Source: Endomicrobiia bacterium (lineage in GTDB: Bacteria > Elusimicrobiota > Endomicrobiia > Endomicrobiales > Endomicrobiaceae). From it: 35,585 bases of DNA. Made by a program: the position numbers and the translations under genes. Location of the stretch: contig WRNH01000014.1 of assembly GCA_009776745.1 (NCBI GenBank), forward strand, positions 1 to 35,585, written 5' to 3'. Shown here piece after piece: positions 1-35,585 of the stretch (position 1 is its first letter; the number at the start of each line of letters is the position of its first letter). The notes beneath the pieces were generated by a model that was not told where the DNA came from, ran no database searches, and worked only from the letters and a program-made list of their open reading frames with translations.

Positions 1-1
1 G

Positions 2-70
2 GATAAAGACAGCGATTATCAAGAAAGGCTGAGAAACGCTTACGAGGGACTTTCTCCCGAAGAATATTAA
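2..70 (+). CDS. C-terminal end of an unidentified protein (cut by window start)
   Basis: An open frame enters from the left edge and ends at TAA 68-70. It encodes a charged tail that reads DKDSDYQERLRNAYEGLSPE and then EY. Too little is present to name the family. It is on the same strand as smc, 340 bp upstream. The stop is followed at once by an ACGACAA motif and a degenerate AATTACG repeat, the arrangement seen after several other genes in this window, which supports this being a real gene end. Confidence 0.5.
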   Translation, partial: DKDSDYQERLRNAYEGLSPEEY

Positions 71-99
71 ACGACAATTACGAATTGCAAATTACTATA

Positions 100-247
100 G
101 GGTCTCTCTAATAACCCTGCCTACGTCGGTCATTCCCGTGAAAACGGGAATCCATGTTTGCTGTTGTCGTCGATAAAAAAGCAACGTGAATTCCCGATAA
201 CAAATTTCGGGAATGACACCACTTTAGATAGATTTTTAGAGAGACCC
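100..247. mobile_element. MITE-like terminal-inverted-repeat element, copy 1 (148 bp)
   Basis: The ends are a perfect 12-bp inverted repeat: GGGTCTCTCTAA (100-111) and TTAGAGAGACCC (236-247). Inside are the hairpin ATTCCCGTGAAAACGGGAAT and the segment ending ACAAATTTCGGGA. A second copy at 20148-20286 shares the same order and much of the sequence. It has no coding capacity. No clear target-site duplication is visible. It is best read as a non-autonomous element; the mobilising enzyme is not in the window. Confidence 0.75.
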
Positions 248-348
248 AATTACGAATCAACGGCGAATACAAAACAGCCGTAGTTTCCTTTTTTTGTTTA
301 GTACGCGTAATTCATGTCCACACACCCTAGCTTCCGAGTTTCTAATAC

Positions 349-391
349 GGAGTTTGAAGTGAGGGGTTAACTTCACACTCCAGATTTTTTT
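349..391 (+). terminator. Terminator-like hairpin just before smc
   Basis: GGAGTTTGAAGT (349-360) pairs with ACTTCACACTCC (370-381), 11 of 12 positions matching around a 9-nt loop, followed by seven T residues (385-391). This has the form of an intrinsic terminator. It lies only 9 nt before the smc Shine-Dalgarno, so it may end the upstream transcript or attenuate smc. The stem words resemble the 7-nt repeat arms at 26685-26806. Confidence 0.5.
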
Positions 392-410
392 GTTATTACA
401 AGGAAAAAAG

Positions 411-3400
411 ATGTATTTAAAAAAAGTAGAAGTATGCGGTTTTAAATCATTTGCCGACAGGACGGTTTTGGGCTTTGAAAAAGGAGTATCCGGAATTATA
501 GGGCCTAACGGCTGCGGCAAATCAAATATAGCGGACGCCATACGCTGGTGTCTCGGAGAGCAGCGCGCGAAATCAATGAGAAGTTCCCAAATGCAGGAAG
601 TTATTTTCGGCGGCACTCAGACGAGAGCAACTACCGGCATGGCGGAAGTTGCTCTTACGTTTGACAACTCTCAAAATGTTCTGCCGATAGATTATTCGGA
701 AGTAATTGTAACAAGAAGGCTTTTCAGAAGCGGCGAGAGCGAATATTTTATCAATAAAACCCAGTGCAGGCTTAAAGACATAAGAGACATGTTTTTGGAT
801 ACCGGTATCGGTTCCGACGGATACTCCATTATTGAGCAGGGAAAAGTTGATTTTCTTACTACCGCAAAACCCGAAGACAGAAGAGAACTTTTTGAAGAAG
901 CCGCCGGAGTCGCGAAATATAAAGTAAGAAGAGAAGAGACGCTGCGCCGCCTTGAAAAAATAGATACCGACATGGGGCGTTTGTCGGACGCTTTGGCGAT
1001 ACATAAGCAGCAGATAACCGCTTTGGATATAGCCGCAAAAAAAGCAAAACAGTATAAAAAATATCAGGAAGAGCTTGCGAAATACGAAATCGCGGCTTTG
1101 GTGCAGCATATTACCTACGGAAATAATGAAATCGACAGGATCAAAAAAGATTTAGACCCCAAAATAAAAGAATTTGAAACAAATAATACGGTGGCAAACC
1201 AGCTTGATGCCGGCATTCAGGAGATACGTTTAAGTCTTGACGAAAAAAATGAACTGTATGTGAGTCTTAACAGAGATTTGAGCGAAATAAAAACGCAGAT
1301 AGGCATTGCCGACCAGATAATACAGCATTCGGCGCAGAGAGAAACGGAAATAAGGACCGAGCAGGAAAGGCTTGCCGCGGAAGCGGAGATAAACCGGGAA
1401 AAAGCCGCGCAGTATGAAGAGCAGCTCAATTCCATTAATACCGACGACGGTTCTCTTGCCGCGGAAACTGCGGATCTTGAGCGGATATATAAAGAGAAAG
1501 AACGGCAGTATAATTCGGTCAAATCAAAGCTTTTTGAAATAGAAGCAAGGGAAACTGCAATACGTTCCAGACTTTCGGAGCTTGAAAGCGAAAAAGAAGC
1601 GCAGATAAATTCCAAAGCCGAATTTTCGGAAACTAAAATACATTTGGACGCCGAAACCGCGTCTTTGCAGAGAATAATCGCAAGATTGGAAAGCGAGATC
1701 GAACCAACAAATACAGAAATAGCGAGAATCGAATCGGAACTTGCCGCGTCAAAAGAATCTCTCCTTTCTTTTGAATCGAAAAAAGAAGAGATCAATAAAA
1801 CCGTGGCTGAAAACGAAGCAAAACTCGACGAGCTTGAAACAAAACTTGCGCGGTTAAAAGAAAATATCGCTTCAAACGAGTCGAGAACGGCCACATTGCG
1901 CGAGTTTGACCAGCAGGATCCGATGCGTTCGGCAATCAGGACCGTTTTAAATTTAGGGATAGCAAGAGGTCCGGTAAGCAGCCTTATGGATTCCGACGGC
2001 GATAAGAACGAGCTTATAGCTTCGGCGCTCGGCGAGAAACTTAATTATCTCGTTTGCGCTACGGCTGCAAAAGCCGAAGAAGCGATAAAGTTTCTGGAAG
2101 ATAACGGGCTTTGCAGGCTTTCTTTTATTGTCGAGGAAAAAATTCCGGACGGGCAGTTTTCTTCGGCGATGGGTTTGCCTATGGGGTTTACCGAGCTCAT
2201 AAAATATATCAGATATTCTCCCGAAAATGAAAAATTAATAAAATTTATATGCGCCAATGCCATAGTTTCCGGAAGCAAAGTTTACGGAAACGTCATAGTT
2301 CAGGGCGGCGGAAAAACTTCTTTTGAAAAACCGGTCTTGATTGAAGAGCAGATAAAAAAACTTCAGGAAAAAAGCGCCGAACTTATTGATTCAGCCGCTT
2401 CCGTTCAGGCTGAGATAGACAATATAAACGAGTATCAGATAAATTCAAGGCTTGAAAAAGAAAGATTCGGATTTGACGCGGTAAAAATCAAAACGCAGCT
2501 TGAAAGCAAATATGCGCAAATCGAAGAAAAAAGAAACGACATTAAAAATACCGTCGAAGAAATAAATAAGCATAAAGAGGAAATAAACGCTAAAAGTTCG
2601 GAACTCGGATCATTTAATGAAAAAATATCCGTTTTTGACGGGCAGCTTGCAAGAATTGACGATGAAGAAAACGGACTTTACGACGAGCTTAAAAATATAG
2701 AAAACGATATTGCGGCAGTAAGGCAGGAAGAAGAAACGATTGCTCCTCTTATGATGGACGCAAGAAGCGCGTGGGACAAAAAAGCCGGCGAAATGGAAAA
2801 TAAGCAGAAAGGGCAGCAGTATATCGCTGACAATATTGCCAATATAAAACGGCAGATCGAATATGCCGTAAATAAAACCGCCGAAAATGAAAATAAACTT
2901 GCGGAACTTTTAACGACTCAGGAGACAGAGACGGTCAAGATCCGGCAGCATTATGAAGAGCAGGCGCAAAAAGAGGCATTGATTCAAATTTCTTTAAACG
3001 ACAGACAGAAACTTCAGGACGATATAGACGCAAAAACAAACGCGTGGCATGAAATGAGAGGGAAAGTCGACGATTTAAACGCTGAAATGAACGCCATGCA
3101 GATCGATTTGAAAAACTTTGAGTATCAGAGAAATGATTTGGAAAAACGTCTTGTTGAAACTTACGGCAAACCGTATGAAGAGATCAAAAATAATTTTGAC
3201 GGCATTGAAGTAAATCACGAAGAGATAAACAGAATCAAAAGGAAAATGGAATCTCTGGGTTCGGTAAATCTTGCAGCCCAGGAAGAGTATGACGCTTTGG
3301 AACAGAGGTACAATTTTCTTTTAACGCAGCAGCAGGATTTGCTTAAAGCCAAAGACGATCTTCATGAAGTTATAAGAAAGATAAACGTTTCAACCATAGA

Positions 3401-3884
3401 GAATTTTAAAAAGACTTTTGACGTTGTGAGAGAAAATTTTAAAGAGCTTTACAGAAAACTTTTCGGCGGCGGCGAAGCTGACCTTATGCTTACCGACGAA
3501 AATAATCTTCTGGAAAGCGGAATTGACATATTTGCGCAGCCTCCCGGAAAAAAGCTTCAAAACATATCGCTTTATTCCGGAGGAGAGAAAGCTTTGACGG
3601 CTGTTGCTTTGCTGTTTGCTTTTTTTATGGCCAAGCCTTCGCCTTTCTGTATTCTTGACGAAGTCGACGCTCCTCTGGACGACGCAAATATAGGAAGATA
3701 TATTGCCATGGTGAAAGAGTTTGCTTCAAAAACGCAGTTCTTAGTAGTAACGCATAACAAACGCACTATGGAAATGGCCGATGTTCTTTACGGAGTAACA
3801 ATGGAAGAACAGGGCGTATCCAAAATTATTTCCGTAAGAATGAATAAACAAGATGACAATATCGAGGAGGCGGCCGCTCAATGA
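411..3884 (+). CDS. smc: Chromosome segregation/condensin ATPase SMC
   Basis: A 1157-residue protein of normal length for bacterial SMC. The N-terminal half of the ATPase head has Walker A GPNGCGKSN (residues 31-39). Two long charged coiled-coil arms flank a hinge at about residues 503-640. The C-terminal head has the ABC signature LYSGGEKAL (about 1054) and Walker B ILDEVDAPLDD (about 1080). SMC dimers with ScpA/ScpB organise and help separate the chromosome. I chose ATG 411 because AAGGA ends 6 nt before it; an in-frame ATG at 390 has no such site and would add seven residues. The last codons overlap the next gene by ATGA, so the two are probably co-translated. The scpA and scpB genes are not in the window. 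Confidence 0.97.
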   Translation: MYLKKVEVCGFKSFADRTVLGFEKGVSGIIGPNGCGKSNIADAIRWCLGEQRAKSMRSSQMQEVIFGGTQTRATTGMAEVALTFDNSQNVLPIDYSEVIVTRRLFRSGESEYFINKTQCRLKDIRDMFLDTGIGSDGYSIIEQGKVDFLTTAKPEDRRELFEEAAGVAKYKVRREETLRRLEKIDTDMGRLSDALAIHKQQITALDIAAKKAKQYKKYQEELAKYEIAALVQHITYGNNEIDRIKKDLDPKIKEFETNNTVANQLDAGIQEIRLSLDEKNELYVSLNRDLSEIKTQIGIADQIIQHSAQRETEIRTEQERLAAEAEINREKAAQYEEQLNSINTDDGSLAAETADLERIYKEKERQYNSVKSKLFEIEARETAIRSRLSELESEKEAQINSKAEFSETKIHLDAETASLQRIIARLESEIEPTNTEIARIESELAASKESLLSFESKKEEINKTVAENEAKLDELETKLARLKENIASNESRTATLREFDQQDPMRSAIRTVLNLGIARGPVSSLMDSDGDKNELIASALGEKLNYLVCATAAKAEEAIKFLEDNGLCRLSFIVEEKIPDGQFSSAMGLPMGFTELIKYIRYSPENEKLIKFICANAIVSGSKVYGNVIVQGGGKTSFEKPVLIEEQIKKLQEKSAELIDSAASVQAEIDNINEYQINSRLEKERFGFDAVKIKTQLESKYAQIEEKRNDIKNTVEEINKHKEEINAKSSELGSFNEKISVFDGQLARIDDEENGLYDELKNIENDIAAVRQEEETIAPLMMDARSAWDKKAGEMENKQKGQQYIADNIANIKRQIEYAVNKTAENENKLAELLTTQETETVKIRQHYEEQAQKEALIQISLNDRQKLQDDIDAKTNAWHEMRGKVDDLNAEMNAMQIDLKNFEYQRNDLEKRLVETYGKPYEEIKNNFDGIEVNHEEINRIKRKMESLGSVNLAAQEEYDALEQRYNFLLTQQQDLLKAKDDLHEVIRKINVSTIENFKKTFDVVRENFKELYRKLFGGGEADLMLTDENNLLESGIDIFAQPPGKKLQNISLYSGGEKALTAVALLFAFFMAKPSPFCILDEVDAPLDDANIGRYIAMVKEFASKTQFLVVTHNKRTMEMADVLYGVTMEEQGVSKIISVRMNKQDDNIEEAAAQ

Positions 3885-5011
3885 TGACGAAAATAAGCCT
3901 GCTTAAATGCAAAGATTATGATAATGCCAACATCACCGTCAAAGAAGCCGTAAATCTTCTCGGCGGTATTTCTTCTTTTGTTAAACCCGGTGAAAAAATA
4001 TTGGTAAAGCCGAATCTTTTGAGCCCAAAAACTCCGGATAAGGCCGTTACGACTCATCCTGAAATTGTAAGAGCTGTTATACAGCTTGTTAAGAAAGCAG
4101 GCGCGGTTCCTGTTGTGGGGGACAGCCCCGGCGGAGCGGCGCATACCAATATTAAAGAGCTTTGGGACGTAACGGGCATGACGCAGGTTTGTAAAGAAGA
4201 AGGGGTTGAAATTGTCAGTTTTGAAGCCGCCGGCGCAAAAGAAATTGATATTAACGACGTAAATGTCGAAAAGGTTTTATTTTCGAACATTGTGTTAGAC
4301 TGCGACGGGATAATAAATCTTCCTAAATTGAAAACCCATTCGCTTATGACTTTTTCATCCGGAATAAAAAATTTGTACGGCTGTATTCCCGGGCTTAGAA
4401 AAGTTGAATATCACAAACTTGCTTCGAAAAATGAAGATTTCGGACATCTTTTGGCAAACATATATCTGTTTTTGAAAAATAAAATAAGATTTACTTTGGT
4501 AGACGGAATTTTAGGGATGGAAGGCAACGGACCGAGTTCGGGAGACATAAGAAAAATAGAAATGATCGCGGCTTCTTCCGATACCATGATGCTTGACGCT
4601 TTTTTATTTGACAGTCTCGGCGGAAATATTATGAAAAATCATATATTCAAAAAATTAAATATTTTTCCCGACAATTTAAACAGGCTTTCCATAATAGGCA
4701 AACTTCCCGGCGATTTTGATTTGTCGAACTTCCGTTTTCCGCATACCATAAAACTGGATTTGTTTCCTAGATCGTTTATAAGAATTTTAGGAAAATTTTT
4801 ATGGGTCAAAACCAGAGTTAACTTATCCAAATGCGGCGGATGCATGTTTTGCGTAAAGTCGTGCCCCGTACACGCGATCGAGATAAAAGAAGACATAAAA
4901 AGACCTTTTGTAATAGATAAAAAATGCATAAGCTGTTTTTGCTGCCATGAACTTTGTCAGTTTAGAGCCATAGATTTTAAGAAGAGCCTGCTGGCAAAAC
5001 TTTTTATGTAG
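3881..5011 (+). CDS. DUF362 domain protein with C-terminal double [4Fe-4S] ferredoxin domain
   Basis: The first 300 or so of 376 residues carry DUF362 family landmarks: KPNLL, THPEIV, GDSPGG (about residue 80) and PKLKTH (about 147). The C-terminus has two ferredoxin cysteine clusters, CGGCMFCVKSCP (from about residue 318) and CISCFCCHELC (from about 348), expected to bind two [4Fe-4S] clusters. DUF362-ferredoxin proteins are common in anaerobes and their reaction is not established; electron transfer is an inference from the clusters. No signal peptide is seen, so it is probably cytoplasmic. The start overlaps the smc stop as ATGA, with GAGGAGG 10 nt upstream; ATG 3884 is an alternative. A functional link to SMC is not obvious and the overlap may only reflect operon packing. 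Confidence 0.9.
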   Translation: MMTKISLLKCKDYDNANITVKEAVNLLGGISSFVKPGEKILVKPNLLSPKTPDKAVTTHPEIVRAVIQLVKKAGAVPVVGDSPGGAAHTNIKELWDVTGMTQVCKEEGVEIVSFEAAGAKEIDINDVNVEKVLFSNIVLDCDGIINLPKLKTHSLMTFSSGIKNLYGCIPGLRKVEYHKLASKNEDFGHLLANIYLFLKNKIRFTLVDGILGMEGNGPSSGDIRKIEMIAASSDTMMLDAFLFDSLGGNIMKNHIFKKLNIFPDNLNRLSIIGKLPGDFDLSNFRFPHTIKLDLFPRSFIRILGKFLWVKTRVNLSKCGGCMFCVKSCPVHAIEIKEDIKRPFVIDKKCISCFCCHELCQFRAIDFKKSLLAKLFM

Positions 5012-5016
5012 GTATA

Positions 5017-5140
5017 AAGGCAAATAATAGGTAATAGGTAAAAGGTAAAAGGTTTTGGTGTTTTCGCAAAACGAAAACCGATAAACAAGTTTCGGCAAAG
5101 CCGAAACGTAATACCTATTACCTATTGCTTTTTATCTGTC
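5017..5140. repeat. Composite palindromic element: 7-nt repeat arms around two hairpins
   Basis: After AAGGCAA the left arm repeats AGGTAAT/AGGTAAA every 7 nt to about 5052. Two hairpins follow: GTTTTCG-caaaa-CGAAAAC (5060-5078) and GTTTCGGC-aaa-GCCGAAAC (5089-5107). The right arm (5109-5140) is the inverted array; AATAGGTAATAGGTA matches it exactly over 15 nt. The core is shared with the elements at 22674, 26677 and 30278. It sits between the DUF362 gene and the acyltransferase gene. Confidence 0.85.
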
Positions 5141-5153
5141 ATTTGAGGTTATT

Positions 5154-6050
5154 GTGTCCAAAAGAAGTAAAATCCAAAATTATCTTGAATACAGCTTTCT
5201 GAAAGCAGCGATGTTTTTTATGTACTTATTTCCGCTTTCTTTTGCCCTGAAAATAGGACAGTTTCTTGCCGCGTTTATATATTATTTTGTTCCGATAAGA
5301 AAAAAACACGTTATCGGCATGCTCTCAATATCGTTTCCCGAAAAATCCGTAAAAGAAATAAAACAAATAGCTAAAAACACATATAAAAATTTTATGAAAA
5401 CCGTAATAGAAATGGTTTTTTTCCCTGTTCTTTCCGACGATATGATAAAGGATATGATGGTTTATGAAAACGAACAGGTCATAACCGGCGTCTTGTCGAG
5501 AGGGAGGGGGATGATTCTTATGTCCGCGCATTTCGGCAATTGGGAGCTTACAGCTCTGGCTTTTTCAAAGAGCCGCCCGATATCGGTTATCGTCGCGAAA
5601 CAGTCGAATCCTCTTGTGGATAAAATGATAAATGACATACGGACAAAAAAGGGATTTAAAACTATAGACAAAGACGATAAAATGGCTTTCAGAAATATAC
5701 TTAAAACTTTAAGGGCAAATGAGACCGTTGCCATTCTTGCAGATCAGGATGCCGGAAAACAGGGCGTTTTTGTGCCGTTTTTCGGGCGTCCGGCTTCGAC
5801 CCCGAAAGGTCCCGCTCTTTTTGCAATAAAAGCGGGAAGCCCGCTGGTATCGGCCTTCGGCATAAGGCAGCCCGACGGAAAAGTTAAAGTTAAATTTCAG
5901 GAAATTCCTTTTGCCGATGCCGCTGATGACGAAGAAAAGATAAAAATTGTTAATACAAAATATTCGCAAATGCTTGAAGAAATTGTCAGAGAACATCCCG
6001 ACCACTGGTTCTGGTTCCACAGGAAATGGAAAACAAGACCGGATGCATAG
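5154..6050 (+). CDS. Lysophospholipid/lipid A-type acyltransferase (LpxL/HtrB family)
   Basis: This 298-residue protein matches the LpxL/HtrB acyltransferase family in length and motifs. The catalytic HX4(D/E) box is HFGNWE (His126, Glu131). It is followed by ADQDAG, FFGRPASTPKGP and, near the C-terminus, the family hallmark DHWFWFHRKWKTRP. An N-terminal hydrophobic stretch (about residues 15-45) would anchor it in the inner membrane facing the cytoplasm. In known members it adds an acyl chain from acyl-ACP to a lipid A precursor; the exact acceptor here is unknown, and no other lipid A genes are nearby. Start is GTG 5154 with TGAGG 5 nt upstream. It is separated from the DUF362 gene by a palindromic repeat element and faces the PorV-type gene tail to tail. 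Confidence 0.9.
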   Translation: MSKRSKIQNYLEYSFLKAAMFFMYLFPLSFALKIGQFLAAFIYYFVPIRKKHVIGMLSISFPEKSVKEIKQIAKNTYKNFMKTVIEMVFFPVLSDDMIKDMMVYENEQVITGVLSRGRGMILMSAHFGNWELTALAFSKSRPISVIVAKQSNPLVDKMINDIRTKKGFKTIDKDDKMAFRNILKTLRANETVAILADQDAGKQGVFVPFFGRPASTPKGPALFAIKAGSPLVSAFGIRQPDGKVKVKFQEIPFADAADDEEKIKIVNTKYSQMLEEIVREHPDHWFWFHRKWKTRPDA

Positions 6051-6165
6051 AGGCACGAATGTCCTTCTGCTGCATTCAGTATAAACTCCGAGGCACGGTA
6101 AAATAGCTTTGCCGTTATGCGGATGCAGAGCTGCATTGTCCTTGCCGAACTGCAGCTTTTGAACT
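6051..6165. other. Intergenic region between convergent genes, with hairpins
   Basis: This gap separates two convergent genes. It contains a hairpin with ACGG and CCGT ends (6095-6115) nested in a CTGCAT...ATGCAG inverted repeat. It could act as a two-way transcription stop, but there is no clear T-run, so that is a guess. The composition resembles the other palindromic spacers rather than coding sequence. Confidence 0.4.
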
Positions 6166-7077
6166 TTACCAAAAAATTGTCAATGAAATGCGGTGGGTGT
6201 CGCCGAGGTTTCCCATGGGGACAAAAGCATAATCTAAAATTAAATATTTATATTCAAACCCAATGCCAGCGCTGAGCCCGGACAGATCCTCGCTTTCCGG
6301 TATTGTATTGTATCCTGCCCTGAACATTACGTTTACATCTTCCGAAATTTCTAATGTATATTCGCCGCCGCCGGCGTAGTATATGTCTCTGTCCGCAGTT
6401 TTGCCGGCATCCGCCGCAAGAAGAAGATTGTGCAGAACGTAAAAACCTGCTCCTAATCTTATAGCAGTCGGAAGTTTTTCGGTCTCAGCGTCGTATTTTA
6501 TTCCTTTTCCCATATCAACGACGGAAACGCCTATCATAAGCCTGTCAAAAAAAAGCGGCGAGCTTAATCCTGCGCTAAACGCGTATGCGTTAGCGGCGTT
6601 TATTATTTCGGATTGTATGTATTTTGCGGCGACTCCGATCCCGAAACCGCCTATATTCACTCCGAATCCCAAAGCCGCGGCAGCATCGTATGGATTTATG
6701 TTCCCCATGGAATATCCGTCTGCGTCAAATGCGTTTATGCCGCCCGCAGAAAAATATTGCGCAGATACTCCGATCGCGCTCCTTTTTCCGATATTTATAA
6801 GTATGGAAGCATAATCATAGAATGTTTCTTCAACATATATCGCGTGCATAAAATCTACAGAGTTCACTCCTGCTGAGGCTAAAAGCCCCGGATTCCAGTA
6901 CATAGCTGTAGAATCGTCGGCTATGGCGGTTCCTGCGCCTCCCATTCCTATATATCTTGCTCCGCCTCCCATTTCAAGAAAAGCCAAAGCAGTAGTGCCG
7001 TTTGAACCGGCATAAACCTCTCCGGCGGGAAACGCCAGCAGCAGAAACATAGCCAAGAACCGCATGATTTTTTTCAT
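6166..7077 (-). CDS. PorV/PorQ-family (UPF0164) outer-membrane beta-barrel protein
   Basis: A 303-residue protein with a signal peptide (MKKIMRF, a hydrophobic core, then AGEVYA, probable cleavage before GSNG). The mature start carries family hallmarks: ALAFLEMGGGARYIGMGGAG and DDSTAMYWNPG. The rest alternates glycine and aromatic residues as in FadL-like barrels and ends ISLTIFW, an aromatic end typical of outer-membrane barrels. In Bacteroidota, PorV is an outer-membrane part of the type IX secretion system that receives cargo with C-terminal signals; PorV-like proteins also occur in other phyla where their role is less clear. Here it lies directly downstream of, and on the same strand as, a giant secreted protease with a sorting-type C-terminal domain, which suggests an export partnership. 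A purine-rich AAAGAGA precedes the start. Confidence 0.82.
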   Translation of the reverse strand: MKKIMRFLAMFLLLAFPAGEVYAGSNGTTALAFLEMGGGARYIGMGGAGTAIADDSTAMYWNPGLLASAGVNSVDFMHAIYVEETFYDYASILINIGKRSAIGVSAQYFSAGGINAFDADGYSMGNINPYDAAAALGFGVNIGGFGIGVAAKYIQSEIINAANAYAFSAGLSSPLFFDRLMIGVSVVDMGKGIKYDAETEKLPTAIRLGAGFYVLHNLLLAADAGKTADRDIYYAGGGEYTLEISEDVNVMFRAGYNTIPESEDLSGLSAGIGFEYKYLILDYAFVPMGNLGDTHRISLTIFW

Positions 7078-7107
7078 AATGTTTCTCTTTATTAAACAAT
7101 TAATATG

Positions 7108-7150
7108 TGGATTGCTTCTTCAGAAAACTTCGTTTTCTTCATCGCAATGA
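7108..7150. repeat. Short palindromic repeat of the 'ATTGC...GCAAT' type
   Basis: GGATTGCTTCTTC and ATCGCAATGAC enclose a perfect inner hairpin AGAAAAC-TTC-GTTTTCT (7122-7138). Read on the minus strand it resembles the element at 34971-35004 (GTCATTGCGA...GAAGCAATC). It lies in the 83-bp gap between the protease gene and the PorV-type gene, so it would be transcribed if the two are one operon. Confidence 0.65.
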
Positions 7151-7160
7151 CAGCAAAACT

Positions 7161-10100
7161 TTATCTTTCCACGGCAATTTTGATTTTCTTTTTATTTCCG
7201 TTTTTATCTTCCATATACGCTATATACACTCCGCTGGCCGCTTTTTCGCCTGCATTATTTTTTCCGTCCCAAACTGCCGTTCCGCCCGCGTCGGCTTCCA
7301 AATTTCTCACGGTCTGCCCCAGCAATGTATATATCTTTATTTGCGTTCCTGCAGGAATATTTGAAAAATGCATTTTGGAATAATTCGCTCCCTTCGACGG
7401 CCGTATAGGGTTGGGATAATATTTCACATCCTCAAATGCTTTTACAGCGTTTGCCGTTCCCATTATCGCAAATACGGACAAATATTCCGTATTTACCGTT
7501 ACCAGCTTATTTTCCTTGTCAACCTTTGACTTTAGCGGCATCCACACATTTTTTCCTTCGTCATACATTGAGATACCCAGCCTGTCTTCGTCCATTTCCG
7601 TTATGTCGGACTCATTATAAGGCAGTCTCAGCTCTATTTCTTTTTCCGGCTTTTTCCCTTGCGCATCGACATAAACGGCTATATTCGTATGTCTTAATTC
7701 TTTCGCATAAGATTCTGTCTGCGCAAAACCGGTTTGCTGGTATATAGTGATTTTTACGTCTTCGCTGAATGTTCTTTCCGGGATTATCATCATTCCGGTA
7801 TTTTGAACGCCGTTTTTGGATATTACCGGAAACATTATTACTGCGCCTGCATATGCAAACAAATTATATGCTGTGCTGTTATCCGGCGTTATATTCATAT
7901 TTGACGCTGCCGCATATTCAGGGCCTCCGTCATATGCCGCTGCATATACTTTCCAAGTTCCGGTAATAGCCGCAAACGTTCCGGTTATCTGCGTTGCGCT
8001 TACCGACATTATGTCCGGCATTATCTTTATATTTTCATCCGACGCATTCTTTAACACAACTTTTGTATAGCCGTTTATAAATCCGGTTCCGTTTACGGTC
8101 AAATTTACCGTATCTCCCGTTTTTGCCTCGGCAGGCGCAAAACTTGTTATTGTTAACGCATCATATATTGTCACTGCATTCGTTTTGGTTATGTGATCCC
8201 CGCTTGCGTTTGTTACCGTTAAATCAAATTCCGTGCCGTTTGCTGTGCCTGAAGGTATCGCAAATGACGCCGTTATACCGGTTGTTCCGCTCTGTGCTAT
8301 ACCGGTTCCGTTTATTACCGTATCTCCTATCAGCTCTATGTTTGCTCCGCTTTGAAAATCCGTTCCCGTTACGCTTAAGTTCAGCGTTGTTCCTCTTATT
8401 CCTATCCCGGGCGTCACGCTGCTTATTGCCATATCGCCCTGCACCAAAAATATTCCGTTCATCATTATGTCGCTTGCATAACCCGTGCTTGACACCGCCA
8501 AATCCCAATATCCTATTGCTGCCGTACCCGGTATATCAAATGACGCCGTTAATTTGTTTGACGAATTGTATGTTACGGAATTTGCCGTTATCGTGTTTGT
8601 TCCTTTTATAAGTTTTACCGTTGAACCTTCCAGCAGGCTTGTTCCGATTATTTCAACATTTACCGTTACGCCTCTTTTGCTTGAATCCGGTATTATGCTG
8701 TCTATCATTTTGCCTGTCAGCATTACGTTAAAATTTCCCGCTGCCGCATATTCGGGACCGTTTTCATATGCCGCTGCATACAATTTCCATGTGCCCGCAA
8801 CAGCATTAAAAGTTCCAGTTATTTGCGTACCGCTTACCGAAGTTATGCTTGGTATTATCGTTTGACTTTCATTTGACGCGTTTTTTAACACAATTTTTGT
8901 ATGACCGTTTATAAATCCGGTTCCGTTTACCGTCAAATTTACCCTTTCTCCGGCAATGGCCTGCAATGGCATAAAATTTGTTATTGCCGGCGCGCCGTAT
9001 ATTGTCACTGCCTGCGTTTTTGTCACATAATCGCCGCTTGCGTTTGTTACCGTTAAATCAAATTGCGTGCCGTTTGCAGCGGTTGACGGTATTGCAAATG
9101 CCGCAGATATTCCGGCAGTTCCGTTCAGCGTCACGCCGGTCCCGTTTATCACCGTGCTGCCGTTTGTCAGCTTTATGCCTGCTCCGCTTTGGAAATCCGT
9201 TCCTGTTACGCTTAAGTTCAGAGTAGTCCCTCTTATCCCTAAGCCAGGCGTCACATTGTTTATCGACATATCTCCCTGCACTAAAAATATTTCGGGTTTC
9301 ATTATATCGCCGGAATATCCCGTGCTTGATACTGCTAGATCCCAATATCCTGTTTGCGCCGCGCTTGGTATTGTAAATGACGCCGTTAATCTGCTTGATG
9401 AATTATATGTCACGGAATTTGCCGTGATCGTGTTTGTTCCTTTTATCAGCTTTGCCGTTGAGCCTGCAAGCAGATTCGCTCCGTTTATTTCAACGTTTAC
9501 CGTCACGCCTCTTTTGCTTTCTGCCGGCGTTATTGAGTTTATTGTCCCGGTAACCAATGCCGCGCTGTATACTGTCACAGCCTGCGATTGGGTTATATAA
9601 TCGCCGCTTGTGTTTGTTACGGTCAAATCAAATTTTGTTTCGCTTGCAATATTCGGCGGTATCGCAAAAGACGCCGATACTCTGGTATTTCCGTTACGCG
9701 ACACATTGGTTCCGTTTATCACCGTGGCGCCGCTTGTTAATTTCACTGTCACTCCGTTTTGAAAATCCGCGCCGGTCACGGTTAAATTTAACGTCGTTCC
9801 TATTGTTCCTGAACTGGGCGTCACGCCGGTTATTGCCATACTGTTTCCAAGTACAAAAAATATTCCCGTCTTTGTTATATCGCTTGCATATCCCGAGCTT
9901 GATATGACCAAATCCCAGTATCCTATTGCCGCATTGTTCGGTATATTGAATGCCGCGGTCAGTTTGTTTGATGAATTGTATGTTACCGATGCCGCCGTTA
10001 TTGCGGTGCTTCCGGTTCTTGTCAGCCTTACCGTTGAGCCTGCCAGCAAATTCGTTCCGTTTATCTCCACGTTTACTGTCGTATTCCTTCTGCCGGACTC

Positions 10101-12722
10101 AGGCTCTATCGTATCTACCGTGCCGGTCACCGTTATATTCATATTTGACGCTGCCGCGATTTCCGGACCGTTTTCATACGCCGCAGCATATACTCTCCAC
10201 GTCCCGGCAGTAGCCGTGAATGTCCCTCTTATCTGCGTTGCGGTCGTTGACGTTATGCTCGGCGTTATTGTTATATTTTCATTTGACGCATTTTTCAGCG
10301 TAATCTTGCTTTGTCCCGCGATAAATCCCGTTCCGTTTACCGTTAAATTTACGGTTTCGCCGGCATTTGCCTGTGTCGGCGTGAAGCTTGTTATCGTTAA
10401 CGCGTATATCGTCACTGCCTGCGTTGAAGTCACGTGATCGCCGCTTGCATTCGTTATCGTTAAATCAAACTTCGTATTATTTGCAACGGATGACGGTATT
10501 GCAAATGACGCTGTCATGCCCGTGCTGCCGCTCAATGTTACGCCGCTGCCGTTTATCACGGTGCTGCCGTTTGTTAATTTTATGCCTGCTCCGCTTTGAA
10601 AGTCGGTTCCGGTCACATTCAAGGTCAATGCTGTTCCGCTATATCCCGTATTAGGCGTCACATTGCTTATCGACATATTTCCCTGCACAAAAAATATTTC
10701 GGGTTTCATTATATCGCTTACATAACCCGCGCTTGATACCACAAGATCCCAATATCCTATTGCCGCCGCGCTTGGTATTGCAAATGACGCCGTTAATCTG
10801 CTTGATGAATTATATGTCACGGAATTTGCCGTTATCGTGCTTGTTCCTCTTACAAGTTTTGCCGTTGAGCCTGCAAGCAGATTCGCTCCGTTCATTTCAA
10901 CGTTTACCGTCAAGCCTCTTTTGCTTGAATCGGGCGTTATTGAATCTATTGTTCCGGTTACTAACGGCACTCCTCCGCCGCTTCCTACACGGAAAGTCAT
11001 TGAATTTCCGGGAGCAGATATTAATGTTATGGGTTTGCCGGCAAGCTGCCCCGTATAACTTATGCTGTTGGGATTTGTATTATCCGTAAACGAAGTAAAA
11101 TTATAAGAAGCATTGCTGCTGGACTTGAAATAAACATTAGTCGGTCTTCTGTTGGATATCAGCGCTTTTGGGCTTTGTCCGTTGGCTTCTTCCAAGCCCA
11201 CCATAAGACGCGCGGCTTGCGGACTGTTATTATTGGTTTGCGATTCGTCTATATGCCATATCAATAAGCCTCTGCCTATCGCAGCCGACTGCTGCGGGAT
11301 CCCCGTATCAAACCCGCCGCCGTTTCTATTTTCGATTAAAAAATATTCTTCCCTTCCGTTTGTGCCTGTCCAAAATTGAGGACCTTTAAATTTATATATG
11401 TTATTATCGTTGAGCGCAGAATCCAAAATAGTAATATCTGCATTATCCGGAAGGTTTATAAGAGCAGTAACGCCCACGGATTTTTTGCACCACGCGCTCC
11501 ATAAAGGAGGAGTATATCCGTTGCCGCAGTGGCTTCCGCCGCTCATAAGGCAGAACTCCCCGACGCCTTCATGCGTTGCGGTGCTGCTGGTATCGTATAG
11601 ATCCGGAAGCCCGAACAATTCGTGGCTGACTTCGTGAGTTATTGTCCCGGGGCCTACCATTCTGTTTACATTGCTTACGCTTCTTAATTCATTTGAGCAA
11701 TTGTAGCCGCGTATTCTTATACCTCCTGCCGTAAACATTGCCGTTGTATTTCCGGAATAATATGACGCATGAGGCCATATGGTAGTTACTCCGCCGCCGC
11801 TTGACTGGCCGCGGCCAGCGTATATTATGGTTAAACTGTCCAGCCAGCCGTTCGTTGCGCACTGGGCGAAATTAAACCCTGTGGCTTCAAGTTTTCTTAA
11901 TGCCTCGGGAACTAAATGACTTCTTACGTATTGATAACGCGAATTGCCGACATACCATGCCGATGTTTCATCCAGCGTAATTACTACGCTGACTACGGAA
12001 TCCACAATATAATTGCCGTAAGAAGCCGCGGAAAAATAATCTTTAACGCTTCCGGCTGTCGCGGTTCCGGAGTATCCGCTTCCGGCGTATCCGGGCTGGG
12101 TCATTAAATTTTGAAAAGACGCCTGAGGATTAGGCGTGGTAAATTTTGTATCGGCAAACTGCACGAGTATTACCAGAGGTTTTTTTATTACAGGGTTAGC
12201 AGGATCTCCCGATATTATGGGATTAGCCGGATTTTCCGGCGGTTCGCCGCCGGACGGTTCAGCGGACGGATCGCCAAAAGAGCGGGTTCTTTGAGGCTTC
12301 ATCCAGTCCCTTCTGTCAAAGCCGGCAGGCCTCATGGAATCCATATTTCTTTGCCTTATCTGCTCAAAATCCCTGTCTTTTATGCTTCTTCTTAAACCCA
12401 AACTTTGCGGACTTGCCCTTCCGACTCTGTGGGAAGTGCGCCGAAGAGAACCGTTCGCATCCTGCTCGGCATACACCCATTCTTTTGTTTGCGCATCTTG
12501 AAGTACCGTATAACCTTGGGAATCCTCGGCCCAGCTGTAAAATTCGTCGCCGAATAAACGTATGGTTACTTTGGTTCCGTCAGGCTGTTCAAAATCTATG
12601 GGATTATTATAGGCGGGCTCGGCAAATGATAAAGATACGGCCGCGGAAGATATAAAAACCGCGGATAAAAATACTTTTACCGCCACACAGAATTTTTTCG
12701 TCATTTTTTTTATAATATCCAT
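7161..12722 (-). CDS. Giant secreted M6-type metalloprotease with Ig-like repeats and C-terminal sorting-type domain
   Basis: The 1853-residue product starts with a signal peptide (after KKF, a hydrophobic stretch ending SLSFAEP). An M6/immune inhibitor A-type catalytic region follows with zinc motif HEVSHELFGLPD (His363, Glu364, His367). From about residue 589 to 1615 come 11 IPT/TIG-like Ig domains of about 90-95 residues in order A-B-C-A-B-A-B-C-A-B-C. A further beta-rich region of about 150 residues precedes a final domain (about 1766-1853) with YYPNPIRP, YTLLGQTV, AVWDGKNNAGEKAASGVYIA, the pattern of T9SS type A or FlgD-like C-terminal domains. Expected role: cell-surface or released peptidase; substrate unknown. 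Start ATG 12722 has AAGGG 7 nt upstream. The PorV-type gene follows on the same strand. The near-identical repeats make this locus prone to recombination and to assembly errors. Confidence 0.9.
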   Translation of the reverse strand: MDIIKKMTKKFCVAVKVFLSAVFISSAAVSLSFAEPAYNNPIDFEQPDGTKVTIRLFGDEFYSWAEDSQGYTVLQDAQTKEWVYAEQDANGSLRRTSHRVGRASPQSLGLRRSIKDRDFEQIRQRNMDSMRPAGFDRRDWMKPQRTRSFGDPSAEPSGGEPPENPANPIISGDPANPVIKKPLVILVQFADTKFTTPNPQASFQNLMTQPGYAGSGYSGTATAGSVKDYFSAASYGNYIVDSVVSVVITLDETSAWYVGNSRYQYVRSHLVPEALRKLEATGFNFAQCATNGWLDSLTIIYAGRGQSSGGGVTTIWPHASYYSGNTTAMFTAGGIRIRGYNCSNELRSVSNVNRMVGPGTITHEVSHELFGLPDLYDTSSTATHEGVGEFCLMSGGSHCGNGYTPPLWSAWCKKSVGVTALINLPDNADITILDSALNDNNIYKFKGPQFWTGTNGREEYFLIENRNGGGFDTGIPQQSAAIGRGLLIWHIDESQTNNNSPQAARLMVGLEEANGQSPKALISNRRPTNVYFKSSSNASYNFTSFTDNTNPNSISYTGQLAGKPITLISAPGNSMTFRVGSGGGVPLVTGTIDSITPDSSKRGLTVNVEMNGANLLAGSTAKLVRGTSTITANSVTYNSSSRLTASFAIPSAAAIGYWDLVVSSAGYVSDIMKPEIFFVQGNMSISNVTPNTGYSGTALTLNVTGTDFQSGAGIKLTNGSTVINGSGVTLSGSTGMTASFAIPSSVANNTKFDLTITNASGDHVTSTQAVTIYALTITSFTPTQANAGETVNLTVNGTGFIAGQSKITLKNASNENITITPSITSTTATQIRGTFTATAGTWRVYAAAYENGPEIAAASNMNITVTGTVDTIEPESGRRNTTVNVEINGTNLLAGSTVRLTRTGSTAITAASVTYNSSNKLTAAFNIPNNAAIGYWDLVISSSGYASDITKTGIFFVLGNSMAITGVTPSSGTIGTTLNLTVTGADFQNGVTVKLTSGATVINGTNVSRNGNTRVSASFAIPPNIASETKFDLTVTNTSGDYITQSQAVTVYSAALVTGTINSITPAESKRGVTVNVEINGANLLAGSTAKLIKGTNTITANSVTYNSSSRLTASFTIPSAAQTGYWDLAVSSTGYSGDIMKPEIFLVQGDMSINNVTPGLGIRGTTLNLSVTGTDFQSGAGIKLTNGSTVINGTGVTLNGTAGISAAFAIPSTAANGTQFDLTVTNASGDYVTKTQAVTIYGAPAITNFMPLQAIAGERVNLTVNGTGFINGHTKIVLKNASNESQTIIPSITSVSGTQITGTFNAVAGTWKLYAAAYENGPEYAAAGNFNVMLTGKMIDSIIPDSSKRGVTVNVEIIGTSLLEGSTVKLIKGTNTITANSVTYNSSNKLTASFDIPGTAAIGYWDLAVSSTGYASDIMMNGIFLVQGDMAISSVTPGIGIRGTTLNLSVTGTDFQSGANIELIGDTVINGTGIAQSGTTGITASFAIPSGTANGTEFDLTVTNASGDHITKTNAVTIYDALTITSFAPAEAKTGDTVNLTVNGTGFINGYTKVVLKNASDENIKIMPDIMSVSATQITGTFAAITGTWKVYAAAYDGGPEYAAASNMNITPDNSTAYNLFAYAGAVIMFPVISKNGVQNTGMMIIPERTFSEDVKITIYQQTGFAQTESYAKELRHTNIAVYVDAQGKKPEKEIELRLPYNESDITEMDEDRLGISMYDEGKNVWMPLKSKVDKENKLVTVNTEYLSVFAIMGTANAVKAFEDVKYYPNPIRPSKGANYSKMHFSNIPAGTQIKIYTLLGQTVRNLEADAGGTAVWDGKNNAGEKAASGVYIAYMEDKNGNKKKIKIAVER
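7875..10960 (-). repeat. Internal DNA repeats encoding 11 Ig-like domains of the protease
   Basis: The coding sequence repeats in blocks of about 280 bp that fall into three classes. Class A has GTVNVE and YWDL, class B has LNLTVTG and SGDY/SGDH, class C has VNLTVNGTGFI and WKVYAAAY. On the protein the order is A-B-C, A-B, A-B-C, A-B-C, so one C unit is absent after the second B. Units of the same class are much closer to each other than to other classes, which points to duplication of a three-domain module of about 840 bp. Confidence 0.85.
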
Positions 12723-12882
12723 ATATTAACCCTTGCCGTAAAACCGGCACAAAATAAACGTATAATTAAAAAGTATTCTTCTGTAATTAAGTATATAATA
12801 GCCTATATTCTTTAAATTTAAAGTACTTATTGAAAGCAAAGTTTTTGAGTAAGCCAGGCAAAACCGCGGCACGGCGAATATT

Positions 12883-12910
12883 TTGAACCGTATTTAAAAT
12901 TTGATATAAT
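12883..12910 (+). promoter_or_regulatory. Candidate sigma-70-type promoter upstream of thrS
   Basis: TTGAAC (12883-12888) and TATAAT (12905-12910) are 16 bp apart. The -10 box is perfect and the -35 matches TTGA. The transcript would have a leader of about 300 nt before thrS. Confidence 0.4.
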
Positions 12911-13031
12911 CTTTAAATTATGAAATATTATAAATGTAATTTTTCCTGCCAATCTTTTCGAACTTGCCGAATTTGTTAGAGCTCACAGTCTTTTTTGTAA
13001 AAAAACCAAACAAAAATTAGATAACAGGAAA

Positions 13032-13040
13032 TGTTATAAT
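13032..13040 (+). promoter_or_regulatory. Candidate extended -10 promoter for thrS
   Basis: TGTTATAAT gives a perfect -10 box with the TGn extension; the -35 region is weak. Expected start near 13047, about 170 nt before thrS. Confidence 0.4.
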
Positions 13041-13086
13041 ACAAAAAACATAATGAATAGACGCATAGATACGGGGAGTCATGGTA

Positions 13087-13210
13087 ACGGCAATGAAAAT
13101 GTAAAATATAAAATATTTTGAAAAGTTTAGTCTTTGTCGTTTTTATATTTTATATATTATATTTTCTTTATCTTCCCAGCTTCTGAGCGTCCGAGCTTCC
13201 GAAAAAGGAT
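13087..13210. repeat. ACGGCAA-led AT-rich inverted repeat and AGCTTC array upstream of thrS
   Basis: ACGGCAA (13087-13093) is followed by AAAATGTAAAATATAAAAT, then a matching inverted stretch TTTTATATTTTATATATT (13139 onward), then AGCTTCTGAGCGTCCGAGCTTCC, a degenerate 7-8-nt repeat. It ends 6-7 nt before the thrS AAAGGA site. It seems a more decayed relative of the 7-nt-repeat palindromes. Confidence 0.5.
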
Positions 13211-13216
13211 AATAAT

Positions 13217-14953
13217 ATGAAAGAAGAAAAATCATTGGATACGTTAAGACATTCCGCGTCGCATATAATGGCGGCGGCGGTGTTGGAATTATTTCCGGAA
13301 ACAAAAGTCGCGATAGGGCCTTCGATTGAAGACGGTTTTTATTATGATTTTGACAGGGCAGAACCTTTTACGCCGGAAGATTTAACTAAAATCGAAGAAA
13401 AAATGCGTGAAATAGTGAAAGCAAATGAACCTTTTGTATGCTCAACAATGCCCAAAGACGAGGCAATAAAAGAGTTTAAATCAAAAGACGAGAAATATAA
13501 AGCCGAAATAGCTTCGGCAATTGAAGACGACAAAGTAAGCATATATAAGTCGGGCGCGTTTACGGACTTATGCAGAGGCCCTCATGTTGCGTCAACAGGC
13601 GAAGTGCGTCATTTTAAACTTCTTTCGGTTGCGGGCGCGTACTGGAGAGGGGATTCTTCAAGAGAAATGCTTCAGAGAATTTACGGTACGGCTTTTTTTA
13701 CAAAAGAAGATTTGGACGATTATTTAAAAAAGCTTGAGGAAGCGCAAAAAAGAGATCACAGAAAGCTTGGTAAAGATTTGGATCTTTTCAGCGTTAACGA
13801 CGCCGTAGGCGGCGGGCTTGTTTTGTGGCATCCGAAGGGCGCGCTTTTGAGAGATATAATCGAATCAAACTGGAAAAAATTTCATTTGGAAAATGATTAT
13901 GAATTATTAATGACGCCGCATATTTCCAGCGAAGAACTTTTTAATATAAGCGGACATTTGCAGACATATTCGGAAAATATGTACGCTCCGATGGAAATAG
14001 AGGGCAATCCTTTCCGCATAAAACCAATGAACTGCCCGATGCATTTGATGATTTACAAAACAAAACTTCACTCTTACAGGGAACTTCCAATAAAATATGC
14101 GGAACTCGGTACGGTTTACAGATTTGAAAAATCCGGAGTGCTGCACGGTCTTTTGAGAGTCAGGGGATTTACTCAGGACGACGGACATGTCATAGTTCAG
14201 CCTGAGCTTTTGGAGCAGGAAGTTATAACGGTATTTCAAATGGCGATAGATTCTCTTAAGATGTTCGGTTTTGAAAATTATGAAATTTATCTTGCCACAA
14301 GACCGGAGAAAAAATATGTCGGAAAAGTTGAAGACTGGGACAAGGCTCAGGCTTCGCTTGAAGCTGCTTTGAAAAAAACCGGATATGAGTATGAAATTGA
14401 CGAAGGCGGCGGCGCGTTTTACGGCCCGAAAATAGATATAAAAATAAAGGACGCGATCGGCAGATCATGGCAGTGTTCAACCATACAGTTTGATTTTAAT
14501 CTGCCTGAAAGATTTGATATTTACTATATAGACAAAGAAGGCAAAAAAGCAAGGCCGTATATGATCCACAGAGCATTGATGGGTTCGCTTGAAAGATTTA
14601 TCGGCGTTTTGCTTGAACATTATGCCGGCGCTCTTCCTTTGTGGCTATCGCCAGTGCAGGCCGCGATTGCCAATATTAATGAAAACCAGTATGAATACTG
14701 TAAAGAATTGCTTGATATGTTAAAGAAAAATAATATAAGAGCGATTTTCGACGGCAGAAATGAAAAAATCGGACATAAAATAAGAGAAAACGCCATGCAA
14801 AAAATTCCTTATATATTGGTTGCCGGCGATAAAGAAAAAGAAATTTCCTCAGTTGCGGTGAGAGCAAGAGGAAATAAAGATTTGGGCGTTATGAAAATTG
14901 ACGATTTTATATCTCTGATAAAAAGTAAAAATATACCCGGAGTAAATGAGTAA
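13217..14953 (+). CDS. thrS: Threonyl-tRNA synthetase lacking the N-terminal TGS domain
   Basis: This class II synthetase charges tRNA-Thr in the cytoplasm. Its 578 residues are fewer than the roughly 640 of common bacterial ThrRS because the N-terminal TGS (ubiquitin-like) domain is missing: the protein starts almost directly at the editing domain RHSASHI. The editing site residues His12, His16, Cys119 and His123 are present. The catalytic zinc cysteine lies in MNCPMH (Cys273), motif 2 in YRFEKSG...LLRVRGFTQDD, motif 3 in ALMGSLERFIGVLLEH. The anticodon-binding domain starts at LPLWLSPVQ. ATG 13217 follows AAAGGA. The normal ORF length and intact motifs argue that loss of TGS is a lineage trait rather than a truncation. 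It precedes infC-rpmI-rplT as in many bacteria. Confidence 0.97.
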   Translation: MKEEKSLDTLRHSASHIMAAAVLELFPETKVAIGPSIEDGFYYDFDRAEPFTPEDLTKIEEKMREIVKANEPFVCSTMPKDEAIKEFKSKDEKYKAEIASAIEDDKVSIYKSGAFTDLCRGPHVASTGEVRHFKLLSVAGAYWRGDSSREMLQRIYGTAFFTKEDLDDYLKKLEEAQKRDHRKLGKDLDLFSVNDAVGGGLVLWHPKGALLRDIIESNWKKFHLENDYELLMTPHISSEELFNISGHLQTYSENMYAPMEIEGNPFRIKPMNCPMHLMIYKTKLHSYRELPIKYAELGTVYRFEKSGVLHGLLRVRGFTQDDGHVIVQPELLEQEVITVFQMAIDSLKMFGFENYEIYLATRPEKKYVGKVEDWDKAQASLEAALKKTGYEYEIDEGGGAFYGPKIDIKIKDAIGRSWQCSTIQFDFNLPERFDIYYIDKEGKKARPYMIHRALMGSLERFIGVLLEHYAGALPLWLSPVQAAIANINENQYEYCKELLDMLKKNNIRAIFDGRNEKIGHKIRENAMQKIPYILVAGDKEKEISSVAVRARGNKDLGVMKIDDFISLIKSKNIPGVNE

Positions 14954-15034
14954 ACGGCAGGTAAAAAGTAAAAGATAAAAAGCTTTTAGTCGTTGCCGTT
15001 ATTTATTACTTCTTACTTGTTACTTATTAACTGC
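14954..15034. repeat. ACGGCAG-led 7-nt repeat palindrome between thrS and infC
   Basis: It starts one base after the thrS stop. The left arm repeats AGGTAAA/AAGTAAA/AGATAAA, and the right arm (about 15000-15033) is the inverted array with AAGTAAC/AAGTAAG/AAGTAAT words at 7-nt steps. TTGCCGTT (14993-15000) is the complement of the leading AACGGCA. The paired core hairpins seen at other loci are not evident. The infC promoter begins right after it. Confidence 0.7.
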
Positions 15035-15037
15035 AAT

Positions 15038-15067
15038 TTGACAAATCAGGGGAAGTTATTATATAAT
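15038..15067 (+). promoter_or_regulatory. Consensus sigma-70 promoter of infC-rpmI-rplT
   Basis: TTGACA (15038-15043) and TATAAT (15062-15067) are both perfect, with an 18-bp spacer. Transcription should start near 15074, giving a leader of about 175 nt before infC. This is the strongest promoter I see in the window, fitting a ribosomal protein operon. Confidence 0.8.
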
Positions 15068-15183
15068 TGTTTAATCATCTTAAGTGATGGTTTTCAAAGA
15101 AGCCGTCCCGGCTCACCTTTACCTGTGGGGAAAAGGTTAAAAAATAGAATAAATAGGGCAGTTTATTGCCTATTATAATATTA

Positions 15184-15217
15184 CGGGGCGGAATTTATTT
15201 TCCGCTCCGAATTTTTT
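15184..15217 (+). terminator. Attenuator-like terminator in the infC leader
   Basis: CGGGGCGGAA (15184-15193) pairs with TTCCGCTCCG (15200-15209) as a 10-bp stem with one G-T pair, followed by AATTTTTTATTT. It lies between the promoter and infC, so it probably works as a regulated attenuator. An upstream hairpin AGCCG-tcc-CGGCT (about 15099-15111) may take part in switching. Control of this operon by L20 or by translation is known in other bacteria; which applies here is not visible. Confidence 0.7.
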
Positions 15218-15238
15218 ATTTAATTCGGATAAATGTCC

Positions 15239-15255
15239 GAGAGGGGGATGTCGTC
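15239..15255 (+). promoter_or_regulatory. infC ribosome binding site with unusual start region
   Basis: GAGAGGGGG (15239-15247) is a strong Shine-Dalgarno run, but the ATG that follows (15248) is out of frame and reads only nine codons. The in-frame codons at the right distance are GTC (15250) and GTC (15253). No ATG, GTG or TTG lies in the infC frame near this site. Confidence 0.6.
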
Positions 15256-15780
15256 GAAAACAAAAGATTTCGTATAAACCAGTTTATCAGGGTTCCTGAA
15301 GTAAGGCTTATTGATTCAGACGGAAATCAGGTAGGAATTGTAAAAACTAATGACGCTCTGTCCATGGCGCAGGCCAAGGGTTTGGATTTGGTGGAAATTT
15401 CGCCGATGGCAAAGCCGCCGGTGTGCAAAATAATAAATTTTTCCAAATTTAAATATGATACGGAAAAGAAAGAAAAAGAAGCAAGAAAGAAACAGAGAAT
15501 TTCCCACTTGAAAGAAGTCAGAATAAGACCGAGGATCGGGGAGCATGATTTGGAAGTTAAAATTAAACATGCCAGAGAGTTTATTGAACACGGCGATAAG
15601 GTTCAGCTGACGGCGATGTTTTCCGGAAGAGAGATGCAGCATAAAGAACTCGGCATAAAGATTATGGACAGGATAAAAGATTCGCTTGCCGATATTGCGG
15701 AGCCGGAAGGAAGAACGTCTTCCATGGGTACCAGAGTGTTTCTTACTCTTGCGCCGAAGAAAAAAACAAATTCGAAATAG
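15250..15780 (+). CDS. infC: Translation initiation factor IF-3 with a probable non-canonical start codon
   Basis: IF-3 binds the 30S subunit, checks the start codon and keeps subunits apart. The family N-terminus is clear in FRINQFIRVPEVRLIDSDGN, followed by DALSMAQAKGLDLVEISPMA and the C-terminal domain with HLKEVRIRPRIGEHDL and VQLTAMFSGREM. Length is about 176 residues, as usual. The homologous sequence begins just after GAGGGGG, so translation most likely starts at GTC 15250 or 15253. The only upstream in-frame conventional start is a TTG at 15166, which would put the attenuator hairpin inside the gene and add unrelated residues. E. coli infC uses AUU for autoregulation, so a rare start here fits family biology. 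It heads infC-rpmI-rplT. Confidence 0.93.
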   Translation, partial: VVENKRFRINQFIRVPEVRLIDSDGNQVGIVKTNDALSMAQAKGLDLVEISPMAKPPVCKIINFSKFKYDTEKKEKEARKKQRISHLKEVRIRPRIGEHDLEVKIKHAREFIEHGDKVQLTAMFSGREMQHKELGIKIMDRIKDSLADIAEPEGRTSSMGTRVFLTLAPKKKTNSK

Positions 15781-15808
15781 GTTTATATAAACGGATCGGA
15801 GGATCACA

Positions 15809-16009
15809 ATGCCAAAAATGAAAACGCACAGCGGCGCGAAAAAACGCTTCAAAGTTACCGCAAGCGGTAAAGTAAAGTACAGAAAGCCCGGACAAAGACA
15901 TTTGATGACAGGAGATTCCGGAAACCAGAACAGAAAATCAAGAAAACCTTCAATTGTCAAAGACACGGATATGAGGACAATGAAGCAAAATTTGCCGTAC
16001 AGCTTTTAA
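15809..16009 (+). CDS. rpmI: 50S ribosomal protein L35
   Basis: A 66-residue basic protein with the L35 pattern [17 protein letters not shown] at the N-terminus, followed by [12 protein letters not shown]. The length is normal. ATG 15809 has a good site, GGAGG, 6 nt upstream. It lies 28 bp after infC in the usual infC-rpmI-rplT order. It is part of the large ribosomal subunit. Confidence 0.97.
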
Positions 16010-16019
16010 TAAAAAAATA

Positions 16020-16140
16020 ACGGCAATTACGAATGACGAATTACGAAATTACGAATTGATGTGTTTTATCGCGGTGAAAACTGACAATAGGTTTCGGCGG
16101 ATTCGAAATGTAAATATTAGTAATTAATAATTGTTAATTG
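16020..16140. repeat. ACGGCAA-led 7-nt repeat element inside the ribosomal operon
   Basis: ACGGCAA (16020-16026) starts the left array AATTACG/AATGACG/AATTACG (to 16058). The two central hairpins are present in decayed form: GTTTTATCGCGGTGAAAAC and GTTTCGGCGGATTCGAAAT. The right arm is TAGTAATTAATAATTGTTAATT. It lies between rpmI and rplT, which normally are close together, so the element must be tolerated within a highly expressed transcript. Confidence 0.7.
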
Positions 16141-16159
16141 TCTTAAAAGGGGATTTGTA

Positions 16160-16507
16160 ATGCGTACAAAAAGTGCAGTGTATACAAGACAAAGAAAGAA
16201 AAAATATTTTAGGCTTGCAAAAGGTTCTTACGCGACAAAGAAAAACCGCTGGAGAATGGTTATGCAGCAGGTTGAGAGAAATCTCAACTACGCGTATGTC
16301 GGAAGAAAAGACAATAAAGCTAATTTCAGAACTCTTTGGATCATACGTTTGAATGCCGCGGTAAGAGAAGAAGGCATGTCGTATAACAGATTTATCTCAG
16401 GGCTTAAAAAAGCGAATGTCGTGATCGACAGAAAAATGCTTGCCGAAATCGCGGTAAACGATAATGCTTCTTTTAAACAGCTTGTTGAAATTGCAAAATC
16501 AGCGTAA
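16160..16507 (+). CDS. rplT: 50S ribosomal protein L20
   Basis: A 115-residue basic protein with the L20 signature: MRTKSAVYTRQRKKKYFRLA, YATKKNRWRMV, NYAYVGRKDNK, LWIIRLNAA and GMSYNRFISGLKKA. The length is normal. L20 is needed for early 50S assembly and represses its own operon in several bacteria by binding the leader RNA; whether it does so here cannot be seen. The Shine-Dalgarno AAAGGGG ends 7 nt before ATG 16160. It is 150 bp from rpmI because of the repeat element between them. Confidence 0.97.
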   Translation: MRTKSAVYTRQRKKKYFRLAKGSYATKKNRWRMVMQQVERNLNYAYVGRKDNKANFRTLWIIRLNAAVREEGMSYNRFISGLKKANVVIDRKMLAEIAVNDNASFKQLVEIAKSA

Positions 16508-16613
16508 AAATTTGGCATGAACCGCTTCCCATTTAGCGGAGTTTATACTGAGCATAGCCGAAGCGCTTAGGGCAGGCTTTCCCGCAATAACGATTAGATT
16601 TGCGGATAATAAA
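16508..16613. other. Intergenic region between rplT and ktrB
   Basis: It contains a small hairpin CCGCT-AGCGG (16522-16539) and the phrase ACTGAGCATAGCCGAAGCG, which resembles short dispersed intergenic repeats seen in many bacteria. No T-run follows, so it is not a convincing terminator. No ribosome binding site of note precedes the next ATG, apart from a weak GCGGATAA. Confidence 0.4.
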
Positions 16614-17930
16614 ATGAATTATTCACCGGCAAAAACATTATTATCGTTTTTTCTGGGACTTATTGCGATAGGCACGATAACATTGTCTTTGCCGATTTCA
16701 AGAAATCCTGAAGCCGGTTTTTCATTTTTGACCAGTCTGTTTACTGCCGCATCGGCAGTCTGCGTAACCGGTTTGACGGTAGTTCCCATTAATGAGTACT
16801 TTTCACAGGCGGGTCTGACGATAATTATGCTGTTGGTTCAGTTCGGCGGGCTTGGATATATGTTTGTTTCCATGGCGGTTGCTTTGCTGATAGGAAAGAT
16901 GGCTTTGAAAGACAGACGCATAATGCAGGAGATATTTGATATATCGTCTTTCAAAGATTTGAAAAAACTCCTTATAAAAGCCGTTTTTTTTGTCCTTGCA
17001 ATAGAGACAGCCGGAGCCGTTATACTTACATTTATTTTTTTTAGAGAATTTACGTTCTTTGAGTCGTGTTATCTCGGTATATTTCACTCAATAACCGCGT
17101 TTTGCAATGCGGGATTCAGCCCTTTTGCCGACAGTCTCGTTTCTTTTTCAGCAAATCCGCTTTTGTTGTATACAATTGCGTCGCTCATAATACTCGGCGG
17201 ACTTGGTTTTTTTGTTATAGTGGACGTATATGACGCTTATAAAGAGAAACATGTACATTTATCCACACACACTAAAGTTGTGCTTTCCATGACTTTAGGC
17301 ATTATAGTATGCATTTTTATATTTTTCCTGTTTTCAAAAGAAACGGGTATTTTTAAAGGGCATGGAATTTTTTACGCGATTAACAATTCTTTTTTTCAGG
17401 CCGTAAGCGCGAGAACCGCCGGTTTTGCTTCCGTTCCGTCGCAGTTATTTAGCGAATTTGCGGAAGTTGTTTTGATATTTTTCATGTCGATAGGCGCGGC
17501 GCCGGGGAGTACCGCAGGAGGCATTAAAATAACAACGCTTGCTCTTGTTTTTATTTTTGTAAGAAGCATGATTAGGGCAGACGGAGATTTTGTTATTTTC
17601 AAGAGAAGGATTCCTGAAGATTTGGTAAAAAAAGCTTTAACGATATTTGTTATATTTTTTACTGCTGCCGTGCTTTTGTCGGCAGCTTTGGTACTTTTGG
17701 AACCCGGAAAAAGATCTATAGACGTTGTTTTTGAAGTTGTTTCGGCTTTTGGAACGGTAGGCCTTTCAGTAGGTATTACGCCGGGTTTATCCGTCGGGGG
17801 AAAAATATTAATCATCTTTGCCATGATTGCCGGCAGGATAGGAGTACTTACAATATTGATTTTGATGCTTACGTCCGGCAATAAGAAAAAAAGTATAAAA
17901 TATCCTGAAGCCAGAATACTTGTAGGCTGA
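16614..17930 (+). CDS. ktrB: TrkH/KtrB-family potassium transporter, membrane subunit
   Basis: This 438-residue polytopic inner-membrane protein has the four pore loops of the TrkH/KtrB superfamily, each with its filter glycine: AVCVTGLTVV, ITAFCNAGFSPF, AVSARTAGFASV and VSAFGTVGLSVG. The segment GAAPGSTAGGIKITT is the conserved region after the third pore loop. The length fits KtrB-type proteins better than the longer TrkH of E. coli. With the RCK protein encoded 194 bp downstream it should form a gated K+ (or K+/Na+) uptake system. ATG 16614 is followed at once by NYSPAKTLLSFF, a plausible first membrane segment. Confidence 0.93.
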   Translation: MNYSPAKTLLSFFLGLIAIGTITLSLPISRNPEAGFSFLTSLFTAASAVCVTGLTVVPINEYFSQAGLTIIMLLVQFGGLGYMFVSMAVALLIGKMALKDRRIMQEIFDISSFKDLKKLLIKAVFFVLAIETAGAVILTFIFFREFTFFESCYLGIFHSITAFCNAGFSPFADSLVSFSANPLLLYTIASLIILGGLGFFVIVDVYDAYKEKHVHLSTHTKVVLSMTLGIIVCIFIFFLFSKETGIFKGHGIFYAINNSFFQAVSARTAGFASVPSQLFSEFAEVVLIFFMSIGAAPGSTAGGIKITTLALVFIFVRSMIRADGDFVIFKRRIPEDLVKKALTIFVIFFTAAVLLSAALVLLEPGKRSIDVVFEVVSAFGTVGLSVGITPGLSVGGKILIIFAMIAGRIGVLTILILMLTSGNKKKSIKYPEARILVG

Positions 17931-17932
17931 TA

Positions 17933-18124
17933 ACGGCAATAAAGACAGAGTTGAGCAGATATGTTTTTGCGATACGGACTGACCTCTCGCTCCGGAACTT
18001 TGTTTCGCCTCCCGTAAGGTGCGAGGGAGATATGAGAGAGGTGCAGGTTTTTAGGAGAAAACCCGTTAATTATTTCAGGTTTGCCGAAACACGGCAATTC
18101 TGCTTGGCCGTTAAAGGAAGATCT
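17933..18124. repeat. ACGGCAA motif and palindromic element between ktrB and ktrA
   Basis: ACGGCAA (17933-17939) lies 2 nt after the ktrB stop. A 61-bp hairpin element follows, with ends ACCTCTC (17982-17988) and GAGAGGT (18036-18042) and an inner CTCCC...GGGAG. The ktrA frame stays open backwards through this region, giving an illusory longer N-terminus. The ktrA ribosome binding site AAAGGAAG is at 18113-18120. Confidence 0.6.
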
Positions 18125-18817
18125 ATGAAAAAAAAGCAATTTGGCGTTATCGGGCTTGGGACGTTCGGGTATAATGTTGCCGTTGAGCTTGCGAAAAAAA
18201 ATATTCAAGTTCTTGCGATAGACAATGATGCCGAACTGGTAAACAGAATAAGCCAGTTTGTCACTCAGGCGCTTATTGTTGACGCTACCGACGAAAAGGC
18301 AATGTCCGATGCCGGCGTTTCGGACTGTGACAGCGTTATTGTTTCAATAGGCGAGAGCATAGAAACAAGCATTCTTGCTACGTTGATAGTCAAAGATTTG
18401 GGCGTTAAGAAGGTTATAGTTAAATGCGCGAGTACGTGGCATTCAAAAGTCGCGGCAAAGCTTGGCGCGGATACCGTTGTTTATCCTGAATTTGAAATGG
18501 CAAAAAGGCTTGTGGACAGCATAGTAACGCCGAATATACTGGAACAGTTAGAGCTTTCAAAAGATTATAATCTGGTGGAAATCGTAGCTCCTAAAGAGTT
18601 TTGGGGAAAAGCCATAAAAGACTCGGGAATAAGAAATAATTACGACGTTAACGTAATTGCCATACGCAGGTATATCCCGATAGTAAACGACTGCGGAGAG
18701 AGTGATATAAAAGAAGAAGTGAATATGGTTCCTGGACCGGATGATGAAATAAATCAAAATGATGTTTTGGTTGTTATAGGTTCAGAGGAATCTTTGTCAA
18801 AATTAAAAAAGAAATAA
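18125..18817 (+). CDS. ktrA: KtrA/TrkA-family potassium transport regulator (RCK domains)
   Basis: This 230-residue cytoplasmic protein has an RCK_N nucleotide-binding fold, with GVIGLGTFG near the N-terminus and acidic VLAIDND ending the second strand, then an RCK_C domain from about residue 135. The single N+C unit and length match KtrA, which forms an octameric ring under KtrB and gates it in response to ATP/ADP (known for the family). I start at ATG 18125, directly before KKKQFGVIGLG and preceded by AAAGGAAG; the frame extends upstream to 17951 only through a repeat element. It lies 10 bp ahead of the TPR gene. Confidence 0.94.
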   Translation: MKKKQFGVIGLGTFGYNVAVELAKKNIQVLAIDNDAELVNRISQFVTQALIVDATDEKAMSDAGVSDCDSVIVSIGESIETSILATLIVKDLGVKKVIVKCASTWHSKVAAKLGADTVVYPEFEMAKRLVDSIVTPNILEQLELSKDYNLVEIVAPKEFWGKAIKDSGIRNNYDVNVIAIRRYIPIVNDCGESDIKEEVNMVPGPDDEINQNDVLVVIGSEESLSKLKKK

Positions 18818-18827
18818 AGGATATTTA

Positions 18828-19115
18828 ATGAGCGAAAGCATAAAAGATTTGTCGAAAGAAGAAGTAAATCATATGGAGCTCGGAAAATTTTATTTTTTGA
18901 ATAATAAATACGACGAGGCTGTTTTAGAATTTAAAAAAGTTTTGGAAATTAATCCGGCAAATGCCGAAGCGTATTACAACATAGGCCTTATCAATGAAAG
19001 CGGCAATAAACTTGATGAAGCAAAAGAAATGTATTTTAAAGCGTTAAGCATAAAAGAAGATTATAAGACCGCAAGAGATCGTTTAAATAAGCTTATAGGA
19101 TTGGAAAATGAATGA
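18828..19115 (+). CDS. Small TPR-repeat protein
   Basis: A 95-residue protein with two tetratricopeptide repeats: YFLNNKYDEAVLEFKKVLEI and the next with AYYNIGLINESGNKLDEAKE. There is no signal peptide and no catalytic domain, so it should be a soluble protein-binding adaptor. The partner is unknown. It starts 10 nt after ktrA with AAAGGAT upstream and overlaps pheS by 8 nt. The overlap suggests translational coupling to pheS and that ktrA-TPR-pheS can be read as one transcript. Confidence 0.85.
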   Translation: MSESIKDLSKEEVNHMELGKFYFLNNKYDEAVLEFKKVLEINPANAEAYYNIGLINESGNKLDEAKEMYFKALSIKEDYKTARDRLNKLIGLENE

Positions 19116-20127
19116 TATCGATAAAATAATTGAAGAAGCATCCGCGAAAATCAATAGCTCTGATATTGCGGTTTTGGAATCGGTAAAAAATGAATATATG
19201 GGAAAAAACGGAGTTTTGACCCTGATATTGAAATCTCTTTCGCAGTATTCCATTGAAGAAAAAAAAGTTATCGGCGCTCAGGCAAACAGAGCCAAATCGG
19301 TTATTGAAAGCGAAATTGAAAAAAGAAAAGAAATTCTAAAAAAAATGCTTATCGACGAAAAAATGGCAAAGGAGAAAGTTGATTATTCTTCGGCTTTTTA
19401 TTTTCCGTTTGCGAAGGGCAGTTTTCATCCCGTAATACGAACAATAGAAGAAATAACTTCAATATTTAAATCTTTGGGTTTCAGCGTTGCCGATGGCCCT
19501 GAAATTGAAACGGAATGGTATAACTTTGAAGCTTTAAATATTCCCGTAAATCATCCGGCGAGAGACACTCAGGATACTTTTTATCTTGAGGGAATGAAGA
19601 ATGTTATGAGAACGCATACTTCTCCAGGGCAAATTCATGTTATGGAAAAACAGCAGCCTCCGGTTAAAGTTATAGTTCCCGGAAGAGTATACAGAAACGA
19701 GGCCAGCGACGCGTCTCATTCCGCCACGTTTCACCAGATTGAAGGTTTATCCGTAGGTGAAAATGTAACTTTTGCGGATTTGAAAAGCACTCTTACGCTT
19801 TTCATTCATAAACTTTACGGGCAGGACGTTGCTTTGAGGTTTAGGCCTTCGCATTTTCAATTTACCGAGCCGTCTGCGGAAGTTGACGTGCAATGCGTTT
19901 TGTGCAATGGAAAAGGATGCAGGGTCTGCAAAAATTCAGGATGGCTTGAAATGCTGGGATGCGGTATGGTTCATCCAAATGTTTTTAAAGCGGTCAATTA
20001 TGATACGAAAAAATATACGGGTTTTGCTTTCGGAATGGGCGTTGAACGTTTGGCAATGTTAAAATACGGTATTGACGATATACGTCTCTTTTATGAAAAC
20101 GATTTAAGATTTTTGAAACAATTTTAA
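19108..20127 (+). CDS. pheS: Phenylalanyl-tRNA synthetase alpha subunit
   Basis: The 339-residue catalytic alpha subunit of the (alpha-beta)2 PheRS charges tRNA-Phe. The N-terminal coiled coil is followed by HPVIRTIEEI, the aminoacyl-adenylate site region with TSPGQIHVM and GRVYRNEASDASHSATFHQI, and class II motif 3 in AFGMGVERLAMLKYGI. A cysteine-rich insert CVLCNGKGCRVCK (about residues 263-275) may bind a metal; such cysteines occur in a subset of bacterial PheS. The start overlaps the TPR gene by 8 nt. Directly after the stop lies an ACGACAG motif and a 139-bp inverted-repeat element separating it from pheT. Confidence 0.97.
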   Translation: MNDIDKIIEEASAKINSSDIAVLESVKNEYMGKNGVLTLILKSLSQYSIEEKKVIGAQANRAKSVIESEIEKRKEILKKMLIDEKMAKEKVDYSSAFYFPFAKGSFHPVIRTIEEITSIFKSLGFSVADGPEIETEWYNFEALNIPVNHPARDTQDTFYLEGMKNVMRTHTSPGQIHVMEKQQPPVKVIVPGRVYRNEASDASHSATFHQIEGLSVGENVTFADLKSTLTLFIHKLYGQDVALRFRPSHFQFTEPSAEVDVQCVLCNGKGCRVCKNSGWLEMLGCGMVHPNVFKAVNYDTKKYTGFAFGMGVERLAMLKYGIDDIRLFYENDLRFLKQF

Positions 20128-20147
20128 CGACAGTTAATAATTAGTAA

Positions 20148-20286
20148 GGGTGTCTCTAAAAATCCTGTCTACACCATGTCATTCCCGTGAAAACGGGAAT
20201 CCATGTTTGCCATAGTCGTCGAGAAAAAAGCAACGTGGATTCACGATAACAAATTTCGGGACAAACTGGGGTTTTTAGAGGTACCC
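20148..20286. mobile_element. MITE-like terminal-inverted-repeat element, copy 2, between pheS and pheT
   Basis: The ends GGGTGTCTCTAAAAA (20148-20162) and TTTTTAGAGGTACCC (20272-20286) pair at 13 of 15 positions. The interior repeats the copy at 100-247: CATTCCCGTGAAAACGGGAA, GTCGTCGA, AAAAAAGCAACGTG and ACAAATTTCGGGA. It has lost a few bases at its right half compared with copy 1. An ACGACAG-led AT-rich repeat fragment (20127-20147) precedes it, as in copy 1. It lies within a gene pair that is usually close together. Confidence 0.75.
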
Positions 20287-20315
20287 GTAATGTGCCGTTC
20301 AAAAGGGATTAAAAA

Positions 20316-22673
20316 ATGAAAATTTCATATAACTGGCTTAAAAAATTTGTTGACTTTGAACTTACTCCTGAAGAATTGGCGAAGATGCTGACTCTTATAG
20401 GCGTTGAGACTTATGTCCTTTCTTCAGGCGGGAACTGGAGTAATGTCGTTACGGCTAAGGTTTTGGAAAAAGAGAAACATCCTAATGCGGATAAACTTTC
20501 CGTTTGCAAAGTTACCGACGGTATCAACAATTATTCGGTTGTTTGCGGCGCTCCGAACGTGGCCGCAGGGCAAATAGTAGCCCTTGCGAAAGTGAACGCG
20601 GTTTTGCCGGGAGACTTTAAAATAAAGCCTTCAAAAATAAGAGGCGTTGATTCTGAGGGAATGATATGTTCCGAAAAAGAGCTTGGTCTTTCGGAAGAAT
20701 CGGAAGGCATAATGGTTCTTGATGAAAATACCGAAGCGGGCTTGCCTTTGGAAAAAGTATTAAGCGATGACGCTGTCCTGGAAATAGAAATTACCACTAA
20801 CAGAGGAGATTGTCTGAGCCATTTGGGCACGGCAAGAGAAGTAGGAGCTAAACTCAGAAAAACTCCCATTCTGCCTTTAATAAAAACGTCAAACATTTCA
20901 GCCGTAAGTAATATAAAAGTGGAATCATGTTTGTGCAGCCGTTACATAGGATGCGTGATTTCAGGCGTTAAAACCGCGCCTTCCCCGAAATGGCTTGCGG
21001 AGTCCTTGGAAAAATGCGGAATAAGATCAATCAACAATATTGTCGATGTAACAAATTACGTGCTTTTGGAACTGGGGCAGCCTTTGCACGCTTTCGACAT
21101 ATCTAAACTCGCTTCTAAAAACGTCATAGTAAGAAACGCGAAAAACGGCGAAAAAATTACGGCTTTGGACGGGAAAGATTACGAACTTGATCCGGAAATG
21201 CTTGTCATTGCCGACGATGAACAGCCTGTCGCGATAGCCGGCGTAATGGGCGGAGAATTTTCCGGAATAGATGAAAAAACCGGAACGGTATTTTTGGAAA
21301 GCGCTGTGTTTAGCGCCGATTCCGTAAGGAAAACTTCAAAGAAATTAAATCTTTCAAGCGATTCTTCTTACAGGTTTGAAAGAGGAGTTTCATGGGATAT
21401 TGCGGAATTTGCGTCATGGAGAGCGGCGAATCTTATTTGCGAAATCGCCGGCGGCCGCATAGAATCGAGAGAAGATATTCAGACGGCAAAATACGAGAAG
21501 ACGATAATAACGTTGAGAGTCGAAAGAGTTTCTAAAGTTTTGGGGTATCATATTGAAGAAGATGATATCGCCGAAATTTTAAGGTTTTTAAGTATAGACC
21601 TGCAGCCCAGAGGAGAGATTATCCGTTGCGAAATTCCGTCATGGCGTAATGATATAAAAGATGAGATTGATCTAATAGAAGAAATTGCAAGAATAAACGG
21701 ATACGAAAATATACCTGAACCGGTTGAACATTTAAATTACCGGTTTACGCGAAATGACTCGTTCATGCCGGAAATAGTTGAAGATTTCAGGGAAAAACTT
21801 TGCGGATTGGGTTTTTGCGAAGCGTTAAATTACAGTTTTTCCGAGATAAAAGATATAGAATTTTTCGGGTTGAAATATTTTTATAAAATAGCTAATCCCA
21901 TATCAAAAGAAAATGAAGTTTTAAGGCCTTCGCTTCTGCCCGGATTGTATAAAAATCTTGTTGTTAACACGGCTCAGGGAGCGGAAACGGTTGCTCTTTT
22001 TGAGTACGGAAAAATTTATGTCGAACCTGCCGAAAGAAAAACTTTTGCGGTTATTATGTGCGGCAATACGTGGCATGAGTGGTGGAAATGGGCGGAAAAA
22101 AATATAAATCCGGAATTTGATTTTTATTTTGGCGGCGGTATTATTAAAAATATTCTTCCGGATGAATTTGTGATTTCGGAAAATTTGAGTCCAAAACCGT
22201 ATTTTCATCCCGGAAAAACGGCTGCGGTCGTTTACAGGGGAAAACCCGTGGGACAGTTTGGAATATTGAAGCCTTCTTTGCAGGAAGATTTAAAAAGAGA
22301 AATATTTTATTTTGAAACTGATATTGAAGCTTTAGAAGTTTTATATTCAAGCAAAACGCCGGTTTATAAATCCGTTGCAAAATTTCCGTCGGTAAAAAGA
22401 GACATATCCGTTACGGCGGATAAATCTTTGCAGTTTTCTAAAATTGAGAAAGTAATAAAATCCGTTATGAAATCTGGAAATATACTGAAAGAGTATTCTC
22501 TTTTTTCCGTTTATGACGACGTTTCAAAAATAGGCGAAGGAAAAATAAGCTATTCATTCAGACTCACGTACAGAAATAATGAAAAGACTTTAAACGATGA
22601 AGAAGTCAATAAAGATATGAACGGGCTTTTATCTAAACTTGATAATGAACTCGGAGTTAAACTGAGAACTTAA
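20316..22673 (+). CDS. pheT: Phenylalanyl-tRNA synthetase beta subunit
   Basis: A 785-residue full-length beta subunit. In order: N-terminal MKISYNWLKKFVDF, a tRNA-binding (EMAP-like) domain with KHPNADKLSVCKV (about residues 50-65), the B3/B4 editing domain with TTNRGDCLSH and YVLLELGQPLHAFD, the B5 region, the catalytic-like core, and the C-terminal FDX-ACB anticodon-binding domain starting near FPSVKRDISV. It works with PheS. AAGGGA (20303-20308) is 7 nt before ATG 20316, so pheT has its own good ribosome binding site despite the element inserted upstream. A 7-nt-repeat palindrome follows directly after the stop. Confidence 0.97.
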   Translation: MKISYNWLKKFVDFELTPEELAKMLTLIGVETYVLSSGGNWSNVVTAKVLEKEKHPNADKLSVCKVTDGINNYSVVCGAPNVAAGQIVALAKVNAVLPGDFKIKPSKIRGVDSEGMICSEKELGLSEESEGIMVLDENTEAGLPLEKVLSDDAVLEIEITTNRGDCLSHLGTAREVGAKLRKTPILPLIKTSNISAVSNIKVESCLCSRYIGCVISGVKTAPSPKWLAESLEKCGIRSINNIVDVTNYVLLELGQPLHAFDISKLASKNVIVRNAKNGEKITALDGKDYELDPEMLVIADDEQPVAIAGVMGGEFSGIDEKTGTVFLESAVFSADSVRKTSKKLNLSSDSSYRFERGVSWDIAEFASWRAANLICEIAGGRIESREDIQTAKYEKTIITLRVERVSKVLGYHIEEDDIAEILRFLSIDLQPRGEIIRCEIPSWRNDIKDEIDLIEEIARINGYENIPEPVEHLNYRFTRNDSFMPEIVEDFREKLCGLGFCEALNYSFSEIKDIEFFGLKYFYKIANPISKENEVLRPSLLPGLYKNLVVNTAQGAETVALFEYGKIYVEPAERKTFAVIMCGNTWHEWWKWAEKNINPEFDFYFGGGIIKNILPDEFVISENLSPKPYFHPGKTAAVVYRGKPVGQFGILKPSLQEDLKREIFYFETDIEALEVLYSSKTPVYKSVAKFPSVKRDISVTADKSLQFSKIEKVIKSVMKSGNILKEYSLFSVYDDVSKIGEGKISYSFRLTYRNNEKTLNDEEVNKDMNGLLSKLDNELGVKLRT

Positions 22674-22807
22674 AAGGCAGAGAAAAGATAATAGATAATA
22701 GGTAACAGCTAAAAGGTTTCGGTGTTTTCGCTTTGCGAAAACCTATAATAGGCTTCGGCTTTGCCGAAACACAATACCTTTTATGTGTTATCTGTTATCT
22801 GCCTTTT
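22674..22807. repeat. Composite palindromic element: 7-nt repeat arms around two hairpins
   Basis: It opens with AAGGCAG right after the pheT stop and repeats AGATAAT/AGATAAT/AGGTAAC/AGCTAAA. Core hairpins: GTTTTCGC-ttt-GCGAAAAC (22724-22742) and GCTTCGGC-ttt-GCCGAAAC (22752-22770). The right arm CCTTTTATGTGTTATCTG continues to TTATCTGCCTTTT, the inverse of the opening AAAAGGCAGA. Confidence 0.85.
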
Positions 22808-22811
22808 TAAA

Positions 22812-22820
22812 TGGTATAAT
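22812..22820 (+). promoter_or_regulatory. Extended -10 promoter giving a possibly leaderless transcript
   Basis: TGGTATAAT is a perfect extended -10 box, ending only 6 nt before ATG 22827. A normal start point would fall on or next to the ATG. The -35 region is weak and no Shine-Dalgarno is present, which fits a leaderless mRNA. Confidence 0.5.
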
Positions 22821-22826
22821 AAACCT

Positions 22827-24353
22827 ATGAGAAAAATATTTTTAATCTTTTTATCTTTGGTTTTGTGTTTTAATCCTGCTATTTCGCTGGAACAGCAAAA
22901 GACATCTTCCGATCCGGACCTTAAAAAAATTCTTGAAGATTTTGACGAGTACGTTAAAAAAACCCAAAAGCAATGGAATATTCCCGGCATGTCGATGTGT
23001 ATTGTTGTCGGAGATAAAATTGTCTATAAGAAGTCTTTCGGCGTAAAACAGGTAAAAACCTCCGATAAGGTTAATAATCAGACGGTATTTCAAATAGCTT
23101 CATGCACAAAAGCGTTTACGGCTGCGCTGGTCGCTATGCTTGTCGACAGGGGATATTTGCGCTGGGAAGATAAAATTACCGACTACATTCCGGATTTCAG
23201 GCTTGATAATAAAAAAATAAGCGATCAGATGACCATAGAAGATGCGCTTGCGCAATACAGCGGGCTTCCTTCTTATTCCCAACATCTAATGATGCTTTTC
23301 GGCTATGATCCGAATTATATAATCAGTTCAATGAGGTATATCAAACATACGGGAGAATTCAAAAAGAGCTACAGCTATCAAAATAATTTTTATCTTTTGA
23401 TGGGTGAAATTATAAAGAAAGCCACCGGCAAAACATGGGATTACAATATAAAAGAATACATTTTCAAACCTTTGGCAATGAACTCTTCAACCGCCGACTA
23501 TAAAAGTTATCTTAGAGCAAAAAACCGCTCTTTCGGACATTATTATTCCGGCGGGGTATTAAAAGTTTTGCCGGATGATTTGCCTTACGGCAGTTGGCCG
23601 TATCTTTTCGCGCCCGCAGGCGGAATAAATTCCAATATTGACGACATGTCGCAATGGCTTTTGTTTATTGTTAACGGTGGAACTTCTTTCGGGTGGCAGA
23701 TCATTACTTCGGAAAATTATGATAAATTATTTACAAACCGCGTTTTTATAAATACTACGGCCGGAAACAAGAAAAACTATTATTGCCTGGGCTGGAAATG
23801 TATGGAATATGATCCTGAAAATATTTTATGGCATGCGGGTACTACCGACGGAGGAGGAGCCTACGTTTCTTTTATGAAAGACAAAAAGATAGGAATCGCG
23901 GTGCTTATGAATCTTCCGAACGGAAGAATGGCCGAAGCTTTGGCGAAAAAATTTTACGACGCGTATTTGCAAAATCCGGAAATAAACTGGAGCGCCGTAA
24001 AACTTAACGAGGCAAACAAAGCGCACAAGAAACGCACTCCTAAAGGTCCTCCGGAAATAATTGTGCCGTCTCTGGATTTAAAAAAATATACCGGCGTATA
24101 TCATAATATTTTATACGGCGAAGCCGAAGTAAAACTTGAGGACGGCGTTCTCAAATTCAGCGCCGGTCCAAGAAAAGTATGGATAACTTTAAAACATTTC
24201 AGCGGTCACTCTTTTGACGGGACCGGCATACCTGCGTGGAGATTTAAGCGGCCGATGTTTACATTTAAAGTTTATGAAAGTTCAAACGTAAGAGGGCTTG
24301 TAGTCGAAGATATGACGGACGGAACCGATTCGATGTTCAGAAAAATTGAATGA
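22827..24353 (+). CDS. Exported serine beta-lactamase-fold hydrolase (class C/PBP4*-like)
   Basis: A 508-residue protein with a signal peptide (MRKIFLIFLSLVLCFNPAIS). The beta-lactamase/DD-peptidase fold shows the three active-site elements: SCTK (Ser92, Lys95), YQN (Tyr184, Asn186) and HAG in LWHAGTTDGGG (His336). A C-terminal region of about 100 residues with YTGVYHNILYGEAEV resembles the DUF3471-type beta-domain attached to such enzymes. It is a periplasmic serine hydrolase, possibly a peptidase or esterase acting on D-amino acid peptides; true beta-lactam resistance should not be assumed. I choose ATG 22827 because it begins the signal peptide; the frame extends upstream into a palindromic repeat. 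It overlaps the next gene as ATGA. Confidence 0.88.
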   Translation: MRKIFLIFLSLVLCFNPAISLEQQKTSSDPDLKKILEDFDEYVKKTQKQWNIPGMSMCIVVGDKIVYKKSFGVKQVKTSDKVNNQTVFQIASCTKAFTAALVAMLVDRGYLRWEDKITDYIPDFRLDNKKISDQMTIEDALAQYSGLPSYSQHLMMLFGYDPNYIISSMRYIKHTGEFKKSYSYQNNFYLLMGEIIKKATGKTWDYNIKEYIFKPLAMNSSTADYKSYLRAKNRSFGHYYSGGVLKVLPDDLPYGSWPYLFAPAGGINSNIDDMSQWLLFIVNGGTSFGWQIITSENYDKLFTNRVFINTTAGNKKNYYCLGWKCMEYDPENILWHAGTTDGGGAYVSFMKDKKIGIAVLMNLPNGRMAEALAKKFYDAYLQNPEINWSAVKLNEANKAHKKRTPKGPPEIIVPSLDLKKYTGVYHNILYGEAEVKLEDGVLKFSAGPRKVWITLKHFSGHSFDGTGIPAWRFKRPMFTFKVYESSNVRGLVVEDMTDGTDSMFRKIE

Positions 24354-25852
24354 TAATAAAAAAAGATTCGGACGTAATACAAAATTATTTCGAAGATAAT
24401 TCGGGCGTTGCCGGCGCTTACGCCGATTTTGCGGCCGTGGCTGAAAATGAGGAAGATGTCGCAAGCTTTTTGCCGGATATGGCGGCAAAAAAAATTCCCG
24501 TGACTGCTGCCGGCGCTTTGACGGGAAATACCGCTTCAGGGCTTGCTTTCGGCGGGGCAGTATTGTCGCTTGAAAAATTAAATAAGATCGGCGGCATTAA
24601 AAAAATTGACGAAAAAACAGCAGAAATTACCGTTCAGGCCGGCGCGAGAATCCAGGACATAAAAGATAAAGTTTGCGGCGAAGGCTGGATGTATCCTCCC
24701 GACCCGACGGAAAAAAATGCGACGATCGGCGGAAATATCGCAACAAACGCTTCCGGCGGGAGAGGTTTTAAGTTTGGCGTTACAAGGGATTATGTTAAGG
24801 CTGTAAAAATTATTTTTACCGACGGCTCGCAATGCCGCATAAAAAGAGGCGAATATTTTGCCGATGACAAAGGCGAAATTGTCTTTAATACGGATAAAGG
24901 CGTCAAACATATAATACTTCCGAAATACAATCTTCCGAAAATAAAAAATGCCGCGGGTTATTACAATTATCATAATGCCGATTTGACAGATATTTTTATA
25001 GGTTCCGACGGAACTTTAGGCATTACCGTAGAGGCCGTTTTAAAACTTATTCCTCACTTTAAAGAAGCGTTCGGCGGCATAATTTTTTTTGATGACCGCG
25101 CCCGCGCTTATGAATTTGTTAAAAAAGTAAAAGAGACGGCTTCAAGAGGCGGCAAAGATCCGATAAGTCCCATGTCTTTGGAATATTTTGATAAAAACGC
25201 TTTGCTGTTGATCAGGCGGGATTATCCATCTATTGCGGAAAATGCTGAAGCCGGCATTATGTTTGAGCAGGACATTTATGAGAATAATTCCGATATTTTA
25301 ACGGAAAAGTGGATCAATATGATGGAAGAAAGCGGAATTGATACGGAAAATGTCTGGTTTGCGTCTAATTTAAAAGAGTTGGAAGCTTTCAGATCGTTCA
25401 GACACAGAATTCCCGAAAGAGTAAATGAGCGCGTTAAAAAAAATAAAATTCCTAAAGTCGGTACGGATTTTGCCGTTCCGGAAGGGAAACTTGCCGAAAT
25501 TGTTGATTTTTGCGATAAAGAATTTGAAAAAGCAGGTCTTTTTAATCTTACTTTTGGACATATAGGCGAAAATCATCTTCACGCAAATATAATCGCTTCC
25601 AATGAAGAGGAGTATAAAAAAACAAGAGAAATGTACGCAAGAATAGCCCAAAAAGCCGTAGATCTTGGCGGAACCGTATCGGCCGAACACGGCATAGGCA
25701 AGATTAAACACGTATTTCTGGAAAAAATGGTCGGCGAAGAAGGCTTTAAAGAAATGGCAAAATTTAAAAAAAGCCTTGACGCAACAGCCATATTGGGACG
25801 CGGTAATATATTTCCTGAAAAATATTTAGAAGATGAGAAGTTGAAAGGTTGA
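24350..25852 (+). CDS. FAD-binding oxidoreductase (GlcD/D-lactate dehydrogenase family)
   Basis: The 500-residue protein has an N-terminal PCMH-type FAD domain: TAAGALTGNTASGLAFGG, YPPDPTEKNATIGGNIATNA and FIGSDGTLGI. A C-terminal FAD-oxidase domain carries TFGHIGENHLHANI and GGTVSAEHGIGK, the metal/substrate histidine motifs of 2-hydroxyacid dehydrogenases. The likely reaction is oxidation of D-lactate, glycolate or a similar 2-hydroxyacid; the substrate cannot be fixed from sequence. There is no signal peptide. It is coupled to the beta-lactamase-fold gene by an ATGA overlap, an unusual pairing. Its last codons (EKLKG) lie inside a GAAGTTG-type 7-nt repeat that continues past the stop, so the tail was probably created or reshaped by the repeat. 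Confidence 0.9.
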   Translation: MIIKKDSDVIQNYFEDNSGVAGAYADFAAVAENEEDVASFLPDMAAKKIPVTAAGALTGNTASGLAFGGAVLSLEKLNKIGGIKKIDEKTAEITVQAGARIQDIKDKVCGEGWMYPPDPTEKNATIGGNIATNASGGRGFKFGVTRDYVKAVKIIFTDGSQCRIKRGEYFADDKGEIVFNTDKGVKHIILPKYNLPKIKNAAGYYNYHNADLTDIFIGSDGTLGITVEAVLKLIPHFKEAFGGIIFFDDRARAYEFVKKVKETASRGGKDPISPMSLEYFDKNALLLIRRDYPSIAENAEAGIMFEQDIYENNSDILTEKWINMMEESGIDTENVWFASNLKELEAFRSFRHRIPERVNERVKKNKIPKVGTDFAVPEGKLAEIVDFCDKEFEKAGLFNLTFGHIGENHLHANIIASNEEEYKKTREMYARIAQKAVDLGGTVSAEHGIGKIKHVFLEKMVGEEGFKEMAKFKKSLDATAILGRGNIFPEKYLEDEKLKG

Positions 25853-25926
25853 GAAGTTGGGTAAAAGCAAAGGCTTTTTTGTTGTCTTTACTCAGCTTCC
25901 GAACTTCTAACCTTCCCAGCTTTTGT
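25837..25926. repeat. GAAGTTG-type repeat palindrome overlapping the FAD oxidase gene end
   Basis: The left arm GAGAAGTTGAAAGGTTGAG (from about 25842) begins inside the coding sequence and runs to about 25860. The right arm AGCTTCCGAACTTCTAACC (25898 onward) is its inverse with mismatches. The centre holds AAAAGC-aaag-GCTTTT plus TT (25863-25880), which may serve as a weak terminator for the two-gene unit. Confidence 0.65.
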
Positions 25927-25930
25927 CTTT

Positions 25931-25964
25931 TTGACAATTTTGTCAGCAAATTATACAATATAAT
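25931..25964 (+). promoter_or_regulatory. Candidate promoter of the zapB-like/zapA unit
   Basis: TTGACA (25931-25936) is perfect. TATACA lies 15 bp downstream (25952-25957) and TATAAT 22 bp downstream (25959-25964); neither spacing is ideal. Position just upstream of the zapB-like gene supports promoter use. Confidence 0.4.
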
Positions 25965-25976
25965 AGGTAAAAATAT

Positions 25977-26207
25977 ATGGGAAATTTTGAAATTTTATCC
26001 ATAAAAGTGAAAAAAACGGCTGAAAGGCTTAAAAAACTTAATGATGAAAATTTAAGGCTTAAAGCTGAAGTTGATTTTTTAAGAAAAGAAAATGAAAATA
26101 GCAGGAAAAAAATCGGAGAATACGCTATACTTAAAGAAAATACGGCGGATGCGGTTACTAAAATCGAAAGAATTCTTAAAAAAATAGATACGGTTAAGGT
26201 ATCATAG
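25977..26207 (+). CDS. Small coiled-coil protein, ZapB-like
   Basis: The 76-residue product is almost all coiled coil (about residues 5-70), rich in Lys, Glu, Leu and Asn, with no cysteine and no membrane segment. The size and coil match ZapB-type Z-ring-associated proteins, but such short coils cannot be assigned by sequence alone. The strongest support is position: it ends 2 bp before zapA, the arrangement known from other bacteria. AGG lies 9 nt upstream of ATG 25977. Confidence 0.75.
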   Translation: MGNFEILSIKVKKTAERLKKLNDENLRLKAEVDFLRKENENSRKKIGEYAILKENTADAVTKIERILKKIDTVKVS

Positions 26208-26209
26208 AT

Positions 26210-26500
26210 ATGGCAACAACCAGAACGAGAATAATGGGAAGAGATATAGATATTAACGTAGATGAACTGGACGAGTTAAGTTTTGCAAGCGTTGTAAGTT
26301 ATGTAAATGATCAATGGCAGGAAGTACAGCGGGATAATTCAAACGTGCCTGACACTCAAAAAATTGCGGCAATGACGGCTGTGAAGATCGCGGCCGAATT
26401 TCTTAAAATTAAAGGTTTGCAAGAAAGTATTTCAGATAATTATGAAAAAAAGATCAAAGATTTAATTAAACTGCTTGATGAAGCAGAGTATTCAAACTGA
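26210..26500 (+). CDS. zapA: Cell division protein ZapA-like
   Basis: A 96-residue protein with the ZapA start pattern TRTRIMGRDIDINV, followed by a helix with YVNDQWQEVQ, then DTQKIAAMTAVKIAAEFLKI and a C-terminal coiled coil. The length is typical. ZapA binds FtsZ and cross-links filaments in the Z-ring. It sits 2 bp after the ZapB-like gene and just upstream of a structured RNA that looks like 6S RNA, a neighbourhood seen around zapA in other phyla. Confidence 0.85.
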   Translation: MATTRTRIMGRDIDINVDELDELSFASVVSYVNDQWQEVQRDNSNVPDTQKIAAMTAVKIAAEFLKIKGLQESISDNYEKKIKDLIKLLDEAEYSN

Positions 26501-26515
26501 AATATTTTAATGTTT

Positions 26516-26676
26516 TCCCTGCAGTGTTGGTGATTGTTTTTAGCGTATTGAATCCTACAGGTCCATTTTAGGAGAACAGCAGTCGAGCGTTTGCTCGTGG
26601 GCTTATGCCACTGTATCTCACTTATTAAAAAGGGCTTTCAATCGCTTTAAACGCACGGCGCTGCGGGGATTTTTTT
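26516..26676 (+). ncRNA. ssrS: Probable 6S RNA
   Basis: No gene fits this stretch, but it folds as one long rod. TCCCTGCAGTG (26516-26526) pairs over 11 bp with CGCTGCGGGGA (26659-26669), directly followed by seven T residues, a natural terminator end. A bubble comes next, then AGCG-ATTGAA (26542-26552) pairs with TTCAATCGCT (26637-26646). Inside, GAGA-ACAG pairs with CTGT-A-TCTC, and the tip has CGAGC-gttt-GCTCG. A closing stem, open bubble and terminal stem is the shape of 6S RNA, which mimics an open promoter and binds RNA polymerase. The place right after zapA and before rarA and ygfA matches known 6S neighbourhoods. At about 155 nt it is somewhat short. It could be another structured RNA. 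Confidence 0.65.
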
Positions 26677-26806
26677 ACGGCAGAGTGGAGTTTGAAGTGT
26701 GGAGTGTGAAGTCAGTGTGTTTTCGCTTTGCGAAAACCTGTTAATTAGATTTCGGCGAAGCCGAAATTCAACAACTCCAAATTCCACACTTCAAACTCCA
26801 AACTTT
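26677..26806. repeat. Composite palindromic element with TGGAGTT/TGAAGTG arms
   Basis: ACGGCAG (26677-26683) follows the 6S RNA T-run. The left arm repeats GTGGAGT/TTGAAGT words at 7-nt steps (26685-26712); the right arm (26773-26806) is the inverted array. The core is the same as at 30278: GTTTTCGC-ttt-GCGAAAAC (26719-26737) and ATTTCGGC-gaa-GCCGAAAT (26749-26767). So a core shared with other loci is here flanked by an unrelated 7-nt word. Confidence 0.85.
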
Positions 26807-26824
26807 GTTTCCAACGGTGTTTAT

Positions 26825-28144
26825 ATGGCTCAAACTGATTTCTTAACAAATGCAGCGGCAGGCAAAAATAAGCCGTTAGCTGCTCGAATGGCCCCTAAAA
26901 GTTTTGATGATTTTGTAGGTCAGGAAAATATAATAGGGGATGAGAAGCTTTTGCGCCGTTCGATTGAAGCAGATAATTTGGGTTCGGTGATTTTTTTCGG
27001 CCCTCCGGGCACCGGTAAAAGCGCTTTGGCAAGGATCATAGCTTCAAAAACAAAGGCTTATTTTGAAGAAGCAAATGCGGTAACAATAGGGATTGCCGAT
27101 ATAAGAAAGATCATTGATCAGGCAAAAGCCAGACTGGAAATTTCAGGCAAAAAAACGATTTTAATGCTGGACGAAATCCACCATTTTAACCGTTCGCAGC
27201 AGGATGCGCTGCTGCCGGATGTGGAAAGAGGCTCGATAACGCTTATCGGGATCACGACGGAAAATCCGTTTTTCTATATCAATGCGGCGATCCTTTCCAG
27301 AAGCATAGTTTTTGAATTTCAGCCGCTTTCAAAAAAAGCCCTTTCAAAAATTATGGAATCGGCTTTAAAGGACAAAGAAAGCGGTCTTGGCAATTACAAA
27401 GTTGAAATGTCGGACGAAGCCAAACAGCACCTGATTTTAAACGCTAACGGAGATGCAAGAAGACTGCTTAATGCGCTGGAAATCGGCGTGCTTTCCACTA
27501 AAGTTGACGGGAAAGGGATCAGAAATTTTGACATTTCCGTGGCGCAGGAATCTATGCAGAAAAGAGCGGTTTTGTATGACCGCTCGGGCGACGCGCACTA
27601 CGATCACATTTCGGCATTCATTAAATCAATGAGGGGAACTGACCCCGACGCTGCGGTTTACTGGATGTCGAAAATGCTTGCTGCCGGGGAAGATCCCAGG
27701 TTTATTGCAAGAAGGATCATAATATGCGCTTCCGAAGATGTCGGAATGGCCGATCCGCGCGCTTTAATGCTTGCGGTATCGGCTTTGAATGCCGTGGAAT
27801 TTGTAGGTATGCCCGAAGCAAGAATAATTTTAGCCCAGGCGGCAATTTACGTTGCCTGCGCCCCGAAATCGAACGCTTCTTATATGGCTGTGGAATCTGC
27901 CTTGAGCGAGGTCAGAAACGGAAAAGTCCGTAATGTTCCCAACCATCTTAAAGACGCGAATCTTGACGGGGAAAAACTCGGGCACGGGCAGGGATACAAA
28001 TATCCGCATAACTACGAAGGTCATTATGTCGAACAGGAATACTGGAGTGATCCGGTAGAGTTTTATAAACCGGCAAATGAAGGTTTTGAGGTAAAAATCC
28101 GTGAACGATTACTTGGAATCAGAAAAAAGAAAAGTAAGATATGA
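26825..28144 (+). CDS. rarA: Replication-associated recombination ATPase RarA (MgsA)
   Basis: A 439-residue AAA+ ATPase of the RarA/WRNIP1 family, which acts at stalled replication forks. It has the family start PLAARMAPKSFDDFVGQENI, Walker A GPPGTGKS (residues 59-66), Walker B ILMLDEIHHF (about 112-121), sensor 1 in LIGITTENPFF and sensor 2 in NGDARRLLNAL. The C-terminal tetramerisation region has GTDPDAAVYWMSKMLAAGED and ends with GYKYPHNYEGHYV. I start at ATG 26825 because homology begins there; upstream codons belong to a repeat element, and the ribosome binding site is weak. Its end overlaps the next gene by 44 nt. Confidence 0.95.
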   Translation: MAQTDFLTNAAAGKNKPLAARMAPKSFDDFVGQENIIGDEKLLRRSIEADNLGSVIFFGPPGTGKSALARIIASKTKAYFEEANAVTIGIADIRKIIDQAKARLEISGKKTILMLDEIHHFNRSQQDALLPDVERGSITLIGITTENPFFYINAAILSRSIVFEFQPLSKKALSKIMESALKDKESGLGNYKVEMSDEAKQHLILNANGDARRLLNALEIGVLSTKVDGKGIRNFDISVAQESMQKRAVLYDRSGDAHYDHISAFIKSMRGTDPDAAVYWMSKMLAAGEDPRFIARRIIICASEDVGMADPRALMLAVSALNAVEFVGMPEARIILAQAAIYVACAPKSNASYMAVESALSEVRNGKVRNVPNHLKDANLDGEKLGHGQGYKYPHNYEGHYVEQEYWSDPVEFYKPANEGFEVKIRERLLGIRKKKSKI

Positions 28145-28694
28145 GTTTTTGAATTTAAGGAATAGAATAGATTCTATTTTGGCTTCGGCGTACAGCAATA
28201 TGATTTTTGCCAGAATTAAGAAACTTCCTGTTTACGAAAAAGCAAAAACCGTCATGTTTTATTTGTCTTACGGTTCTGAAGTCGCTACTGACGCGATGAT
28301 CTCTTCCGCTTTGGAAGAGGATAAGAATGTCATCGTTCCTGCCATTCAAAACCCCGGAGACGGGAAGATGTTTGCAGTCAAGCTTTACAGGCTTGAAGAC
28401 GCATACCAATCAGTGTACGGAATAAGGCAGCCTGAAATAAATCAGGAAGATATTGTGGAAAAAGACGAAATTGATTTAGTTTTTGTTCCGGGAATCGCTT
28501 TTGATTATGAAGGTTTCAGGGTCGGGTACGGAAAAGGTTATTTCGACAGATGGCTGGAAAAAGTGCCGTTTGAAAAATCGATAGGACTTGCTTACGATTT
28601 TCAAGTTACGGATAAAATGCCGACCGGAAAATACGATCTGCCGGTTGGAACTATTATTACGGAAAAAAGAATTATCCAGATCAAAAAAAATTAA
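28101..28694 (+). CDS. ygfA: 5-formyltetrahydrofolate cyclo-ligase
   Basis: This 197-residue enzyme converts 5-formyl-THF to 5,10-methenyl-THF using ATP. The N-terminus has the KRKVRYEFLNLRNRID helix with basic residues typical of the family. The nucleotide/metal site is in FVPGIAFDYEGFRVGYGKGY and FDRWL, and the C-terminus has DLPVGTIITEKRII. Start is GTG 28101 with GAGG upstream, inside the 3' end of rarA (44-nt overlap). Its place downstream of zapA and the 6S-like RNA matches the known zapA-ssrS-ygfA order, with rarA in between. Confidence 0.93.
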   Translation: MNDYLESEKRKVRYEFLNLRNRIDSILASAYSNMIFARIKKLPVYEKAKTVMFYLSYGSEVATDAMISSALEEDKNVIVPAIQNPGDGKMFAVKLYRLEDAYQSVYGIRQPEINQEDIVEKDEIDLVFVPGIAFDYEGFRVGYGKGYFDRWLEKVPFEKSIGLAYDFQVTDKMPTGKYDLPVGTIITEKRIIQIKKN

Positions 28695-28712
28695 AATTGA
28701 GGGAGCGGAGCG

Positions 28713-30269
28713 ATGGAAAATTTGACAGCGATTCTCATAACCGCTTTGGCGGCTTTTGCAGCAGGATTTATTTTGCGTATGATATATGCGCAATTGAGCG
28801 CTAAGTCGGCTGAGCAGGATTCAAAGAGAATAATAAAAGACGCGCAAATGATGGCGGAATCTAAAAAGAAAGAAGCGCTTTTGGAAGCAAAACTTATTGT
28901 TGATAAGGAGCGCAAGGAGTTTGAGCAGGAAATAAAAGAGAAAAAACTGTCTGCCAGAGATATGGAGAACAGACTTAACCAGCGCGAAGAAAATTTAGAC
29001 AGAAAACTGGATTCGGCAGACAGAAAAGAAAAGGATTTGTCCAATAAAGAAAAGGATATCGCTGCCAAAGAACAAAATTTAAAAACCAAATTTCAGGAAG
29101 TTGAAAAATTGAAAGAAGACCAAAGAAAAACTCTTGAAAGAGTTTCCGGAATGACCAGAGAAGAGGCAAAGAAAGCCCTTGTCAGCGAAATGGAACAGGA
29201 AGCAAGACAAGATGCCGCGATTCTTGCTCAGCGCATTGAGCAGGAAACAAGGGAAAATGCCGATAAAAAATCTAAAGAGATTTTGTCGGTAGCAATACAG
29301 CGGATTGCCGCTGACCACACCACGGACATCACTACTTCTACCGTTCAAATTCCCAATGACGAAATAAAAGGAAGGGTGATCGGAAGGGAAGGCAGGAATA
29401 TAAGAGCTTTCGAGCAGGCAACCGGCGTTGATTTGATCGTTGACGATACTCCGGAAGCGATAACCGTTTCCGCTTTTGACGGTGTGAGAAGGGAAATCGC
29501 CAAAATAGCGCTTGAAAGGCTTATTGCCGACGGAAGAATCCATCCGGCCAGAATTGAAGAAGTTGTCGCAAAAGTACAAAAAGAGATGGATGAAAAAATT
29601 AAAGAGATCGGCGAACAGGCTGCGATAGACGCTGTTGTTCCTGGTCTTAATATTGAGATCATAAAACTTCTCGGAAAACTGAAATACAGAACATCTTACG
29701 GGCAGAATCAGCTTCAGCATACGCTTGAAGTTACATGGCTTGCCGGCGCGATTGCGGGCGAGCTCGGGCTTGACGTAATGTTTTGTAAAAAAGCCGCGCT
29801 TTTGCACGATATAGGCAAAGCCGTTGATCATGAAGTCGAAGGAACGCATCATCAGATATCCGCAGATATCGCGAAAAAATACGGCGAATCGCAAAAAATG
29901 ATAAATGCGATCATATCGCATCACGAAGGATATGAAACGCCCAACAGCGCGGAAGCTTTTGTTATTGCGGCTGCCGACGCTATTTCCGCGGCAAGGCCCG
30001 GCGCAAGAAGAGAGTCTATCGAACATTATCTCAAAAGGCTTGAAAAACTTGAGAAAGTTGCAAAAAGTTTCAGAGGCGTTTCTATGGCCTATGCCATACA
30101 GGCCGGAAGAGAAGTCAGAATCCTCGTCGAGCCCGACGATGTCGACGATAAACAGGCGCAGGTCATGGCGCGCGACATAGCAAAAAAAGTCGAACAGGAA
30201 CTTGAATATCCTGGACAGATAAAAATTACGGTAATAAGAGAGACCAGAGCGCAGGATATAGCGAAATAA
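28713..30269 (+). CDS. rny: Ribonuclease Y
   Basis: This 518-residue membrane-anchored endoribonuclease starts mRNA decay. It shows an N-terminal membrane helix (about residues 4-26), a long coiled coil (about 30-170), a KH RNA-binding domain with [15 protein letters not shown], and an HD domain with [12 protein letters not shown] (His365-Asp366) and IISHHEGYE. The length is the family norm. ATG 28713 is preceded by GGGAGCGG. It follows the cyclo-ligase gene by 18 bp, so the two are likely co-transcribed. A 7-nt-repeat palindrome follows it. Confidence 0.97.
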
Positions 30270-30277
30270 CAGAGAAC

Positions 30278-30387
30278 CAGGTAATAGGTAAAAGGTTTTG
30301 TGTTTTCGCTTTGCGAAAACTTGTAATAGGTTTCGGCTTTGCCGAAACACAACAGCTTGTTACCTATTACCTTTTACCTGTTACCTG
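30278..30387. repeat. Composite palindromic element, cleanest copy
   Basis: The left arm CAGGTAATAGGTAAAAGG (30278-30295) pairs at 17 of 18 positions with CCTTTTACCTGTTACCTG (30370-30387). The core hairpins are perfect: GTTTTCGC-ttt-GCGAAAAC (30302-30320) and GTTTCGGC-ttt-GCCGAAAC (30330-30348), 9 nt apart. It fills the gap between rny and xseA and ends next to the xseA GGAG site. Confidence 0.88.
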
Positions 30388-30403
30388 CCTTTTGGAGTCA
30401 TGA

Positions 30404-31654
30404 GTGGCTGATAAATTTGAGTTTAATTTTAGCGATCACGAAGAAAATGACGGCAAATTAATTTACACCGTCTCTCAGATCAACGATGAAATAAAAAATA
30501 TGCTTGAAGACGTTTATCCGGGGATTTGGATAACGGGGGAAATTTCTAATTTCAGACTTTATTCTTCGGGGCATATGTATTTTAATATCAAAGATGAAAA
30601 TTCGCAGATAAATGCGGTGATGTTTCAGCATGCTAACAGTTCTTTAAATTTCAGGCCTGAAGACGGTATGCAGGTTTTGGTTTACGGGCGGATAAGCGCA
30701 TACCCTAAACGCGGCGATTATCAGATAATAGTCAACACCATGCAGCAGCAGGGGAAAGGGGCTTTGTCCGAAGAATTTGAACGGCTTAAAAAGAAACTTC
30801 AAAAAGAAGGTCTTTTTGAAGAGTCGGCAAAAAAGCCGGTGCCGGAAATGATAAACAAGATCGGCATAATTACGTCTAAAGACGGGGCTGCTTTGCACGA
30901 TATTCTTGAAGTATTAAATAATTTGGAAGCCGATGTCGAGGTTTTGATATATCCCGTGCGCGTTCAGGGCAGCGAAGCCGAAATTGAGATCCCGCAGGCA
31001 ATAAAATATTTAAATGAAAATTATGGAGATCTTGACGTTTTGCTTGTAGGCAGAGGCGGCGGTTCGATAGAAGATTTATGGGCGTTTAATACTGAGCCTG
31101 TGGCAAGGGCAATATTTAATTCCGATATTCCGGTTATATCGTGTGTCGGCCATGAAATTGATTTTACAATATCTGATTTTGCCGCGGATCTAAGAGCGCC
31201 GACGCCGTCAGCGGCCGCGGAAATGGCCGTAAGAGGAACAAACGCTTTAAAAGTCCGTTTTAACGGATTAAAAGAAATGCTTTTTGATAATATGGATTTT
31301 ATTATTGAAAACGCTCAGGCAAAACTTGTATCCCTTTCTTCGTCCCGCGCGTTTACAAAGCCGCATTTGATTTATGAAGACAAAATCGCTTACGTTGACG
31401 ATTTGGGGAAAAGAGCCGAACGTTCGTTTAGTAATCTTTTAAAATTTAAGACGGAAAAAATAGATAATATCATGCATAAGCTTGATTTGGTTTCTCCTTT
31501 GTCGGTCCTTAAGAGAGGCTATTCCATATGCAGAGATACTGACGGGCAAATAGTGAAAGACGCCGACGCGGTTAAAACCGACGACAATATTTTATTGAAG
31601 CTTGCGCAAGGCAGTTTGAAGGCTAAAGTATCCGGAGTAGAAAAAAATGACTAA
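30404..31654 (+). CDS. xseA: Exodeoxyribonuclease VII large subunit
   Basis: The 416-residue large subunit of the single-strand-specific exonuclease VII. An N-terminal OB-fold with VSQINDEIKNML and WITGEISNFRLYSSGHMYFN is followed by the catalytic region with GIITSKDGAALHDIL, DVLLVGRGGGSIEDLWAFN and PVISCVGHEIDFTISDFAAD, then RAPTPSAAAEMA and a C-terminal coiled coil. Slightly shorter than the E. coli protein (456). Start is GTG 30404 with GGAG 6 nt upstream; an ATG at 30400 is out of frame. It overlaps xseB by 8 nt. Confidence 0.96.
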   Translation: MADKFEFNFSDHEENDGKLIYTVSQINDEIKNMLEDVYPGIWITGEISNFRLYSSGHMYFNIKDENSQINAVMFQHANSSLNFRPEDGMQVLVYGRISAYPKRGDYQIIVNTMQQQGKGALSEEFERLKKKLQKEGLFEESAKKPVPEMINKIGIITSKDGAALHDILEVLNNLEADVEVLIYPVRVQGSEAEIEIPQAIKYLNENYGDLDVLLVGRGGGSIEDLWAFNTEPVARAIFNSDIPVISCVGHEIDFTISDFAADLRAPTPSAAAEMAVRGTNALKVRFNGLKEMLFDNMDFIIENAQAKLVSLSSSRAFTKPHLIYEDKIAYVDDLGKRAERSFSNLLKFKTEKIDNIMHKLDLVSPLSVLKRGYSICRDTDGQIVKDADAVKTDDNILLKLAQGSLKAKVSGVEKND

Positions 31655-31898
31655 AAAAAGCGCAAAAAACACGGAAAAAAAATTTGAAAAGTCGCTCAAA
31701 AGGCTTGAAGAAATAGTAAACGACATGGAAAGCGCCGATCCTGATTTGGATAAAGCTTTGCAGCTTTTTACCGAGGGTATTGAATTGGTGCGTTTTTGTT
31801 CGTCCCAGCTCAGCGACGCAAAAAAACAAGTTGAAATCCTTATAAAAGAAGACGGGGAAATAAAAAAAGAGAAATTTGAAACGGCAGATAAGAGATAA
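31647..31898 (+). CDS. xseB: Exodeoxyribonuclease VII small subunit
   Basis: An 83-residue protein with the XseB pattern FEKSLKRLEEIVNDMESADP, LDKALQLFTEGIEL and a C-terminal LSDAKKQVEIL. Several copies bind the XseA coiled coil. The start overlaps xseA by 8 nt, so they are translationally coupled. Its last codons lie in an ACGGCAG-led repeat (31881 onward), suggesting that the repeat reached the coding end. Confidence 0.94.
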   Translation: MTKKSAKNTEKKFEKSLKRLEEIVNDMESADPDLDKALQLFTEGIELVRFCSSQLSDAKKQVEILIKEDGEIKKEKFETADKR

Positions 31899-32020
31899 TA
31901 GATAAAAGCAAAATAAAAAGTGAAGAGTGAAAAGTGGAGAGTGAAGATACGGCAAAGCCGTTAATTCCCCTTTTGAAAAAAGGGGTGGCAGAAAACAAAG
32001 TTTTCTGACGGGGTATTTAA
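31881..32020. repeat. ACGGCAG-led 7-nt array followed by three perfect hairpins
   Basis: ACGGCAG (31881-31887) lies in the xseB tail. After AGATAAT words, the array AGTGAAG/AGTGAAA/AGTGGAG/AGTGAAG (31919-31947) steps by 7 nt. Three perfect hairpins follow: ACGGC-aaa-GCCGT (31949-31961), CCCCTTTT-gaa-AAAAGGGG (31967-31985) and CAGAAAAC-aaa-GTTTTCTG (31989-32007). No inverted array is found on the right side. The last two hairpins are framed by TTAATT and ATTTAA and may be a separate nested element. Confidence 0.75.
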
Positions 32021-32061
32021 GAGTTCTATTCTTTAATAATAATTTGCATAAGAGGGTCAAC

Positions 32062-32946
32062 TTGAATTTGGAATCATACTTCTCACAAAAGTCAAAGCTT
32101 ATAAATGCCGCTATAAAAAAATCTCTTCCTAAAGACGGTTCGATTATATCCAAAGCGATGCGTTACAGCATGCTTGCGGGCGGAAAAAGGCTGCGTCCGA
32201 TTTTTGTGCTTTTAGCTGCGGAACTTTGCGGAGGAAAAATTGAAAATGTTATGCCGGCGGCGTGCGCCGTAGAGTATTTGCACACGTATTCCCTTGTGCA
32301 TGACGATTTACCGGCCATGGACAATGACGACCTCAGAAGAGGCAAGCCTACAAGCCATAAAATGTTCGGCGAATCCGCGGCAATTTTGTGCGGGGATGCT
32401 CTTCTTACGGAATCTTTTGATCTGATCACAAAATCAAAAGCTTCCGATAAAAATATAAAAGAAGCCGTTAAAATTCTTTCTTATTACGGCGGATATCAAG
32501 GGATGATTGCAGGTCAGGCAGAGGATACTTTGGAAGCCGGAAAATGGAAAAATAAGAATAAGGCTTTTTTAAAAAAGAAGCTTTATTTCATACATATGCA
32601 AAAAACGGCGGCATTGATCATGGCGAGTTTTAAGATCGGAGCCGTTTTGGCCGGAGCTGATAGAAAAAAGGTCAAAGCTCTTGAAGAGTATGCCAAAAAC
32701 ATAGGCTTGGCTTTTCAGATTGCCGACGATATACTTGACGTTTATGCCGATAAAAAATTACTTGGTAAAAAAGGCAGCGACAAAGATAATAATAAACTGA
32801 CATATCTTTCTTTTTACGGAAAAGAAAAAGCCGAAAAAGACGCGTCAGCCTATGTGCAAAAAGCCAAAAACGCCGTAAAAATGTTTGGTAAAAAGTCCGA
32901 AATTCTAAATCTTATTGCAGATTATATGACGGCGAGGAAATACTGA
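32062..32946 (+). CDS. ispA: Polyprenyl (probably farnesyl) diphosphate synthase
   Basis: A 294-residue trans-prenyltransferase. The first aspartate-rich motif is DDLPAMD (Asp81, Asp82, Asp87), the DDx4D form of bacterial farnesyl diphosphate synthases, followed by RRGKPTSHK. The second is DDILD in FQIADDILDVYAD. It joins IPP to allylic diphosphates; C15 product is most likely by similarity, but C20 cannot be excluded. I prefer TTG 32062, 5 nt after AGAGGG; TTG 32044 would add six residues without a good site. It follows xseB and precedes dxs, the well-known xseA-xseB-ispA-dxs order. Confidence 0.93.
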   Translation: MNLESYFSQKSKLINAAIKKSLPKDGSIISKAMRYSMLAGGKRLRPIFVLLAAELCGGKIENVMPAACAVEYLHTYSLVHDDLPAMDNDDLRRGKPTSHKMFGESAAILCGDALLTESFDLITKSKASDKNIKEAVKILSYYGGYQGMIAGQAEDTLEAGKWKNKNKAFLKKKLYFIHMQKTAALIMASFKIGAVLAGADRKKVKALEEYAKNIGLAFQIADDILDVYADKKLLGKKGSDKDNNKLTYLSFYGKEKAEKDASAYVQKAKNAVKMFGKKSEILNLIADYMTARKY

Positions 32947-32949
32947 AAA

Positions 32950-33069
32950 TTAATGAGTAATTAGTACTGAGTAGTTAGTAATTGTCGTGCGGGGCAAAGC
33001 CCCGCTTATTAATTAGGTGCGCTCTGCGCACTCCTTAATTACTCATTACTCATTACTCATTACTAATTA
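32950..33069. repeat. 7-nt repeat palindrome with a different word and different hairpins
   Basis: The left arm AATGAGT/AATTAGT/ACTGAGT/AGTTAGT is mirrored on the right by ATTACTC repeated three times and ATTACTA, exactly 7 nt apart (33037-33064). Two hairpins lie between: GCGGGGC-aaa-GCCCCGC (32989-33005) and GTGCGC-tct-GCGCAC (33017-33031). The architecture equals that of the elements at 5017 and 30278 but neither word nor hairpin sequence is shared. Confidence 0.85.
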
Positions 33070-33087
33070 AATTATGGAGTTAAGCCA

Positions 33088-34932
33088 TTGAAATTTTTGA
33101 ACAAAATAAACAATCCGCAGGATTTAAAGAAGGTTAAAAAAGAAAATCTTTCAAAGCTTGCGGCGGAAATAAGACAGGAAATAATTAAAACCGTTTCTGA
33201 AAACGGCGGTCATCTGGCGCCGAGCCTCGGCGCCGTTGATTTGACCGTGGCTTTGCATTATGTGTTTGACTGTCCTAATGATAAAATTATATGGGATGTC
33301 GGGCATCAGGCTTATTCCCACAAAATTCTTACCGGAAGAAAAGACCAATTTAAAACGATAAGAACTCACAAAGGATTGAGCGGTTTTCCAAAAAGAGCCG
33401 AGTCGGAATATGACGCTTTCGGCGTCGGTCATTCTTCCACTTCGATTTCTGCGGCTTTGGGTTTTGCGGCGGCAAGAGATTTAAAAAATGAAGATTATAA
33501 AATAGTTGCCGTCATCGGAGACGGTTCTATGACGGGCGGGCTTGCTTTTGAGGGTCTTCAAAATGCCGGACATCTGAAAAAAGACATGCTTGTTATTTTA
33601 AACGATAATGAAATGTTTATATCGCAAAAAGTCGGCGCTATCGCCGGATATTTTGCCAAACTTCTTACCGCGGGGACCGTAAAAAAAGTCGAAGATAAAG
33701 TTATGAAGACGATAAGCCGTTTTCACAGTTTTGGCTCTCCGTTTGGAAAATTGTATAAAAGAGCCAAAGTTATGCTTTTTCCCGGCATGCTTTTTGAAGA
33801 AATGGGTTTTACGTACATAGGTCCCGTGCAGGGACATGAGATCGATAATCTTGTAAAAATACTTTCAAATATAAAAGATATGAAAGGTCCGGTTTTACTG
33901 CATGTCATAACTAAAAAAGGTAAAGGTTATGAACCTGCGGAAGAAAATCCTACGCAGTTTCACGGCGTGGGGAAATTCAATCCTGAAACGGGCGAAATCG
34001 CAAAAAGCAAAGGAGTGCCGAGTTATACCGAAGTTTTTTCAAATACGCTGGTAAAAATGGCGCAGGCAAATGATAAAATAGTCGCCATAACGGCGGCAAT
34101 GCCCGAAGGAACGGGTCTTGATAAATTTGCAAAAGAGTTTCCGCAAAGATATTTTGACGTCGGTATTGCCGAAGGCCACGCCGTAACATTTGCCGCCGCA
34201 TTGGCGGCCGGCGGAATGCAGCCCGTTTGCGCTATTTATTCCACGTTTATGCAAAGAGCGATAGATAATATTATCCACGACGCGGCTTTACAGAAGCTTC
34301 CGGTTGTTTTTGCTTTAGACAGAGCCGGGATCGTCGGTGAAGACGGCGCGACGCATCACGGGGTTTTTGATTTTTCATATTTAAAATACGTTCCGAATTT
34401 AATAATTATGGCTCCTGCCGACGAAAATGAATTGCAGCATATGCTCAAAACCGCTTTTAACTCGAATATGCCCTGCGCCATAAGATATCCAAGAGGTTCG
34501 GGGACAGGCATTGCTATGGATATGGCACCTGCCGTTTTGCAGATAGGAAAAGCCAAAGTAGTTCACGAAGGCAGCGATATATGTCTGCTCGGCATAGGAA
34601 ATCAGGTTGAAAATTGCCTGAAAGCCGCCGAGATTTTGGAAGAGAAAAATATAAAAGCTTCCGTGGTAAATATGAGATTTTTAAAACCTCTTGACGAAGA
34701 TATTATAAAAGAGATGTTTTCAAAAACAAAAAAATTTATTACGGTCGAAGAAAACGTTTTAGAAGGCGGTTTCGGAGAAAGCATAAAAGCGCTTTTATGC
34801 AATACCGGCGCCATCGTCGAATGCATAGGCCTGCCGGATAAATTTATAGAACACGGCAGCCAGAAAGTATTAATGGAAAAATACGGTCTGACCGCTAAAA
34901 AGATAGCGGAAACAGCTTTTAAAATGCTTTAA
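33088..34932 (+). CDS. dxs: 1-deoxy-D-xylulose-5-phosphate synthase
   Basis: The 614-residue thiamine diphosphate enzyme condenses pyruvate and glyceraldehyde 3-phosphate, the first step of the MEP isoprenoid pathway. Landmarks: LGAVDLTVALHYVFD, VGHQAYSHKILTGR, GVGHSSTSISAALG, the ThDP/Mg site GDGSMTGGLAFEGLQNAG with NDNEMFIS, then DVGIAEGHAVTFAAALA, ALDRAGIVGEDGATHHG and RYPRG in the second half. The length is normal. Start is TTG 33088 with GGAG 8 nt upstream; the ATG at 33074 opens only a five-codon frame. It supplies IPP/DMAPP for the neighbouring IspA. Confidence 0.97.
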   Translation: MKFLNKINNPQDLKKVKKENLSKLAAEIRQEIIKTVSENGGHLAPSLGAVDLTVALHYVFDCPNDKIIWDVGHQAYSHKILTGRKDQFKTIRTHKGLSGFPKRAESEYDAFGVGHSSTSISAALGFAAARDLKNEDYKIVAVIGDGSMTGGLAFEGLQNAGHLKKDMLVILNDNEMFISQKVGAIAGYFAKLLTAGTVKKVEDKVMKTISRFHSFGSPFGKLYKRAKVMLFPGMLFEEMGFTYIGPVQGHEIDNLVKILSNIKDMKGPVLLHVITKKGKGYEPAEENPTQFHGVGKFNPETGEIAKSKGVPSYTEVFSNTLVKMAQANDKIVAITAAMPEGTGLDKFAKEFPQRYFDVGIAEGHAVTFAAALAAGGMQPVCAIYSTFMQRAIDNIIHDAALQKLPVVFALDRAGIVGEDGATHHGVFDFSYLKYVPNLIIMAPADENELQHMLKTAFNSNMPCAIRYPRGSGTGIAMDMAPAVLQIGKAKVVHEGSDICLLGIGNQVENCLKAAEILEEKNIKASVVNMRFLKPLDEDIIKEMFSKTKKFITVEENVLEGGFGESIKALLCNTGAIVECIGLPDKFIEHGSQKVLMEKYGLTAKKIAETAFKML

Positions 34933-35004
34933 CGGCAGTGAGTAGTTAGTAGTGAATAGATAATAATTAACGTCATTGCGAGGAATGAAATGACGAAGCA
35001 ATCT
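34932..35004. repeat. ACGGCAG half-array and ATTGCGA...GAAGCAAT repeat after dxs
   Basis: ACGGCAG (34932-34938) overlaps the dxs stop by one base. It leads a left-arm-only array AGTGAGT/AGTTAGT/AGTGAAT. Next is GTCATTGCGAGGAATGAAAT and then GACGAAGCAATCT (to 35004), an imperfect palindrome of a type found between genes in many bacteria and related to the one at 7108-7150. Confidence 0.65.
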
Positions 35005-35023
35005 AAAAAGCCGCTGCTTTTGT

Positions 35024-35092
35024 TGTCATTCCGTGCTTGACACTATATTATTTTCAGTAAAAATGGATTCCCGCTTTCGCGGGAATGACAAT
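35024..35092. repeat. ATTCCCGC hairpin region upstream of tlyA
   Basis: ATTCCCGC-tttc-GCGGGAAT (35067-35086) is a perfect 8-bp hairpin. With the outer GTCATTCC (35024) and GAATGAC it resembles the inner part of the elements at 100-247 and 20148-20286, but lacks their GGGTCTCT ends. It may be a related remnant. Confidence 0.45.
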
Positions 35093-35097
35093 GACGA

Positions 35098-35106
35098 TGT
35101 TATAAT
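35098..35106 (+). promoter_or_regulatory. Extended -10 promoter candidate for tlyA
   Basis: TGTTATAAT is a perfect extended -10 box 33 nt before the tlyA ATG; no good -35 is visible. A small hairpin ATTCCG...CGGAAT (35108-35127) would then lie in the 5' leader. Confidence 0.45.
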
Positions 35107-35139
35107 GATTCCGGATTTTTTCGGAATAACAACAAAAAA

Positions 35140-35585
35140 ATGGAAAAGAAAAAAGATAAAAAACGGCTGGATGTTTTGATATTTGAAAAAGGGCTGGCGG
35201 AAACGCGTACAAAAGCGCAGGCTTTTATAATCGGCGGAAGCGTTTTAGTCAACGGGCAGGTTGAATATAAACCGAGCGCATTATTCGGCGAAGAAGACGT
35301 AGTTGAACTTAAAGACATTAATCCTTATGTTTCGCGCGGCGGGTTAAAGCTTGAATCTGCTTTAAATGCTCTAAATATATGCGTTGCGGGGTTTATTTGT
35401 CTTGATATAGGCGCTTCAACAGGCGGGTTTACGGACTGCATGCTTCAAAAAGGAGCCGTAAAAGTTTATGCGGTTGACGTCGGCTCAGGGCAGCTGCATT
35501 ATAAACTCAGGCAGGATAAAAGAGTAATCAATATAGAAAACGTAAATTTCAGATATTTTGACAATTCTTTGATAAAGGAGCCGGT
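35140..35585 (+). CDS. tlyA: TlyA-family rRNA 2'-O-methyltransferase (cut by window end)
   Basis: The first 148 residues are present. An N-terminal S4 RNA-binding domain has RLDVLIFEKGLAETRTKAQA and VLVNGQ, then YVSRGGLKLESAL. The FtsJ-like SAM-binding fold starts at LDIGASTGGFTDCML and continues with AVDVGSGQLHYKLR and NVNFR. Family members methylate ribose 2'-OH groups in 16S and/or 23S rRNA; some are also called haemolysins, probably wrongly. Start is ATG 35140. The order dxs-tlyA is as in Bacillus, where argR/ahrC and recN follow. The 3' end lies outside the window. Confidence 0.93.
   Translation, partial: MEKKKDKKRLDVLIFEKGLAETRTKAQAFIIGGSVLVNGQVEYKPSALFGEEDVVELKDINPYVSRGGLKLESALNALNICVAGFICLDIGASTGGFTDCMLQKGAVKVYAVDVGSGQLHYKLRQDKRVINIENVNFRYFDNSLIKEP

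Follow-up and report, generated by a model that had tools for sequence, protein, structure and literature searches.

The + strand between zapA and rarA in the window analysed here (the whole 35,585-nucleotide stretch, from an Endomicrobiia bacterium) almost certainly encodes a 6S RNA, the small RNA known to mimic an open promoter and thereby restrain RNA polymerase. This is the best explanation of the evidence as a whole, with transcription and binding to RNA polymerase attributed to the RNA from its family. The 6S architecture of closing stem, second stem, central bubble and apical arm is supported by covariation and places 6S RNA firmly in the little-studied phylum Elusimicrobiota; the bubble is partly closed by a further helix. 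We confidently regard the window RNA as a further 6S RNA of the established family, on ordinary grounds. The phylum-wide coevolution of a helix within the bubble is the modestly new element. Feature coordinates are given in Table 1.

Table 1. Features of the 6S RNA locus, in window coordinates
Feature	Position	Strand	Basis
zapA, cell division protein	26210-26500	+	PF05164, 46.8 bits
6S RNA gene (ssrS), about 155-161 nt, 5' end approximate	26516-26676	+	RF00013 match 26513-26673, 40.9 bits; R1 match 26513-26677, 187 bits (window sequence belongs to the R1 training set)
Closing stem P1, 5' arm	26516-26529	+	pairs with 26656-26669
P2 stem adjoining the central bubble, 5' arm AGCG-U-AUUGAA, predicted pRNA template	26542-26552	+	pairs with 26637-26646
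Predicted pRNA 5'-GUAGGAUUCAAUACGCU, start opposite C26558	26542-26558	-	alignment position, GG at 4/5, A just upstream
Central bubble, 5' strand, with conserved UCCUAC and predicted pRNA start	26553-26571	+	RF00013 alignment; C42, C43 and A45 invariant in 38 sequences
Bubble helix, arm 1, AGGUCC	26559-26564	+	coevolves with arm 2
Apical arm, branching into two hairpins	26572-26619	+	helices 3-6 covary
Central bubble, 3' strand	26620-26636	+	RF00013 alignment, aligned bubbles
Bubble helix, arm 2, GGGCUU	26632-26637	+	coevolves with arm 1
P2 stem, 3' arm UUCAAUCGCU (UUCAAU-CGCU)	26637-26646	+	pairs with 26542-26552
Closing stem P1, 3' arm	26656-26669	+	pairs with 26516-26529
T7 tract (exactly seven T) after P1, probable terminator of the 6S gene	26670-26676	+	sequence; T-rich tract after the stem in relatives
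rarA (mgsA), replication-associated AAA+ ATPase	26825-28144	+	PF12002, PF16193
fthC (ygfA), 5-formyltetrahydrofolate cyclo-ligase	28101-28694	+	PF01812, 136.9 bits

Family assignment and conservation of the fold

An E-value scan of the intergenic stretch (401 bases) returned RF00013 (6S) as the single meaningful match (40.9 bits, E 4.9e-7, + strand), aligned over the full length of the model (positions 1-187 of 187), and a whole-genome search with RF00013 found the window RNA (E 6.9e-7) to be the sole copy in the genome. This search had been proposed as a check by the initial annotation, which read the locus as most likely a 6S RNA, divergent enough that standard models may miss it; the identity is borne out by the full-length match, by relatives above the cut-off and by the zapA/rarA/fthC context, and the warning proved apt. 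A scan of the window against Rfam at gathering scores listed nothing: the RNA falls 5.5 bits under the RF00013 gathering score (46.4 bits, a curated cut-off that is an annotation rule and not a biological feature), and standard annotation therefore misses it. RF00013 was run on 60 genomes, comprising that of the window and those of relatives, and gives one full-length match in each of 38, with 24 exceeding the cut-off, so that in these first 60 genomes the gathering score loses 14 of the 38 copies that the model itself detects. A covariance model constructed here from 17 close copies gave matches in 77 of 341 Elusimicrobiota genomes, several of them silent with the Rfam model.

The + strand of the locus folds at -63.7 kcal/mol, compared with a mean of -41.0 (sd 4.0) for 200 dinucleotide-preserving shuffles (z -5.6), none of which folds as well (0/200); the - strand of the same interval folds more weakly (-45.6 kcal/mol, z -3.8). 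The initial annotation had placed a structured RNA here with the correct coordinates, strand and elements, including the tail of seven T and a second matching stem, AGCG-ATTGAA, which is P2. Its closing stem is also present, at a length of 14 consecutive pairs with G-U counted rather than the 11 bp first proposed.

Relatives bear out this fold by covariation. Among 76 Elusimicrobiota copies aligned to the covariance model, an alignment fitted to the structure and hence favouring paired counts, 91.9% of cells are paired, as against 38-46% after a shift of the partners by 1-3 columns, and at least one compensatory double change appears in 34 of 41 pairs; none of 500 shuffles reached any observed measure. 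In the same 76 sequences 96.4% of P1 cells are paired, with double changes in 8 of the 14 pairs, and P2 has double changes at all 10 of its pairs. Even with a structure-fitted alignment, an effect this large, together with the shifted-partner controls, leaves conservation of the fold hardly in doubt. RNAalifold run on a plain MAFFT alignment recovered the closing stem alone, because the second stem is misaligned there, and a covariance-model alignment is therefore needed.

The fold could also belong to a 6S-like RNA with another partner, as with the Ms1 RNA of Actinobacteria, a 6S look-alike whose partner is the polymerase core instead of the holoenzyme (PMC9130861). The partly closed bubble of the predicted free fold (see below) would agree with such a reading, but we consider it highly unlikely given the direct RF00013 match, the conserved pRNA start motif and the 6S-type gene context, as well as the absence of an Ms1-type context. 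For Ms1 models, the comparison extended to the full Rfam scan.

Gene neighbourhood

The position between zapA and rarA, noted in the initial annotation, is confirmed by Pfam matches to both genes, and the order zapA-6S-rarA-fthC(ygfA), a 6S-typical neighbourhood, persists across the phylum. Of 75 other copies surveyed, 65 have enough flanking DNA to look for zapA, which lies immediately upstream in 51 of them, and rarA is at most 600 bases downstream in 58 of 62; some of the zapA misses are likely detection failures, because the gene is short and fast-evolving. One group of genera lacks rarA at the site and has the order zapA-6S-fthC, which is the gene order of E. coli. The named relatives of the window's rarA, 77-93% identical to it, come from Endomicrobium, Parendomicrobium, Endomicrobiellum and another Elusimicrobiota MAG; the Endomicrobium-like source bacterium is presumably of termite-gut origin. 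Lactic acid bacteria and Bacillus are also known to have a rarA gene beside 6S RNA (PMC8414754).

This placement, on the same strand upstream of rarA and with a T tract at the end, would also suit a cis-acting leader, attenuator or riboswitch of rarA instead of a free RNA. Such a leader is disfavoured, to the point of being extremely unlikely, by the several genomes without rarA at the site that keep the RNA between zapA and fthC; in addition, the distance between RNA and rarA varies from about 4 to more than 350 bases, and the RNA matches the 6S model over its full length. There is next to no chance that the locus is a hairpin-forming segment of some palindromic repeat or other mobile element and lacks an RNA function, a reading invited by the repeat directly downstream (26684-26812, dozens of genome copies) and refuted by copy number and conservation, given that the 6S RNA is single copy, occupies a conserved site across the phylum and shows compensatory changes, and that the repeat begins only after the T tract.

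That downstream repeat, about 129 bp between the T tract and rarA, has 54-nt arms that are 74% complementary and more than 40 matches in the genome (68-95% identity), constituting a REP- or MITE-like family. Another repeat, lower in copy number (25838-25930; about 10 further genome matches, 70-85% identity) lies at the end of an oxidase-like gene, before the zapA operon. Directly upstream of zapA, a 75-aa reading frame (25980-26206) without a Pfam match is conserved at that place in most relatives and looks like a ZapB-like coiled-coil protein. At the other side of the locus the first 44 bases of the fthC frame (28101-28144) coincide with the end of rarA, which suggests that rarA, fthC and rny form an operon downstream of 6S RNA.

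Just 15 bases separate the zapA stop codon from the closing stem, and a consensus scan for a sigma-70 promoter upstream of the 6S RNA found none that was convincing. A motif recurring upstream of many copies (TTGAYG-N17-TGAAAT) was rejected: its mean score is close to that of shuffled sequence (8.22 and 7.70, respectively) and it overlaps zapA codons, and therefore no promoter is claimed.

The central bubble, its predicted pRNA and the collapse helix

The internal bubble of the initial annotation exists as a loop, but it is not the 6S central bubble: at approximately 26533-26541 / 26647-26655 it is a variable internal loop of the lower arm. The Rfam alignment identifies AGCG-AUUGAA as P2, the stem that borders the bubble towards the closing stem, and the promoter-mimicking bubble therefore lies inside P2. 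Initiation of the product RNA (pRNA) is predicted around UCCUAC (26553-26558), and by alignment with 6S a pRNA from C26558 would begin 5'-GUAGGAUUCAAUACGC. Verified pRNAs share two hallmarks: positions 4/5 are GG, and the base immediately upstream of the initiation site is an adenine (PMC8414754). The window RNA has this start motif, with a CC that would yield GG at pRNA positions 4/5 and an A upstream. This CC of the 5' bubble strand is, together with the A that precedes the start, invariant in 38 sequences, and the A after C26558 occurs in the window RNA and most relatives; one group of relatives has CCGAUG here, making the upstream base G in those.

Reading the aligned bubbles revealed a helix between the distal portion of the 5' strand and the bases that immediately precede the 3' arm of P2. 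Its letters vary by lineage: AGGUCC/GGGCUU in the window, and elsewhere AAGUUCC/GGGACUU, AAGCAC/GUGCUU, AGCUUCAA/UUGGGGCU and GAGUUCUUU/AAAGGGCUU. A swap test that is independent of aligning on the helix, with one representative for each of 20 clusters at 70% identity, gave a mean of -7.0 kcal/mol for a sequence's own segments and -4.5 for swapped partners, a difference reached in 0 of 20,000 permutations. In a stricter version (strict blocks, all P2 3'-strand bases omitted, dominant clades reduced) the corresponding values were -5.06 and -2.90 kcal/mol, again with 0 of 20,000, and P2, serving as positive control in the swap test, behaved similarly. Under each of two null models preserving both tree and substitution count, the bubble-helix value was reached in 0 of 300 runs; this figure, like those of the swap tests, must be tempered by the relatedness of the clusters, a tree derived from a short RNA and, for the second null, its disregard of substitution bias. 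In one distant copy (L016) the helix is not preserved. For the upper bubble, one swap test detected no pairing and the stricter one a slight surplus of pairing whose energy was close to zero.

The central bubble collapse helix is defined by base pairs between the 3' strand of P2 and the distal portion of the 5' bubble strand. Probing led to its proposal for B. subtilis 6S-1, it was also proposed for A. aeolicus 6S RNA, and mutants showed that it favours release (PMC8876501). The window helix matches it by this defining pairing, and its two arms coevolve. The 76 aligned copies thus supply evolutionary evidence for a helix previously inferred by probing and mutants in Bacillus and from Aquifex, and its role in polymerase release becomes testable in a further lineage.

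Against the textbook open bubble, the predicted free RNA already has much of its bubble paired: five collapse-helix pairs (probabilities 0.98-1.00) form beside an intact P2, with U26637 shared between P2 (0.61) and the collapse helix (0.37). When the P2 5' arm is blocked as it would be by a 9- to 17-nt pRNA, the best predicted fold has the full six-pair collapse helix. With five pairs in the free fold and six when P2 is blocked, these folding predictions would suit a release switch, a helix present constitutively in the ground state, or a single helix that is both. A more specific reading is that Elusimicrobiota have a 6S variant whose bubble is split by a selected helix partly coexisting with P2 in the free RNA, and that polymerase opens this helix on binding, after which it snaps shut as a release switch once pRNA has been synthesized. 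We hold this reading tentatively, as possible and somewhat short of probable; if true, the collapse helix would have evolved as a functional element rather than arising as a by-product when the RNA refolds.

In the mechanism we propose, the folded RNA would resemble an open promoter, with two long helical arms flanking the central bubble, and, as for its family, would bind the housekeeping RNA polymerase holoenzyme and lower transcription under nutrient shortage. Like other 6S RNAs it would be expected to be stable and abundant, with levels rising in stationary phase. On the return of nucleotides, polymerase would start at C26558 and copy the P2 5' arm into a short pRNA, whose synthesis would unwind P2 and free its 3' arm. 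The freed GGGCUU could then pair fully with the bubble AGGUCC as the collapse helix, helping to eject the polymerase.

Distribution and comparison with known 6S RNAs

Within one genus of the window's family (g8), many small genomes (0.2-1.0 Mb) have no 6S match and larger ones do, with completeness often low; 6S RNA may have been lost during genome reduction in endosymbionts. Elsewhere in the class and phylum, five near-complete genomes from other families (G044, G046, G047, G050, G059) gave no 6S match by either model, and in these the RNA is either lost or too divergent. In other phyla, a 6S match occurs at 3 of 20 rarA loci, too few for a covariation test. We found no paper treating 6S RNA in Elusimicrobiota in the literature collection searched.

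The window RNA shares with E. coli-type 6S (SsrS, RF00013) the closing stem, P2, central bubble and apical arm, the flanking zapA upstream and fthC/ygfA downstream and, in several Elusimicrobiota relatives, a UGAGCC-type sequence preceding the pRNA start. It differs in length (about 160 nt here, about 184 nt in E. coli), in the presence of rarA between RNA and fthC in most Elusimicrobiota relatives, and in having a helix between the two bubble strands where E. coli has a 3'-strand hairpin. With B. subtilis 6S-1 and the 6S RNA of lactic acid bacteria it has in common a rarA neighbour (PMC8414754), a predicted pRNA starting with G and a collapse helix, inferred there by probing (PMC8876501). In Bacillus, however, that helix is thought to arise only after pRNA synthesis, whereas here five of its pairs are predicted alongside P2 in the free RNA. 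Going by published descriptions, the 6S RNA of Aquifex aeolicus is similar in being very short (about 160 nt; PMC9130861) and in its reported collapse helix (PMC8876501).
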